Assembly: GCA_017458145.1 (NCBI GenBank)
Contig: JAFTGA010000015.1
Span: 115,046-179,045, forward strand
DNA length: 64,000 nt
Direction: 5' to 3'
Source of the DNA: Bacteroidales bacterium
GTDB taxonomy: Bacteria; Bacteroidota; Bacteroidia; Bacteroidales; UBA932
Positions 1-64,000 of this stretch are shown in pieces (position 1 is the first letter of the stretch; every line of letters starts with the position of its first letter). The translations under genes and the position numbers were made by a program. The notes under the pieces are model-generated. The model had not been told where the DNA came from. It made no database searches and saw only the letters and a list, made by a program, of their open reading frames with translations.

Positions 1-761
1 CCCAGGCGCTTTATGGCCGCAACGGCGAGTGCCCGATGCCCGTGGTGGCCGCCCATTCCCCGGCCCACTGCTTTGACGCCGCCTTCATGGCTGCCAAGAT
101 CGCCCTGGAGCACATGACCCCGGTCCTGCTGCTCTCCGAGGGCTTCCTGGGCAACGGGTCCGAGCCCTGGCGTATCCCCGCGATGAAGGATTATCCCGAA
201 ATCAATCCGCCGTTCGTGCGCGGCGCCCTGGCGGAAGGGGAGCGCTTCCATCCTTTCGAGCGCGACCCCGAGACGCTGGTCCGCCGCTGGGCCCTGCCGG
301 GCCAGAAGGGATTCGAGCACCGTGTCGGCGGCTTGGAGAAGAACCACGCCGGCGTGCTTTCCACCGATCCTGCCAACCACGCCCTGATGGTCTCCGAACG
401 TGCCGGAAAGGTGGCGCGCGTGGCCCGGGATCTCCCGGCGCTGGAACTGCAGAACGGCCCCGCTTCCGGCAAGCTGCTTGTCGTGGGCTGGGGCGGCACC
501 TACGGCCATATCCTTTCTGCCGTGCGTGAGATCGGGGACGTCCCCTACGTCCACTTTGATTTCATCAACCCGCTTCCTGCGAACACGGAAGAAGTCTTTT
601 CGCACTTTGAGCGTATCCTCGTCTGCGAACTCAACAGCGGACAGTTTGCCGATTACCTGCGCGCGCAGTTCCCCGGCAAGGACATTCGGAAATTTGGCAA
701 GGTCCAGGGCCAGCCGTTCCTCGTGAGCGAACTGGTCGCGGCCATTCAGAAGGAGATGTAG
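1..761 (+). CDS. korA: 2-oxoglutarate:ferredoxin oxidoreductase subunit alpha (5' truncated by window)
   Basis: The window opens inside this gene; the frame is open from base 3 and about 252 C-terminal residues are visible. It carries the GRNGECP stretch typical of KorA-type alpha subunits, followed by the pyrimidine-binding region (HSPAHCFDAAFMA) and a transketolase-C-like domain (LLVVGWGGTYGHI, about residues 150-165 of the visible part). KorA with KorB oxidatively decarboxylates 2-oxoglutarate to succinyl-CoA, reducing ferredoxin, or runs the reverse reductive reaction in anaerobes. It is cytoplasmic. korB follows after 3 bases. Assignment to 2-oxoglutarate rather than another 2-oxoacid rests on family resemblance and on gdhA downstream. 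Confidence 0.9.
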   Translation, partial: QALYGRNGECPMPVVAAHSPAHCFDAAFMAAKIALEHMTPVLLLSEGFLGNGSEPWRIPAMKDYPEINPPFVRGALAEGERFHPFERDPETLVRRWALPGQKGFEHRVGGLEKNHAGVLSTDPANHALMVSERAGKVARVARDLPALELQNGPASGKLLVVGWGGTYGHILSAVREIGDVPYVHFDFINPLPANTEEVFSHFERILVCELNSGQFADYLRAQFPGKDIRKFGKVQGQPFLVSELVAAIQKEM

Positions 762-764
762 ATT

Positions 765-1784
765 ATGGCAACACTGACATTCAAAGATTTCAAGAGCGAC
801 CAGGAGGTCCGCTGGTGCCCCGGCTGCGGCGACCATGCCGTGCTGGCAGCCCTGCAGCGGGCCCTCCCGAAAGTGAGCCAGGCGCTGGGCTATGACAAGG
901 AACGCTATGTGGTGGTGTCCGGCATCGGCTGCTCCTCCCGGCTTCCTTACTATATGGACACCTACGGATTCCACAGCATCCACGGCCGCGCCACGGCGGT
1001 CTCCACCGGCATCAAGGTGGCGAATCCCTGGCTGACGGTCTGGCAGGCCTGCGGCGACGGCGACGCCCTCGCTATCGGCGGCAACCACTTCATCCACGCC
1101 ATCCGGCGCAACATCGACATCAATATCATCCTCTTCAACAACCGCATCTACGGCCTGACGAAGGGGCAGTACTCGCCGACCTCCAAGTTCGGCGCGATCA
1201 CGAAGACCTCTCCTTACGGCACCGTGGAGCACCCGTTCAATCCGGGCTCGCTCGTGCTGGGCGCCAAGGGCACCTTCTTTGCCCGCTCGCTGGACGTGGA
1301 GCTCAAGCTCAACGAGGAGATCATGACGGCGGCGGCCCTGCACGACGGCTGCTCGGTGATGGAGATGCTGACCAATTGCGTGATTTTCAACGACGGAGCC
1401 CACAAGGACCTGTCCGATCCTGCCGTCAAGGCGGACCATACGATCATCCTGCGCCACGGCGAGAAGATGATCTTCGGCAAGGACCGCGACCGCGGCCTGA
1501 TCTACGACGGCCGGAAGATCCGTGCCGTGCGCATCGGCGAGGGCGGTTTCACCGAGGACGATATCCTCGTGCATGACGCCCACACGGACAACATCGGCAT
1601 CCATATGGCCCTTGCGGATATGAAGGGGCCGGACTATCCGGTGGCCCTCGGCGTGATCCGGGACGTCAAGGACATCACCTACGACGACGGCGTACGCGAC
1701 CAGGTCAAGGACGTGATGGCCAAGTCGAAGATCCACTCGGTGGACGAACTGCTGCACAGCGGATCCACCTGGGAAGTAAAATGA
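765..1784 (+). CDS. korB: 2-oxoglutarate:ferredoxin oxidoreductase subunit beta
   Basis: This 339-residue protein is the thiamine-diphosphate subunit of the KorAB enzyme. It starts with the WCPGCGDHAVL Cys motif (about residues 17-27) and has the TPP/Mg motif GDGDALAIGGNHFIHA with the downstream NN (IILFNNRIYGLTKGQ) near residues 95-130. Length fits the family. An AAGGAG stretch at 750-755, nine bases before the ATG, resembles a Shine-Dalgarno sequence, which is unusual in this window. The gene follows korA by 3 bases and gdhA follows by 30 bases, so 2-oxoglutarate made reductively could feed directly into glutamate synthesis. Confidence 0.95.
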   Translation: MATLTFKDFKSDQEVRWCPGCGDHAVLAALQRALPKVSQALGYDKERYVVVSGIGCSSRLPYYMDTYGFHSIHGRATAVSTGIKVANPWLTVWQACGDGDALAIGGNHFIHAIRRNIDINIILFNNRIYGLTKGQYSPTSKFGAITKTSPYGTVEHPFNPGSLVLGAKGTFFARSLDVELKLNEEIMTAAALHDGCSVMEMLTNCVIFNDGAHKDLSDPAVKADHTIILRHGEKMIFGKDRDRGLIYDGRKIRAVRIGEGGFTEDDILVHDAHTDNIGIHMALADMKGPDYPVALGVIRDVKDITYDDGVRDQVKDVMAKSKIHSVDELLHSGSTWEVK

Positions 1785-1814
1785 CAACCACACATCAATT
1801 AATAACACCAGACA

Positions 1815-3158
1815 ATGAAGACACAAGACATCATGGCCCGCCTCCAGGCCAAGTATCCGGGAGAGAAAGAGTATCTCCAGGCGGTACAGGAGGTCCTCGA
1901 GTCCGTCGAGGAGGTGTATAACCAGCATCCCGAATTCGAGAAGGCGAAGATCGTCGAGCGGATGGTCGAGCCGGACCGCATTTTCACTTTCCGCGTCACC
2001 TGGGTGGATGACAAGGGGGAGGTCCAGACCAATACCGGCTACCGCATCCAGTTCAACAGCGCCATCGGCCCCTACAAGGGCGGCCTGCGCTTCCACCGGA
2101 TGGTGAACCCCTCGATGCTCAAGTTCCTCGGCTTCGAGCAGACCTTCAAGAACGCCCTGACGACCCTGCCGATGGGTGGTGCCAAGGGTGGCAGCGACTT
2201 CGATCCGAAAGGCAAGACCGACGAGGAAATCATGCGCTTCTGCCAGGCGTTCATGCTGGAACTCTGGCAGTGCATCGGCCCCGACCAGGACATCCCGGCG
2301 GGCGACGTGGGCGTAGGCGGCCGGGAGATCGGCTATCTCTACGGCATGTACAAGAAGCTCGCGCGCGAGTACAACACCGGCGTGCTGACCGGCAAGGGCG
2401 CCACCTGGGGCGGCTCGATCCTGCGTCCGGAGGCTACCGGCTTCGGTGCGCTCTATTTCACGCAGAACCTGCTGCACCACGCAGGCAAGGACATCAAGGG
2501 CTGTCGCGTGGCGGTCTCCGGCTTCGGCAACGTGGCGTGGGGCGCCTGCATCAAGGCCCTTGAACTCGGTGCGAAGGTCGTCGCGATTTCCGGCCCGGAC
2601 GGTGTCTGCGAGATTCCGGACGGCATCACCCGGGAGATGATCGATTACATGCTCGTCATGCGCGCCTCCAACCGCGACCGCGTGGAGGATATGGCTACCC
2701 GCTTCCCGGGCAAGGCCTTCTTCACGCCCGGCAAGAAGGCCTGGAGCGTGAAATGCGACATCGCCCTGCCGTGCGCCTTCCAGAACGAACTCGCCGAAGA
2801 AGACGCGAAGGAATTGAAGGAGAACGGTTGCTGGTGCTGCTGCGAGGTATCCAACATGGGCTGCCAGCCGGGTGCCATCCACTTCTTCCAGGACAATGGC
2901 ATCCTCTTCGCTCCGGGCAAGGCGGTCAACGCCGGCGGCGTGGCCACTTCCGGCCTGGAGATGACCCAGAACGCCGAGCACATCAGCTGGAGCGGCAAAG
3001 AGGTCGACGAGAAGCTGCACTTCATCATGAACAACATCCACGAGCAGTGCGTCAAGTTCGGCACCCAGCCGGACGGCACCGTGGACTACGTGAAGGGCGC
3101 CAACATCGCCGGCTTCATGAAAGTCGCGCAGGCAATGCTCGAGCAGGGAACGCTCTGA
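1815..3158 (+). CDS. gdhA: NAD(P)-specific glutamate dehydrogenase
   Basis: A 447-residue hexameric-type glutamate dehydrogenase that interconverts 2-oxoglutarate plus ammonia and glutamate. The substrate-binding segment PYKGGLRFH (about 87-94), the catalytic-lysine motif PMGGAKGG (Lys near 124) and the downstream GDVGVGGREIGY segment are all visible; the Rossmann fold follows with VSGFGNVAWGA. Length matches the 445-450 residue NADP type. It has no recognisable promoter in the 30 bases after korB and is probably co-transcribed. It is the ammonia-assimilating enzyme of this window. A strong bidirectional terminator follows the stop codon. Confidence 0.95.
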   Translation: MKTQDIMARLQAKYPGEKEYLQAVQEVLESVEEVYNQHPEFEKAKIVERMVEPDRIFTFRVTWVDDKGEVQTNTGYRIQFNSAIGPYKGGLRFHRMVNPSMLKFLGFEQTFKNALTTLPMGGAKGGSDFDPKGKTDEEIMRFCQAFMLELWQCIGPDQDIPAGDVGVGGREIGYLYGMYKKLAREYNTGVLTGKGATWGGSILRPEATGFGALYFTQNLLHHAGKDIKGCRVAVSGFGNVAWGACIKALELGAKVVAISGPDGVCEIPDGITREMIDYMLVMRASNRDRVEDMATRFPGKAFFTPGKKAWSVKCDIALPCAFQNELAEEDAKELKENGCWCCCEVSNMGCQPGAIHFFQDNGILFAPGKAVNAGGVATSGLEMTQNAEHISWSGKEVDEKLHFIMNNIHEQCVKFGTQPDGTVDYVKGANIAGFMKVAQAMLEQGTL

Positions 3159-3176
3159 TAGTATTTACAATCCGGA

Positions 3177-3208
3177 TTTAAGCCGCCTTCCGCAGAAGGC
3201 GGCTTAAA
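3177..3208. terminator. Bidirectional terminator between gdhA and pncB
   Basis: A perfect 14-bp inverted repeat (arms 3177-3190 and 3195-3208, TTTAAGCCGCCTTC and its complement) with a 4-base loop. AT-rich ends give T runs on both strands. The last codons and stop of pncB (minus strand) lie in the stem. Confidence 0.85.
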
Positions 3209-4383
3209 TATTCACATTTCTCGGGGTTGCCGAGGGTCTTGCCGAGGTTGCAGGAGAGCTTGACGCAGTCGTGCCACTCGCGCAGTTCGGTGATGCGGCC
3301 GCGGGTGAGCTTCACCACGATGTTCATCGGGTCGGCGCCCGTGACGTCGCAGGTGAGGAACGTGCCCACGCCGTAGGAGTCCTGCACGCGGCCGGCGACG
3401 TACTGGTGGATCTTGATGGCCTTGTCGATATTCAGGCCGTTGGAGAAGCAGACCTGCTTGGTGGCGGGGTCGATGCCCAGGGACTTGTACTTGGCGATGA
3501 TCTTCTCCGTCTGTTCGAACTCGTCGCCGCTGTCCACGCGCAGGCCCTTGTACATCATGGCCATGCGCTTGGAAAGGTTGGAGAAGAAAACTTCGTCGCC
3601 GAAGCAGTCATACAGATAGATTCCGTTGTCGCCGTCATAGACATCGCTGAACTTCTTCATGACGTTGAAGTTGCACTCGAACACGCCGCTGACGTTCTCC
3701 TCGAAGGAGATGAGCTGGTGGGACATCGTGCCCAGCGGCACGCAGTCGTATTTCATCGCGAGCCAGACGTTGGAGGTGCCGGTAAACTTGCCGGGCCAGT
3801 CGGGCCGGGAGTCATAGACTTCCTTCATCACGCGGACGACCATCTCGTGGTGGTCGAAGCTGAAGCGGCGCCGCGTACCCATGTCGCCGAGCACCAGGCC
3901 GGAGGCGAAGATGCGCTCGGTCTTGGCGCGTGCCCTGGCTTCCTCGTGCGCAGCGTCATAGCGCCCGAAGTCGCCCCGCAGCCCGTGCATCAGTTCGCTG
4001 ATGCAGGACAGGATGGGCATCTCCCACATAATGGTGGAGAACCACTTGCCGCGGACGCTGATGTCCAGGTGTCCTTCCTCGTCCTGGCTGATGTGGACTT
4101 CCCCCGGGCGGAAACGGTAGCCGCGCAGGAAGGTGAAGTACCACAGCGGCAGGAAGACGCATTTGCGCTTCATGAATTCGACCTCCTCGTCCGTGATGGT
4201 GACCTCGGCCATGTGGTCGAGCTGCTCGCGCAGGAGCGCATCGAACCCCCTGGGGTACTTCTGGTGGTTGCGGTCGAAAAAGGTGTACTCGACCTCGGCC
4301 CGCGGATAGGTCTCCAGGATGTAGTACTGGCAGGTGAAGGTGTAGAGGTCGTTGTCGGTGAAGTGGGTAATGATCGGTTCCAT
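3178..4383 (-). CDS. pncB: Nicotinate phosphoribosyltransferase
   Basis: A 401-residue PncB-type enzyme that joins nicotinate and PRPP to nicotinate mononucleotide, with ATP hydrolysis, in the NAD salvage pathway. Length equals the E. coli type. The segment VPLGTMSHQLI contains the histidine (about 222) that is phosphorylated in the family, and FSFDHHEMVV and TGTSNVWLAMKY match the phosphoribosyltransferase core. It begins 2 bases after the stop codon of the M3 peptidase gene, so the two are probably one transcript. Its C-terminal codons form one arm of the bidirectional terminator. Confidence 0.92.
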   Translation of the reverse strand: MEPIITHFTDNDLYTFTCQYYILETYPRAEVEYTFFDRNHQKYPRGFDALLREQLDHMAEVTITDEEVEFMKRKCVFLPLWYFTFLRGYRFRPGEVHISQDEEGHLDISVRGKWFSTIMWEMPILSCISELMHGLRGDFGRYDAAHEEARARAKTERIFASGLVLGDMGTRRRFSFDHHEMVVRVMKEVYDSRPDWPGKFTGTSNVWLAMKYDCVPLGTMSHQLISFEENVSGVFECNFNVMKKFSDVYDGDNGIYLYDCFGDEVFFSNLSKRMAMMYKGLRVDSGDEFEQTEKIIAKYKSLGIDPATKQVCFSNGLNIDKAIKIHQYVAGRVQDSYGVGTFLTCDVTGADPMNIVVKLTRGRITELREWHDCVKLSCNLGKTLGNPEKCEYLSRLLRKAA

Positions 4384-4385
4384 AT

Positions 4386-6464
4386 CTATATGATTTCCAG
4401 TTTCTTGAGAAGCGCGTCCGGATCGGGTTCATGGCCCCGGAAGCGGCGGTACAGCAGGGCCTCGTCCTCGCTGCCGCCCTTCGCGAGGATGTTCCGGCGG
4501 AAGGAGCCGGCGGCTTCGCGGCTGAAAATTCCCTTCTCCCGGAACAGGGAGAAGGCGTCGGCTTCGAGGACTTCCGCCCATTTGTAGGAATAATATCCGG
4601 CGGAGTAGCCGCCGGAGAAGATGTGTCCGAAGGCGGTGGAGATGCAGGTCCCGGGGATGTCCGGGAGCGTGGCGCAGTCCGCCAGGGCCTCCCGCTCCAG
4701 CCTGAGGGCCGGGATTCCAGCGTTCGCTGGAAGGACGGCAGGACCGTCCCCCGGGGCTTGACCCGGAACCTCCTCCCGCAGCGTGTGCCAGGCCAGGTCC
4801 AGCCGGCCGAAGCGCAGCTGGCGGACCTGGAAATAGGCGGCGTGGAAGTTGCGTGCGGCGACGAGCCGCTCCACGAGCGCGTCCGGGATGGGTTCTCCGG
4901 TCTGCCAGTGGCGGGCGAAGGTGTGCAGCCAGTCCGGCTCGAAAGCCCAGTTCTCCATCAGCTGCGAAGGCAGTTCCACGAAGTCGCGGACCACGTTGGT
5001 GCCCGTCATCGTAGGGTAACGGCCCTCGGCGAGCATGCCGTGAAGGGAATGCCCGAATTCGTGCAGGAAGGTCGTCAGCTCGTCGTGCGTCAGCAGCGAC
5101 GGGGTGTCGGGGGTGGGCTTCGTGAAATTCGTCACGATGCTCACCAGGGGGCGCCGCTCGACGCCGCCCGGGGCGGAAAGCTCACGGAAATTGGTCATCC
5201 ACGCTCCGCCGCGCTTGCCCTTGCGGGGAAAGAAATCCGCATAGAACAGCGCCAGGTGCTTCCCGTCCGCGTCGGAGACATCGTAAACGCGCACGTCGGG
5301 ATGATAGACGGGCAGCTCCGGACGCGGGGTGAACCGCACACCGTACAGGCGCGTCGCGAGCCCGAAGACGGCTTCGATGCAGTCTTCCAGCCGGAAATAA
5401 GGCTTGAGCTGCTCGTCGCTGAGCGCGAAATGCTCCGCCCGGTACCGTTCGGACCACCAGGCGAAGTCCCAGGGCAGCATCTGCTCCTGCCTGTAGCCGT
5501 GTGTCCGGGCCCAGGCGAGCAGGTCCGCGATCTCCCTCCGGGCGGCGGGCAGGGACGGTGTCATCAGGGCGTCCAGCAGGGAGCGGACCGTCGTGACATC
5601 CTTCGCCATCCGCTCCTCCAGGGCATAGTCGGCCCAGGAGGCATAGCCCAGCAGCTGCGCGATCCGCCGGCGCAGCTCCGCAATCCGGACACAGAGGCCG
5701 CTGTTGTCCGACGGACCGCCCAGGGCGCGGCTGTTGTATGCACGCCAGAGGCGCTCCCGCAGGTCCGCCCGGGCGCTGTATTGCATGAACGGCACATAAC
5801 TGGGGTGCGAGAGGTCGAACACCCAGCCCGGAAGCCCTTTCTCCCGGGCTGCCTGTGCGCCCGGCTCGCGGACATACTGCGGCAGCCCTTCGAGTTCCGC
5901 TTCCTCCGTCAGATGCAGGGAGAAGGCGTTGGTGGCGTCCAGGACGTTCTTGCCATATTTCAGTTCCAGCAGGGAGAGTTCCTCCTCCAGGGCGGCGTAG
6001 GTCTTCTTGTCCTCATCGGAGAGGAGGGCGCCGCTGCGCACAAATCTTTTATAGCAGTCTTCCAGTAGTTTACGCTGATCTCTCGCAAGCGTGAGGTCGT
6101 CGCGTCGCTCCCAGACGGCCCGGATGCGGCCGAACAGCTCCGCGTTGTGCGAGACATACATCTCATAGTCGGTCAGCAGGGGGGAGACCTCCTCGGCGGT
6201 CTGCTGCATGCGGTCATCGCTCTCGGCTTCGAGCAGGTTGAAGAAGATGCCGCTGATGCGGTCCAGATCCTCCCCGGCGAACTCGAGGGCTTCGACGGTA
6301 TTGGCGAAAGTCGGCGGCTCGGGGTTCCCGGCGATGGCGTCCACTTCGGCCTTGCCGCGGGCGACGGCCTCGCGGAAGGCGGGCAGATAATGCTCCGGCC
6401 GGAACCGGTCGAAGCAGGGTGCCCCGTGGGGAAGGGGAGAGGGGGAAAGCAAAGGATTGTCCAT
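4386..6464 (-). CDS. dcp: M3 family peptidase (peptidyl-dipeptidase Dcp / oligopeptidase A type)
   Basis: A 692-residue zinc metallopeptidase of family M3. The zinc motif HEFGHSLHG is at about 468-476, the position and length expected of Dcp (about 680 residues), and the family C-terminal segment GHIFSGGYSAGYYSYKWAEVL is intact. No signal peptide is visible, so it probably trims short peptides in the cytoplasm. Between LAWHTLREE and the conserved TCISTAFGHIF segment there are roughly 20-30 extra residues rich in Pro, Gly and Ala; this stretch is encoded by a palindromic repeat (4711-4770). The gene symbol is by resemblance; prlC/oligopeptidase A is the alternative. Confidence 0.9.
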   Translation of the reverse strand: MDNPLLSPSPLPHGAPCFDRFRPEHYLPAFREAVARGKAEVDAIAGNPEPPTFANTVEALEFAGEDLDRISGIFFNLLEAESDDRMQQTAEEVSPLLTDYEMYVSHNAELFGRIRAVWERRDDLTLARDQRKLLEDCYKRFVRSGALLSDEDKKTYAALEEELSLLELKYGKNVLDATNAFSLHLTEEAELEGLPQYVREPGAQAAREKGLPGWVFDLSHPSYVPFMQYSARADLRERLWRAYNSRALGGPSDNSGLCVRIAELRRRIAQLLGYASWADYALEERMAKDVTTVRSLLDALMTPSLPAARREIADLLAWARTHGYRQEQMLPWDFAWWSERYRAEHFALSDEQLKPYFRLEDCIEAVFGLATRLYGVRFTPRPELPVYHPDVRVYDVSDADGKHLALFYADFFPRKGKRGGAWMTNFRELSAPGGVERRPLVSIVTNFTKPTPDTPSLLTHDELTTFLHEFGHSLHGMLAEGRYPTMTGTNVVRDFVELPSQLMENWAFEPDWLHTFARHWQTGEPIPDALVERLVAARNFHAAYFQVRQLRFGRLDLAWHTLREEVPGQAPGDGPAVLPANAGIPALRLEREALADCATLPDIPGTCISTAFGHIFSGGYSAGYYSYKWAEVLEADAFSLFREKGIFSREAAGSFRRNILAKGGSEDEALLYRRFRGHEPDPDALLKKLEII
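4711..4770 (-). repeat. Palindromic interspersed element, in frame inside the M3 peptidase gene
   Basis: The stretch is a mosaic of three palindromes: TTCCAGCG/CGCTGGAA, GGACGG/CCGTCC and a half-site CCGGGGCTTGACCCGG. The last part and the GGGATTCC end match the elements at 24707-24734 and 26570-26598. The reading frame runs through without a stop and gives a Pro/Gly/Ala-rich insertion. Confidence 0.7.
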
Positions 6465-6468
6465 ACTG

Positions 6469-6476
6469 CAAAAATA
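6469..6476 (-). promoter_or_regulatory. -7 box of the M3 peptidase-pncB unit
   Basis: On the minus strand this reads TATTTTTG, matching TAnnTTTG. Only 4 bases separate it from the ATG at 6464, which would place the transcript start at or next to the start codon. No clear -33 element was found. Confidence 0.45.
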
Positions 6477-6625
6477 ACCATAAATGGGGATTTTTATTTC
6501 ATTTGCAATACCCTAATTTTGCACTCGGATAAAAGTTAGTGTGTTTTAATGAGCGCGGCAGCGGGATCCGGCCGGACAGGAACGGCGGACCTTGTTGCCG
6601 CGACCTCTTTTATCCGGCTGTTTTC

Positions 6626-6657
6626 TTTGCTTTTATCTATTTTATTGGCTAAATTTG
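6626..6657 (+). promoter_or_regulatory. Bacteroidota-type promoter for the SLC13 transporter gene
   Basis: TTTG at 6626-6629, 20 bases, then TAAATTTG at 6650-6657. This is the consensus arrangement for the primary sigma factor of Bacteroidota. The ATG is 43 bases downstream. The rest of the 6465-6699 gap holds no gene that I can support. Confidence 0.75.
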
Positions 6658-6699
6658 CGCCGCTTTTTGTGACAAGTAGATAGTAGTAAATAAAATAAT

Positions 6700-8154
6700 A
6701 TGTCCAACAGCACTTTTTCTGTCAAGTATTGTGTGATCCTGCCGATCGTGCTGATCATCACGATTCTTCTGTGGGCGCTCCCGGTGGATGCTTTCGGCAT
6801 TGCCGGACTTACCGTTGTCCAGCAGCGGATGATCGCTATTTTCGTCTTCGCCGCCCTGATGTGGATGTTTGAAGTCATCCCGAACTGGACCACCTCGCTG
6901 GTGGTGATCGTGGTGATGCTGCTGAGCGTCTCCGACAAGGGCCTGAGCTTCTTCTGCAGGCCCGAATTCGGCACCCTGGTCGACTACAAGAGCATTATGG
7001 CTTCTTTCGCGGACCCCGTGGTGATGCTGTTCCTCGGTGGTTTCGTACTGGCTATCATCGCCTCCAAGTACGGAATGGACGCCGCGATCGCGAAGGTCCT
7101 CCTCGGCATTTTCGGCAAGCGGCCGAAGATGGTCCTGCTGGGCTTCTTGATCGTGATCGCCCTCTTCTCGATGTTCATGAGCAACACGGCCACGGCCGCG
7201 ATGATGCTGGCTTTCCTGGCCCCGGTGCTCAAGTCCCTTCCGGCGGATGAGACCGGCAAGGTGGGCCTCGCCCTGGCCATCCCCGTGTCGGCCAACCTCG
7301 GCGGCATCGGCACGCCGATCGGCACCCCGCCGAACGCCATCGCCCTCGGCGCCCTGGAGAATGCCGGTTATTCGATCAGTTTCGTGACCTGGATGACCCG
7401 GATGGTCCCGTACGTGATCGTGATGATCGCCATTGCCTGGGTGCTCCTGCAGATCTTCTTCCCGTTCAAGAGTGAGAAGATCGAGCTCAAGATCGAGGTC
7501 CGGGAGCGCAAGAAAGACTGGCGGACCTATGTGGCCTGGATCACCTTCTTCGTGACCATCCTCCTCTGGGTGACGGAGTCCTTGACGGGGATCAACTCCA
7601 ATGTCGTCGCCCTCATCCCGCTGGCCGTCTATACCGCCACGGGCGTCTTCGAGAAGTCCGACATCAAGGAGATCAACTGGAGCGTGCTCTGGCTTGTCGC
7701 GGGCGGTTTCGCCCTCGGTACGGGCCTGAACAAGACCGGACTTGCCGCCACGCTGATCAACGCCATCCCGTTCAGTACGATGAACGTGGTGATCGTGCTC
7801 GTTGTCGCCGGTCTGATCTGCTATCTGCTCTCCAACTTCATCAGCAACTCCGCGACGGCGGCCCTGCTGGTTCCGATCCTCGTGGTCGTGGGCACGGCCA
7901 TGGCCAATCCCGAGGCGGCCAACAACGCCCAGTTCGTGGCGCTCGGCGGCATGAATGCGATGATCCCGTTCATTGCAGTCTGCGCCTCCATCGCCATGCT
8001 CCTCCCGATTTCCACCCCGCCGAACGCCATTGCGGCATCCACCGGCCTGGTGCAGACCAAGGACATGACCAAGGTGGGCCTGATCATCGGCGCGATCGGC
8101 TTCGTGCTCGGTTATTTCCTGCTTACCGCCGTCTTCCCGTTCCCGACGGTATAA
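6700..8154 (+). CDS. DASS/SLC13-family sodium-coupled anion symporter
   Basis: A 484-residue inner-membrane transporter of the divalent anion:sodium symporter family. It has the two hallmark SNT-type motifs, FMSNTATAAMM (about 159-169) and FISNSATAALL (about 380-390), each followed by the paired hairpin signatures GTPIGTPPNAIALG (about 204-217) and PISTPPNAIAAST. These bind sodium and a carboxylate or sulfate substrate. About 11 hydrophobic segments are visible. In this family the substrate is often succinate or another C4-dicarboxylate, but it cannot be fixed from sequence. A full promoter precedes the gene and a hairpin separates it from the porin-like gene. Confidence 0.92.
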   Translation: MSNSTFSVKYCVILPIVLIITILLWALPVDAFGIAGLTVVQQRMIAIFVFAALMWMFEVIPNWTTSLVVIVVMLLSVSDKGLSFFCRPEFGTLVDYKSIMASFADPVVMLFLGGFVLAIIASKYGMDAAIAKVLLGIFGKRPKMVLLGFLIVIALFSMFMSNTATAAMMLAFLAPVLKSLPADETGKVGLALAIPVSANLGGIGTPIGTPPNAIALGALENAGYSISFVTWMTRMVPYVIVMIAIAWVLLQIFFPFKSEKIELKIEVRERKKDWRTYVAWITFFVTILLWVTESLTGINSNVVALIPLAVYTATGVFEKSDIKEINWSVLWLVAGGFALGTGLNKTGLAATLINAIPFSTMNVVIVLVVAGLICYLLSNFISNSATAALLVPILVVVGTAMANPEAANNAQFVALGGMNAMIPFIAVCASIAMLLPISTPPNAIAASTGLVQTKDMTKVGLIIGAIGFVLGYFLLTAVFPFPTV

Positions 8155-8167
8155 TTCCGACATTTCC

Positions 8168-8205
8168 ATCTGGTGGCTCCGTACGAAGCGGGACCACCAG
8201 ATTTT
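8168..8205 (+). terminator. Hairpin with T tract between transporter and barrel genes
   Basis: ATCTGGTGG (8168-8176) pairs with CCACCAGAT (8194-8202), extended inside by TCCG/CGGG pairs and followed by TTTT. It may terminate or attenuate transcription into the porin-like gene, which starts 16 bases later. Confidence 0.6.
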
Positions 8206-8220
8206 ATTAACCGATACCCC

Positions 8221-9462
8221 ATGATCAAGAAAATCATTGCCGTGGCCGCATTGGCCCTTGCCTGTGCGAGCGGCCTCCCGGCCCAGGACAAGCCCTCCAT
8301 CCAGTTCAAACCCTATGGCTTTGTCCGCAACTACCTCGTCATCGATTCCCGCGAAAGCGTCTATGGCACGGAAGACTTCTTCTACTATGTCCCGAAGGAC
8401 CGGAATCTCGTCGGTGGCACGGACCTGAACCAGCAGACGACCGTCAGCTTCGGAGCCATCACCTCCCGGCTCGGCCTGGATGTCGTGGGCTACCAGGTCA
8501 ACGGCCTGAGCATCTCCGCCAAGATTGAGGCGGACTTCTATGCCGGAGTGTCCGGGGTGACCGGCACGGCCCTGCTCCGTCTCCGCCAGGCGTTCCTGAG
8601 CCTGTCCAAGGACTCCTTCAGCCTCAAGGTCGGACAGGCCTGGCATCCGATGGCGGCCGATATGCCGCACATCTTCTCGCTGAATACCGGCGCCCCGTTC
8701 GGCCCGTTCAGCCGCACGCCCGAGGTTGTCGCCGATTTCAAGCTCGGCAGCGGATTCACTCTGACAGCCGCCGCCATCTGGCAGATGCAGTACACCTCCG
8801 CCGGACCTTCCGGCGCTTCCGCCGATTATATCAAATACGGCGGCATCCCCGAACTCTACCTGGGCCTGAGCCTCAAGCAGGGCGGTTTCACGGGCCGCGT
8901 GGGCGTGGACATGCTCTCCATCAAGCCGCGTCATCTGGATGCCACCGGCACCAGGAAAGTGAGCGACCGTATCACCACCTTCAGCCCGTTCCTGTATGCC
9001 GAATACACCAAGGACCTGTTCTCCGTCAAGGCAAAGACCATCTTCGCCCAGGCTGGAGAGCACATGAACCTGAACGGCGGCTACGGCGTGTCCGGCATCG
9101 ATGCGGACGGCAGCTGGCGCTATTCCCCGACGCGCAATTCCTCCACCTGGATCAGCCTGACCTACGGCAAGAAGGTGCAGGGCGTGCTGTTCGCGGGCTA
9201 TGTGCGCAACTTCGGCACGAAGGACGCGCTCGTGGGCGACCTGTATTTCAGCAAGAACAGTTTCTCCAACATGAACCGGATGTTCCGTGTGACGCCGGAG
9301 ATCATGTTCAACTGGGGCAAGCTCACCCTGGGCCTGGAGTATGAGATGACCGGCGTCCAGTACGGCAGCTTCGGCCAGCACGACAATTACGGCCTCGCCA
9401 CCGAGGGCCTGCACTGGGTGGTCAACCACCGCTTCCAGGCGATGCTTCGCTACACCTTCTAG
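8221..9462 (+). CDS. Outer-membrane beta-barrel, porin-like
   Basis: A 413-residue protein. The start at 8221 gives a standard signal peptide (MIKKIIAVAALALACASGLPAQ) with cleavage expected after AQ; a longer upstream frame would spoil it. The rest is alternating hydrophobic strands with aromatic girdle residues (IQFKPYGFVRNYLVID, YLGLSLKQGGF) and a terminal YTF, as in Bacteroidota outer-membrane porins of the DcaP/OprP-like fold. It directly follows the anion symporter, so it may be the outer-membrane route for the same solute. The precise family is not recognised. Confidence 0.8.
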   Translation: MIKKIIAVAALALACASGLPAQDKPSIQFKPYGFVRNYLVIDSRESVYGTEDFFYYVPKDRNLVGGTDLNQQTTVSFGAITSRLGLDVVGYQVNGLSISAKIEADFYAGVSGVTGTALLRLRQAFLSLSKDSFSLKVGQAWHPMAADMPHIFSLNTGAPFGPFSRTPEVVADFKLGSGFTLTAAAIWQMQYTSAGPSGASADYIKYGGIPELYLGLSLKQGGFTGRVGVDMLSIKPRHLDATGTRKVSDRITTFSPFLYAEYTKDLFSVKAKTIFAQAGEHMNLNGGYGVSGIDADGSWRYSPTRNSSTWISLTYGKKVQGVLFAGYVRNFGTKDALVGDLYFSKNSFSNMNRMFRVTPEIMFNWGKLTLGLEYEMTGVQYGSFGQHDNYGLATEGLHWVVNHRFQAMLRYTF

Positions 9463-9471
9463 TTATCCTGT

Positions 9472-10533
9472 ATGGCACTTCTGCTGTTCTTCCTTTTCGG
9501 AGCCATGGCCGTGTCGTTCCTCTGCTCGATCCTGGAGGCGACACTGATGTCCACCCCGATCTCCTACATCACGATGCGGGAGGAAGAGGGGTACGGGCCC
9601 GCCGTCCGCTTCAAGGAATACAAGCAGGACACTTCCCGGCCGATCGCCGCCATCCTGTCCCTCAATACGATAGCCAATACGATCGGCGCGGCTGGCGTGG
9701 GCAGTCAGGCCACGGCCTTGTTCGGCTCCCAGTGGTTCGGACTCGTCAGCGCCCTGATGACCATCCTGATACTCGTTTTCTCCGAAATCATCCCCAAGAC
9801 GCTCGGCGCCACCCGCTGGAAATCCCTGATGGGCTTTGCCACGGGCGCCATCCGCTGCCTGATCTTCCTGATGTATCCGCTGGTGCTGCTGATCGAGCTG
9901 CTCACCCGGCTGATTACCCCCGGGGAGATGGAGACCGCCGTCTCGCGCGACGAAGTGAGCGCGATGGCGAACGTCGCGGAAGAGGAGGGTGACCTGGAAG
10001 AAGACGAGAACACGATCATCCAGAACCTCATCTCGATGGATGAGGTCAAGGCCTTCGACGTGATGACCCCGCGCGTGGTCTGCGAGATCGCGCCGGAATC
10101 AATGACGCTCAAGTCGTTCTACAAGAACAAGCATTTCCGCCACCACAGCCGCATCCCGGTCTATGCCGACAACGACGAATACATCACCGGCTACATCCTC
10201 CGGATGGAGGCCCTGCAGCTCATGGCCGAGGACAAATTCGACACGACCCTCGGCGAGATCCGCCGCGACGTGGCCACCTTCGACGAGGATACGTCCCTGG
10301 ACCTGATCTGGGACGAGATGCTGAGCAAGGACGAGCAGATCGCCATCATCATCAACGAATACGGCAGTTTCCAGGGCATCCTGACCCTGGAGGACGTGAT
10401 CGAGACGCTGCTGGGCAGCGAAATCGTGGATGAGAACGACACTGTCCGCGACATGCAGCAGCTCGCCCGCGAAAAGTGGAAGAAGGTCAAGGTCAAGCGG
10501 CCGGTCCGCGAAGAGGGGGCAAAAGAAAACTAG
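9472..10533 (+). CDS. CNNM/DUF21 transmembrane protein with CBS pair (CorC/HlyC-related)
   Basis: A 353-residue protein with an N-terminal DUF21 membrane domain of about four helices (residues 1-150, including the SILEATLMSTP and IIPKTLGA segments), then a tandem CBS pair (about 195-335, with DVMTPRVVCEIAP and DEYGSFQGILTLEDVIETLLG). The C-terminal CorC_HlyC domain is missing; the protein ends soon after the CBS pair with a basic tail. Members are linked to magnesium or other cation export. Its stop codon lies within the stem of a bidirectional terminator. Confidence 0.88.
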   Translation: MALLLFFLFGAMAVSFLCSILEATLMSTPISYITMREEEGYGPAVRFKEYKQDTSRPIAAILSLNTIANTIGAAGVGSQATALFGSQWFGLVSALMTILILVFSEIIPKTLGATRWKSLMGFATGAIRCLIFLMYPLVLLIELLTRLITPGEMETAVSRDEVSAMANVAEEEGDLEEDENTIIQNLISMDEVKAFDVMTPRVVCEIAPESMTLKSFYKNKHFRHHSRIPVYADNDEYITGYILRMEALQLMAEDKFDTTLGEIRRDVATFDEDTSLDLIWDEMLSKDEQIAIIINEYGSFQGILTLEDVIETLLGSEIVDENDTVRDMQQLAREKWKKVKVKRPVREEGAKEN

Positions 10534-10563
10534 TCATCGGATTCCGATGACTAGTTTTCTTTT
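10521..10563. terminator. Bidirectional terminator with embedded stop codon
   Basis: A perfect 21-bp inverted repeat (arms 10521-10541 and 10543-10563; outer end AAAAGAAAACTAGTCATCGG). T runs exist on both strands. The TAG stop of the CBS protein is at 10531-10533 inside the left arm; the converging gene ends at 10575. Confidence 0.9.
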
Positions 10564-10574
10564 GCGGCTTGCCG

Positions 10575-11462
10575 CTACTGCTGCGGTTGCGGCTTCGGTT
10601 TTTTCTTTGAGCGGTCCAGGACGCGGAAGTAGCCGATCTGGATCCCCAACAGGTCGAGATCCCGGGCAACCCGGAAGGAGGACATCCGGGCGTTGTTGGT
10701 CCCTGCCATCCAGGATTTGTCCTGGATGGTGTTTTCGTAGGTGATGCCGACGAGCGGGATGCTGAGGAAGAATGAGCTCCCGTCACGGAGTTTCAGGGCG
10801 CCGCCGACGGCGAATTTCAGGCCGGTGCCGAATGTGCTGGAGACGCGGACCTGGTAGTTCTCGTCGCTCTTGAGCGGATGGGATGTCGTGACGCCGTAGT
10901 TGCCGAACAGGCGGCCCTCCGCGAACACCGCAAACAACTGGGAGCCGAAGAAGGAAAGATATTTCCGGGCGGTCAGGGAGATGCCGCCCCTGTGATGGTG
11001 CATGTGCCGGGAAGTAATCTGCACGTTGAGGTCCTGGATCGTCTCGGGTTTCTGCTCGCTGTCCAGATCGTTGAGGATGCTGCCGAGCGCGTCCCTGAGA
11101 TCCAGTTTGAGATCCGTGTTCAGGTTGTAGCCGGCATATTCCAGGCGGACGCCCAGGGCGAAATCGTCAGCCAGGAAGTAGGAGAACCTCGGCGCCACGG
11201 TCCAGGTCTGGAACCTTCCCGATCCGATATTGAGCATGGAAAGGATGCTGAAACCGTCTCCGTTGGCGAGTCCGGCCGCATCATAGCTGTGGTAGGATCC
11301 GGAGATCCCCAGGGTCCGGATGCCCTTCGGAATGAAGACCACCTTTCCCTTCTTCTCATCATCAAAACGATGCAGGATGTTCTGGAGGGGCCCCTGTGCA
11401 TAGAGCTGGCCGCTCAAGAGAAGCGCGGCGAGAAAAAGAATACGTTTGTTCATATAGATCAT
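10575..11462 (-). CDS. Predicted outer-membrane beta-barrel protein, function unknown
   Basis: A 295-residue protein with a signal peptide (ILFLAALLLSGQLYAQ) and a body of amphipathic strands, for example TWTVAPRFSYFLADDFALGVRLEYAGY and SFFLSIPLVGITYE in shorter pieces. The C-terminus is a soluble basic tail (DRSKKKPKPQPQQ) and not the aromatic end typical of BAM substrates. I do not recognise the family beyond a barrel of about 8-12 strands. The ATG at 11462 overlaps the upstream stop as ATGA; a second ATG at 11453 gives a more conventional signal peptide. It is probably translationally coupled to the upstream hypothetical gene. Confidence 0.7.
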   Translation of the reverse strand: MIYMNKRILFLAALLLSGQLYAQGPLQNILHRFDDEKKGKVVFIPKGIRTLGISGSYHSYDAAGLANGDGFSILSMLNIGSGRFQTWTVAPRFSYFLADDFALGVRLEYAGYNLNTDLKLDLRDALGSILNDLDSEQKPETIQDLNVQITSRHMHHHRGGISLTARKYLSFFGSQLFAVFAEGRLFGNYGVTTSHPLKSDENYQVRVSSTFGTGLKFAVGGALKLRDGSSFFLSIPLVGITYENTIQDKSWMAGTNNARMSSFRVARDLDLLGIQIGYFRVLDRSKKKPKPQPQQ

Positions 11463-12037
11463 TGACTATGTTTCTCTTGTGATAGCAGCACCTTTTTGTA
11501 TCCCAGCCGGTGGAGTTCGATCCCGGCGCCGATGCGGTAGAGAACCGTATAGGCGCGGGACAGCAGGTAAAAACCGCGGGCAGTCTGGATCTCGACCCCT
11601 TCGTGCTGCAGCAGGCCGAGCACGGCAAGGGCGCAGCTCTGCAGGGTGTCGGAAATCTTTCTGGCTTCCGCGCTGTCCAGCGGCAGGCCCAGGATGTCGC
11701 GCAGGATGTGTTCGTCCATGTCGTCCCAGCCGCGGGAGCCGTACCAGCTGCGGTAGGAAGCGTCCTTGAAGCGGCGCCAGTCGGCGTCCCAGCCCCAGGC
11801 CACGCCCAGGCCGAGGAACCCGGCCCAGGCCAGGGCCGCTTCCGGGTAGTCGTTGAAGTTGACGACCGCGTCGGCAATGTAATCTTTGATATAGCTGTCC
11901 CACAGTCCGTCGATGTCGGGATTGCGGACCAGCTCGGCGGGGAGCTGTCCCACGCCGCTGCAGACTTTCACCAGGCCGTCCTCGAGCAGCTGCTCGAAGC
12001 GGTCGAGGTCGCGGGTATCTTCGGGATGGAGCGGCAT
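11459..12037 (-). CDS. Hypothetical protein
   Basis: A 192-residue, acidic, Trp- and Tyr-rich, probably alpha-helical protein with no signal peptide or membrane segment that I can identify. I do not recognise the family. Visible features are the segments WAGFLGLGVAWGWDADWRRF and SWYGSRGWDDMDEHILRDILG and the C-terminal helix IELHRLGYKKVLLSQ. Its ATG overlaps the stop of the rel gene (ATGA) and its own stop overlaps the next gene in the same way, so it sits in a tight three-gene unit with a (p)ppGpp enzyme and a small barrel protein. Confidence 0.65.
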   Translation of the reverse strand: MPLHPEDTRDLDRFEQLLEDGLVKVCSGVGQLPAELVRNPDIDGLWDSYIKDYIADAVVNFNDYPEAALAWAGFLGLGVAWGWDADWRRFKDASYRSWYGSRGWDDMDEHILRDILGLPLDSAEARKISDTLQSCALAVLGLLQHEGVEIQTARGFYLLSRAYTVLYRIGAGIELHRLGYKKVLLSQEKHSQ

Positions 12038-14136
12038 CAGATTCTGCGGATTTTAATGACTTGCCTGAGGTTGGTCACCTGCGAGAGCACCTTGTCCAGT
12101 TCGGCACTGGACGGGACCAGCAGGCGGATGGTGATCTCATAAGTACCGGCGCGGAGGTTCTCCCTGACATTGAAGGCGCGCATCGACACCTTGAACTGGC
12201 CGATGACGTCCATGATGGCGCTGAGCACGGGGTGGTCGAGTTCGGCCGTGACGGCGAGCGTACACTGGAAGTCCCCCGTGGCCGGATTGTCCTGCCAGAT
12301 GACTTTCTGGATACGGTAGGGGAAACGCTCGATGAGCTGCGCGGCGTTGGGACAGGAGATCCGGTGGATCTTGATCCCTTCGGTGCGGGTCACGAACCCG
12401 AACACGTCGTCGCCGAATACCGGGTTGCAGCATTTGGAGAGCTTGTATTCCAAGCCCTTGACGTTCTTGGCGTTGATGACCAGGATGTCTTCGGATGTCA
12501 CCCCGGAATAGCCTTTGCGCACGGGCGCCCCGCTCTCCGGCGTGCCGGGTTGGGCGGCATGGTCCTGCTGGGCGTTCTGCTTCTGGAGGATGAAGGACTT
12601 GATGTCGTTGACGTCCACTTCCTCGCGGGAGATGGCCGCCATGAAGGGCAGGATGGACGGGTATTTGTGCGCCTTGAGGTATTCCGTCATCCAGTCGTCC
12701 GGGAATTCGAGTTTCCAGTTGCGCAGACGCCGCTCCAGGATTTCCCTTCCGTCCGCCGCAGCCTTGCGCTCGTCGGCGTCGAGTTCCTGCTTGATCTTGG
12801 TCCGGGCCTTGGAGGTCACGACCCAGTCCAGCCAGGCCCTGCTGGGCCGCTGGTCCTTGCGCGTGAGGATCTCCACCACGTCGCCGGTCCGGAGCTTTTC
12901 GCGGATCGGGACTGCCCGCCCGCCCACCTTGCCGCCGGTGCAGCGGCAGCCCAGGCCGGAGTGGATATTGAAAGCGAAGTCCAGTACGGACGCGCCGGCA
13001 GGCAGGGTGCGCAGTTCTCCGGTGGGGGTGAATACGAAGATCTCCCGCGTCGGGGGAGACGGGAGGTCCTCCGGGGCGGCGTCGAGCGGATGCTCCAGCG
13101 TCTCGCGCACGCTCTGCAGCCAGCGGTCGATCGAGGCCTCGTGCCGGATTCCCTTGTAGGCCCAGTGGGCGGCGTTTCCGCTCTCGGCCTCGATGTCCAT
13201 CCGCCGGGTGCGGATCTGGACCTCGAGCGCCTGGCCGCTCCGGTTCTTGACCGTGATGTGCAGGGATTCATAGCCGTTGGGACGCGGGGTGGTCAGCCAG
13301 TCGCGCAGGCGCTTCGTGTCGGACTCGTATTCTTCCGTCACGTAGGAGAACACCTTCCAGCACAGATCCTTCTCGACCCTGGGATCATCCTCGCAGTCGA
13401 TGATGAAGCGGATCGCGAAGACGTCGTACACGCCTTCGAACGGAACCTTCTGCACCTGCATCTTGCGGTAGATGGAATAGGCGCTCTTCGTGCGGATTTT
13501 CAGTTTATAGACGATCCCGGCATCCGAGAGTTTCTTCTTCAGCGGCTCGATGAACTCGGCCATGATCTGCTCCCGGTCCTTCTGGGTCGCCTTGAGCTTG
13601 TTGGTGATGGCCCGGTACTGCTCGGGGTCGGAGTGGCGGAACCAGATGTTGCCCAGCTCGTTGTTGATGTTGTACAGGCCGAGCTGATGGGCCAGCGGCA
13701 TATACAGCATCAGCGTCTCCAGGAGTTTCTGGTCGCGGGAGGACTTGGGAAAAATCTGCAGGCTGCGCATGACCTCCAGCCGGTCCGCGATCTTGAGCAC
13801 GGTCACGCGCGGGTCCGTGGAGTATTGGACGATCAGGCGCTTGTAGTTTTCAGCTTCCAGCCGGGTATCCTTGGGCTTGATGGTCGAGATCTTGTTGAGG
13901 CCGTCCACCAGGGTCCGCACGTCCTGCGGGAAAGCGCTGATATCTACATCCTTGTGGATACGGGTGGCTTCGTGCAGATAGACGGCTGCCACGCACGCGG
14001 CGGGCAGGCCGATCTCGTCCTCCACGATCTTTGCCACGTTGTCCGGATGCCCGATGAACGGAGTCCCGTCATAGCGGACTTCGTCCTTGAGCGCTTCCAG
14101 CGCCACGGCGCGTGCCTGTTCGATCAGATGTTCCAT
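12037..14136 (-). CDS. RelA/SpoT-family (p)ppGpp synthetase with degenerate hydrolase motif
   Basis: A 699-residue long RSH protein. Order: HD-type domain (1-180), synthetase (about 210-330, with RTKSAYSIYRKMQ, GYESLHITV and ALEVQIRTRRMD), TGS (about 355-415, EIFVFTPTGELRTLP), helical/zinc region and a C-terminal ACT domain. The hydrolase HD pair reads HE (His55-Glu56 in VYLHEATRIHKD), not the LHDVVED form of bifunctional enzymes, while the synthetase motifs look intact. That suggests RelA-like, synthesis-only activity. The start at 14136 was chosen because homology begins there; the open frame extends upstream without similarity. The symbol is left blank because relA, spoT or rel cannot be decided. 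Confidence 0.9.
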   Translation of the reverse strand: MEHLIEQARAVALEALKDEVRYDGTPFIGHPDNVAKIVEDEIGLPAACVAAVYLHEATRIHKDVDISAFPQDVRTLVDGLNKISTIKPKDTRLEAENYKRLIVQYSTDPRVTVLKIADRLEVMRSLQIFPKSSRDQKLLETLMLYMPLAHQLGLYNINNELGNIWFRHSDPEQYRAITNKLKATQKDREQIMAEFIEPLKKKLSDAGIVYKLKIRTKSAYSIYRKMQVQKVPFEGVYDVFAIRFIIDCEDDPRVEKDLCWKVFSYVTEEYESDTKRLRDWLTTPRPNGYESLHITVKNRSGQALEVQIRTRRMDIEAESGNAAHWAYKGIRHEASIDRWLQSVRETLEHPLDAAPEDLPSPPTREIFVFTPTGELRTLPAGASVLDFAFNIHSGLGCRCTGGKVGGRAVPIREKLRTGDVVEILTRKDQRPSRAWLDWVVTSKARTKIKQELDADERKAAADGREILERRLRNWKLEFPDDWMTEYLKAHKYPSILPFMAAISREEVDVNDIKSFILQKQNAQQDHAAQPGTPESGAPVRKGYSGVTSEDILVINAKNVKGLEYKLSKCCNPVFGDDVFGFVTRTEGIKIHRISCPNAAQLIERFPYRIQKVIWQDNPATGDFQCTLAVTAELDHPVLSAIMDVIGQFKVSMRAFNVRENLRAGTYEITIRLLVPSSAELDKVLSQVTNLRQVIKIRRI

Positions 14137-14161
14137 ATCCGTCCGGCAAAAATGCCGATAA

Positions 14162-14169
14162 CAAATATA
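14162..14169 (-). promoter_or_regulatory. -7 box upstream of the RSH gene
   Basis: On the minus strand this reads TATATTTG, 25 bases before the ATG at 14136. It lies in the 37-base gap after the GH53 gene. No -33 element was found. Confidence 0.45.
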
Positions 14170-14173
14170 GCAT

Positions 14174-15271
14174 TTATTTCTGATTTGATACGAATGCGTC
14201 CATAATCCCGGTGGGCCGGCCCTCCAGGTCGAAGGCGCCGAGCCGGTAGCCGCGCGGGCGGCAGCAGGGGTTCCAGTAGAAGAGTCCGAGGCAGTGCTCC
14301 GTGCTCCGGGCCGCCCGGACGATCTCCTCCATCTGGCGGATGCTCTTCGCCATCCGGGCTTCATCGTCCAGGATGACCTCGGCGCCGGTCTCCACAATCA
14401 TCGTCTCCTTGCCGAACCGCTCCCAGACGTGTCCGATGTTGGCCATGCAGTCGGCAATGACCTGGTCCGCATCCGTCCTGCCGTTGGTGGCCGCCCAATA
14501 GGGATAGAGCGACATTCCGACCAGATCGTAGCGGGTGCCGTACTGCTCGAGCAGGCCCAGGTTCCAGTCGTAGAGCTCCCGGTCGTAGCCGTTGTCCAGG
14601 TGGACGATGCAGACGGCCTTCGGAAACACGCTCTTGACGGCCTCGTAGCCGGCGTCCAGGAAGCCGGCATACTGCTCCGGATCCAGCCGGCTGTGGCCCA
14701 TATGCTCGGTGACCTCCTGGCCCTGGTTGTTCCAGAGCAGTCCGTTGGTGGTCTCATTGCCCACCTGCACCCATTTCGGCGCGATGCCGTTGTCCTTCAG
14801 GTATTGCAGCACCTCGGCCGTGTGGGCTTTGAGGTCCTCTTTCATCTGCGCATAGCCGTGGCCCAGCCAGCTGCGCGGGATGGGCTGGTGCTGCGGATCC
14901 GCCCAACTGTCGCTGTAGTGGAAGTCGATCATGATCTCCATCCCCAGGTCCCGGGCCAGCCGGGCGTTGTAGAGGACGTCCTCTTTGTTGCACAGGCCCC
15001 GGAAATCGGTGCTGTCCACGGGCTGCCCGGGGCGCCCCCAGGGCTTGGGGTCCACCCAGACACGCAGGCGGACGGCATTCAGCCCCATCGCTTTCATCAG
15101 GGCCGTGACCTCCACCGGCTCGTCTCCGGTGTGGCCGTAGTAATACTCGCCGCGTTTTTCCGCACCGGCGGAACCGCTGATGTCGGCGCCGAGCCAGAAA
15201 GGCTCCGCTTGGGGGGCGCAGGCCGCCAGCAGGACGAGGCAGCCGCACAGAAGCATGTTCGTAACTTTCAT
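14174..15271 (-). CDS. GH53 arabinogalactan endo-beta-1,4-galactanase, lipoprotein
   Basis: A 365-residue GH53 enzyme that cleaves beta-1,4-galactan side chains of pectin. The N-terminus is a lipoprotein signal with lipobox LLAAC (Cys18), so the protein is membrane-anchored, perhaps surface-exposed. GH53 hallmarks are LGADISG near the mature start, AVRLRVWVDP (about 66-75), IDFHYSDSWADP, the acid/base Glu173 in VGNETTNG and the nucleophile Glu294 in IVETGAE. It is not in a classical PUL: no SusC/SusD is visible; neighbours are a DMT permease upstream (13-base gap) and the RSH gene downstream. Confidence 0.9.
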   Translation of the reverse strand: MKVTNMLLCGCLVLLAACAPQAEPFWLGADISGSAGAEKRGEYYYGHTGDEPVEVTALMKAMGLNAVRLRVWVDPKPWGRPGQPVDSTDFRGLCNKEDVLYNARLARDLGMEIMIDFHYSDSWADPQHQPIPRSWLGHGYAQMKEDLKAHTAEVLQYLKDNGIAPKWVQVGNETTNGLLWNNQGQEVTEHMGHSRLDPEQYAGFLDAGYEAVKSVFPKAVCIVHLDNGYDRELYDWNLGLLEQYGTRYDLVGMSLYPYWAATNGRTDADQVIADCMANIGHVWERFGKETMIVETGAEVILDDEARMAKSIRQMEEIVRAARSTEHCLGLFYWNPCCRPRGYRLGAFDLEGRPTGIMDAFVSNQK

Positions 15272-15284
15272 AAATTATAGATTG

Positions 15285-16193
15285 TCAAGAATTCGTGCCT
15301 GCTGCGCGCGAGCGGTTCACCAGGAAGACGCCGACGAACACCATCACGGCGGCCAGGCCTTTCTGCCAGGTGAATCGGTCCATCCCGACGGCGATGCTCA
15401 GGGCGGCGGCGATCATCGGCTGGAGATAGGAGTACATGCTTACCAGCGTGGGCCGCAGGTGTTTCTGCCCGACGGGGATGAGGAAATACGCCACGAAGGT
15501 GGCGAAGAAGATCACGTAGGCCACCTCCCAGGCGAGCCTGGATGTCAGGGCGGCGTAGTCCGTGTGCAGCAACCCGCCCCAGGAGAAGGGGAGGCAGTAT
15601 GCCAGGGAGAAGAGGAACATCCACTTCATGAAGGTGACGACGCTGTAGCGGGAGATCAGGGGGCGGAAGGCGCCCAGATACCCCGCAAAACTCAGCCCGT
15701 TGATCAGCAGCAGGACGATGCCCAGCGGCTGCGTCCGTGACACGGCGCCGGCCGCGTGCGTGGAGTTGAAGATCAGCAGCAGCGCGCCGCCGAGGCTCAG
15801 CGCCACGCCCCCGGCCTTCTTCAGGGAGATCGGCTCGCGCAGGAACAGGAAGGCGAAAAGCATCGTATAGACCGGGGTCAGCGCCCCCAGCACGGCGGTG
15901 TCGATCGGCGTCGCGATCGCGATGGCGAACAGGAAACTCATCTGCGGGACAAAGAGCCCGAGGAAAGAGGCCAGCGCGATAAGCGCGAAATCCTGGCCGG
16001 ACACCTTCTCCTTCGGCAGGAAAAGGGACAGGAGCCAGAACAGGGCCGTGGCCCCGATGGCGCGCAGGGCGAACATCACCATCGGGGACACCGTGCCGGA
16101 GTTGGCGATGTCCTTGTTGAGAACGATGTTGAAACCGAAGATGATATAGGCGCCCGCTGCGGAGAGATGGCCGGCCCACTTGTTCTTATCCAT
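15285..16193 (-). CDS. DMT superfamily (EamA) permease
   Basis: A 302-residue inner-membrane protein with ten hydrophobic segments arranged as two EamA repeats. The first repeat has the conserved FGFNIVLNKD and the segment AIAIATPIDTAVLGALTPVYTMLFAFLFLREPI, which in shorter parts matches the EamA signature; the second ends near YSYLQPMIAAALSIAVG. The family exports amino acids, metabolites or drugs, and the substrate is unknown. It is the first gene of the minus-strand run leading to GH53 and has its own -7 box. Confidence 0.88.
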   Translation of the reverse strand: MDKNKWAGHLSAAGAYIIFGFNIVLNKDIANSGTVSPMVMFALRAIGATALFWLLSLFLPKEKVSGQDFALIALASFLGLFVPQMSFLFAIAIATPIDTAVLGALTPVYTMLFAFLFLREPISLKKAGGVALSLGGALLLIFNSTHAAGAVSRTQPLGIVLLLINGLSFAGYLGAFRPLISRYSVVTFMKWMFLFSLAYCLPFSWGGLLHTDYAALTSRLAWEVAYVIFFATFVAYFLIPVGQKHLRPTLVSMYSYLQPMIAAALSIAVGMDRFTWQKGLAAVMVFVGVFLVNRSRAAGTNS

Positions 16194-16216
16194 ACAATAT
16201 CTGACTAACCTGCCTG

Positions 16217-16224
16217 CAAAGATA
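16217..16224 (-). promoter_or_regulatory. -7 box for the DMT permease gene
   Basis: Reads TATCTTTG on the minus strand, 23 bases before the ATG at 16193. It faces a second TATCTTTG on the plus strand 13 bases away, giving a divergent promoter pair. Confidence 0.5.
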
Positions 16225-16237
16225 CGAAGAAAAGCAT

Positions 16238-16245
16238 TATCTTTG
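16238..16245 (+). promoter_or_regulatory. -7 box for uvrB
   Basis: Reads TATCTTTG, 19 bases before the uvrB ATG. I see no TTTG at the expected -33 distance. Confidence 0.5.
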
Positions 16246-16264
16246 TATAATTTATATAAGTGTA

Positions 16265-18448
16265 ATGAAATTCCAGCTCGAATCCGAATACCGGCCTGCC
16301 GGCGACCAGCCGGAGGCGATCGCCCAGCTCTGCTCCGCCCTGGAGGCGGGCGTGGGCGACGTGACGCTGCTCGGCGTCACGGGTTCGGGCAAGACGTTCA
16401 CGATGGCGGGCGTGATCGAGCGCCTGCAGCGCCCGGCGCTGATCCTCAGCCACAACAAGACCCTCGCGGCCCAGCTGTACGGCGAGTTCAAGTCCTTCTT
16501 CCCGCACAACGCCGTGGAGTACTTCGTCTCGTACTACGACTACTATCAGCCCGAGGCCTACATCCCCACGACGGACACCTATATCGAGAAGGACCTAAGC
16601 ATCAACGACCAGATCGAGAAACTGCGCCTGAGCGCCGCGAGCGCCCTGCTCAGCGGACGGCGCGACGTGATCGTGGTCTCCTCGGTGTCCTGCCTGTACG
16701 GCATCGGCAATCCGGAGGACTTCCACGCGCAGACCGTGCCGGTGCGCCGCGGCGAGACGCGCAGCCTCACGGGGCTGCTCTACCGCCTGGTGGACGCCCT
16801 GTACAACCGCACGGAGGTGGAGTTCAAGCGCGGCACCTTCCGCGTGCGCGGGGACACGGTGGACGTGTACCTGGGAGGATCGGACGACGCCGTGCGCATC
16901 GAGTTCTTCGGCGACGAGGTGGACTCGCTCAGCCTGATCGACCCGGTCACGGGCGCCAGGCGCGAGGACATCGACCAGATCAACATCTACCCGGCGGGCA
17001 ACTTCGTGACCACCAAGGAACGGAGCATCGCCGCCGTGTCCCACATCCAGGATGACCTGGTGCGGCAGATGGAGTATTTCGAGAGCATCGGCAAGGGGAT
17101 CGAGGCCAAGCGGCTCAAGCAGCGCGTGGAGTACGACCTGGAGATGATCAAGGAGATGGGCTACTGCCCCGGGATCGAGAACTATTCCCGCTACTTCGAC
17201 GGCCGCAAGGAGGGGCAGCGCCCCTTCTGCCTGATCGACTATTTCCCCAAGGACTTCATCACCTTCGTGGACGAGAGCCATGTCACGCTCCCGCAGGTCC
17301 ACGCGATGTACGGAGGCGACCACAGCCGGAAATCCGTGCTGATCGAGTATGGCTTCCGCCTCCCGGCGGCGGCCGACAACCGCCCCCTGAAGTTCGAGGA
17401 ATTCGAAGCCCTGACGGGCCAGAAGGTCTATGTCAGCGCCACGCCGGCGGACTACGAACTGGAGAAGTCCGAGGGCCTGGTGGTGGAGCAGGTGGTCCGG
17501 CCGACCGGCCTGCTGGATCCGCCCGTCCAGGTGCGGCCCACCAAAAACCAGGTGGATGACCTGGTGGAGGAGATCCGCGTGCGGGCCGAACGGGACGAGC
17601 GCACGCTCGTCACCACCCTGACCAAGCGGATGGCGGAAGAACTGGACGAGTACCTGCGCCGCATCGGCATCCGCGTGCGCTACATCCATTCCGACGTGGA
17701 CACGGCCGACCGTGTGGAGATCATCGAGGACTTCAAGAACGGGCTCTTCGACGTGCTGGTGGGCGTGAACCTGCTGCGCGAGGGGCTGGACATCCCGACG
17801 GTCTCGCTGGTGGCCATCCTGGATGCCGACAAGGAAGGCTTCCTGCGTACCGCGCGCGCCCTGACGCAGACGGCGGGCCGCGCCGCGCGCAACATCAACG
17901 GACTGGTGATCATGTATGCCGACAAGATCACCCCGTCCATGGAGCAGACCATCCGGGAGACGGACCGCCGGCGCACCAAGCAGATCGAATACAACAAACT
18001 GCACCACATCACCCCGAAACAGGTGGAGGTGAAGCAGAATATCCTCGCGGGCGAGCTGACCTCCAAGGGCGGCAAGCCTGTCAGCCGCGGCCTCGCGAAC
18101 GGCACTACCGGTCGTGTCAGTGCGGCCAATTCCTATGACGATCCCGTCTATATCCCGAATCCCTCGGACCTGGGACGCGGCACGGTGAGCGTCGGCTTCG
18201 GCCACGACTCGCGCCGCGCGGCCGGCGACGCCTACCGCGACGGCTATGTCGCGGCCGACCTCGCCGCCGTCCTCCAGGATCCGGTGATCCGCTCGATGTC
18301 CCGGGATCAGATCGAAAAGATGATCGAGGAGGACCGCAAGCGGATGAAGAAGTCCGCCGCCGAACTCGATTTTGCGCAGGCCGCCCAGTACCGCGACGAG
18401 ATGTGGGCCCTGCAGGAGTACCTGAAAGTCTGGAAAGAAAGATCATGA
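16265..18448 (+). CDS. uvrB: Excinuclease ABC subunit B
   Basis: A 727-residue UvrB, the damage-verifying helicase-like subunit of nucleotide excision repair. Walker A is GVTGSGKT (37-44); the beta-hairpin region [12 protein letters not shown] and [16 protein letters not shown] follow; DESHVTLPQ is motif II; the C-terminal UVR motif ([16 protein letters not shown]) ends the protein. It is longer than the usual 660-680 residues. The extra length is a roughly 50-residue linker before the UVR domain ([18 protein letters not shown] and following). The stop overlaps the start of the SGNH gene by ATGA, which couples repair and surface-modification genes translationally. Confidence 0.97.
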
Positions 18449-19803
18449 AACGATATCAGATTGTTCTGTTCCTTTTCGGCGTGATTGCCGCCCTGGCGGT
18501 CCTCTGCGCCGTATTTCCCGCAGAGGGACTGTGGGGACTGCGTTTCCCGCAACTCTCCGAAATCCTGTCCGCCACTGAGAATCAGACGGGGCCCTCGCCC
18601 GAAGAATTGATCGAACAGCGCCGGCAGGCGGTGCTCAGCGCCCAGCGCGACCAATACCATGCGTTCTTCCAGGAGGATCCGGCCCGGTTCTATCTGCCGG
18701 AAGGGGATCTCCGCTTTTTCGATCCGTTGTTCGACGCCCTTGAGCACGCGGAGCAGAAGCCGCTCCGTATCGTTCATTACGGCGATTCCCAGATAGAGGA
18801 GGACCGCATCACCGGGACGATCCGGGAGAAACTCCAGGAGCGCTTCGGCGGCAACGGTCCCGGCCTGATGCCGGCCCGCAGGCGGAGCACGCCGCGTATC
18901 GGCGGCAACAGCACGGCCGAACTCGACCGTTTCTTCAACTACGGCGACGCCTCGCATCGGGCGGGAATCCGCCAGTACGGCCCCTTTGCCGATTTTGTCC
19001 GGCTGGACACGGTCACGACCTTGTCGTACTATCCGGTGCGCAGCCGGGACAAGGGCCAGCACTCATTTGAGCGCGCGACGCTGCTCGCCGGCAATCTGAA
19101 GAGCCGGCTCTCCGTCAGCAGCAAGGGACAGACGCAGACGGCGGAGCCCGGCGGCTCCCTGGAGTTCATCCGCTTCGAACTGCCGGACAGCTCCGCGCGC
19201 GTGTCGCTGACGCTGGCGGGCTATGCCGACCTGTACGGCGTGCTGCTGGACAGCAAGACGGGCGTACGGATGGACAACGTGCCGATGCGCGGCTGCTCCG
19301 GCACGATCTTCACCACGATGGACAGCGGCCAGCTGCGCGAATTCTATCAGAGGGAGAACGTCCGCCTGATCCTGCTGCAGTACGGCGGCAACAGCGTGCC
19401 GTACCTCAATACCGACAAGGGCATCTCCACCTATCTGGCCTCGATCCGCAAGCAGATCCGCCACCTGCAGGGGCTGGCCCCGGAGGCGAAGATCGTTTTC
19501 GTGGGGCCGTCCGATATGGCCACGGCCGTGTCCGGCAAGCGCCAGACCTATCCCCGGCTGCCGGGCATCGTGGACTCCCTGCGGGTGTCCGCCAATGCCT
19601 GCGGCGCCGCATACTGGGACATTTATGGCGTGATGGGTGGCGAGAATTCGATGATCCGGTGGGTGCAGGCGAAGCCCGCCCTCGCCGGCTCGGATTATGT
19701 CCACTTCACGCTGGCGGGCTCGCAGCGGGTCGGGGAAATGTTCTGCGACGCGTTCTTCCTGTATTATGACTATTACCGCTGGAGGAAGCAGCATGAAGAG
19801 TAG
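18445..19803 (+). CDS. SGNH/GDSL-like hydrolase or acyltransferase, membrane-anchored
   Basis: A 452-residue protein with an N-terminal signal anchor ([19 protein letters not shown]) and an extracytoplasmic SGNH domain. The nucleophile motif is [10 protein letters not shown] (Ser115), block III is QYGGNSVP, and the catalytic Asp/His pair is [11 protein letters not shown] near the C-terminus. In tandem with a second SGNH protein and an MBOAT protein, it probably receives acyl groups exported by the MBOAT and places them on a surface glycan, as in the AlgI/AlgJ/AlgX and PatA/PatB systems. Substrate unknown. It overlaps uvrB by 4 bases and the next gene by 11. Confidence 0.82.
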
Positions 19804-21028
19804 CCTGACCCGGAACCTCGTCGCTTCGCTGGCGGCCCTGTTCTTGCTGGCGCCCGCCCTCCGCGCGCAGGGACTCCCGGCGTGTGCCGATTCGTCGAGA
19901 CTGGGGCTGGTCTTTCCCGGAGGCCGGACGGCGCAGGACTTTTTCTATGCCAAGCTGGACCTGCTCACGGCGACGGGGGAGGGCAACGTCAACATCTGGC
20001 ACATCGGCGGCTCGCACGTGCAGGCGGCCACCTTCTCCAACCGGATCCGGGACAACATCGACTCCCTGACCGTGCGGGGGGACCGGGGGTTCCTTTTCCC
20101 GATGCGTCTGGCGAACACGAACTACGACAAATCCTACCGGATCGCCGCCACGGGGGACTGGGAGGTGCCGATCCTGACGAAAGCCACGCAGCTGCGCCGT
20201 CCCCGCTACGGAATCACCGGCTACGGTGCGCGGACCTCGAGCCCGGATGCTTCGGTGGGCTTCCAGCTGAACCCCACGGGGGAGCGCCGCTGGCTCTGCG
20301 AAAGCGTGCGGGTACTGGGCTACGGCAGTTCGAAACGGGCCTATCCTTATATCGTCTGCCTGGCGGACACGCTGCGCTTTGATTATGAGGAACAGACGGG
20401 CAGCTTCCTCTTCCACCTGCCGGCGCCGACCGATACGGTGCTAGTGCAGTTCCATGTCCCGGCGGGGGAGGAGTTCGTGCTGAACGGCTTGGAACCGGTC
20501 AGCTGGCGCCCGGGCGTCAATTTCTTCGCCTCCGGCGTGAACGGAGCGGCCCTGCCGAGCTGGCTGGACCGCTGCGAGGACCTGGAGCGGGACCTGCAGC
20601 TGGTCCGGCCGGACCTGGCGATTCTTGCAGTCGGGATCAACGACTCCGCCGTGAGCGCCAAGGATTTCAAGCCGGACAAGTTCAAGGAGAACTACCGCCG
20701 CCTGATCGGGATGGTGCGCCGGGTCAAACCCGACTGCGCCTTTATCTTCATCACCAACAACGACAGTTACCGCTATGTTCGGCGCGGGATGACCTGGAAT
20801 ACCAATGCCGAGGCCGTCCGCCGGGCGATGATGGAGCTCGCGGAGGAGTTCGGGGCCGGGGTCTGGGACCTGTACGGCCTCATGGGCGGCGCCCATTCCG
20901 TCGAAAAGTGGCGTGACGCCGGGCTGGTCAAATACGACCGGCTGCATTTTACCGATGCCGGCTACCAGCTGCTGGGCGACCTGTTCGTCCAGGCGCTGGT
21001 GGCGGACCATGAAAGGGAGGAACCGTAG
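19793..21028 (+). CDS. Second SGNH-family protein, periplasmic
   Basis: A 411-residue paralogous-type SGNH protein. The start at 19793 gives a signal peptide (LVASLAALFLLAPALRAQG). The nucleophile block is HIGGSHVQA (Ser74, GGSH in place of GDSQ), block III is LAVGINDSAV, and the Asp/His pair is DRLHFTDAGYQ near the end, so a full triad is present. It begins 11 bases before the stop of the first SGNH gene and ends just before the MBOAT gene. The three are likely to form one acylation machine. The acceptor polysaccharide or peptidoglycan is not evident. Confidence 0.82.
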   Translation: MKSSLTRNLVASLAALFLLAPALRAQGLPACADSSRLGLVFPGGRTAQDFFYAKLDLLTATGEGNVNIWHIGGSHVQAATFSNRIRDNIDSLTVRGDRGFLFPMRLANTNYDKSYRIAATGDWEVPILTKATQLRRPRYGITGYGARTSSPDASVGFQLNPTGERRWLCESVRVLGYGSSKRAYPYIVCLADTLRFDYEEQTGSFLFHLPAPTDTVLVQFHVPAGEEFVLNGLEPVSWRPGVNFFASGVNGAALPSWLDRCEDLERDLQLVRPDLAILAVGINDSAVSAKDFKPDKFKENYRRLIGMVRRVKPDCAFIFITNNDSYRYVRRGMTWNTNAEAVRRAMMELAEEFGAGVWDLYGLMGGAHSVEKWRDAGLVKYDRLHFTDAGYQLLGDLFVQALVADHEREEP

Positions 21029-21029
21029 G

Positions 21030-22886
21030 ATGGACTGGTCAGGGATAGCTGGATTTGCGCACCGCCTGTTCGGATTTGATCCGGACTCGCCGCTGCTTTT
21101 CACGCAATTCTATTTCTGGGCGTTTTTCGCCCTGGTGTATGCCGTATTCGCCCTGATCGGGGACAGACGCCTGCTGCGCAACGCGTTCCTGTTCTTCGTC
21201 AGCCTGTATTTCTATTTCAAGACCAGCGGCCTGTCGGTGCTGATCCTGCTGTTCGTGACCTGTTCGGACTTCCTGATCGCCCGCCGGATCGCCGGCGCGC
21301 AGCGGCCCGGGGTGAAGAAGGCCTGGCTGGTGCTCAGCGTGTGCATCGACCTGCTGATCCTGTGCTATTTCAAATATGCCTATTTCTTCGCGGACTTCGT
21401 CCACACGCTGACCGGGCTTGAGATCCGGGTGGCCAACGTGTTCGGGATGCTGGGCAATGCGCTCAGCGGCGCGGAGCTGTTCCGGGTGGACAGTATCGTG
21501 CTGCCCGTGGGCATTTCCTTTTTCACCTTCCAGGTGATCAGTTATACGGTGGACGTGTACCGGGGGCAGGTGAAGCCGGTGGACAACATCCTGGACTTCG
21601 GCTTCTACGTGAGCTTCTTCCCGCAGCTGGTGGCGGGCCCGATCGTGCGCGCGCACGAGTTCATCCCGCAGCTGTACAGGCCCTTCTTCCTGGGTCGCCG
21701 GCAGTTCGGCATCGCCGTGTTCTGGATCCTGAACGGCCTGGCGAAGAAACTGATCCTGAGCGACTACATCGCCGTCAATTTCATCGACCGCGTGTTCGAG
21801 AATCCGCTGCTCTTCACGGGGTTTGAGAATCTGGCGGCCCTCTTCGGCTATTCCCTGCAGGTCTATGCCGATTTCTCCGGCTACACGGACATCGCCATCG
21901 GCGTGGCGATGCTGATGGGCTTTTATCTGCCGCAGAACTTCAATTCGCCCTACAAGGCCTCCAATCCGCAGGATTTCTGGCGGCGCTGGCACATGTCGCT
22001 GAGCACCTGGCTCCGGAACTACCTCTACATCCCCCTGGGCGGCAACCGCAACGCCACGTTCGGGACCTATTTCTGGATCGGGCTCTTCGCGGTGATCGCG
22101 GCCATCCTCTCGGGCAGCTGGGTCGTCCCGGCGGCCTTTGTCGGCCTGGCCTCCATCCTGGGGGTGGTGGCACATTTCAATCCGGACCGCCGCAAGAAGA
22201 TCCTTGCCAACATCAACCGCTTCATCACGATGCTGCTGGGCGGCATGTGGCATGGAGCATCATGGAATTTCATCATCTGGGGCGGCTTGAACGGCATCGG
22301 ACTGGTCGTTTACCAGTTCTGGAGAGAAATGAAGTGGGGCTGGCGTTTCACGCTGGTCACGTCCGGGACCGCTGCCCTGGGCGTGTTGCACTGGACTGCC
22401 GGAACTCCGGTGTGGAACCTGCTTTTCGTCTGGGCGCTGATCGTCTGGGCCGGGACGCTGGTGCGCTTCATCTACCATCTGTGCGGCGGCAGGGGCTGCA
22501 AGCAACTGGGCTATGTCTGGGGCGTGGTCCAGACCTTTGCCTTCATCACGTTCACCCGCCTTTTCTTCCGCAGCGGCAGCAACCTCGACCCCGCCACGGC
22601 CAATGAAGTGGCCTGGCAGACGGCGCAGGGGATGGTGAACCAGATCGGCTCCGCATGGAACTGGGCGCTTATCCCGGAGATCTGCGTGACCTACTGGAAG
22701 GTCTTTGCGCTCGTGATCGCCGGGATGGTGATTCACTGGCTCCCGACCCGCTGGAAGCGCTGGTACCGCATCAATTTCGCCCTGCTCCCGCTGCCCGTGA
22801 TGGCGCTGATCGTCGTCGCCGTGGTTTTCCTGGTCTATCAGTTCATCACCGCCGACCTTCAGGCGTTCATCTACTTCCAGTTCTAG
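21030..22886 (+). CDS. MBOAT-family O-acyltransferase
   Basis: A 618-residue polytopic inner-membrane protein of the AlgI/DltB-like MBOAT family. Hallmarks are WHMSLSTWLRNYLYIPLGGNR and the catalytic histidine in GGMWHGASWNFIIWG (His408). It transfers acyl groups, usually acetyl, from a cytoplasmic donor across the membrane to partner proteins, here presumably the two SGNH proteins upstream. The start at 21030 follows an AGGGAGG stretch; an ATG at 21009 is the alternative. It is longer than AlgI (about 520 residues) owing to extra C-terminal membrane segments. Confidence 0.92.
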   Translation: MDWSGIAGFAHRLFGFDPDSPLLFTQFYFWAFFALVYAVFALIGDRRLLRNAFLFFVSLYFYFKTSGLSVLILLFVTCSDFLIARRIAGAQRPGVKKAWLVLSVCIDLLILCYFKYAYFFADFVHTLTGLEIRVANVFGMLGNALSGAELFRVDSIVLPVGISFFTFQVISYTVDVYRGQVKPVDNILDFGFYVSFFPQLVAGPIVRAHEFIPQLYRPFFLGRRQFGIAVFWILNGLAKKLILSDYIAVNFIDRVFENPLLFTGFENLAALFGYSLQVYADFSGYTDIAIGVAMLMGFYLPQNFNSPYKASNPQDFWRRWHMSLSTWLRNYLYIPLGGNRNATFGTYFWIGLFAVIAAILSGSWVVPAAFVGLASILGVVAHFNPDRRKKILANINRFITMLLGGMWHGASWNFIIWGGLNGIGLVVYQFWREMKWGWRFTLVTSGTAALGVLHWTAGTPVWNLLFVWALIVWAGTLVRFIYHLCGGRGCKQLGYVWGVVQTFAFITFTRLFFRSGSNLDPATANEVAWQTAQGMVNQIGSAWNWALIPEICVTYWKVFALVIAGMVIHWLPTRWKRWYRINFALLPLPVMALIVVAVVFLVYQFITADLQAFIYFQF

Positions 22887-22957
22887 AAAGCAGTTTCCGC
22901 CTCCGGCGCAGGCTATGAAGGCGGCGGCTGCCGGAGCGAAGCGACGCAGGGGAAACC

Positions 22958-22977
22958 CGAGGGGGAACGCCCCCTCG
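22958..22977. other. GC-rich hairpin in the MBOAT-pyrB gap
   Basis: CGAGGGGG and CCCCCTCG are separated by four bases. It lies in the gap 22887-22988, which otherwise holds only GC-rich, repeat-like sequence (GGAGCGAAGCGACGCAGG) and no credible gene. It may be part of a dispersed repeat. Confidence 0.4.
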
Positions 22978-22988
22978 ATGATAACCGG

Positions 22989-23031
22989 ATTGTGACAGCA
23001 AGGTGCGTTTATCGCACCTTGCTGTCACAAT
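22989..23031. terminator. Bidirectional terminator with pyrB stop codon in the loop
   Basis: A perfect 19-bp inverted repeat (arms 22989-23007 and 23013-23031, ATTGTGACAGCAAGGTGCG) with a 5-base loop TTTAT. The pyrB stop codon (minus strand TAA) is at 23009-23011 in the loop and the last pyrB codons are in the right arm. Confidence 0.8.
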
Positions 23032-24088
23032 ACCAGCAGCGCATGATGCCGTTTTCCGCCTGGCGGAAGCGCGGCTGATGCTTCTCGTTGTTGCAGATGC
23101 ACTTGCTGTTGGTGCAGTGCAGGGCCGGGTTGAGGATGGGGGCTTCGTGCTCGGGCATCTTGTGCGCCGGATCGTCCTTCCACTCCATCAGGCTGATGAT
23201 CAGCGCCATGCGGACGAGTTTTCCGTTCTCTACCTGGCGGAAGTAGGCCGCCCGCGGATCGTCGTCCACCTCGGTGAGGATCTCGTTGACGCGCGGCAGC
23301 GGATGCAGCACGGCCATCTTCGGCTTGGCCAGCGCCATGCGCCGGGCGTCCAGCACGAAACTGTCCTTGACGCGGTCGAATTCGTCTTCGTCCAGGAAGC
23401 GCTCCTTCTGCACGCGCGTCATGTAGAGCACGTCCAGCTCGGGGATGGCTTCATCCAGGCTGTCCGTCTCGCGGTAGGCTACGCCCATCTTGTCGCAGAC
23501 GTCCTGCTTGATGTAGTCCGGCAGGCGCAGTTCGTCGGGGGCGATCAGCACCACCTTGATATCTTTGTAGCGGGACAGGGCCTTGATCAGGGAATGGACC
23601 GTCCGGCCGAAACGCAGGTCGCCGCAGAAACCGATCGTGATCCCGTCGATGTGGCCGAGCTCGCGCTTGATCGTGAGCAGGTCCGTCAGGGTCTGCGTCG
23701 GGTGGCTGTGGGAGCCGTCGCCGGCGTTGATGATCGGCACGCGGGACACCTCCGAGGCCACCAGCGGCGCTCCCTCGATGGGATGGCGCATCGCGATGAT
23801 GTCGGCGAAGCAGCCGACCACGCGCACGGTGTCCTGCACGGTCTCGCCCTTGCTGACCGAGGAACTCTGCGGGTTGGAGAAGCCGAGGACGCTTCCGCCC
23901 AGCTCCATCATCGCGGCGGTGAAACTCAGGCGCGTGCGGGTGCTCGGCTCATAGAAGAGCGTCGCGAGTTTCTTGTGGGCCATGCTGCCCTGGTAGCGTT
24001 CGCGGTGGGCGATGATGTCTTCGGCCAGGGCGACGATCTGGTCGATTTCTTCCTTGGTGAGGTCGGTGGGGTCGATGAGGTGTTTCAT
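23009..24088 (-). CDS. pyrB: Aspartate carbamoyltransferase with C-terminal PyrI-type zinc ribbon
   Basis: A 359-residue protein. Residues 1-305 are a complete catalytic chain with the carbamoyl-phosphate motif EPSTRTRLSF (47-56), HSHPTQTLTDLL (about 127-138) and HPLPRVNEI. After a short linker comes a zinc ribbon with Cys325-x4-Cys330 and Cys351-x2-Cys354, closely resembling the C-terminal zinc domain of PyrI (CPNSNC...CKYC). The roughly 100-residue allosteric nucleotide-binding domain of PyrI is missing. The ATG overlaps the stop of pyrE (ATGA). It catalyses the committed step of UMP synthesis; lack of the allosteric domain suggests no CTP/ATP control. Confidence 0.93.
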   Translation of the reverse strand: MKHLIDPTDLTKEEIDQIVALAEDIIAHRERYQGSMAHKKLATLFYEPSTRTRLSFTAAMMELGGSVLGFSNPQSSSVSKGETVQDTVRVVGCFADIIAMRHPIEGAPLVASEVSRVPIINAGDGSHSHPTQTLTDLLTIKRELGHIDGITIGFCGDLRFGRTVHSLIKALSRYKDIKVVLIAPDELRLPDYIKQDVCDKMGVAYRETDSLDEAIPELDVLYMTRVQKERFLDEDEFDRVKDSFVLDARRMALAKPKMAVLHPLPRVNEILTEVDDDPRAAYFRQVENGKLVRMALIISLMEWKDDPAHKMPEHEAPILNPALHCTNSKCICNNEKHQPRFRQAENGIMRCWYCDSKVR

Positions 24089-24693
24089 AAGGCGTTGCGG
24101 AAATCCAGGATCTGTTGTTTCTGTTCGGGACGGATATACTTCTGCTCGACGGCCACGTCCACGAGGGCGTCGAGGTTGCTCAGCGAGTGGTTGACGACAT
24201 TCGCGGCGGCGAGGCGGTCCAGGCCCTTCCGGATGCCGTAGGTGAAGATGCTGACGATACCGAGCACCTCGGCGCCCGCTTCGCGCAGCGCGTTCACCAC
24301 GTCGATTACGCTGCCGCCGGTGGAGATCAGGTCCTCGACCACGACGACCTTCGTGCCCGGGTCGAGCCGTCCCTCGATGCGGTTGGTGCGGCCGTGGCTC
24401 TTGGCTTCGCCCCGGACGTAGCCCATCGGCAGGCCGAGCAGGGTGGCGGTGATGGCGGCGTGGGCGATGCCGGCGGTGGAGGTGCCCATCAGGCACTCGC
24501 AATCCGGGAAGTGTTCCTGCACCAGGGCGGCGAGCCCGGCTTCGATCCGGGACCGGACGGCCGGTGCGGAAAGCGTGAGGCGGTTGTCGCAATAAATCGG
24601 GCTCTGGATGCCGCTGGCCCAGGTGAACGGCTCCTCCGGCCGGAGGAACACGGCCCCGATCGAGAGGAGTTCTTTGGCGATGAGTTTCTGCAT
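24085..24693 (-). CDS. pyrE: Orotate phosphoribosyltransferase
   Basis: A 202-residue enzyme that converts orotate and PRPP to OMP. The PRPP-binding loop VVVVEDLISTGGSVIDVV is clear, as is FTWASGIQSPIYCDNR near the N-terminus and the lysine-rich loop segment VRGEAKSHG. Length fits the family. It sits between pyrF (24-base gap holding a palindromic repeat) and pyrB (4-base overlap) in the pyrimidine operon. Confidence 0.95.
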   Translation of the reverse strand: MQKLIAKELLSIGAVFLRPEEPFTWASGIQSPIYCDNRLTLSAPAVRSRIEAGLAALVQEHFPDCECLMGTSTAGIAHAAITATLLGLPMGYVRGEAKSHGRTNRIEGRLDPGTKVVVVEDLISTGGSVIDVVNALREAGAEVLGIVSIFTYGIRKGLDRLAAANVVNHSLSNLDALVDVAVEQKYIRPEQKQQILDFRNAL

Positions 24694-24706
24694 ATCTGAA
24701 TGGTTT

Positions 24707-24734
24707 GGGATTCCGGGTCAAGCCCGGAATGACG
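24707..24734 (-). repeat. Palindromic interspersed element spanning the pyrF stop
   Basis: GGGATTCCGGGTCAAGCCCGGAATGACG on the plus strand, quoted here as GGGATTCCGGGTCA plus AGCCCGGAATGACG, forms TTCCGGG/CCCGGAA around a TCAAG-type centre. On the coding strand it supplies the last four codons (SFRA) and the TGA stop of pyrF. Confidence 0.8.
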
Positions 24735-25443
24735 TCTGTTGGCAGTTCAAAAATTCGTTCAGGCACCTGTCGTAGGCGGCGACGGGGTCGGGAGCGGCCG
24801 TCACCGGGCGGCCGACCACGATGTAGTCGGAGCCGATTTCCCGGGCGCGGGCGGGGGTGGTGATGCGGACCTGGTCGTCCTTGGCTGCGTCCGCGAAACG
24901 GATGCCCGGGGTGACGGTGAGGAAGTCCGGGCCGCAGGCGGTCTTCACCATCGCCGCCTCCAGCGGCGAGCAGACCACGCCGTCCAGACCGGCCTCCTTT
25001 GCGTTCTGCGCATATTTCACGATCGTGTCATTGATCCCGGCGCCGATCAGCAGTTCCTGCTGCATCCGCTCCTCGCTGGTGGAGGTGAGCTGGGTGACGG
25101 CGATCAGCAGCGGACGCGTGCCGTCCGGCCTCGTGAGGCCTTCCAGCGCGGCGCGCATCATCTCGATGGTGCCGGCGGCGTGGACGTTGACGATGTCCAC
25201 GTCCAGGGCGGAGAGCACGTGCATCGCTTTGCGGACGGTATTGGGGATGTCGTGGAGCTTGAGGTCGAGGAAGACCGGATGCCCGCGGCGCCTCAGTTCA
25301 CGCACGATGTCCGGCCCTTCGGCGTAGAAAAGTTCCATTCCGATCTTGACGAAGGGCTTGCGGTGGCCCTCGAAAGCGTCAAGGAAGCCGAGCGTCTGCT
25401 GCCTGCCCGGGAAGTCGCAGGCGATGATTACGTCTTTTGCCAT
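24718..25443 (-). CDS. pyrF: Orotidine-5'-phosphate decarboxylase
   Basis: A 241-residue enzyme that decarboxylates OMP to UMP. The catalytic motif is [13 protein letters not shown] (Asp-x-Lys-x-x-Asp), with [13 protein letters not shown] before it and [15 protein letters not shown] and DYIVVGRPV near the end for phosphate binding. It is the short E. coli-like type. The extreme C-terminus (SFRA and stop) is contributed by the palindromic element. It begins 3 bases after the pyrD stop. Confidence 0.95.
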
Positions 25444-25446
25444 ACG

Positions 25447-26364
25447 TTATACGATTCCGATGATTTCCTGTAAACTGTCGATCCCGAGCGTGTCCATCAG
25501 CGCGGGTAGGGCGGAGACGATCTCCGGGCAGGCCTGGGGGTTGCGGAGGTTTTCCGCGCCCACCTGCACGGCCGTGGCGCCGGCCATCATCATTTCGACC
25601 ACGTCCTCGGCGCGCGCCACGCCGCCGCAGCCCATCACGGGGAGGCTGCAGGCGTGGGCGACCTGCCAGACCATCCGCAGCGCCACCGGGAAGATGGCGG
25701 GGCCGGAGAACCCGCCCATCTTATTGGCGATCACGGGCTTGCGCCGCTTGATGTCAATGCGCATCCCGAGCAGGGTGTTGATCAGCGTGATGCCGTCCGC
25801 CCCGGCGTCCTCGCAGGCGCGGGCGATGGACACGATGTCCGTCACGTTGGGGCTCAGCTTGATGAACACGGGCTTGCGGGTGACGGCCTTGACCGCCGCC
25901 GTGACGGCCGCCGCCGACTTGGGATCCGTGCCGAAGGCCATCCCGCCGCCGTGCACGTTGGGGCAGGACACATTCACTTCCAGCAGGTCGATGGCCGCGC
26001 AGGCGTCCGCCTTCGCGCAATTATATGCATACTCTTCCACGGAATAGCCGCTGATATTGGCGATGATCACGCCCCCGTAGATGCGCCGCAGGGCCGGGGC
26101 CTTGTCGCTGACAAGCGCTTCGATGCCCGGGTTCTGCAGGCCCACGGAGTTGATCATCCCGGCGGTGCATTCGGCGATGCGCGGCGTCGGGTTGCCGTAG
26201 CGCGGCTCGCGCGTGGTCCCCTTGAGGGAAATGCCGCCGAGCACGTCCAGGTCCATCGCATCCGCGAGTTCGATCCCGAACCCGAAAGTCCCGCTGGCCG
26301 GCACGACCGGATTCTTCAGCGTCAGGCCGCAGAGCGAGACGGATAAGTTCTTGTCAGCTACCAT
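25447..26364 (-). CDS. pyrD: Dihydroorotate dehydrogenase B, catalytic subunit
   Basis: A 305-residue FMN enzyme of class 1B that oxidises dihydroorotate to orotate. The substrate motif NVSCPNVHGGG contains the catalytic-base cysteine typical of class 1; PASGTFGFG and MGCGGVARAEDVVEMMMAGA mark the FMN sites. Class 1B works as a heterotetramer with PyrK, whose gene is immediately upstream and overlaps by 7 bases. Cytoplasmic, NAD-linked through PyrK. Confidence 0.95.
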   Translation of the reverse strand: MVADKNLSVSLCGLTLKNPVVPASGTFGFGIELADAMDLDVLGGISLKGTTREPRYGNPTPRIAECTAGMINSVGLQNPGIEALVSDKAPALRRIYGGVIIANISGYSVEEYAYNCAKADACAAIDLLEVNVSCPNVHGGGMAFGTDPKSAAAVTAAVKAVTRKPVFIKLSPNVTDIVSIARACEDAGADGITLINTLLGMRIDIKRRKPVIANKMGGFSGPAIFPVALRMVWQVAHACSLPVMGCGGVARAEDVVEMMMAGATAVQVGAENLRNPQACPEIVSALPALMDTLGIDSLQEIIGIV

Positions 26365-27125
26365 AGTACGTCCTCCTTGTCAAAAACGGGGCCGTCGACG
26401 CAGACGCGCTTCGGGCCGCGGGCGGTCTGGATACTGCAGCCGTAGCAGAAGCCGGCGCCGCAGCCCATGCGCTCTTCGAGACTGACTTCGCCGGGAACGT
26501 CCAGGGCGGTGCAGACGGCTTTCATCATCGGGAGCGGGCCGCAGGTGTAGAAGCGGTCGAAAGCGGAACGGGATTCCGGAGCGGAGCCCGGAATGACCAG
26601 ATTCGCGGCGATGGCGTCGGTCACGAAGCCCTTCGTGCCCACGGAGCCGTCCATCGTGGCGATGTGGACCGGCACGCCGAGGGCGCGCAGCTCTTCGGCG
26701 AGACAGATCTCGTCCGCGCGGTTGAAACCGAGCACGGCCGTGACCTGCTTCCCGGCAGCAAGCAGCTCCTTGGCAAGCAGATAGAGCGGCGCCGCTCCAA
26801 GCCCGCCGCCGATCAGCAGGGCGTGCTCGCGGCACTTCTCCGGATGGAAGCCGCTGCCCAGTGGCAGCAAGAGTTCGAGTTCCGTGCCGGGAGCCATCTC
26901 CGACATCGCGCGGGTGCCCTCGCCGACGACCTTATAATACAAAACCACCCCGTCCGGCAGGCAGTCGCTGACGGAGATGGGCCGCCGGAGATAAAACCCC
27001 GGCAGGGCGATGTCCACGAACTGTCCGCTGCGCACCGCGACCGTCCCTTCCGTGCGGAGCACGAGGCGGAAGGTATCCCGGGCGACGCCTTCGTTGGATG
27101 CAATCCGGAAGATGCGTTTCTGCAT
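26358..27125 (-). CDS. pyrK: Dihydroorotate dehydrogenase B, electron transfer subunit
   Basis: A 255-residue FAD and 2Fe-2S protein that passes electrons from PyrD to NAD. The ferredoxin-reductase-like N-terminus has the FAD motif FYLRRPISVSD (about 50-60); the NAD region has LLIGGGLGAAPLYLLA; the C-terminal cluster is CGAGFCYGCS followed by RVCVDGP, giving four cysteines. A segment VIPGSAPESRSA, about residues 178-189, is encoded by a palindromic repeat and sits in frame just before the conserved DRFYTCGPLPMMKAV segment. Confidence 0.94.
   Translation of the reverse strand: MQKRIFRIASNEGVARDTFRLVLRTEGTVAVRSGQFVDIALPGFYLRRPISVSDCLPDGVVLYYKVVGEGTRAMSEMAPGTELELLLPLGSGFHPEKCREHALLIGGGLGAAPLYLLAKELLAAGKQVTAVLGFNRADEICLAEELRALGVPVHIATMDGSVGTKGFVTDAIAANLVIPGSAPESRSAFDRFYTCGPLPMMKAVCTALDVPGEVSLEERMGCGAGFCYGCSIQTARGPKRVCVDGPVFDKEDVLW
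26570..26598 (-). repeat. Palindromic interspersed element, in frame inside pyrK
   Basis: GGGATTCCGG and CCCGGAATGACC flank a GAGCGGAGC centre. Outer sequences match the 24707-24734 element. The frame is kept and about 10-12 residues are added. Confidence 0.75.
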
Positions 27126-27129
27126 TAGC

Positions 27130-28404
27130 TTATTCTTGGTAGACGGGCTTGCCGTCCTTGAGTGTCAATACGATGCGGCTGCGAACGGCCTTGCCCGCGA
27201 AGGGGGTGGCCCTGCCCAGCGACAGGAAGTCCGCCGGATCGACGGTCCAGGCGGCGTCGGGGTCGATGAGGGTGAGGTCGGCGGGGGCGCCGGGCTGCAG
27301 GCCCGCAACGGGACCGCCCAGGCGGAATGCCGTGCGGGGTCCGGAGGTAAGGGCCTCGATGATGCGCTCGAGGCTGACACGCCCGGTGAGCACCAGGTCG
27401 GTGTAGAGCACCGGGAAGGCCGTCTCCAGCCCCACGATGCCCATCGCGCTGCCCTGAAGTCCGCGGGATTTCTCTTCGGCGCTGTGGGGCGCGTGGTCGG
27501 TGGCGACGGCGTCGATGGTGCCGTCGCGCAGGCCCTCGATCAGGGCTTCGCGGTCTTCTGCGCGCCGCAGCGGGGGATTCATCTTGAAGCGCCCGTCCTC
27601 CTGGAGGTCGTCTTCGCACAGCGTGAGGTAGTGCGGGCCCGTCTCGCAGGTCACGCGCACCCCGCGCGCCTTGGCCTGCCGGATCAGCTCCACGCTTTCG
27701 GCGCAGGAGATGTGGCAGACGTGGTAGCGGCAGCCGGTCTCTTCCGCGAGTTTCAGGTCCCGGGCGATCTGGCCCCATTCGCTCTCGGAGCAGATGCCCT
27801 TGTGGCCGTGGGCGGCGGCGTAGCGCCCGTCGTGGATGTAGCCACCGTGCAGCAGGGCGTTGTCTTCGCAGTGCGCGGCGATGATGACGTCTTCGCGGGC
27901 GGCGGCTTGCATGGCGGCGCGCATCATCTCCTCGCGCTGCACGCCGGAGCCGTCGTCGGAGAAGGCCGCGCAGCGTCCCTTGAGCGCGGCGATGTCCACG
28001 AGTTCCTGCCCCCGGCGGCCGCGGGTAATGGCGGCGTAGGGGAGGACGCGGATGCAGGCGTCGCGGTCGATGATCTCCTGCTCGAGGGCGAGCGTGTCCG
28101 GGCTGTCGGGCACGGGGGAGAGGTTGGGCATGGCGCAGACGGTGGTGTAGCCGCCGTGTGCGGCCGCGAGAGAGCCGGTGCGGATGGTCTCCTTGTAGCT
28201 TTGTCCGGGCTCCCGGAAATGGACGTGGATGTCGGTGAATCCTTCGCTGACCAGTTTGCCCCGGCAGTCGATAAGCTGCGCGCCGGAGGCATGGACGATG
28301 TCCGGGCCGATGGCCGCGATGCGTCCGTCCCGGATGAGCAGGTCGGCCTGCCGGCGGCCGCTGCCGTCGATGATCGTGCCGTTCTTGAGGAGGAGGGATG
28401 CCAT
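27130..28404 (-). CDS. pyrC: Dihydroorotase
   Basis: A 424-residue type I dihydroorotase of the amidohydrolase superfamily that cyclises carbamoyl aspartate. Metal ligands are in GFTDIHVHFREPG (HVH, about residues 58-60); later motifs are AAHCEDNAL, CHISCAESVELI and ATDHAPHSAEEK. The start at 28404 (MASLLLKNGTIIDGSG) fits the family N-terminus. The next gene, pyrK, starts 4 bases after its stop. Type I enzymes often associate with PyrB. Confidence 0.95.
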   Translation of the reverse strand: MASLLLKNGTIIDGSGRRQADLLIRDGRIAAIGPDIVHASGAQLIDCRGKLVSEGFTDIHVHFREPGQSYKETIRTGSLAAAHGGYTTVCAMPNLSPVPDSPDTLALEQEIIDRDACIRVLPYAAITRGRRGQELVDIAALKGRCAAFSDDGSGVQREEMMRAAMQAAAREDVIIAAHCEDNALLHGGYIHDGRYAAAHGHKGICSESEWGQIARDLKLAEETGCRYHVCHISCAESVELIRQAKARGVRVTCETGPHYLTLCEDDLQEDGRFKMNPPLRRAEDREALIEGLRDGTIDAVATDHAPHSAEEKSRGLQGSAMGIVGLETAFPVLYTDLVLTGRVSLERIIEALTSGPRTAFRLGGPVAGLQPGAPADLTLIDPDAAWTVDPADFLSLGRATPFAGKAVRSRIVLTLKDGKPVYQE

Positions 28405-28414
28405 GGGGATGCGT

Positions 28415-29110
28415 TTAATATTCCGGTCCGCGTCGCCACCGGGGTTTGTCATAGGCGCCCTGCGCGGCATAGGGGGCGCGTTCCGCCTCCCAGGCCGGGT
28501 TGGCGAAGACCGTGTCCGCGCGGTCGGTATAGAGGATGCCGTCCAGATGGTCCGTCTCGTGCTGGAAAATGATGGCCGTGAAGCCGTGGACTTCTTCCGT
28601 GACGGTCTGCAGGGTCTGCGGGTCGGTCCAGCTGATGATGACGCCTTCGCTCCGCGGCACGATGCCCCGCCTGCCGGGGATGGACAGGCAGCCTTCCGGG
28701 CCCCGGACCGTGTCGCCCAGGTGCTCAAGCACCCGGAGGTTGGGATAGACCACGAAGGGTTCGCCCTCCCGGTCGAGCCGCTGGATGGCGGCGATGCGCC
28801 GGAGAATGCCTACCTGGGGCGCCGCGATCCCCACGCCGCCCTGCTGCGGAGAGCGGACGGTGGCGAGCATCTTGCTTGCGAGCATCCCGTAGAGATCGCT
28901 CCGGAGTTCTTCGTCGCTGAGGTCGCGGCAGGCGGCCCGCAGTTCGAGGCTGTCCTGGAAGTCCGTGACCACGCCCACGTACATCACGCTGTCGGACATC
29001 GTGATGACGGTGCGCTCCCACACTTCGAAGGGCCCCTGCAGTCTGCGCGGCCCGCCGCAGGCGGCCAGCAGGCTGAGGAGGAGAATGAAAGGGATGAGTC
29101 TGTGTTTCAT
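28415..29110 (-). CDS. Peptide deformylase-family lipoprotein
   Basis: A 231-residue protein that combines a lipoprotein signal (FILLLSLLAACGG, lipobox LAAC, Cys18) with a peptide deformylase domain. All three deformylase motifs are intact: GVGIAAPQVG (about 92-101), EGCLS (139-143) and QHETDHLDG (183-191), giving the Cys and two His metal ligands and the catalytic Glu. Deformylase acts on nascent chains in the cytoplasm, so an exported, lipidated form is odd. It heads the pyrimidine operon 10 bases before pyrC. The substrate outside the cytoplasm, if any, is unknown; the housekeeping def is presumably elsewhere. Confidence 0.88.
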   Translation of the reverse strand: MKHRLIPFILLLSLLAACGGPRRLQGPFEVWERTVITMSDSVMYVGVVTDFQDSLELRAACRDLSDEELRSDLYGMLASKMLATVRSPQQGGVGIAAPQVGILRRIAAIQRLDREGEPFVVYPNLRVLEHLGDTVRGPEGCLSIPGRRGIVPRSEGVIISWTDPQTLQTVTEEVHGFTAIIFQHETDHLDGILYTDRADTVFANPAWEAERAPYAAQGAYDKPRWRRGPEY

Positions 29111-29119
29111 ACTAACTTA

Positions 29120-29127
29120 CAAAGTTA
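29120..29127 (-). promoter_or_regulatory. -7 box of the pyrimidine operon
   Basis: Reads TAACTTTG on the minus strand, 9 bases before the ATG at 29110, so the leader would be only a few bases long. No -33 match. Confidence 0.5.
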
Positions 29128-29217
29128 ACGGAAAAATTCGATTTCCGCAGAGCGCTTCGCCCGGACGCGGGCGGAAGTTATCAACAAAAGGGAAGGTGAA
29201 ATTGTCGAAAACTTGTC

Positions 29218-29248
29218 TTGCAAGGCGCGCGGGAATGTTGTAAATTTG
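29218..29248 (+). promoter_or_regulatory. Bacteroidota-type promoter of the purine operon
   Basis: TTG at 29218-29220, 20 bases, then TAAATTTG at 29241-29248, 19 bases before the purE ATG. It lies back to back with the pyrimidine promoter in the 157-base divergent gap. I see no purine riboswitch-like fold. Confidence 0.7.
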
Positions 29249-29267
29249 CGCTTTGGTTAGTTCAAGT

Positions 29268-29735
29268 ATGAAAGTCAGCATTATCATGGGTTCCAAAAGC
29301 GACTGGGAGGTGATGTCAGCCGCTTGTGAAACGCTCGAACAGTTCGGGGTCCCCTACGAAAAAAAAGTCATCAGCGCCCATCGCACTCCGCAATTTTTCT
29401 GTGACTACATGGCTGCGGCCCGCGACCGCGGGGTGGACATCGTCATCGCTGGTGCCGGCGGTGCGGCCCACCTGCCCGGGATGGCTGCGGCCCTGACCTC
29501 GCTCCCGGTGATCGGCATCCCGATCCGGAGCAAGGCGCTGAATGGCCTGGACTCCCTGCTGTCCATCGTCCAGATGCCCTCCGGCATCCCCGTGGCGACG
29601 ATGGCGATCGACGGGGCGAAGAATGCCGCCCTGTATGCTGTCTCGATCCTCGCCCTGCAGGACGCCGCGCTCGCTGCCAGGTATGAGGACTTCCGGAAGA
29701 AACAAGCAGAAAAGGTCCTTCGAACCGAGATATAG
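29268..29735 (+). CDS. purE: 5-(carboxyamino)imidazole ribonucleotide mutase
   Basis: A 155-residue PurE with [19 protein letters not shown] (active-site His) and [11 protein letters not shown] motifs. It converts N5-CAIR to CAIR in IMP synthesis, or acts on AIR and CO2 if class II. No purK is present nearby, so the class cannot be decided from context. The start at 29268 was chosen for the family N-terminus [12 protein letters not shown] and lies 19 bases after the -7 box. First gene of a nine-gene unit with gaps of only a few bases. Confidence 0.95.
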
Positions 29736-29737
29736 CC

Positions 29738-32700
29738 ATGAATGCACATCGCATCTATGTAGAAAAGTATTCGCAGTTCCAGGTTGAGGCGCAGAGCCTC
29801 AAGAACGAATTCAACGAAAACCTTTCTCTGAAGCTGCGTACCCTGCGGCTTCTCAACGTGTATGATCTTTTCGGCTTCTCCGGCGAACTGCTGGAGAAGT
29901 GCCGTTATACGGTTTTCGGAGAGGTGGTGACCGACTGCGTGTCGGACGACTGCCCGCTCGAAGGCCGGAAATACCTCGCCGTGGAATACATTCCCGGCCA
30001 GTTCGACCAGCGGGCGTCCTCCGCGCTGGACTGCGTCCACCTGATCGACCCGTCCGCCGACGTGCAGATCCGCTCCTCGCGCCTGCTCATTTTCGATGAC
30101 GACCTGTCCGATGCGGACCTGGCCGCCATCCGCCACTATTATATCAATGTGGTGGAGTCCCGTCCGAAGGACCTGGACCGTCTGCAGCCCGAAGGCAAGG
30201 CGGAGGTCAGGCCGCTCTCGGACCTTGCGGGCTTCACGCAGATGGCCCCGGCGGATTATGCCGCCTTCTGCAGGAAGTGGGGCCTGGCGATGAATACCGA
30301 CGACCTCGCCGAGGTGGTGCGCTATTTTACGGCCGAGGGCCGCGATCCGTCCGAGACGGAGCTGCGCATCCTGGACACCTACTGGAGCGACCATTGCCGC
30401 CATACGACCTTCACCACCGAACTGACGGAGGTCAAGGTGGAGGACTCCTTCGCCAAGGAGGAGATCGAGGCGGAGTACCGCGAATTCCTGGAGATCCGCC
30501 GGGAGCTCGGTCGCGAGCACAAAAGCCTCTGCCTGATGGAGCTGGCGACGATCGGCGCCCGGGTGCTCCGCAAGCGGGGCCTGCTGGAGGATCTCGAGCA
30601 GAGCGAGGAGAACAACGCCTGCAGCATCTTCGTGGATGTGGAGGTGGACGGCAGACCGGAAAAATGGCTTCTGCAGTTCAAGAACGAGACGCACAACCAC
30701 CCGACGGAAATCGAGCCTTTCGGCGGCGCGGCCACTTGCCTGGGCGGTGCGATCCGGGACCCGCTCTCCGGCCGGGCCTATGTCTATCAGGCGATGCGCG
30801 TGACGGGTGCGGGCGATATCAATGCCGCCGTGAAGGACACCCTGCCGGGCAAGCTCCCGCAGCGCATGATCAGCCGCAAGGCAGCCGCAGGCTACTCCAG
30901 CTACGGCAACCAAATCGGCCTCGCGACCACCCATGTGCGTGAAATCTATCATCCCGGTTATACCGCCAAGCGCCTCGAGGTGGGCGCCGTGGTGGGGGCG
31001 GTCCGGGCGGACAGCGTCCGTCGCGAGAGCCCTGCCCCCGGCGACGTGATCCTGATGCTGGGCGGCCGCACGGGCCGCGACGGCATCGGCGGCGCCACCG
31101 GTTCTTCCAAGGAGCATACCGAGGCTTCGATCGAGACCTGCGGCAGCGAGGTCCAGAAGGGCAACGCCCCTGAGGAACGCAAGCTCCAGCGGCTTTTCCG
31201 CCGTCCGGAGGTGACGCGCCTGATCAAGAAATCCAACGACTTCGGCGCGGGCGGCGTGAGCGTCGCGATCGGTGAGCTGGCCCCCGGCCTGGACATCTGG
31301 CTGGACCGCGTGCCGGTCAAATACAGCGGACTGAACGCCACCGAACTCGCCATCAGCGAGTCCCAGGAGCGGATGGCCGTGGTGGTGGAAGCCGGGGACC
31401 GCGCTGCTTTCGAGGCCTTCTGCGCCAGCGAAAACGTGGAGGTGACGCACGTCGCCGACGTGACGGACCGCGGCCGGATGCGGATGTTCTACCACGGGAC
31501 GACGGTCGCCGACCTCTCCCGCGAGTTCATCGACAGCGCCGGTGCGAAGCACTATGCGAAGGCGGCCGTCGGCGGCATCGAGGACATCGACCCGTTCCGC
31601 CGCGAGCCGGCGGGACAGACGCTGCGCGAAAAGATGGTCAGCACCCTGTCCGATCCCAATGTGGCTTCGCAGAAGGGCCTCGTGGAGATGTTCGACTCCA
31701 CCATCGGCCGCTCGACCGTGCTGATGCCTTACGGCGGAGCGCTCCAGGCCACCGAGACGCAGGTCTCCGTGCAGAAGCTCCCGGCGGACGGCTACACCGA
31801 CACCGCCAGCATGATGGCCTTCGGCTATGATCCCTTCCTGACCACCTGGAGCCCGTATCACGGATCGGCCTATGCCGTCGTGGACGCCTGTGCCAAGGTG
31901 GTGGCGGCCGGCGGCGACTGGTCCGGGATGCGCTTCTCCTACCAGGAATACTTCGAGCGGATGACCGCCGATCCGCACAGCTGGGGCAAGCCGCTGGCGG
32001 CCCTGCTCGGAGCGCTCAAGATGCAGACCGCGCTGGGCCTGCCGTCCATCGGCGGCAAGGACTCGATGAGCGGCACCTTCGAGCACATCTCGGTCCCGCC
32101 GACGCTGATCGCCTTCGGCATCACGACGGTGGACGCGGGCCGCGTCATCTCTCCGGAACTCAAATGGGAGGGCAATCGGCTCTACCTGATCCGGCATACC
32201 CCGCTGCCCAACCGGATGCCGGACACCGCGCAGCTGCGCGCGAACTGGGACTTCATCCACCGCGAGATTGCCGCCGGGCATATCGTGTCCGCGTGGGCGC
32301 TGGGACGCGGCGGCGTGGCCGAGGGCCTTGCCAAGATGGCTTTCGGCAACCAGTTCGGCGCCAAGGTCTCGGCCGATGAGCGGACCCTCTTCGATCTGGG
32401 CTACGGCTCCGTCCTCGTGGAGTCGGAGACGCCGCTGGATTTCCCGCAGGCGGTGTGCCTGGGCGAAGTGACCGACGGCGAGGACGGCAACCTGCATGTC
32501 AACGGCGAGCGCATCTCGCTGGAGCGCCTGATGCAGGCCTATGCCGGAAAGTACGCCAAAGTCTATCCGGCGGAGGTGGAAGCCGCCCATCCGTCGTTGC
32601 CTGCTTTTGCCCGCAAATTGCAGAAACCGCTGGCGGTGGAGCCCGTGCGCTGGAAGGGCGCTCCGGTCGACAGACCGCTGGTCTACATTCCCGTGTTCCC

Positions 32701-33478
32701 GGGCACCAACTGCGACTATGACAGCGCCAAGGCGTTCCGCAAGGCGGGGGCCGGGGTGGAGTTCGGCGTGTTCCGCAACCTCACCGGCAGCGATGTGCTC
32801 GAGTCTATCGACCGGATGGGCGCGGCCATCGACCGCTGCCAGATCCTGATGCTTTCGGGCGGTTTCTCCGCCGGAGATGAACCGGACGGCAGCGGCAAGT
32901 TCATCGCCAACGTGTTGAACAACAGTCGGATCGCTACTGCCATCCACGCGCTGCTGGACCGCGGCGGCCTGATCCTCGGCATCTGCAACGGCTTCCAGGC
33001 GCTCGTCAAGAGCGGCCTGCTGCCTTACGGCCGGCTGGGGATGGTCACCCGCGAGTCGCCGACCCTGTTCCGCAACGACATCAACCGCCACATCTCCCAG
33101 ATGGCCACGACGCGCGTATGCTCGACCCGCTCGCCCTGGCTCGCCGGGATGAAGGAGGGCGACCTGCATACCATTGCCGTCAGCCACGGCGAGGGCAAGT
33201 TCATGGTCTCCGAGGCCCTGGCGAAGGAACTCTTCGCCGCCGGTCAGGTGGCTTTCCAGTATGTGGATCCGTTCGGGGAGGAGGTCACGATGGAGGCCCC
33301 GTACAACCCCAACGGCTCTTACTACGCCATCGAGGGCATCCTCAGTCCGGACGGCCGGATTCTCGGCAAGATGGGCCACACGGAGCGCTGGGAGCCCAAT
33401 GTGTTCAAGAACATCGAAGAGGAGCTCTACCAGCCGCTCTTCGACAACGCCGTGCGGTATTTCAAGAAAAACCAATAA
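29738..33478 (+). CDS. purL: Phosphoribosylformylglycinamidine synthase, single-chain form
   Basis: A 1246-residue large-type PurL that makes FGAM from FGAR, ATP and glutamine. N-terminal and linker regions are followed by two AIRS-like halves (ETHNHPTEIEPFGGAATCLGG, GATGSSKEHTEAS and SIGGKDSMSGTF are visible in shorter pieces) and a C-terminal class I glutaminase from about residue 985. The glutaminase nucleophile is Cys1083 in LGICNGFQALV and the histidine is in VSHGEGKF, so this amidotransferase keeps its glutaminase, unlike PurF two genes on. Confidence 0.96.
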   Translation: MNAHRIYVEKYSQFQVEAQSLKNEFNENLSLKLRTLRLLNVYDLFGFSGELLEKCRYTVFGEVVTDCVSDDCPLEGRKYLAVEYIPGQFDQRASSALDCVHLIDPSADVQIRSSRLLIFDDDLSDADLAAIRHYYINVVESRPKDLDRLQPEGKAEVRPLSDLAGFTQMAPADYAAFCRKWGLAMNTDDLAEVVRYFTAEGRDPSETELRILDTYWSDHCRHTTFTTELTEVKVEDSFAKEEIEAEYREFLEIRRELGREHKSLCLMELATIGARVLRKRGLLEDLEQSEENNACSIFVDVEVDGRPEKWLLQFKNETHNHPTEIEPFGGAATCLGGAIRDPLSGRAYVYQAMRVTGAGDINAAVKDTLPGKLPQRMISRKAAAGYSSYGNQIGLATTHVREIYHPGYTAKRLEVGAVVGAVRADSVRRESPAPGDVILMLGGRTGRDGIGGATGSSKEHTEASIETCGSEVQKGNAPEERKLQRLFRRPEVTRLIKKSNDFGAGGVSVAIGELAPGLDIWLDRVPVKYSGLNATELAISESQERMAVVVEAGDRAAFEAFCASENVEVTHVADVTDRGRMRMFYHGTTVADLSREFIDSAGAKHYAKAAVGGIEDIDPFRREPAGQTLREKMVSTLSDPNVASQKGLVEMFDSTIGRSTVLMPYGGALQATETQVSVQKLPADGYTDTASMMAFGYDPFLTTWSPYHGSAYAVVDACAKVVAAGGDWSGMRFSYQEYFERMTADPHSWGKPLAALLGALKMQTALGLPSIGGKDSMSGTFEHISVPPTLIAFGITTVDAGRVISPELKWEGNRLYLIRHTPLPNRMPDTAQLRANWDFIHREIAAGHIVSAWALGRGGVAEGLAKMAFGNQFGAKVSADERTLFDLGYGSVLVESETPLDFPQAVCLGEVTDGEDGNLHVNGERISLERLMQAYAGKYAKVYPAEVEAAHPSLPAFARKLQKPLAVEPVRWKGAPVDRPLVYIPVFPGTNCDYDSAKAFRKAGAGVEFGVFRNLTGSDVLESIDRMGAAIDRCQILMLSGGFSAGDEPDGSGKFIANVLNNSRIATAIHALLDRGGLILGICNGFQALVKSGLLPYGRLGMVTRESPTLFRNDINRHISQMATTRVCSTRSPWLAGMKEGDLHTIAVSHGEGKFMVSEALAKELFAAGQVAFQYVDPFGEEVTMEAPYNPNGSYYAIEGILSPDGRILGKMGHTERWEPNVFKNIEEELYQPLFDNAVRYFKKNQ

Positions 33479-33485
33479 TCAACCA

Positions 33486-34208
33486 ATGTCAAAAGGACCG
33501 TTAATTTTTGAAGGAAACGAGAAACAGGTGTTCGCCACTGACCACCCTGACCAGGTAATCTTCCGCTACAAGGACGTGACTGTTGCCTACAACAACGTCA
33601 AGCGGGCCCGGTTCAAGGGGAAGGGCGCCCTGGACAACCAGATCTCGGCCATTCTGCTGAACTATCTGAACGAGAACGGCGTGGAGACCCACTTTATCGA
33701 GATGCTGGGCCCCCAGGAGCAGTTGTGCCGCAAGATCGAGATCATCCCCCTGCAGGTGGTCGTGCACAACCGCATCGCCGGTTCGCTGGCCACGCGCCTG
33801 GGCGTCGAGGAGGGCTATCGCCACGCCAATACCATCGTGGACCTCCGCTACAACAACGACGAGCTGGAGGATCCGTTCATCAACCGCGACCACGCCGTCG
33901 CGCTCGGCTTGGCTACGTATCAGGAACTGGACGGGATGTACAACATCGCCCGCCGGGTCAATGACCTGCTGAAGCCGCTCTTCCACAAGGCCGGCATCGA
34001 ACTCGTCGACATGAAGATCGAGTTCGGCCGTGCTTCCGACACCGGGGCCATCATCATCTCCGACGAGATCAGTCCCGATACCTGCCGCCTCTGGGACGAG
34101 GCCACCGGCGAACGGATGGACAAGGACCGTTTCCGGCTGGACCTGAGCCGCGTGGTGGAGAGTTATACCCATGTCCTGAACCGTCTGAAACAAGTAATCA
34201 ATTCATAA
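33486..34208 (+). CDS. purC: Phosphoribosylaminoimidazole-succinocarboxamide synthase
   Basis: A 240-residue SAICAR synthetase. The conserved N-terminal IFEGNEKQVF (KxxY-type ATP loop), VVHNRIAGSLATRLGVEEG, the ATP-site stretch LVDMKIEFG and DEISPDTCRLWD are present. The start at 33486 gives MSKGPLIFEGNEK. It follows purL by 7 bases; purF starts 1 base after its stop. Confidence 0.95.
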   Translation: MSKGPLIFEGNEKQVFATDHPDQVIFRYKDVTVAYNNVKRARFKGKGALDNQISAILLNYLNENGVETHFIEMLGPQEQLCRKIEIIPLQVVVHNRIAGSLATRLGVEEGYRHANTIVDLRYNNDELEDPFINRDHAVALGLATYQELDGMYNIARRVNDLLKPLFHKAGIELVDMKIEFGRASDTGAIIISDEISPDTCRLWDEATGERMDKDRFRLDLSRVVESYTHVLNRLKQVINS

Positions 34209-34209
34209 A

Positions 34210-35568
34210 ATGGGCGTATTGGCTGTTTATGGCGTCCGGAGCGCATCGACATACATCTACTACGGACTGCACAACCTTCAGCACCGCGGACAGGAAGGCG
34301 GCGGCATCATCACCTTCGACGAGGACGGGAAGAGCCACCGCTACCGGGGCCAGGGGCTGCTGAGCGAGATCTTTACCAACGGCGAACTGAACCACCTGCC
34401 GGGCACGATGGGCATCGGCAGCGTCAAATACGCTAACGCCGCCAAGGGCGGCCTGGACAACGTGGAGCCGCTTTTCTTCCACCACCAGACAGGCGACTTC
34501 GCCATCGCGGGCGAGGGCAACCTGGTGAATGCCAAGCAGGTGTCCGAGTACCTTGAGCGGCACGGGTCCATCTTCCAGACCCACACGGACAGCGAACTGC
34601 TGGCCCACCTGATCAAGAAGAACGGCAAGGAGGACCGCATCCAGCGGATCGTCAAGGCGCTGAACATGGTCGAAGGCGGCTTTACCTTCGTGATCATGAC
34701 CAAGAACCGCATCTATGCCTGCCGGGACAAGTATGGGATCAAGCCCCTGTGCATCGGCCGGATGGACGGCGGTTACGTGGTCAGCAGCGAGTCCTGCGCC
34801 TTCGAGATCATGGGGGCCGAATTCATCCGAGACGTGACGCCCGGCGAAATCGTGACCCTGGACCACCACGGCATCCGCAGCACGCTGTATTCGCAGTTCA
34901 ACCGCCACCGGATGTGTGCGATGGAGTATATCTACTTCGCCCGTCCTGACAGCGACATCGACGGCTGCAACGTCCACGCCTACCGCAAGGAGGCCGGACG
35001 GCGCCTGTACCGGGAATGTCCGGTCGAAGCGGATATGGTGGTCGGCGTGCCCGAATCCAGCCTCAGCGCCGCGATGGGCTACGCCGAGGAGAGCGGAATC
35101 CCCTACGAGATGGGGCTGGTGAAGCACAAATACGTGGGCCGTACCTTCATCCAGCCGGTGCAGTCGCTGCGCGAACTGGGCGTGAAGATGAAGCTCTCTC
35201 CGGTGCGGAGCATCGTGAAGGGCAAGCGGATCGTGCTGGTGGACGACTCCATCGTCCGCGGCACGACGTCGCTCAAGATCGTGAAACTGCTGCGCGAAGC
35301 GGGCGCCACGGAGGTGCACGTGCGCATCGCCAGCCCGATGATGCGCTTCACCTGCCACTACGGCGTGGACACCTCCACGCCGGAGGAACTGCTCTGCTCG
35401 CACCGCTCGCTGGAAGAGGCGCGTCAGGCCATCGGGGCCGATTCGCTGGGCTACCTGAGCCCGGAGTCCACGCGGGACTCCTGCTTCGGCTGTGCGGATC
35501 CCTGCCAGGCCTGCTTCACGGGCGAATACCCGACCCTGTTGTATGATGAATTGGTAGAAAACGAATAA
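34210..35568 (+). CDS. purF: Amidophosphoribosyltransferase-like PurF lacking glutaminase residues
   Basis: A 452-residue protein of the Bacillus-type PurF family, which makes phosphoribosylamine from PRPP and glutamine. The PRTase half is intact (VLVDDSIVRGTTS) and the four cysteines expected to bind a 4Fe-4S cluster align (CAMEYIYF, CHYGVDTST, CFGC/CQACFTG). The Ntn glutaminase half is not: the protein starts M-GVLAVYG where others have C-GVFGIxG, so the nucleophile Cys1 is missing; the HVRYxT arginine is Lys73 in SVKYAN; HNGNLVN is GEGNLVN. No upstream start could restore the cysteine, since an in-frame TAA precedes. It may use free ammonia or an unknown partner. Confidence 0.93.
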   Translation: MGVLAVYGVRSASTYIYYGLHNLQHRGQEGGGIITFDEDGKSHRYRGQGLLSEIFTNGELNHLPGTMGIGSVKYANAAKGGLDNVEPLFFHHQTGDFAIAGEGNLVNAKQVSEYLERHGSIFQTHTDSELLAHLIKKNGKEDRIQRIVKALNMVEGGFTFVIMTKNRIYACRDKYGIKPLCIGRMDGGYVVSSESCAFEIMGAEFIRDVTPGEIVTLDHHGIRSTLYSQFNRHRMCAMEYIYFARPDSDIDGCNVHAYRKEAGRRLYRECPVEADMVVGVPESSLSAAMGYAEESGIPYEMGLVKHKYVGRTFIQPVQSLRELGVKMKLSPVRSIVKGKRIVLVDDSIVRGTTSLKIVKLLREAGATEVHVRIASPMMRFTCHYGVDTSTPEELLCSHRSLEEARQAIGADSLGYLSPESTRDSCFGCADPCQACFTGEYPTLLYDELVENE

Positions 35569-35574
35569 TCAGAT

Positions 35575-36606
35575 ATGGCACAGTCTTACGAAAACGCAGG
35601 CGTGAACCTGGAGGCGGGCTACGAAGTGGTCCGCCGCATCAAGCAGCACGTCGCCTCGACGGCCCGTCCGGGCTCGATGGGCGGCATCGGCTCTTTCGGC
35701 GGGATGTTCGATCTCGCCTCCCTGGGCTACAAGGAGCCCGTCCTGGTGAGCGGGACGGACGGCGTGGGCACCAAACTCAAGATCGCCTTCGCGATGGACA
35801 AGCACGACACCATCGGCATCGACGCCGTGGCGATGTGCGTCAACGACGTGCTTGCGCAGGGCGCCGAACCCCTCTTCTTCCTGGACTACGTGGCCCTCGG
35901 GCACAATGTCCCGGCGAAGGTGGAGGCCATCGTGGCCGGCGTCGCGGAAGGCTGCCGCCAGGCCGGCTGCGCGCTGGTGGGCGGCGAGACGGCCGAGATG
36001 CCCGGGATGTATGAAGGCGACGAGTATGACATCGCCGGCTTCACGACCGGCGTGGTGGAGAAGAGCCGGCTGATCGACGGGTCGAAGGTGAAAGTGGGCG
36101 ACGTGCTGGTCGGGATCGCCTCCAGCGGCGTACACTCCAACGGATTCTCGCTCGTGCGCAAGATCGTCGCGGACGGAAGCCACCATTATTTGGACCCCGT
36201 GCCGGAGTTCGGCGGACGTACGCTCGGCGAGGTCCTGCTGACCCCGACGCGGATCTATGTCCGGCAGGTGCTCGACGTGATCCGCCGCTGCGACGTGCAT
36301 GGCGTGGCCCATATCACGGGCGGTGGCTTCGACGAGAACATCCCCCGCGTGCTGCGCGAGGGACAGGGCCTCGAGATCCGCGAGGGCAGCTGGGAGATCC
36401 TGCCGGTCTTCCGGGTGCTGGAGCAGTGGGGCGGCGTGCCGCACCGCGAGATGTTCAACATCTTCAATATGGGCATCGGGATGGTGCTGGTGCTGGACGC
36501 TTCCCAGGCGCAGCAGGCCATCGATATCCTTGCCTCCCACGGGGAGAAGGCTTCCGTCATCGGATGCGTGACCGACCGGCCGGGTGTCAATATCATCTTG
36601 AAATGA
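35575..36606 (+). CDS. purM: Phosphoribosylformylglycinamidine cyclo-ligase
   Basis: A 343-residue AIR synthetase that closes FGAM to AIR with [55 protein letters not shown] and [14 protein letters not shown] are family landmarks in order. Its stop overlaps the purN start (ATGA). Length is usual for the family. Confidence 0.96.
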
Positions 36607-37169
36607 AGAAGTTAGCAGTTTTCGCCAGCGGCTCCGGGACCAACTTTGAAGCCATCGCCCAGGCCTGTGCCGACGGGCGGCTGGACGCCGAAGTGGCCCT
36701 GATGGTCTGCGACAGGCCCGGCGCCGCCGTGGTGGCGCGTGCGGAGCGTTTCGGCATCCCGGCTTTCGTGGCTTCGCCGAAGGAGTTCGGCGGCAAGGCC
36801 GCATTCGAGCAGGAGGTCATCCGCCGGATGGACGCCGCCGGGATTGACCTGGTGTGCCTCGCGGGCTATATGCGCATCGTCTCGGACGTGCTGCTGGAGG
36901 CCTATGGCGGGCGCATCATCAACATCCATCCCTCGCTGCTGCCGGCTTTCAAGGGCGCGCACGCCGTGGAGCAGGCGGTCGAGTACGGCGTCAAGGTCTA
37001 TGGCATTTCGATCCATTGGGTGAATGCCGACCTGGACGGGGGGAAGATCATCGCCCAGCGGGCGTTCGAATACGACGGCGACGACCCGGAGGAAGTGCAC
37101 CGCATCGGGCAGAAAATCGAACATGCATTATACGTTGAAACCATAGATAAATTATTGAAACAGATATGA
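36603..37169 (+). CDS. purN: Phosphoribosylglycinamide formyltransferase
   Basis: A 188-residue GAR transformylase that uses 10-formyl-tetrahydrofolate. Visible are the phosphate loop [25 protein letters not shown], the catalytic [15 protein letters not shown] (Asn, His) and the Asp in [13 protein letters not shown]. The start at 36603 overlaps the purM stop; its own stop overlaps the purH start. Its two substrates, GAR and 10-formyl-THF, are the products of the PurD and FolD halves of the fusion protein two genes downstream. Confidence 0.95.
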
Positions 37170-38698
37170 GAGCGTTAGTCAGTGTAAGCGACAAGACGGG
37201 GCTCGTGCCGTTTGTGCAGGGGCTCCGGGAACTGGGTTGGACCATCATCGCCACAGGCGGCACGCAGAAGCTGCTGGAGGGCAGCGGTGTGCAGACCGTC
37301 GGCATCAGCGAGGTCACGGGTTTCCCCGAGATTCTCGACGGCCGTGTCAAGACCTTGCATCCCAAGGTGCACGGGGGAATCCTGGCGCGCCGTGACCTGC
37401 CCGCCCACATGCAGACCCTCGCCGAGCAGGGGATCGGGACCATCGACCTGGTGTGCGTGAATCTCTATCCTTTCCGCCAGACCATCGCGAAAGAGGGGGT
37501 CAGCATGGAGGATGCCATTGAGAACATCGACATCGGCGGCCCTTCGATGGTGCGCAGCGCCGCCAAGAACTGGCGGGACGTGACCATCGTCTGCGACCCC
37601 GCGGACTATGCCGCCGTCCTGGAGGAACTCCGCACCGCCGGAAAGACCTCCGACCAGACGCGGCTCAAACTCTCCGCTAAAGCCTACACCCATACCGCCG
37701 AGTACGATATGTGCATTGCAGGCTGGATGCGCCGGCAGGCCGGCCTGAATGAAAAACTCTTCCTCGAATACGATCTCAAGCAGCCGCTCCGTTACGGGGA
37801 GAACCCCCACCAGAGCGCCAATTTCTATGCGGCCCTCAGGCCCGAGTCCTATTCGCTGGCGTTCGCCCGTCAGATCCAGGGCAAGGAGCTGTCCTACAAC
37901 AATATCCAGGATGCCAACGCGGCCCTGAACGTGCTGCGCGACTTCTCCGACAAGCCCTTCTGCGTGGCGCTCAAGCACATGAATCCCTGCGGCGCGGCCG
38001 TGGGAGAGACCATCGAAAAGGCCTGGCAGGCCGCCTATGAGGCCGACAAGGTCAGCATCTACGGCGGCATCGTGGGCGTGAACCGCGAACTCACCGCCGA
38101 GGTGGCGCTCGGGATGAAACCCATCTTCCTGGAGATCGTGATCGCCCCGTCCTACACGCCGGAGGCGCTGGAAATCCTCTCCGCCAAGAAGAACCTCCGC
38201 GTGCTGGAGGTGCCGATGGAGCGCGGGGACCAGGTGCCGATGCAGTATGTCGGCGTCAACGGCGGGATGCTTGTCCAGCAGCTCGACACCGCCGTGGAGC
38301 AGGTCACGGAACAGATGTGCGTGACGAAGGTCCGTCCGACGGAGGCGCAGAGGGCCGACCTCGATTTCGGCTGGCGCATCGTCAAGCACGTCAAGTCCAA
38401 CGCCATTGCCGTGGTGCGCGACAATCACACCATCGGCGTGGGCGCCGGGCAGACCAACCGTGTCGGCTCGGCTGAAATCGCCCTCAAGCAGGCACAGGCG
38501 GCCGGATTCACCGAAGGGCTCGTCCTGGCTTCCGACGGTTTCCTCCCGTTCGGCGATACCGTGGAACTGGCCGCGAAATACGGCGTGAGCGCCATCGTCC
38601 AGCCGGGCGGCAGCATCCGTGACGAGGAATCCGTCGCCAAGGCCGACGAGCTCGGCATCACGATGCTCTTTACCGGGATCAGACATTTCAAGCATTAG
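37166..38698 (+). CDS. purH: Bifunctional AICAR transformylase / IMP cyclohydrolase
   Basis: A 510-residue bifunctional enzyme for the last two steps of IMP synthesis. The N-terminal MGS-like cyclohydrolase domain has IATGGTQKLLE and GRVKTLHPKVHGGILARR; the C-terminal transformylase domain has the catalytic KHMNPCG motif (about 269-275) and ends with PGGSIRDEESV and GIRHFKH. It also consumes 10-formyl-THF. Four-base overlap with purN and 6-base gap to purD-folD. Confidence 0.97.
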   Translation: MRALVSVSDKTGLVPFVQGLRELGWTIIATGGTQKLLEGSGVQTVGISEVTGFPEILDGRVKTLHPKVHGGILARRDLPAHMQTLAEQGIGTIDLVCVNLYPFRQTIAKEGVSMEDAIENIDIGGPSMVRSAAKNWRDVTIVCDPADYAAVLEELRTAGKTSDQTRLKLSAKAYTHTAEYDMCIAGWMRRQAGLNEKLFLEYDLKQPLRYGENPHQSANFYAALRPESYSLAFARQIQGKELSYNNIQDANAALNVLRDFSDKPFCVALKHMNPCGAAVGETIEKAWQAAYEADKVSIYGGIVGVNRELTAEVALGMKPIFLEIVIAPSYTPEALEILSAKKNLRVLEVPMERGDQVPMQYVGVNGGMLVQQLDTAVEQVTEQMCVTKVRPTEAQRADLDFGWRIVKHVKSNAIAVVRDNHTIGVGAGQTNRVGSAEIALKQAQAAGFTEGLVLASDGFLPFGDTVELAAKYGVSAIVQPGGSIRDEESVAKADELGITMLFTGIRHFKH

Positions 38699-38704
38699 TC
38701 GAAT

Positions 38705-40815
38705 ATGGCAAAAGACAAGAAAGTGCTCGTAGTGGGCGGTGGCGGACGCTGCCACGCCATCGTAGATGCGCTCAGCCGCTCCCCGCAGGTCGCGAAGATC
38801 TGGTGCGCCCCCGGCAATGCCGGCATCGCCGCGCAGGCGGAGTGCGTTCCGTTGAAGGATACGGACGTGCAGGGACTGCTCGCCTTCGCGCAGCAGCAGG
38901 GGATCGACCTGACGGTCGTGGGCCCCGAGGCGGCGCTCTCGGTTGGCGTCGTGGATGCCTTCCGCGCCGCCGGGCTGCGGATTTTCGGCCACACGCAGGC
39001 CGCTACCCGCATCGAGAGCAGCAAGGAGTTCGCCAAGGTCCTGATGGACAAGTACGGCATCCCCACGGCGGGCTACCGCAGCTTTGACGATTTCCAGGAG
39101 GCGCTGGACTACGTGAACGCCCGGCCGCTGCCGGCCGTGCTCAAATACGACGGACTGGCCGCCGGCAAGGGCGTCGTGATCGCCGCCAGGCCGGAGGAAG
39201 CCGAGGCTGCGTTGCGCAGCATGCTGCTGGACGAGGCGTTCGGCAAGGGCCGCGTGGTGGTCGAGGACTACCTCACCGGGCCGGAATTCTCCTTCATGGC
39301 CTTCGTGGACGGGGAGCGCGTGTATCCGATGCCCCTCTCGCAGGACCACAAGCGCGCCTTCGACGGCGACAAGGGGCCGAATACCGGCGGCATGGGCGCC
39401 TACACGGGACTTCCGTTCATCACGGAGGAGGACCGGACTTTTGCCCTGGAGCACATTCTGAAGGCCACGGCCAAGGCGATGTGCGCCGAGGGCTGCCCGC
39501 TGTCCGGCGTGCTCTACGGCGGCTTGATGAAGACCCCGGGCGGGATCAAGGTGATCGAGTTCAACGCCCGTTTCGGCGATCCCGAGACGGAGGTTGTGCT
39601 GCCGCTGCTGGAAAGCGATATCTATGACATTTTCGAAGCCGTGGCCACGGGCCGCGAGGCCGCCGCACCCGTCTGGCGCAAGGCCGTGACGCTCGGCGTC
39701 GTGCTGGCTTCCAAGGGCTATCCGGGCCATTACGACAAGGGCTTTGAGATCCAGGGCGTGGAGGAAGTCGATGCGCGCGTCTATCACATGGGTACGAAGC
39801 GGGACGGGGATCGTCTGCTCACCGCCGGCGGCCGTGTAATGATGGTCGTAGCCGAAGGCCGGGATATCCGCTCCGCGCAGCAGAAGGCGTATGCCGAGGT
39901 CGCCAAGGTCTCCTGCGAAGCGCTCTTCCACCGCCGGGACATCGCCCACGTGGCCCTGGATGGCCGGATCCTGGACGGCAAGGCCCTCTCGGACCACATC
40001 AAGGATGAACTGAAGGACCGCGTCGGGCGGCTGGAGGTCAAGTACGGCCGCAAGCCTTCGCTCGCGGTCATCATCGTGGGCAATAACCCGGCGAGCCAGG
40101 TCTATGTGCGCAACAAGGTCAAGTCCGCGATTTATGTCGGCATGAACTCCCGCCTCATCACGATGGCGGAGGACGTCACGGAGCAGGCGCTGCTGGAGAT
40201 GATCGGTTCGCTGAACCGCGATCCGGAGGTGGACGGCATCCTGGTGCAGCTCCCGCTGCCGAAGCAGATCGACGAGGAGCGTGTGATCGATGCCATCGAC
40301 AAGAGCAAGGATGTGGACGGATTCCACGTTCTCAACGTGGGAGACCTGTGGCTCGGACGTCCCTGCAGCGTGCCCTGTACGCCGAAAGGCATCCTGCGCC
40401 TGATCGACGAGAGCGGGATCGACCTCTGCGGCAAGACCGCCGTGGTCGTGGGCCGCAGCAACATCGTCGGCAAGCCCGTGGCGAAACTCCTGCTGGACCG
40501 CAACGCTACGGTGATCGTGGCGCATTCCCGGACGAAGGACCTCAGGAGCGTGACGCTCCAGGCGGACGTGCTGGTCGTCGCGGTGGGCCGGGAGAACGTG
40601 GTCACGGGCGATATGGTGAAGCCCGGGGCCGTCGTGATCGATGTCGGGATGAACCGCAATGCCGAAGGCCGCCTGTGCGGCGACGTGGACTTTGTCGGCG
40701 CCCGCCAGCGGGCTTCCTGGATCACCCCGGTGCCCGGCGGCGTGGGGCCGATGACCATCGCGATGCTGATGGAGAATACGGTCGAATGCTTTCTCGCCCG
40801 CGTGGAGAACAAGTG

Positions 40816-40816
<1 letters not shown>
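38705..40816 (+). CDS. purD-folD: PurD-FolD fusion: GAR synthetase fused to methylene-THF dehydrogenase/cyclohydrolase
   Basis: One uninterrupted 703-residue frame. Residues 1-417 are a full PurD: VVGGGGRCHAIVDAL, VVGPEAALSVGVVD, ATP-grasp KYDGLAAGKGVVIA, EFNARFGDPETE and the terminal FHRRDIAHVAL. Residues 418-703 are a full FolD beginning LDGRILDGKALSDHIK, with the catalytic Tyr/Lys segment YVRNKVK (about 467-473), DGILVQLPLPKQID, the NADP loop VGRSNIVGKPVAKLLL and the C-terminal PGGVGPMTIAMLMENT. No stop or start separates the halves. PurD makes GAR; FolD makes 10-formyl-THF; PurN uses both. The stop overlaps the next start (TGATG). Confidence 0.95.
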
Positions 40817-45114
<4,298 letters not shown>

Positions 45115-45144
45115 CTGTGTATTAACCTTATTATCTGTTTTTTT

Positions 45145-46128
45145 ATGGCTACATCCAACGTTCGTCCCGCGGATATGGAGCGGATTACGACCCCTGCCCT
45201 GGCGCAGGAATTCATCGAAGATCAAGTCAAGGAGCTGCGTGCGCAGATCGGCGACAGGAAGGTCCTGCTGGCCCTGTCGGGCGGCGTCGACTCCTCCGTG
45301 GTCGCGGCCCTGCTGATCAAGGCGGTCGGCAGACAGCTGGTCTCCGTCCACGTCAACCACGGTCTTCTCCGCAAGGGCGAGGCCGAGCAGGTGGTGCGCG
45401 TGTTCCGCGATGAGCTGGGCGCCAACCTGGTGTATGTGGATGCCACGGACCGCTTCCTGGACAAGCTGGCCGGCGTGGCGGATCCCGAGCAGAAGCGCAA
45501 GATCATTGGCGCCGAGTTCATCCGCGTGTTTGAAGAGGAGGCCCGCAAGCTGGAGGGCATCAGTTTCCTGGCCCAGGGGACGATCTACCCCGACATCGTC
45601 GAGTCTGGCCCCGTCAAGTCCCACCACAACGTCGGCGGTCTTCCCGAGGATCTGAAGTTCGAACTCGTGGAGCCGATCAAACTGCTCTACAAGGACGAGG
45701 TCCGCGTGGTCGGCAAGGCACTGGGCCTGCCCGACGGCATGGTCTTCCGCCAGCCGTTCCCCGGCCCGGGACTGGGCGTGCGCTGCACCGGAGCCATCAC
45801 GCGCGACCGGCTGGAGGCGCTGCGCGAGAGCGATGCCATCCTGCGCGAGGAGTTTGCAAAAAATGGCCTGGAGGGCAAGGTGTGGCAGTATTTCACCGTC
45901 GTGCCCGATTATAAGTCGACGGGGGTCAAGGAGGGCAGGCGCAGCTGGGACTGGCCGGTCATTATCCGTGCAGTCAACACGCGCGACGCGATGACCGCCA
46001 CCATCGAGGAGATTCCCTACAAGCTGCTCCATCACATCACGCAGCGCATCGTGACCGAAGTTCCGGGCGTCAACCGCGTGCTGTATGACCTCACGCCGAA
46101 GCCGACCGGCACGATTGAGTGGGAATAA
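45145..46128 (+). CDS. guaAB-like: Stand-alone GMP synthetase (ATP-pyrophosphatase subunit, no glutaminase)
   Basis: A 327-residue protein equal to the synthetase half of GuaA. It has [16 protein letters not shown] (43-58), [41 protein letters not shown] and the terminal [10 protein letters not shown], but no glutaminase domain. Archaea split GMP synthase this way (GuaAa plus GuaAb). Here it follows a complete, two-domain GuaA by 30 bases, and the two synthetase halves are clearly divergent rather than a recent duplicate (the ends read PPATIEWE and PTGTIEWE). It may use free ammonia, borrow a glutaminase, or act on another nucleotide. The symbol describes resemblance only. Confidence 0.9.
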
Positions 46129-46146
46129 TATAAAACGGATATAAAA

Positions 46147-47502
46147 ATGGCTGACGTACAAAAGGCAATTTATGATGCCCGGCCGCTCGGCGCGGGCAAG
46201 ATGACCGTTCTGGGGCTCCAGCATCTTTTCGCGATGTTCGGGGCGACCGTCCTCGTGCCGGTGATCACCGGGCTCTCCGTTTCCGCGACGCTGCTCTTTG
46301 CGGGTATCGGCACGCTGCTCTTCCACGTGCTCACGAAGTTCAAGGTGCCTGCCTTCCTCGGGTCTTCCTTCGCCTTCCTGGGCGGCTATGCGGCCGTCTC
46401 CGAGATGGGGATGGCCAAGGGCCTGACCCTGGCCCAGGCGCTTCCTTACGCCTGTGTCGGCGTATTCTTCGCAGGGCTGATGTATTTCGTGCTGGCGGGC
46501 CTGTTCGCCGCCTTCGGGCCCAAGCGGGTGATGCGCTATTTCCCGCCGATCGTGACGGGGCCGATCATCATCGCCATCGGACTTACGCTGTCCGGCTCCG
46601 CGATCCAGAACTGCAGCCAGAACTGGTGGATTGCCATCATCGCCGTGCTGATCACGCTCTGCTGCAATATCTGGGGCAAGGGAATGATCAAGATCGTCCC
46701 GATCCTGCTGGGTGTGGTCGGCTCCTATGTGGTGGCCGCCTGCTTCGGACTGGTGGACTTCACGCAGGTCAGGGACGCCGCCTGGGTCGGCGTGCCGTTC
46801 ACCTTTGAGAACACGGCCTTTTCCGTGCTGGTCCGTCCGGACTGGGGTCTGGTCATCGCCGCCATCATCGCCATCCTGCCCATTTCGCTCGCCACGATGG
46901 TCGAGCATATCGGCGACATGTGCGCCATCTCCTCCACCACGGACATCAACTACCTGGAGGATCCGGGCCTGCACCGCACCCTGATGGGCGACGGCCTCGC
47001 CACGGCCATCGCCTCTCTGTTCGGCGCTCCCGCCAACACCACCTACGGGGAGAATACGGGCGTGCTCAACATCACCAAGGTCTTCGACCCGCGCGTGATC
47101 CGCATCGCCGCCTGTTTCGCCATCGTGCTGTCTTTCTGCCCGAAGTTCTCGGCGCTGATCGGCGCGATGCCCGCAGCCACCATCGGCGGCGTGTCGCTCG
47201 TCCTTTATGGTATGATTTCCGCCGTCGGCGTGCGCAATATCGTCGAGAACAAGGTGGACTTCACCCACTCGCGCAACCTGTTTATCGCCGCCCTCATCCT
47301 GGTGCTGGCGATCGGCATCAAGTACGGCGCGAACGACGCCATCAGCATCGGCTTCACTTCGCTCAGCGGCCTCGCCGTCGCAGCCATCGTGGGCATTGCG
47401 CTCAATGCCATCCTTCCGGGCAACGACTACGAGTTCGACCAGACCAGCAAGGGCGCCACTGCCGTCAGCTTCGGACCGCGCCGGTCGAAACAGAAGGAGT
47501 AG
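46147..47502 (+). CDS. uraA: Uracil-xanthine permease (NCS2 family)
   Basis: A 451-residue polytopic permease. The nucleobase-binding motifs are MVEHIGDM (Glu on TM8) and NTTYGENTGVLNIT (Glu on TM10), both as in UraA; VPAFLGSSFAFLGG marks the TM3 segment. About 14 hydrophobic segments are visible. UraA-type motifs favour uracil, but its place after guaB-guaA would suit xanthine. It follows the second GMP synthetase by 18 bases and ends at a strong terminator. Confidence 0.93.
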   Translation: MADVQKAIYDARPLGAGKMTVLGLQHLFAMFGATVLVPVITGLSVSATLLFAGIGTLLFHVLTKFKVPAFLGSSFAFLGGYAAVSEMGMAKGLTLAQALPYACVGVFFAGLMYFVLAGLFAAFGPKRVMRYFPPIVTGPIIIAIGLTLSGSAIQNCSQNWWIAIIAVLITLCCNIWGKGMIKIVPILLGVVGSYVVAACFGLVDFTQVRDAAWVGVPFTFENTAFSVLVRPDWGLVIAAIIAILPISLATMVEHIGDMCAISSTTDINYLEDPGLHRTLMGDGLATAIASLFGAPANTTYGENTGVLNITKVFDPRVIRIAACFAIVLSFCPKFSALIGAMPAATIGGVSLVLYGMISAVGVRNIVENKVDFTHSRNLFIAALILVLAIGIKYGANDAISIGFTSLSGLAVAAIVGIALNAILPGNDYEFDQTSKGATAVSFGPRRSKQKE

Positions 47503-47523
47503 CCGACGGACTCCCTGTGGATG

Positions 47524-47560
47524 ACAAAAAAGGCCTTCGGAAATGTTCCGAGGGCCTTTT
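47524..47560. terminator. Terminator between uraA and htpG (convergent)
   Basis: AAAAAAGGCC(T)TCGGAA pairs with TTCCGAGGGCCTTTT across an ATG-containing loop, with A and T tracts on both sides. It can serve both converging genes; htpG ends at 47581. Confidence 0.85.
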
Positions 47561-47580
47561 CCATGGCTGACTGCCAGTCC

Positions 47581-49476
47581 TTACTGCAGGAGTTTCTCGC
47601 TGCGGGCGATGAAATCTGCGAGGGCCTTGCCCTTGAGCATGCCGTTGCCGAGCAGGGCGAGGTCGACGACCTGGCGCAGGAGTTCATTCTCCCTGGCGAA
47701 GTCGGCGGCGGCCGTGTCTGCGGCCTCTTTCTTGCCGCCCCAGATCTTGGCGATCAGCGGATTCTCCATATTGACGAGGATGTTGTAGGCCTCGGGCAGG
47801 GAGCCGTAGAAGTTCATTCCGCCGCCCAGAGCGCTCATCTCGCGATAGCGGCGCATGAACTCGCTCTGGGTGATGAGTACCGGCGCGGCGCTCCCGCCGA
47901 GGTTCTGCGCTTCGACCATATAGTCGTTGCCTTCCGGCAGGACGGCTTTGAAGAGCTCTTCGAGCGTCTTCTTGTCGTCGTCGCTCATCTCGGGCTTGAC
48001 CTTCTCCTCCTTCGGAATCAGGTTGTCCACGGAGTCGCTGTCCACGCGGGCGAAACGGGTCTTCTCAACCTTGTTCTCAAGCAGGCCGACGAAGTGGCTG
48101 TCCAGCTCGCAGTCCATCAGCAGGACGTCGTAGCCCTGGTTCTTGGCGGCTTCAATCCAGCTGTACTGCTCCGCCGGCTTCGTAGCGTAGAGATAGACCA
48201 CCGTCTGGTCCTTGTCCGTCTGGGCGGGGGCGATGGCGGTGCGGTAGTCCTCCAGGCTGAAATATTTGCCGTCGGTGTTCTTGAGCAGGGCGAACTTGAG
48301 GGCGCGCTCGCAGAACTTCTCGTCGGAGAGCATGCCGTATTCGATGAAGAGCTTGATGTTGTCCCACTTCTGCTCGAACTGCCCGCGCTGCTCCTTGAAG
48401 ATCTCCTCCAGCCGGTCGGCCACTTTCTTGGTGATGTAGGTGCTGATCTTCTTGACGTTGGCATCGCTCTGCAGGTAGCTGCGGCTGACGTTCAGGGGGA
48501 TGTCCGGAGAGTCGATCACGCCGTGCAGCAGGGTCAGGAAGTCCGGGACGATGTTGTCCACGTGCTCGGTGACGAACATCTGGTTGCAGTAGAGCTGGAT
48601 CTTGTTTTTGTCGATGGCCATCCGCTCCTTGATCTTCGGGAAGTAGAGCACGCCGGTCAGCGTGAAGGGATAGTCCACGTTGAGGTGGATCCAGAACATC
48701 GGTTCCTCCTCCATCGGGTAGAGTTCCCGGTAGAACTTGAGGTAGTCTTCGTCCTTGAGCTCGGACGGGGCCTTGGTCCAGATCGGCTCGATGCTGTTGA
48801 TGACGTTGTCCTCGTCGGTCTCCACGCTCTTGCCGTCCTTCCATTCGGTCTTCTTGCCGAAGACCACCGGGACGGGCATGAACTTGCAGTACTTGCCGAG
48901 CAGCTGGCTGATGCGTCCCTTGGCGGCGAACTCCTCGGAGTCGTCGTCCAGATACAGGGTGATCACGGTGCCGCGGTCCTCCTTCTTTCCTTCACCCATC
49001 GAATATTCCGGCGATCCGTCGCAGGACCAGGTCACGGCCTTGGCGCCTTCCTGCCAGCTGAGGGTGTCGATGGTGACCTTCTTGCTCACCATGAAGGCGG
49101 AGTAGAAGCCCAGGCCGAAGTGGCCGATGATGGAAGCCATCTGGTCCTTGTATTTCTCGAGGAATTCCCCGGCGGAAGAGAACGCGATCTGGTTGATGTA
49201 GCGGTCCACTTCCTCTTCGGTCATGCCGATGCCGCGGTCGATGATCTTGAGCGTCTTCTTTTTCTCGTCGAGCTCCACGCTGACCTTCAGTTCGCCGAGT
49301 TCGCCCTTGAAGTCCCCGCTGGAAGCGAGGGCCTTCATCTTCTGGGTGGCGTCCACCGCGTTGGCGACGAGCTCGCGCAGGAAGATTTCGTGGTCGGAAT
49401 AGAGGAATTGCTTGATCACCGGGAAGATGTTCTCGGTGGTCACGCCGATTTTGCCTTTAAGAGTCTTGGTTGCCAT
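47581..49476 (-). CDS. htpG: Molecular chaperone HtpG (Hsp90)
   Basis: A 631-residue Hsp90 homologue. The N-terminal GHKL ATPase has IFLRELVANAVDATQK (canonical SNASDA replaced by ANAVDA), IIDRGIGMTEEE and GHFGLGFYSAFMV; middle-domain motifs and the client region follow. It is somewhat shorter than many Bacteroidota HtpG (about 680 residues). The start at 49476 (MATKTLKGKIGVTTEN) was chosen on homology. A perfect 18-bp hairpin lies just upstream and no TAnnTTTG box was found. Confidence 0.95.
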   Translation of the reverse strand: MATKTLKGKIGVTTENIFPVIKQFLYSDHEIFLRELVANAVDATQKMKALASSGDFKGELGELKVSVELDEKKKTLKIIDRGIGMTEEEVDRYINQIAFSSAGEFLEKYKDQMASIIGHFGLGFYSAFMVSKKVTIDTLSWQEGAKAVTWSCDGSPEYSMGEGKKEDRGTVITLYLDDDSEEFAAKGRISQLLGKYCKFMPVPVVFGKKTEWKDGKSVETDEDNVINSIEPIWTKAPSELKDEDYLKFYRELYPMEEEPMFWIHLNVDYPFTLTGVLYFPKIKERMAIDKNKIQLYCNQMFVTEHVDNIVPDFLTLLHGVIDSPDIPLNVSRSYLQSDANVKKISTYITKKVADRLEEIFKEQRGQFEQKWDNIKLFIEYGMLSDEKFCERALKFALLKNTDGKYFSLEDYRTAIAPAQTDKDQTVVYLYATKPAEQYSWIEAAKNQGYDVLLMDCELDSHFVGLLENKVEKTRFARVDSDSVDNLIPKEEKVKPEMSDDDKKTLEELFKAVLPEGNDYMVEAQNLGGSAAPVLITQSEFMRRYREMSALGGGMNFYGSLPEAYNILVNMENPLIAKIWGGKKEAADTAAADFARENELLRQVVDLALLGNGMLKGKALADFIARSEKLLQ

Positions 49477-49493
49477 ATTTATACCTAATTTAT

Positions 49494-49532
49494 ATTCAAC
49501 AGGGTTGGCCCGACGGGCCAACCCTGTTGAAT
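49494..49532. terminator. Perfect 18-bp hairpin between AMP-ligase and htpG
   Basis: Arms 49494-49511 and 49515-49532 (ATTCAACAGGGTTGGCCC and its complement) with a 3-base loop. Position fits a terminator for the upstream AMP-ligase gene on the minus strand, but a T run is weak; it also lies 18 bases before the htpG start, so it could be regulatory. It is not the CIRCE sequence. Confidence 0.6.
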
Positions 49533-49561
49533 CAAATGCCGTTCCAGTGACAAAATGTCAA

Positions 49562-51208
49562 TTATTTGTACAGGAAACGCTTGATGCTCATCTTCGGCGT
49601 CTTTTCGAACGGGACGAGCACCGGCTCGACTTTGGTGATCTTGCTGTAGGAAGGGAGGGAGCGGTTGGCGCCGACGCGGATCTTCTCCGGGAGGTCGGCC
49701 ACGGCCTCGTCGTCCAGGCCGGCGTTCTTGATGCCTTCCTTGTCGAGATAGACCAGGGCGACGATCTTGCCGGCGCGGTCCACCACGACGGATTCGCCCA
49801 CGAACGGCTGGTTGTTCACGATGGCTTCGAGCTCCTCCGGATAGACATTCTGTCCGTTGGCGGTCAGGATCATGCTCTTGGAGCGGCCCTTGATGAAAAT
49901 GTTGCCGTCCTTGTCCATGATGCCGAGGTCGCCGGTGCGCAGGAAACCGTCTTCGGTGAAGGCATTGGCGGACGCCTCCGGGTTCTTGAAATAGCCGATG
50001 GTGATGTTCTCGCCCTTGGCCTGGATCTCCCCGGCGATGTGCTGGGGATCCTCGGAGTCGATGCGGACGGTGGCGCAGTCCACGGCCTTGCCGCAGGAGC
50101 CCGGGACATATTTGGTCCAGTGCTCATAGGCGAGCAGCGGGCAGGCCTCGGTCATGCCGTAGCCCACGAGGTAGGGGAACTTGATCTTCTTGAAGATTTT
50201 CTCCACTTCCGGGTTGAGCGGGGCCCCGCCCATGATGAACTCCTGGACCTGGCCGCCGAAAGCCTGCACGAGGCCGTCCTTCACCTTCTTGTAAATGAGG
50301 CTGTTGAGACCGGGTACCTTGAGGGCGAACCGGACCGCCGGCTTATCGAGGGTGGGCTTGATCCTGGACTTGTAGATCTTCTCCATCACCAGGGGCACGG
50401 TGACGAGCAGGTAAGGCTTGACGTCGGCAAACGCCTTCAATAGCGTGGCGGGAGTCGGGGCCTTGCCGAGCCAGTAGATGGAGGTGCCGTTGCAGAGCGG
50501 GTAGATGAACTCGATCACCAGGCCGTACATGTGGGCCATCGGGAGCATCGAGACCATCTTGTCGCCGGCCGGGACGTGGCGCTGGCTGAAGTCCACGATG
50601 GCGCTGAAATTGCGGTGGATCAGCATCACGCCTTTCGGGTCGCCGGTGGACCCGGAGGTGTAGTTGATCGCGGCCATTTCATCCCAGTTGTCGGTCGGGA
50701 AGACGACGTCGCCGGGGCCGTATCCGCCGGGCCACTTGGCGGCGAACAGGACGTCCATTTCGTCGTAGGCCTCCCGGACTTCGTCATCGGCGGCGTAGAG
50801 CAGCTTCCAGCTGTCCACATCGACGGCAAGGCGCACCAGCGGCATCTTGGCGATGTCCATCTGGGCCCATTTGTCGGCGTTGGTGAACAGGGCGACGCTC
50901 TCGGAGTGGTGGGTCAGGAAGGTGGCGTTCGCCGGCGTGAAGTCCGACAGGAGCGGCACGATGACGGAGCGGTTGGTGACCACGGACATAAAGACCATCC
51001 CCAAGCGGGCGCCGTTCCGGGCGTAGAGGGCAATTTTGTCACCGTCCTTGATGCCGATTTTCTCGAAGACGAGATGGAATTTTTCGATTTGGGTGGCCAT
51101 CTGGCCGTAGGTGAAACTTTCGCCGTCGATATTGTTGAGTGCGGCTTTGTCCCAGAATTTGCGGGTGGCGTCCTGCAGACGCTCCAGATAGTGCGGATAA
51201 TTCTCCAT
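49562..51208 (-). CDS. Long-chain acyl-CoA synthetase-like AMP-forming ligase
   Basis: A 548-residue ANL-superfamily enzyme. The AMP motif is NYTSGSTGDPKGVM (about 185-198), followed by YGMTEACPLL, the GEIQAKGENITIGYFKNPE segment, the hinge RTGDLGIMDKDGN and the C-terminal KGRSKSMILTANGQNVYPEELE with the catalytic lysine near the end (TPKMSIKRF). It activates a fatty or other carboxylic acid as acyl-AMP and then CoA thioester. No signal peptide. It lies divergently from the HAD gene; neither has a clear promoter box in the 122-base gap 51209-51330. Confidence 0.92.
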   Translation of the reverse strand: MENYPHYLERLQDATRKFWDKAALNNIDGESFTYGQMATQIEKFHLVFEKIGIKDGDKIALYARNGARLGMVFMSVVTNRSVIVPLLSDFTPANATFLTHHSESVALFTNADKWAQMDIAKMPLVRLAVDVDSWKLLYAADDEVREAYDEMDVLFAAKWPGGYGPGDVVFPTDNWDEMAAINYTSGSTGDPKGVMLIHRNFSAIVDFSQRHVPAGDKMVSMLPMAHMYGLVIEFIYPLCNGTSIYWLGKAPTPATLLKAFADVKPYLLVTVPLVMEKIYKSRIKPTLDKPAVRFALKVPGLNSLIYKKVKDGLVQAFGGQVQEFIMGGAPLNPEVEKIFKKIKFPYLVGYGMTEACPLLAYEHWTKYVPGSCGKAVDCATVRIDSEDPQHIAGEIQAKGENITIGYFKNPEASANAFTEDGFLRTGDLGIMDKDGNIFIKGRSKSMILTANGQNVYPEELEAIVNNQPFVGESVVVDRAGKIVALVYLDKEGIKNAGLDDEAVADLPEKIRVGANRSLPSYSKITKVEPVLVPFEKTPKMSIKRFLYK

Positions 51209-51330
51209 TGTGCGGTTTTGATTTTAATGCTTAAAAATAATGGCCCGCCGCAATTTTTGCAATTCTCCGCGTGTGTATGTGGCGAATTATTCCGATATTT
51301 GGGGCGAAATATGATAATAAGTGGCAAACT

Positions 51331-52167
51331 ATGATGCAGAAAAAACCGATTGTCGCGCTGATATACGATTTTGACGGGACGCTCTCTCCGGGCAACATGC
51401 AGGAGTTCGGCTTCATCCAGGCCGTCGGAAAGACGGCCGACGAATTCTGGCGGATGAGCGACAGCATCGCCATCGGGCAGGATGCCTCCAATGTGCTCGC
51501 CTATATGAAACTGATGTTTGACGAGGCGCATCGCAACGGGATCCAGCTCCGCCGGGAGGACTTCCTCCGCTTCGGCCGGAACATCGAGCTTTTCGAAGGG
51601 GTGAAGGAGTGGTTCCGCCTGATCAACCGCTACGGCGATGCGCACGGTGTCCGCATCGAGCATTACATCAACTCTTCCGGGCTGAAGGAAATCATCGAGG
51701 GCAGTCCCATCGCGGACGAATTCAAGCACATATTTGCCGGGACCTTCATCTACGATGAAAACGGCGAGGCGCAGTGGCCCGGCATTGCCGTGGACTATAC
51801 GGCCAAGACGCAGTTCCTCTTCAAGATCAGCAAGGGCATTTTCAGCGCCCGGGACAACAAGCAGGTCAACGACTCGATGGCTGAAGACAAGAAGCGCATC
51901 CCCTTCACGCATATGATCTATTTCGGAGACGGCGACACCGACGTCCCCTGCATGAAGATCGTCGGGATGTTCGGAGGCCACTCCATCGCTGTCTTTGACC
52001 CGCAGAACGAGCGCAAGAAGGCCACGGCGGCGAAGCTCAAGCGCCAGGGCCGCGTGGCATTCGCCGTGCCGGCCGTCTATACCGAGGAGGGCGCTGCCTA
52101 TCGCGTAGTCACGGCCATCATCGACAAAATCAAAGCCGACTGGGTCCTCAGCCGGCTCTCGAAGTAA
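51331..52167 (+). CDS. HAD-superfamily hydrolase
   Basis: A protein of 278 residues (tandem ATGs at 51331 and 51334). Motif I is IYDFDGTLSPG near the N-terminus, motif II is INSSG (about 108), and motif IV is IYFGDGDTDVP (about 202). The long cap between motifs I and II resembles phosphoserine phosphatase-like HAD members. Substrate unknown. It is followed by a palindromic repeat. Confidence 0.85.
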   Translation: MMQKKPIVALIYDFDGTLSPGNMQEFGFIQAVGKTADEFWRMSDSIAIGQDASNVLAYMKLMFDEAHRNGIQLRREDFLRFGRNIELFEGVKEWFRLINRYGDAHGVRIEHYINSSGLKEIIEGSPIADEFKHIFAGTFIYDENGEAQWPGIAVDYTAKTQFLFKISKGIFSARDNKQVNDSMAEDKKRIPFTHMIYFGDGDTDVPCMKIVGMFGGHSIAVFDPQNERKKATAAKLKRQGRVAFAVPAVYTEEGAAYRVVTAIIDKIKADWVLSRLSK

Positions 52168-52168
52168 T

Positions 52169-52192
52169 CCGTCATTCCCGGCTGAATTCCGC
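52169..52192 (+). repeat. Degenerate palindromic interspersed element
   Basis: CCGTCATTCCCGG then CTGAATTCCGC resembles the outer parts of the 24707 element with a damaged centre. The remaining sequence up to 52324 has no gene that I can support. Confidence 0.5.
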
Positions 52193-52324
52193 GGCCGGCA
52201 CGGCGGCCATCCACTGCAGGCACTCCGGCTCCGCCTGGTAGTTGGACGGAGAGGAATCTTGTTTTCATAACTGGGGACCGTTGAATTCCTGGTAAAGATA
52301 GGGAAAAGTGCGGGGATTATTTTT

Positions 52325-52332
52325 TATATTTG
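52325..52332 (+). promoter_or_regulatory. -7 box for rubredoxin-patatin unit
   Basis: TATATTTG, 19 bases before the rubredoxin ATG. No -33 match. Confidence 0.5.
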
Positions 52333-52351
52333 TAAGACAAACTACGAAGCA

Positions 52352-52510
52352 ATGAAGAAATACGTTTGCAATGTCTGCGGCTATGAGTATGATCCCGCCG
52401 TCGGCGATCCGGACAACGGCATCGCCCCCGGCACCGCGTTCGAGGATCTTCCCGAAGATTTCGTCTGCCCGCTCTGCGGCGTAGGAAAGGAAGATTTCAG
52501 CGAAGCATAG
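52352..52510 (+). CDS. Rubredoxin
   Basis: A 52-residue protein: two Cys-x2-Cys knuckles, [10 protein letters not shown] (Cys6, Cys9) and [11 protein letters not shown] (Cys39, Cys42), which bind one iron, with the usual [19 protein letters not shown] middle in shorter parts. It is a small electron carrier used in anaerobes for peroxide and superoxide detoxification and other redox chemistry. No start upstream fits better. It is 7 bases ahead of the patatin gene and probably co-transcribed with it. Confidence 0.97.
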
Positions 52511-52517
52511 TCCGCCT

Positions 52518-54938
52518 ATGAAGCGTTTGTTCGCACTGTTGCTCGTTTGCTGCTCCGTCGCGGCTTTCGGGCAGAATCATCTTGCAATGGAGAGCACCGA
52601 TCCGGTCGGTGATTCCCTGGCCATTGCCAAAGTCCGGGCCCGGATGGACTCCATCCGCCGGCACCGTCCCACCGTCGCGGTCGTGCTGGGTGGCGGCGGG
52701 GCGCGCGGCATGGCCCACCTGGGCGTGCTGCGCTATATGGAAGAACTCGGCATCCCGGTGGACCTGATTGGCGGCACGAGCATGGGCGGCCTGGTCGCCG
52801 GCCTGTACTCCTTCGGCTACGGCCAGGCGTATCTGGATTCCCTCGTCCGGGCTATCGACTGGAGCGTGATGATGTCCGACCGCGTCCCGGATTCCTACCA
52901 GAGCTACCGGGTCCGCAAGGACAAGGAGCGCTTTGCCATCAACATTCCGTTCCACTACGCCGACAGCGAGGCGGAGGCCCGCCTGCGCAAGCAGTATGAG
53001 ATGGTATCCAAGTCCTACGACAAGGTGAACACCCGCAGTGCCGACATGGGGCAGGAAGCCCTCAACAAGATCGGCCTCGGGCTCCCGGACGGATTCCTCT
53101 TCGGGTTCAATGTGCGCAACACCCTCTCGTCCGTGTCCGTGGGCTATCAGGATTCCCTGTCGTTTGCCGACCTGCCCATCCCGTTCTACTGCGTGGCTTC
53201 CGAGATGGTGTCCATGAAGGAGAAGAACTGGACGTCGGGCAACGTGGTGGACGCGATGCGCTCCACCATGGCCATCCCGCTGTACTTCCGCCCGGTGCGG
53301 CTCGGGAACGAGGTGCTGGCCGACGGCGGCACGCGTAACAACTTCCCCGCCGACATCGCCAAGGCGATGGGAGCGGACATCATCATCGGCTCCGAGATGC
53401 CGACGCCCCGCGACCTGACGGACCTGAACTCCCTGGCGAGCCTGGCGATGCAGAACATCACGATGATGTCCAGCGAGTCGGCCGCCGCCAACAGGAAGTT
53501 GACGGATATCCTGCTCCAGCATCCGTTGCCGGGCTACAATATGCTTTCCTTCGACAAGGAGAGCGTGGCGAATATCATCGAACTGGGGTACGAGAAAGCC
53601 CGGGAGGACAGTGCCGCCTTCGCGGCCATCGCCCGGCGCGTCGGCGCCCCGGTTCCGGTGCGGCGGCATTCCCACGCGACGGATATCAGCAATCGGGAAA
53701 TCCTCGTGAGCGAGGTCCGCGTGTCCGGCGTCACCGAAAGGGAGCAGAAATACCTGCTGCCGTCGCTCTTCCTGGAAAAGGACGGGCTGTATTCCCGTGC
53801 GGACATCGAGCGGGTGCTGGCCACGATCTACGGCACCCGCGCGTTCGAGTCCGTGACCTATCGCCTGGAAGGCGCACAGGAGCCCTATGTGCTCGTGTTC
53901 GACTGCCAGCGCGGACAGGTCAACGAGATGAGCGCGGGCATCCACATCGACAACGACGAGGTCGTCTATGCGTCGTTCCGCCTGGGCCTCGGGACCCGGC
54001 GGCTGTCCGGCTGGCGCTTCGTCACGGAAGCGAAACTCGGCGCGGCCGCCTCGCTCAGCGTGGATTTTTCCTACAAGCCCCTGCACCGCCTGCCGGCGCT
54101 GGGCGTCAGCGCCCGTGTCGGGTATCTGAACCTCATGTACACGGATGCCGGGAAGGATGCCAAGATCAAGGCGGTCAACACGCGGCTCAATGCTTATCTG
54201 GAGGACTCCCACATGGTCAACGGCCTGTTCCGGCTCGGCGTGTCCTGGGACCAGGAGCCGTTCGAGAATTACCTCGATGAGATAATCTCCTGGAAGGGAT
54301 CGGATTTCAAGAGCAACTGGGTGTCCGCCTTCGCGCAGTTCAGATATGATACCTTCGATGACGGTTATTTCCCGTCCAAGGGCTTCCAGTTCGGCGTCAA
54401 TGCCCGCTATGTGTTCGCGGGCTATTCCACGTATCTGGAGGATTATGAGTCATTTGAACCCTACGAGGGGCCGGTCCGGCCGTACCTGTCGGCTGTGGCC
54501 AACGTGGCGGGCGCCATCCCGCTGGGGACTTCCCTGGTCCTGCAGCCTGCGGCGTGGCTCGGCTGGGCTTCGGCTTATTCGGGTCAGATGAATTTCGTGC
54601 ACGGTGTCGTGGTCGGCGGCACGCAGGCGGGCCGGTATATGGAAAACCAGATTCCGTTCTTCGGATTCAGTACCAGTTTCCATGTTTCCGAGCATCTGTC
54701 GGCGGTAGGGCAGGTGGACCTGCGCTACAAGTTCGGCCATGCCAACTATGCCACCGTCCGCGGCGGCGTGATGCACCGCAGCGACAGCTTCGGGACCTTC
54801 TTCAAGGACCCGCTCGGGGCGTATGCCTTCGGCCTGGAATATGGCCGCAAGACCATCGTCGGGCCGCTCCGCGCCGGGGTCAGCTGGTGCAACGCCTCCG
54901 GCTTCGGCGCGACGCTGTCATTCGGAATGAATTTCTGA
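52518..54938 (+). CDS. Patatin-like phospholipase fused to POTRA and outer-membrane barrel
   Basis: An 806-residue protein with a signal peptide (LFALLLVCCSVAAFGQ). The patatin domain has the oxyanion loop GGGGARG (58-64), nucleophile GTSMG (Ser88) and catalytic Asp in ADGGTRNN (about 270). A POTRA-like segment (ILVSEVRVSGVTEREQ, about 395-465) and a C-terminal barrel of about 16 strands ending in GMNF follow, as in PlpD-type (type Vd) or Bacteroidota patatin-Omp85 proteins. It is probably a lipase displayed at or tethered to the outer membrane. It converges on the DUF3298 gene with a 12-base gap and no clear terminator. Confidence 0.92.
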   Translation: MKRLFALLLVCCSVAAFGQNHLAMESTDPVGDSLAIAKVRARMDSIRRHRPTVAVVLGGGGARGMAHLGVLRYMEELGIPVDLIGGTSMGGLVAGLYSFGYGQAYLDSLVRAIDWSVMMSDRVPDSYQSYRVRKDKERFAINIPFHYADSEAEARLRKQYEMVSKSYDKVNTRSADMGQEALNKIGLGLPDGFLFGFNVRNTLSSVSVGYQDSLSFADLPIPFYCVASEMVSMKEKNWTSGNVVDAMRSTMAIPLYFRPVRLGNEVLADGGTRNNFPADIAKAMGADIIIGSEMPTPRDLTDLNSLASLAMQNITMMSSESAAANRKLTDILLQHPLPGYNMLSFDKESVANIIELGYEKAREDSAAFAAIARRVGAPVPVRRHSHATDISNREILVSEVRVSGVTEREQKYLLPSLFLEKDGLYSRADIERVLATIYGTRAFESVTYRLEGAQEPYVLVFDCQRGQVNEMSAGIHIDNDEVVYASFRLGLGTRRLSGWRFVTEAKLGAAASLSVDFSYKPLHRLPALGVSARVGYLNLMYTDAGKDAKIKAVNTRLNAYLEDSHMVNGLFRLGVSWDQEPFENYLDEIISWKGSDFKSNWVSAFAQFRYDTFDDGYFPSKGFQFGVNARYVFAGYSTYLEDYESFEPYEGPVRPYLSAVANVAGAIPLGTSLVLQPAAWLGWASAYSGQMNFVHGVVVGGTQAGRYMENQIPFFGFSTSFHVSEHLSAVGQVDLRYKFGHANYATVRGGVMHRSDSFGTFFKDPLGAYAFGLEYGRKTIVGPLRAGVSWCNASGFGATLSFGMNF

Positions 54939-54950
54939 TCCGGCTGCCGC

Positions 54951-55724
54951 TTATTTCAGCAGGAAGGGCTCCAGCTGGCCCCAGGTCAGCTCCACTGCCA
55001 CGACGCCCATCGCGTAGGGGGCGATCTCATAGGGGTTGAAGTGCCAGCAGACACCCTCGTCGCTGACGGAGAAATTGCCGTTGGGATGCGGGTCTCCGTA
55101 CATCGCGTCTGCGGTCTCTTCATCTTCCTCGAAGACCTCCACCGCGGCATCATGCAGCAGGTCGGCGATCTCGTCCTCGCGGCTCATGTCGAGGAAGTCC
55201 GCTTCTTTCACCTGAAGCCCGGTGGCCAGGTCAAACACGAGGTGCGTCTCGCCGTACATTCCGTGGGCGCCGCCCTCGTAGTCGCTGGCGGAGGAGCAGT
55301 AGGTCTGCCAGTTGCGCTGCTTGCACGCGGTCGTGAAAGCACCGGAGACGGAATACTCCCAGTTGTACATCCAGCCCTCTTCCTCCAGGTCCAGGCTCTC
55401 CTGGAGCTCCTCCACGTCGGTCCGGTAGCCGGCGCTGTAGATCTCCATCCAGCGCTTGCATGCTTCGGGCACGCTCATCCCGTCTTCCGCATTGTCGTAC
55501 AGCAGGTCGCTGACGATCGCGGCGTTGATCCGGCCGGTCACGTCCGCCGGCAGCCCGCCGGTGATGTACTCGACGGCATAGTCTGCGGAAAGGCCGGTCT
55601 CGGAGCCCTCCTTCAGGGGGAGGAAAAGTTCATCGGAGGCCATGGCGGTCTTCATCTCGTGGGTGCAACCTGCCAGCAGCAGGACCGCGGCGGACGCCGC
55701 CGCAACAAAACGGATACTTCTCAT
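54951..55724 (-). CDS. DUF3298-family lipoprotein
   Basis: A 257-residue protein with lipobox LLAGC (Cys20) and a DUF4163/DUF3298-type fold resembling the extracytoplasmic part of RsiV. The segment YEGGAHGMYGETHLVFDLATG and the terminal PYAMGVVAVELTWGQLEPFL in shorter parts are typical. RsiV binds lysozyme, but function in Bacteroidota members is not established and I do not assign one. Last gene of a minus-strand unit with tlpA-like and DUF1295 genes (3-base gap). Confidence 0.8.
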   Translation of the reverse strand: MRSIRFVAAASAAVLLLAGCTHEMKTAMASDELFLPLKEGSETGLSADYAVEYITGGLPADVTGRINAAIVSDLLYDNAEDGMSVPEACKRWMEIYSAGYRTDVEELQESLDLEEEGWMYNWEYSVSGAFTTACKQRNWQTYCSSASDYEGGAHGMYGETHLVFDLATGLQVKEADFLDMSREDEIADLLHDAAVEVFEEDEETADAMYGDPHPNGNFSVSDEGVCWHFNPYEIAPYAMGVVAVELTWGQLEPFLLK

Positions 55725-55727
55725 AAG

Positions 55728-56666
55728 CTATTCTTGATACTTTCTTCCGGGGAAAAACTTGTTGACTTTCTGGCAATAACGCTTGTACTCCGGGTACTTT
55801 CCGCTGCTGATGTCTTCGGCAAAGGCGGCGCTGCCCAGGAAGAGGACCACGAGCAGCAGGGCGCCGACGGCGCTCCAGTTGAAGACGCCGATGCCGGCGG
55901 CCACGGAGAAGAAGTAGCAGGAGATCCAGGTGCCCTGCTCCGCGAAATAGTTCGGATGGCGGCTGCGGCTCCACAGTCCCGTGGTGTTGAACCCCTTGTT
56001 GTACGGGGCGGGGAGGTCCTCCAGCTTGCGGCCCTGCCCGATCATCGCCCACTTGGCGGTCTGGAAGCGCCACTGCTGCTCGTCGGCGAGGGACTCCAGG
56101 CAGATGAACCCGGCCATCAGCGCGAACGCCACCCAGTCCAGCCAGCCCATCGGCACGCCGGAGCCCATGCAGACCAGGGCGGGGAAGGTGGTCATCAGCA
56201 CCAGCGCATTCTGGTAGATACAGATGAAGAAGAGGTTGAAGAGCGTCCATTTCCAGCGCGGCTGGAACTCCTTCTTGGCGCGGAGCACCGCCCAGCGGTA
56301 GTCCTCCTCGCCCTCCCAGAACTTGAGCCGGTAGGCGCCCTTGCGGGCGAAATTGAAGGTCAGGCGGCATCCCCAGACGGTGGCGAGCATCGCGATGGCG
56401 ACCAGCCGCGGCTCCAGGCCGCCGCGCACGGCGATGACCCAGGTGTAGGCGATGGGGAGCAGGCTCCAGAGTTTGTCCATCTGGCTGTTGTTGCGGGAGA
56501 GCTCACCCACGGCGAAGCAGTACAGGGCGCTGCATCCGGCGATGATCAGCAGGATCCTGAGGGTGGCGAGCTGGTTGGGATCGAGCGCGGGCCCGACGAA
56601 GATATAGAGCAGGGGACAGACGATGACCGACAGGCCGATCAGCAGGGCCATGGGGGCGATTTTCAT
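55728..56666 (-). CDS. DUF1295 / steroid 5-alpha-reductase-like membrane protein
   Basis: A 312-residue integral membrane protein with about seven hydrophobic segments. The C-terminal GLWSRSRHPNYFAEQGTWIS is the NADPH-binding signature of this family (also seen in isoprenylcysteine methyltransferase relatives). The start at 56666 (MKIAPMALLIG) was chosen since the upstream extension has no similarity. Substrate unknown. It lies 23 bases after the tlpA-like gene. Confidence 0.85.
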   Translation of the reverse strand: MKIAPMALLIGLSVIVCPLLYIFVGPALDPNQLATLRILLIIAGCSALYCFAVGELSRNNSQMDKLWSLLPIAYTWVIAVRGGLEPRLVAIAMLATVWGCRLTFNFARKGAYRLKFWEGEEDYRWAVLRAKKEFQPRWKWTLFNLFFICIYQNALVLMTTFPALVCMGSGVPMGWLDWVAFALMAGFICLESLADEQQWRFQTAKWAMIGQGRKLEDLPAPYNKGFNTTGLWSRSRHPNYFAEQGTWISCYFFSVAAGIGVFNWSAVGALLLVVLFLGSAAFAEDISSGKYPEYKRYCQKVNKFFPGRKYQE

Positions 56667-56689
56667 TTCCGGAAGGTTTTGTGATGGAT

Positions 56690-57157
56690 TTATTTCTTCT
56701 TGAGGGCGGACTCGATCTCTTTGAGCATTGCCTCTCCCTGGTAGCCGATGAAGGGCTTGGAGCGGGTGCCGTCCCGGCCCACGATGACATAGGTCGGGAA
56801 GGCGTTGGAGCCGATCTGGGAGTAGATGGCGCCGAGCTGGGCGTCCGTCAGGTAATAATGGTCGCCGTGAATGTCCGGGATCATCTTCTCCCAGGTGGCC
56901 CTGGGGGAAGTCCCGCTGGTGATATAGACGAACCTGACGCCTTTCAGGCGGCTGTCCTTGAGCGGCTCCATCTCCTGCATCGCGCGTTTGCAGGGGCCGC
57001 ACCAGGTGGCCCAGAAATCCACCAGGACCACCTCGCCCGGGTAGTCGGCAAGGATCGTGTCCAGCAATTTGTCATCCGCGACCTTCGGGGTCTCTTTGAC
57101 TTGGGAAGCCGGCCCGGCGGAGAGGGCCAGCAGCAACAGGAGGAGGAGCTTCTTCAT
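56690..57157 (-). CDS. TlpA-like thioredoxin-fold protein, exported
   Basis: A 155-residue protein with a signal peptide (LLLLLLLALSAGPASQ) and a thioredoxin fold: VVLVDFWATWCGPCKRAM with redox Cys53 and Cys56, and the cis-Pro segment NAFPTYVIVGRDG. It is a periplasmic thiol-disulfide protein, probably a reductant or disulfide isomerase. It heads the minus-strand unit and has its own -7 box. Confidence 0.9.
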   Translation of the reverse strand: MKKLLLLLLLALSAGPASQVKETPKVADDKLLDTILADYPGEVVLVDFWATWCGPCKRAMQEMEPLKDSRLKGVRFVYITSGTSPRATWEKMIPDIHGDHYYLTDAQLGAIYSQIGSNAFPTYVIVGRDGTRSKPFIGYQGEAMLKEIESALKKK

Positions 57158-57174
57158 AATATGCGTATTTCCTG

Positions 57175-57182
57175 CAAATATA
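57175..57182 (-). promoter_or_regulatory. -7 box of the tlpA-like unit
   Basis: Reads TATATTTG on the minus strand, 17 bases before the ATG at 57157 and directly after the rpmE terminator. Confidence 0.5.
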
Positions 57183-57185
57183 GGT

Positions 57186-57222
57186 AAAAAAATCCCGCAG
57201 CACCTGGTGTTGCGGGATTTTT
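57186..57222 (-). terminator. Intrinsic terminator of rpmE
   Basis: AATCCCGCAGCACC and GGTGTTGCGGGATT pair with one wobble and are flanked by A and T tracts; it lies 25 bases past the rpmE stop on the minus strand. Confidence 0.85.
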
Positions 57223-57247
57223 CAACCTATTTGTAGTCCGGCAGGAA

Positions 57248-57499
57248 TTATTTCTTGCGGCTCTTGTATCTCTGATAGAACATATCAACACGGCCGGCGG
57301 TATCGACGATCTTCATCTTGCCGGTGTAGAAAGGGTGAGATGTGTTGGAAATCTCAAGCTTTACGAGGGGGTACTCGACACCGTCAATGGTGATGTTCTC
57401 CTTGCTGGTGGCGCAGGAGCGGGTGATGAACACGTCCTCGTTTGACATATCCTTGAAAGCTACAAGACGGTAGGTTTCGGGATGGATTCCTTTTTTCAT
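57248..57499 (-). CDS. rpmE2: 50S ribosomal protein L31 type B
   Basis: An 83-residue L31 of the zinc-free type B: MKKGIHPETYRLVAFKDMSN at the start in family form, ISNTSHPFYTGKMKIVDTAGRVDMFYQRY at the end in shorter parts. The CxxC zinc residues of type A are missing; the only Cys is in RSCATS. The start at 57499 fits the family and follows a good divergent promoter. Confidence 0.95.
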   Translation of the reverse strand: MKKGIHPETYRLVAFKDMSNEDVFITRSCATSKENITIDGVEYPLVKLEISNTSHPFYTGKMKIVDTAGRVDMFYQRYKSRKK

Positions 57500-57525
57500 T
57501 ACACTAGTGTTTTTGAATCGAGGCG

Positions 57526-57557
57526 CAAAGATAAGAATTTTTTTCGTAATTTTGCAA
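57526..57557 (-). promoter_or_regulatory. Bacteroidota-type promoter of rpmE
   Basis: On the minus strand TTG (57557-57555), 21 bases, then TATCTTTG (57533-57526), 26 bases before the ATG. It overlaps the divergent -7 box of the mutase gene. Confidence 0.65.
57547..57554 (+). promoter_or_regulatory. -7 box of the phosphoglucosamine mutase unit
   Basis: TAATTTTG, with only 6 bases to the ATG at 57561, so the transcript would begin at about the start codon. No -33 match. Confidence 0.5.
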
Positions 57558-57560
57558 GCT

Positions 57561-58982
57561 ATGACATTGATAAAATCTATTTCCGGCATCCGCGGTACGA
57601 TTGGCGGTGCCCCCGGTGAGGCCCTGACCCCCGTTGACATCGTCAAATTCACCTATGCATACTGCGCCTGCCTGAAGGCGCGCAAGCCCGTCCCCAACAG
57701 CGGCAACCGTTATAAAGTAGTCGTCGGCCGCGACGCCCGCATCAGCGGCGCCTGCGTCGAGCAGCTGGTCTGCGGTACGCTCGTCGCCTGCGGCGTGGAC
57801 GTCGTGAAGTGCGGTTTCGCCAGCACGCCGACCACCGAACTGGCTGTCGGCTTCGCCGGTGCCGACGGCGGCATCATCCTGACGGCCAGCCACAACCCGC
57901 GCCAGTGGAATGCGCTCAAGTTGCTCAACGAGCACGGCGAGTTCCTGACCGCGGCAGAGGGCCAGGCCATCCTGGACCTTGCCGGGCGCGGCGAGTTCGA
58001 TTTCGCTCCGGTGGATGAACTGGGCAGCATCGAGGAGCACGATTTCACCGAGGAGCACATCGACGCCGTCCTCGCCCTGGAGGCCGTGGATGCCGAAGCG
58101 GTGCGCAAGGCCGGTTTCAAGGTGGTGCTCGACGCCATCAACTCCGTGGGCGGCATCATCATGCCGCGCCTGCTGGAACGCCTCGGCGTGGCGTGCATCA
58201 CGCTCAACGGCGAGCCCACGGGCGATTTCGCCCACAACCCCGAGCCGCTCCCGAAGAACCTGACGGACCTGAGCGCGACGGTCGTGCGCGAGCGGGCGGA
58301 CCTGGGCATCAGCGTGGATCCCGACGTGGACCGCCTGGCCTTCATCTGCGAGGACGGCAATCCCTTCGTCGAGGAGTACACCCTCGTGGCCGTGGCCGAC
58401 TACCTGCTCGGCCGTGCCGAAAAGGCGGGCGTGATGCCGCGCAACACCGTCTCCAACCTTTCCTCCAGCCGGGCCCTGCGCGACGTGACCGAGGCCCACG
58501 GCGGCACCTATTACGCCGCGGCGGTGGGGGAGGTCAACGTGACCACCAAAATGCACGAGGTCGGCGCGCTGATCGGCGGCGAAGGCAACGGCGGCGTGAT
58601 CTATCCGGCGAGCCACTGCGGGCGCGACGCGATGGTCGGCGTGGCGCTGTTCCTCAGCCACCTGGCGCACCTGGGCCTGAGCGCGAGCGCCTACAAGGCC
58701 ACCCTCCCGCCGTATTTCATTGCCAAGAACCGCATCGACCTGTCCGACAAGGCGATGATCGACCGCATCCTGGATGCGATGAAGGAGCACTTCAAGGACG
58801 AGAAGGTCAATACGATCGACGGCGTCAAGATTGACTTCGAGTCCCGGAAACAGTGGGTCCACCTGCGCAAGTCCAACACCGAGCCGATCATCCGCATCTA
58901 CTCCGAGGCGCAGACCGAGCAGGAGGCGCAGCGCCTCGGCGAGGAGGTGATCGCGCTGGCGAAGGGCATCATCGGAGCATAG
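57561..58982 (+). CDS. glmM: Phosphoglucosamine mutase (or phosphomannomutase-type enzyme)
   Basis: A 473-residue alpha-D-phosphohexomutase. The phosphoserine is Ser110 in LTASHNPRQWNALK, the metal loop is VDPDVDRLAF (about 253-262), the sugar loop is GGEGNGGVIYP and the phosphate loop RKSNTEPIIRIYSEA. It interconverts glucosamine-6-P and glucosamine-1-P for cell-wall UDP-GlcNAc synthesis if GlmM. Similar enzymes act on mannose or glucose phosphates, so the symbol is tentative; the NamZ-like neighbour supports an amino-sugar role. Confidence 0.85.
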   Translation: MTLIKSISGIRGTIGGAPGEALTPVDIVKFTYAYCACLKARKPVPNSGNRYKVVVGRDARISGACVEQLVCGTLVACGVDVVKCGFASTPTTELAVGFAGADGGIILTASHNPRQWNALKLLNEHGEFLTAAEGQAILDLAGRGEFDFAPVDELGSIEEHDFTEEHIDAVLALEAVDAEAVRKAGFKVVLDAINSVGGIIMPRLLERLGVACITLNGEPTGDFAHNPEPLPKNLTDLSATVVRERADLGISVDPDVDRLAFICEDGNPFVEEYTLVAVADYLLGRAEKAGVMPRNTVSNLSSSRALRDVTEAHGGTYYAAAVGEVNVTTKMHEVGALIGGEGNGGVIYPASHCGRDAMVGVALFLSHLAHLGLSASAYKATLPPYFIAKNRIDLSDKAMIDRILDAMKEHFKDEKVNTIDGVKIDFESRKQWVHLRKSNTEPIIRIYSEAQTEQEAQRLGEEVIALAKGIIGA

Positions 58983-58985
58983 CCC

Positions 58986-60050
58986 ATGTTCTCTTTCCGC
59001 ACCACGCCGGTCGAGGAGCAGCTGGACAGGAGCCTGCGCGAAGGGCGGGTAGCCTGCTTCTGCACGCAGAACTGCTGGGACCCGCACCGAGGACGCTACC
59101 TGTATGACATTTTCCGCGAACGCGGGAACCTGGAGCGCATCTTCACTCCGCGCGACACCGAGCTCACGCCGCTCACCAACCACATCGACTTCAGCGCCGA
59201 CGATCTGGAGGGGCTGGATGCCGTGGTGGTGGAGATCCAGGATGTCGGGACGCGCTACTTCAACTATACGCGCGACGTGATGCGGCTGCTGACGATGTGC
59301 GCCCGCAGCGCGGAGAGCCCCTCCGTCTATATCGTGGACCACATCAACCCCGCCGGCCGCGTGGTCGAGGGCACGATGCCCGCCGTGGAGTCCGACATCT
59401 GGACGCCCAAGGTGGCGCACCGGCACGGACTGACGCTCGGGGAGCTCTGCCACCTGTATTGCGCCGAGATCGGCGCGAAATTCCCCCTGCACATCATTTC
59501 CGCCTTTGTCTCCGACGTGGGCAAGGATCTTCTCCCGTGGACCATCGCTCCGGCGTCGGACATCCCCGGGATGTTCACCTGCGAGATGTATCCCGGCGGC
59601 GGCCTGTGGAACAACACTTCCATCACCCCGGCCATCGGGACGGCGCGTCCGTATGAGTATTTCGGCGCCCCGTTCATCAAGAGCGGCGACGTGCGCTTCC
59701 TGCCCACGCCGCCCGGCGTGATGATGCGCCCGTGCTCCTTCACCCCGGCGGCGGGCCGCTACCAGGGCGAGCGCTGCTACGGCTACCAGATCATGCTCCA
59801 GCCCGGGGCGCAGTACCATTCGCTGCTGCACACGCTCCAGCTGATGAAATTCCTGTCGGAGCGCTACTCGCAGTTCGAGATGTTCGATACGCTGTTCGTC
59901 AAGGTGGCCGACCCCGTGATCGAGGAATACCTGCGCGGCCGCCTGACCTTCGACGTGGTCCAGGAGCACGTCAAGACGGAGGAGCAGAAGTGGATCCGCA
60001 AGGCCAAGCGTTTCATCCTGTATGACGACGCGCCGTACCGGATGAAATAA
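58986..60050 (+). CDS. DUF1343/NamZ-like protein, shortened and without signal peptide
   Basis: A 354-residue protein related to DUF1343, the family of exo-beta-N-acetylmuramidase NamZ. Landmarks are VVVEIQDVGTRYFNYTRDVM (family DiQDvGxRxYTY), VDHINPAGRVVEGTMP (family DRPNPxGxxVEG) and HRHGLTLGELCHLY. Two things differ from characterised members: there is no signal peptide, and the family PEHG motif, which contains a proposed catalytic Glu, reads TPRDTE (about 54-59). If active it would work in the cytoplasm, in muropeptide recycling next to glmM; it may also have lost or changed activity. Confidence 0.8.
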   Translation: MFSFRTTPVEEQLDRSLREGRVACFCTQNCWDPHRGRYLYDIFRERGNLERIFTPRDTELTPLTNHIDFSADDLEGLDAVVVEIQDVGTRYFNYTRDVMRLLTMCARSAESPSVYIVDHINPAGRVVEGTMPAVESDIWTPKVAHRHGLTLGELCHLYCAEIGAKFPLHIISAFVSDVGKDLLPWTIAPASDIPGMFTCEMYPGGGLWNNTSITPAIGTARPYEYFGAPFIKSGDVRFLPTPPGVMMRPCSFTPAAGRYQGERCYGYQIMLQPGAQYHSLLHTLQLMKFLSERYSQFEMFDTLFVKVADPVIEEYLRGRLTFDVVQEHVKTEEQKWIRKAKRFILYDDAPYRMK

Positions 60051-60079
60051 ATGAAAAGAATACACTAAACCTCAACCTG

Positions 60080-60964
60080 ATGCAAGAGAGAAAACGCAAT
60101 TGGCATGACCGGCGGGACGCCTGGTATGTTTCCGGGCTGGACCCGATGCATTTGATCACGCCCTATATGTTCGGCAGCCGGACTGCCAACGAGGCCGTCC
60201 TGGGTGAAGTGATGGACCTGACGGCCGTGAATGAGTATCTCGCCCGGAAAAATGCCGAAAACCCGGAGTTCAAGTATACCTGTTTTCATTTTATCACGGC
60301 GGCCCTCGGCAAGGCCATCCTCCTGCGCCCCAAGATGAACTGGTACATTTCTGGCGGCCATTTCTATGAGCGCAAGCAGATCCAGCTGTCCTTCGTCGTG
60401 AAGCGGCAGTTCGCCGACAACGGCGGAGAGGCCCTGGCCAAGTTCGTCCTGGACCCGGAAGGGCCCGCCCCGCTGGAGCAGGTGCACGATTTCGTGCACC
60501 GCTTCGTGACCAAGGTGCGCGGGAAAAGCGGCGCCGTGGGGATCGACGATGCGATGAAGGTCTTTTCGCGCCTGCCGCGTCCCGTTTTCCGCCTGGCCTC
60601 GTGGGTGCTCCGCCGCCTGGAGTACTATGGCATCTATCCCGAATTTCTGGCGAAAGATGACCCCTGCTATTCCAGCTGCTTCATCTCCAACCTGGGCAGC
60701 ATCAAGATGAACGCCGACTACCACCACCTCTATGACTGGGGGACCATCTCTTTCTTCGTGGTGATCGGGGAGAAGAAGCTGCGCCCTTTCTGGAACGAGG
60801 ACGGCAGCTACGAGCTGCGCGACACCGTCAAGCTGGGGCTCACGGTGGATGAACGTATCGCCGACGGCTATTATTTCGCCAAGACCCTGCGCCTGGTGCG
60901 CCATCTTTTCGCCCATCCCGAACTGCTGGACCGTCCGGCAGCGGAACCCGTTAATATTGACTGA
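60080..60964 (+). CDS. E2/CAT-fold acyltransferase-like protein with altered catalytic motif
   Basis: A 294-residue protein resembling the catalytic domain of 2-oxoacid dehydrogenase E2 and chloramphenicol acetyltransferase, without lipoyl or peripheral-binding domains. The segment ISNLGSIKMNADYHHLYDWGT (in shorter parts) matches the fold; the C-terminal catalytic motif HRxxDG reads DERIADG, so the catalytic His is Glu258. The gene sits 2 bases before an AMP-forming acyl ligase, which suggests a paired acyl-activation and transfer step, but the substrate and whether it is a catalyst are unknown. Confidence 0.75.
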   Translation: MQERKRNWHDRRDAWYVSGLDPMHLITPYMFGSRTANEAVLGEVMDLTAVNEYLARKNAENPEFKYTCFHFITAALGKAILLRPKMNWYISGGHFYERKQIQLSFVVKRQFADNGGEALAKFVLDPEGPAPLEQVHDFVHRFVTKVRGKSGAVGIDDAMKVFSRLPRPVFRLASWVLRRLEYYGIYPEFLAKDDPCYSSCFISNLGSIKMNADYHHLYDWGTISFFVVIGEKKLRPFWNEDGSYELRDTVKLGLTVDERIADGYYFAKTLRLVRHLFAHPELLDRPAAEPVNID

Positions 60965-60966
60965 CC

Positions 60967-62664
60967 ATGCATTTCAATCTGGAAAACGTGAAGACACCCT
61001 GGCTGGACAGCTATGGGGATGTCCCTTTTCATCTGGAGTACAGCGACTTGTCCATGTCCGGCGCCGTCCTGGAGTCGGCCCGGCTGGACCCTGATTTCCC
61101 CGCCCTCAGTTTCATGGGCCGGAACATTTCCTATCAGGAAACGGCCCGGGAGATCGACCGGGTGGCCCGTGCGTTCTATGCCCTGGGCGTGCGGCCCGGC
61201 CAGCGCGTGCTGATCTGCCTGCCCAATGTGCCGCAGGCCATCTACTGCTTGTACGGCCTCAACCGGATCGGGGCCGTCGCTTCCATGGTGCATCCCCTGT
61301 CGGCCGTGGCGGAGATCGCCTTTTTCCTGAATGAAGCCGACTGCGACGTGGCCGTCACCCTGGACCAGTTCTATGCCAAGTTCATGGACGTTCGGCAGCA
61401 GCGCTCCATCGGCAAGCTCATCGTGGCGCGGGTGTCCGACGAACTGCCCTTCCCGCTTTCCCTGGGCCAGAAGCTGCTCACGGAGCGCAAGTTCCCCAAG
61501 GTGGTGCAGGACGGCACCACGCTGCTCTGGAGGGATTTCATCTCGGACGGCGACCGTGTTGCCTGGCAGGATATCTTCCCGGCCAAAGACCCGCTGACCG
61601 AAGCGGTGGTCCTCTTCTCCGGCGGCACCACCGGTGTCACCAAGGGCATCATGCTGTCCGATCTCAACTTCAACGCCCTGGCGCGCCAGACGGAGGCCAT
61701 GTGCCACTGCGAAGTCCGCCACGGACGCATGCTCGCGGCCATGCCGGTCTTCCATGGATTCGGCCTGGGCGTGTGCATCCACACCATGCTGGTGTGCGGC
61801 GGCACCTCCATCCTCGTCCCCCGGTTCAATGTCAAGAGCTACGCCAAGCTCATCCGCACCACCAAGCCCAATTTCATCGCGGGCGTACCTACGCTTTTCG
61901 AGGCCATTACCCGCAACCGCTACCTGGACGGGGCCGACCTCAGCTTCCTGCGCGGCGTGTTCTCCGGCGGCGATTCGCTCAGCATCGAGCTCAAGAAAAA
62001 GTTCGATGCCTTCCTCGCCGGGCACCATGCCACCATCCGGGTGCGCGAAGGCTACGGCACGACCGAATGCGTGACCGCCTCCTGCCTGACCCCCTACAAC
62101 AAGGAGAAGGAAGGCAGCATCGGCCTGCCGTATCCCGATACGTATTATAAAATCTGCAAGGTGGGCACCACCGAGGAGGTCCCTTATGGCGAGGAGGGCG
62201 AGATCTGCCTCACGGGCCCGTCCCGGATGCTGGGCTATATCCATCACGAGGAAGAGAATGCCCAGACGCTGCGCCTGCACGAAGACGGGCACGTGTGGCT
62301 GCACACGGGCGATCTGGGGGTGATGGACGCCGAAGGCTTCATCTTCTTCCGCCAGCGGATCAAGCGGATGATCGTGACCAGCGGATACAATGTCTATCCT
62401 TCCCAGCTGGAAAATGTGCTGGAGGGTCATCCGGCGGTGCAGCGCAGCTGCGTGATCGGCGTCCCCGACCCGTACAAGATGCAGCGGGTGAAGGCCTTCA
62501 TCGTGCTGCGCGACGGCGTCGAAGACACGCCCGAACTCCGTGCGGACATCGAGGCGCACTGCAGGAAGCACATTGCGAAATACGCCTTGCCTTCCGAGTG
62601 GGAATACCGGGATTCCCTGCCTACCACCCTGGTGGGCAAGGTGGCCTACACGCAATTGAAGTAA
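60967..62664 (+). CDS. AMP-forming acyl-CoA ligase
   Basis: A 565-residue ANL-superfamily enzyme. The AMP motif is LFSGGTTGVTKGIML (about 217-231), then VREGYGTTECVTAS, GEICLTGPSRMLGY, the hinge HTGDLGVMDAEG and RIKRMIVTSGYNVYPSQLE; the catalytic lysine is in LVGKVAYTQLK at the end. It activates a carboxylic acid to an acyl-CoA (or acyl-AMP). Last gene of the glmM unit, 2 bases after the E2-like gene. It differs clearly from the other ligase at 49562-51208 and is not a duplicate of it. Confidence 0.9.
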   Translation: MHFNLENVKTPWLDSYGDVPFHLEYSDLSMSGAVLESARLDPDFPALSFMGRNISYQETAREIDRVARAFYALGVRPGQRVLICLPNVPQAIYCLYGLNRIGAVASMVHPLSAVAEIAFFLNEADCDVAVTLDQFYAKFMDVRQQRSIGKLIVARVSDELPFPLSLGQKLLTERKFPKVVQDGTTLLWRDFISDGDRVAWQDIFPAKDPLTEAVVLFSGGTTGVTKGIMLSDLNFNALARQTEAMCHCEVRHGRMLAAMPVFHGFGLGVCIHTMLVCGGTSILVPRFNVKSYAKLIRTTKPNFIAGVPTLFEAITRNRYLDGADLSFLRGVFSGGDSLSIELKKKFDAFLAGHHATIRVREGYGTTECVTASCLTPYNKEKEGSIGLPYPDTYYKICKVGTTEEVPYGEEGEICLTGPSRMLGYIHHEEENAQTLRLHEDGHVWLHTGDLGVMDAEGFIFFRQRIKRMIVTSGYNVYPSQLENVLEGHPAVQRSCVIGVPDPYKMQRVKAFIVLRDGVEDTPELRADIEAHCRKHIAKYALPSEWEYRDSLPTTLVGKVAYTQLK

Positions 62665-62679
62665 TTTTTGCGAATTAAA

Positions 62680-62710
62680 TTTGGAGATTCCAAAAATATG
62701 CTTACCTTTG
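62680..62710 (+). promoter_or_regulatory. Promoter of tRNA-Glu
   Basis: TTTG at 62680-62683, 19 bases, TACCTTTG at 62703-62710, then 11 bases to the tRNA 5' end. Confidence 0.75.
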
Positions 62711-62721
62711 CATTCCCGAAC

Positions 62722-62793
62722 GGTGGGTTCGTATAACGGTTAGTACTCGAGATTCTCAATCTCGCAATAGGAGTTCGATTCTCCTACCCACTA
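62722..62793 (+). tRNA. tRNA-Glu (anticodon CTC)
   Basis: A 72-base cloverleaf. Acceptor GGTGGGT pairs with ACCCACT (first pair G-U), D-arm GTAT-AACGGTTA-GTAC, anticodon stem CGAGA/TCTCG with loop TTCTCAA giving anticodon CTC, a 4-base variable loop CAAT (as in other tRNA-Glu), T-arm AGGAG-TTCGATT-CTCCT, discriminator A. The CCA end is not encoded. It reads GAG codons. Confidence 0.93.
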
Positions 62794-62795
62794 CG

Positions 62796-62832
62796 AAAAG
62801 AGGTTGACTCAACGTGAGTCGACCTCTTTTTG
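62796..62832 (+). terminator. Terminator of tRNA-Glu
   Basis: AAAAGAGGTTGACTC pairs with GAGTCGACCTCTTTT (one wobble) around AACGT and ends in a T run. Confidence 0.9.
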
Positions 62833-62859
62833 GTTGTAGAAAGGGTGGCCGTCAGTCGA

Positions 62860-62886
62860 GGTATAATTGACATTTTCGGTTGGTGA
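62860..62886 (+). repeat. Left terminal inverted repeat of the IS
   Basis: Begins GGTATAATTGACATTTTCGG and ends TTGGTGA. It matches the complement of 63974-64000 at all but two adjacent positions. Confidence 0.85.
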
Positions 62887-62926
62887 AACCATATATATAT
62901 ATTTGATTTATATGCATTTATATCTA

Positions 62927-62952
62927 CTTTATTGAAAACAGTTTCAATAAAG
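62927..62952 (+). promoter_or_regulatory. Hairpin in front of the transposase start
   Basis: CTTTATTGAAA and TTTCAATAAAG form a perfect 11-bp stem with loop ACAG. Its right arm runs into the AAAGGGG sequence before the ATG at 62960 and could hide the ribosome-binding region when transcription enters from outside. Confidence 0.55.
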
Positions 62953-62959
62953 GGGTGAT

Positions 62960-63946
62960 ATGTCGAAAATAAGGAGACGTCAAAGATGTCCTAAATGTGG
63001 TTCATTGAGTATTATTCGTTGGGGACAAAGGGCGGGCCATCAAAGGTATAAATGCCGTGATTGTGGAGCATCATTTGTCAAACACAAAGCCGGTGTCCGT
63101 CAAAGCAACCGTTTAGTTTGGTTCCGTAAATGGGTTCTTGGTAAACAAACTATCGAAGATATCGCGCAGGAGAGCGGGTACAGTTCGCGGCAACTCCATC
63201 GATGGTTCGACGAGTATCTCGATACGTTCCCTTCCTGGACGATAAAAACATCCACGCCGATATATCTGCTCATTGACGGGACGTATTACTCTGATAACCA
63301 TTGCCTAATCGTCTATCGCGCAGAGAACTTGAAGAGAACGATCTTCTATCGCTTTACGACACATGAAGACGATGATGAGATAGCGTCGGATCTGCTTAAT
63401 ATTAGAGACCTGGGATACGTTGTCGTAGGAATAACGACAGATGGCGGAGATAATATCATCCGGGCAGTCCAATATGTGTTCCCCAATGTGCCTCGCCAGC
63501 GCTGTGTTGTCCATGTTCAACGAGAGTGCCTGACCTCCATCACGCAGCATCCCCGTTCTGCGGAGGCGAAACTGTTCAGGAACCTGGTCCAACAGCTAAG
63601 CATTGTTGACACGAACAATGATAAACTTTGGTGGTTGAGCCAATATAACAGATGGACTGAAGATAATCTGGAATACGTCTTCCAGAAAGGCGTCGTCTCA
63701 TACTCCAAGCAGGAATACTATGTCCATAACGACTTGAGGAAGGCTTATATACACTTAAAAAGAGCGCTGCCCAATCTGTTCACATACATCGATCATCCGG
63801 GAGTCCCAAAGACAACCAATGCTTTGGAAGCCTTCTTCGGTCACATAAAAGATCAAATCAGATTGCATCGAGGGCTGGCTGAAACGCGGATTGACAACTT
63901 CATAAAATGGTTCCTCTTCTTCAACGATGAAAAGAAGAAAAAGTAA
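62960..63946 (+). CDS. Transposase, IS256/Mutator-like with N-terminal zinc ribbon
   Basis: A 328-residue transposase. Residues 10-35 form a zinc ribbon (CPKC and CRDC), followed by a helix-turn-helix (about 60-85, TIEDIAQESGYSSRQLHRWF) and a DDE domain: Asp106 in LLIDGTYY, Asp161 in GITTDGGDN, Glu290 in TTNALEAFFGHIKDQIRLH. The RQRCVVHVQRE segment after the second Asp is typical of Mutator/IS256 relatives. This arrangement corresponds to what is called the variant Zn-binding type of IS256 transposases. Codon use is less GC-biased than in neighbouring genes. Confidence 0.9.
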   Translation: MSKIRRRQRCPKCGSLSIIRWGQRAGHQRYKCRDCGASFVKHKAGVRQSNRLVWFRKWVLGKQTIEDIAQESGYSSRQLHRWFDEYLDTFPSWTIKTSTPIYLLIDGTYYSDNHCLIVYRAENLKRTIFYRFTTHEDDDEIASDLLNIRDLGYVVVGITTDGGDNIIRAVQYVFPNVPRQRCVVHVQRECLTSITQHPRSAEAKLFRNLVQQLSIVDTNNDKLWWLSQYNRWTEDNLEYVFQKGVVSYSKQEYYVHNDLRKAYIHLKRALPNLFTYIDHPGVPKTTNALEAFFGHIKDQIRLHRGLAETRIDNFIKWFLFFNDEKKKK

Positions 63947-63952
63947 CCTTGT

Positions 63953-64000
63953 TACCAACCAAAAATGTCAAGGTCACCAACCAGAAATGTCAATTATACC
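63953..64000 (-). repeat. Right end of the IS: terminal repeat plus internal tandem copy
   Basis: The terminal repeat is 63974-64000. An imperfect direct copy of its inner part (TTACCAACCAAAAATGTCAA, 63953-63972) precedes it with a 21-base period. The left end has only one copy. Confidence 0.75.

Follow-up and report, generated by a model that had tools for sequence, protein, structure and literature searches.

A purine-operon PurF lacking its glutaminase nucleophile forms a Bacteroidales clade and is probably ammonia dependent

The purF gene in the purine operon of a Bacteroidales bacterium (family UBA932) encodes a protein that has lost the catalytic residues of its glutaminase and kept those of its phosphoribosyltransferase (PRTase), and it belongs to a clade of such proteins. 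The gene probably encodes a working PRPP aminotransferase with a dead Ntn glutaminase, which would make phosphoribosylamine from PRPP and free ammonia. The DNA analyzed, here called the window, is a stretch of 64,000 nucleotides from contig JAFTGA010000015.1. PurF is a textbook glutamine amidotransferase, and its N-terminal cysteine, Cys1, is treated as diagnostic.

Results

The PurF of the window lacks glutaminase catalytic residues

The purF gene lies at 34210..35568 on the forward strand, as do all features described below, and encodes 452 amino acids. We call the protein Met1 type, on the basis of its profile match, its alignment to a known structure and the clade analysis. It scores 459.8 bits against the NCBIfam purF profile TIGR01134 and so passes the cut-off of 350. 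Bacillus subtilis PurF (PDB 1ao0) aligns to residues 2-449 (E 9e-157), and identity to 1ao0/1gph is 52-53%. An AlphaFold model of moderate quality (pLDDT 82.6 overall, below 50 in residues 305-330) returned 1ao0 first by E-value (TM 0.88) and gives the glutaminase half a normal fold.

The absence of Cys1, claimed by the original prediction from the DNA alone, is borne out by the alignment, in which Met1 falls on Cys1 of 1ao0; the start codon (34210..34212) stands where the Cys1 codon belongs. An upstream start restoring the cysteine is ruled out by an in-frame TAA at 34195..34197, which the prediction had also invoked against a longer N-terminus, and no ATG, GTG or TTG lies between this stop and the purF ATG. 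Arg73 is replaced by Lys73 (34426..34428), as predicted, and the His-Asn pair containing the oxyanion Asn by Gly101-Glu102 (34510..34515). The predicted Asn to Glu substitution is therefore real, but its number was off by one: the residue is 102 in the window's protein and in B. subtilis PurF according to the 1ao0 alignment, and 101 is what we take to be its number in E. coli PurF. Asp127 is retained. The PRPP-binding motif VLVDDSIVRGTTS (35233..35271) is intact, and so are the four Fe-S cluster cysteines Cys236 (34915..34917), Cys382 (35353-35355), Cys432 (35503-35505) and Cys435 (35512-35514); the prediction was correct on both counts, and in these two respects all 48 Met1 proteins described next agree with the window's.

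The Met1 proteins form one clade

After exclusion of proteins with coverage below 90%, with fewer than 330 bits or identical over aligned columns, 144 distinct PurF proteins remained, 96 with Cys1 and 48 with Met1, among them that of the window. Position 1 is Met in 48/48 of the Met1 group and Cys in 96/96 of the others, and position 102 is Asp or Glu in every Met1 protein and Asn in every Cys1 protein. Arg73 survives in six of the 48, the window's not among them, compared with 92 of the 96 Cys1 proteins, and Asp127 in 43/48 compared with 96/96. His71 is replaced in all 48 and Gln86 in 39. The alignment across Bacteroidales that the original prediction had called for thus shows the loss of Cys1 and of the oxyanion Asn to be common to 48 proteins. 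In the same proteins the PRPP-motif positions 345-347 and 350-353 are kept without exception, together with Arg311, Arg321, Lys328 and the four cluster cysteines, and Gln318 is kept in 46. The glutaminase half is full length throughout (230-231 of 231 columns), and Tyr74, which we take to be a tunnel residue of PurF, is invariant in all 48. One subgroup of Cys1 proteins (L013, L016, L017, L019, L021, L022) has NNGQ, with Asn for the His of HNGN, and keeps Cys1 and Arg73.

A tree of 94 rows (42 Met1), inferred by a quick method without bootstrap and with columns 1, 73, 101-102 and 127 left out, places the Met1 proteins in one clade (SH-aLRT 100) nested inside the Bacteroidales Cys1 PurFs. Judged from these sequences, Met1 PurF is the descendant of one old loss among normal PurFs. 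The forks at the base of the clade are poorly supported in this quick tree; the retention of Arg73 in several members near the base (L091, L092, L096) would fit an order in which the nucleophile and the oxyanion Asn were lost first. In the Cys1 relatives examined the nearest upstream Met lies approximately 8-16 residues before Cys1, the start codons there being provisional, and Met1 genes have their start codon at the position of the former Cys codon.

The two halves of the protein have evolved under different constraint. The median ratio of dN in the glutaminase half to dN in the PRTase half is 2.58 in Met1 (302 pairs) versus 1.13 in family-level Cys1 proteins, for which the restriction to pairs with mean dS of 0.2-1.2 leaves only 19 pairs. 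In the glutaminase half median omega is 0.217 for Met1 and 0.045 for family-level Cys1 proteins; in the PRTase half the corresponding values are 0.067 and 0.077. These figures indicate that constraint on the Met1 PRTase has not slackened and that the glutaminase half is relaxed without being free. Of 220 PRTase columns, 89 do not vary within Met1, compared with 68 in family-level Cys1 proteins.

Met1 PurF occupies the normal purF slot of the purine operon

Upstream of purF in the window lie purE (29253..29735), purL (29738..33478), whose Pfam GATase_5 domain is intact with the motif GICNGFQ, and purC (33501..34208, start provisional), which ends 1 nt before purF. Downstream lie purM (35575..36606), purN (36603..37169, start provisional), purH (37166..38698) and a single 703-aa purD-folD ORF (38705..40816). 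The assignments of purE and of the downstream genes rest on ORF reading and on their conserved place in relatives, that of purC on its sequence and place. The spacing of purD and folD in some relatives is also compatible with a fusion.

The order purE-purL-purC-purF-purM-(purN)-purH-purD recurs in the ten Met1 genomes in which we found no other PurF (see below), purN being unmatched in G302. The same purF slot is found in several Cys1 relatives (e.g. L225, L228, L145, L147); L226 and L227 have no purC match beside PurF, and in L154, L168 and L229 PurF stands alone. In 19 Met1 loci the purC-purF and purF-purM gaps, obtained by extrapolation, are shorter than 20 nt or are overlaps, except in G087, where they are 26-33 nt. 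No gene for a partner glutaminase lies between purC, purF and purM in these 19 operons and there is no room for one, so an operon-encoded partner for Met1 PurF was rejected.

Distribution of Met1 PurF

A PurF match at E 1e-100 or better was found in 69 of 299 sampled genomes of the family, and in the loci read from this search a match beginning at residue 1 proved to be Met1 and one beginning at residue 2 Cys1. Three genera (g1, g4, g16) account for the Met1 genomes, 38 in all, of the family sample and a genus sample of 61 genomes taken together, G001 being counted from fragments. In a sample of the order, 16 of 393 genomes have a match at the same threshold, the window's own included, and the other 15 loci all have Cys. 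Among the best 80 loci from 84,980 named species genomes, 17 are Met1 and 63 Cys1, and all 17 Met1 loci come from records named as Bacteroidales or Bacteroidia, among them Candidatus Cryptobacteroides choladohippi. By hand count, the forestomach of goat or roe deer is mentioned in five of these 17 records and five more have RUG names, which presumably denote rumen genomes, compared with one forestomach record and one RUG name among the 23 Bacteroidota Cys1 records of the same 80 loci. Because Met1 is one clade, this excess is suggestive only.

Other PurFs in Met1 genomes

The original prediction had suggested that a second PurF with Cys1 might be found elsewhere in the genome. This holds for the window's genome (80.5% complete), which contains GlmS and a Cys-bearing long-form PurF with the Cys, Arg and Asn motifs HECG, HLRYSTTG and GNFN. 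The long-form gene is interrupted by the edges of contigs C58 and C51, and its two parts (L004 1402-1773 and L003 3-1391) share the residues WRAKN. The long form occurs in ten of the 38 Met1 genomes (G000, G338, G290, G332, G316, G342, G015, G008, G058, G003). Ten genomes (G253, G144, G343, G342, G172, G289, G028, G036, G001, G055) proved on reading to have another short PurF, in every case with Cys1, GHVRY and HNGN and, within the stretches read, with no other purine gene of the window adjoining. Altogether, 19 of 35 tabulated Met1 genomes (the window's and 18 others) encode a Cys1 PurF, and one more, G022, has a second PurF as a fragment with its N-terminus cut off.

A second PurF was not found throughout the clade. 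Completeness is 95% or more in 19 Met1 genomes, and in 10 of these (G325, G302, G344, G045, G319, G023, G333, G047, G087, G140) searches with short PurF, long form, the MGGFFG type described below and the purF profile found no other PurF, the short-PurF search for G047 having used the genus sample instead of the family sample. A rule that Met1 PurF always occurs beside a Cys1 PurF was therefore rejected. These absences carry some risk, since the genome search was loose: the purF profile listed no GlmS in G302, G344, G319 and others, where one is expected, GlmS being only a distant match to that profile.

A divergent Cys1 PurF (L024-L027, L230, L271-L273) has 50-54% identity to the window's protein and no adjoining purine operon genes in the stretches read; seven of its eight carrier genomes also have Met1 PurF, the exception being G027.

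Glutaminase domains of GMP synthetase and PurL

The window contains tandem GMP synthetase genes, one with and one without a glutaminase domain. The first is a full-length guaA (43537..45114, start provisional; Pfam GATase and GMP_synt_C), and the second (45145..46128) encodes 327 aa with GMP_synt_C and no GATase, matching guaA_Cterm with 445 bits from residue 22 over profile positions 1-310 of 310. GATase-less GMP synthetases, of two sequence types, occur in 27 of the 35 tabulated Met1 genomes. They are also present in 8 of the 42 other genomes in the set of 80 genomes examined for them, all eight with Cys1 PurF (G299 and seven of genus g15), and so are not specific to Met1 genomes.

Nine Met1 genomes (G325, G344, G023, G087, G327, G140, G268, G298, G246), four of them only 80-88% complete, have no guaA_Nterm match over the cut-off, so that in them only the short GMP synthetase was seen; the Cys1 genome G039 also has none, and such a match is present in 14/14 control genomes. 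The 465-aa GMP synthetase of G039 (contig C22, L264 from 62 onward) matches the glutaminase profile at positions 1-75 only, apparently a partly lost glutaminase domain, to judge from its sequence, in a Cys1 genome.

Absence of the GuaA glutaminase is associated with absence of a second PurF: it is missing in 9 of 15 genomes without a second PurF versus 0 of 20 with one (Fisher p 7e-5), and among genomes at least 95% complete in 5 of 10 versus 0 of 9 (p 0.03). On seven phylogenetically independent pairs the link is not significant (sign test, median p 0.125), its direction never being reversed. The underlying 35-genome table was compiled by hand and leaves out G240, G313 and G315, which are ambiguous or have no match to GuaA; the tree does not include G001, and G022 was scored as having a second PurF from its fragment. 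For genomes outside the guaA_Nterm test, full GuaA was called by ORF length and GATase-less GuaA by length or near identity to the window's copy.

The PurL motifs GICNGFQ and GH(S/T)E are kept in 18/18 loci (13 Met1, 5 Cys1). Since PurL is intact in these loci and the window's genome has full GuaA and GlmS, a general loss of glutaminases was rejected.

Discussion

The original prediction offered three readings of the window's PurF: that it makes phosphoribosylamine from ammonia, that it depends on a partner glutaminase, or that it has a regulatory function and the reaction is left to another PurF. The first is the best supported: the PRTase is intact and constrained, the gene stands at its usual position in the operon, searches of the 19 Met1 genomes with completeness of 95% or more found it as the sole PurF in 10, and nine Met1 genomes have lost the GuaA glutaminase. 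With no other PurF found in those ten genomes, Met1 PurF most likely makes phosphoribosylamine there; a regulatory role is hard to hold for them, though it may apply in the window's genome.

We infer that the PRTase half is active and, in the cell, takes its nitrogen from ammonia, so that 5-phosphoribosylamine would be formed there from PRPP and free ammonia. The glutaminase half, being full length and under purifying selection, suggests some remaining role, and the retained fold presumably now serves structure, tunnel or regulation. Its old pocket may be the entry for ammonia, which would pass the acidic residue 102 and then follow the former tunnel past the invariant Tyr74. In species with both types, Met1 and Cys1 PurF may divide the work according to ammonium supply, and in the window's species the Cys-bearing long form may add glutamine-dependent flux. 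Two published observations are relevant here: E. coli PurF needs the N-terminal Cys for glutamine and can still use ammonia (PMC3261824, citing Mei and Zalkin), and ammonium is the preferred nitrogen source of rumen bacteria (PMC5552732).

The best reading, in our view, is an ammonia-dependent PurF that belongs to an incomplete shift from glutamine to ammonia. A more far-reaching version, which we put forward tentatively and think unlikely, is that both the PRPP to phosphoribosylamine step and the XMP to GMP step have moved to free ammonium, leaving glutamine only at PurL, with the dead PurF pocket as the ammonium entry port.

It could instead be that Met1 PurF is a PRTase subunit to which ammonia is delivered through the old tunnel by a docked glutaminase, either a separate protein or the domain of PurL, GlmS or a different amidotransferase. 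The conservation of Tyr74 in all 48 proteins, the full-length glutaminase half with its normal modelled fold and the intact PurL glutaminase residues in 13/13 Met1 loci would accommodate such docking. The operons hold no candidate, however, nor space for an extra gene between purC, purF and purM, and the disappearance of the GuaA glutaminase from nine Met1 genomes is a better fit to free ammonia; we consider docking rather improbable. It is much harder to sustain the view that Met1 PurF is a paralogue with a regulatory role or no function at all, phosphoribosylamine being made by a Cys1 PurF. The long form of the window's genome and the Cys1 PurFs or fragment in 20 of the tabulated genomes would be as expected, and a paralogue beside PurF has a precedent in the crenarchaeal PurF', which accompanies PurF in each crenarchaeon considered in PMC3261824. 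Yet ten genomes at least 95% complete keep the purine operon with no other PurF found, and more PRTase columns are invariant in Met1 than in family-level Cys1 proteins, which makes this view very unlikely. Removal of Cys1 by a sequencing or assembly error, which the original prediction had named among the findings that would undo it, is excluded by 48 distinct proteins from many separate assemblies that share matching losses and form one clade.

Met1 PurF shares with B. subtilis-type PurF the fold, the PRPP motif, the four cluster cysteines, the operon slot and about half of its residues. It differs in having neither Cys1 nor the stretch before it, in the change of Asn102 to Asp or Glu, in the usual replacement of Arg73, and in the replacement of His71 (48/48) and, mostly, of Gln86 (39/48). 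A second comparison is with the published description of crenarchaeal PurF' (Brown et al. 2011, PMC3261824). PurF' is likewise a PurF homologue without the N-terminal Cys, many members having Ala or Val at that position, and is encoded near purine genes; its ammonia-dependent synthesis is the authors' suggestion only. In the crenarchaea of that study each PurF' occurs beside a normal PurF, as Met1 PurF does in the window's genome and 18 others; Met1 PurF is the operon's own and is the sole one found in ten genomes.

Within Bacteroidales, PurF-like proteins that we call MGGFFG, a descriptive name, also lack Cys1 and HNGN (15 loci read, L054-L068). They differ from Met1 PurF in having approximately 33% identity and, in the one protein scanned, 180 bits against the TIGR01134 cut-off of 350, and 26 genomes in a searched set of 80 contain them, while the 38 Met1 genomes of that set have none. 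The GATase-less GMP synthetase, which corresponds to the ATPPase part of GuaA, is similarly an amidotransferase without a glutaminase, encoded in the same window and in many of the same genomes. It is a different enzyme acting at a different step, and in it the whole domain is gone, in contrast to the inactivated domain of Met1 PurF.

Since PurF' is known from Crenarchaeota, the lack of the N-terminal Cys in a PurF has a precedent. Among the titles and abstract openings returned by searches of open-licence papers, none concerned such a PurF in Bacteroidales. Within the reach of those searches, what is new is a bacterial clade with a Cys-less operon PurF that is the sole PurF found in many genomes and is accompanied in some by loss of the GuaA glutaminase.

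An operon PurF that is vertically inherited without Cys1, and is the sole one found in ten near-complete genomes, means that the annotation "glutamine-dependent" is probably wrong for these proteins. The mis-annotation would touch a clade of gut bacteria; the window's protein itself scores above the curated purF cut-off. The Met1 clade also lends itself to the questions of why the combination of glutaminase and tunnel persists elsewhere and whether high environmental ammonium permits a glutaminase to be discarded, and it supplies bacterial proteins with which the ammonia dependence suggested for crenarchaeal PurF' could be assayed.
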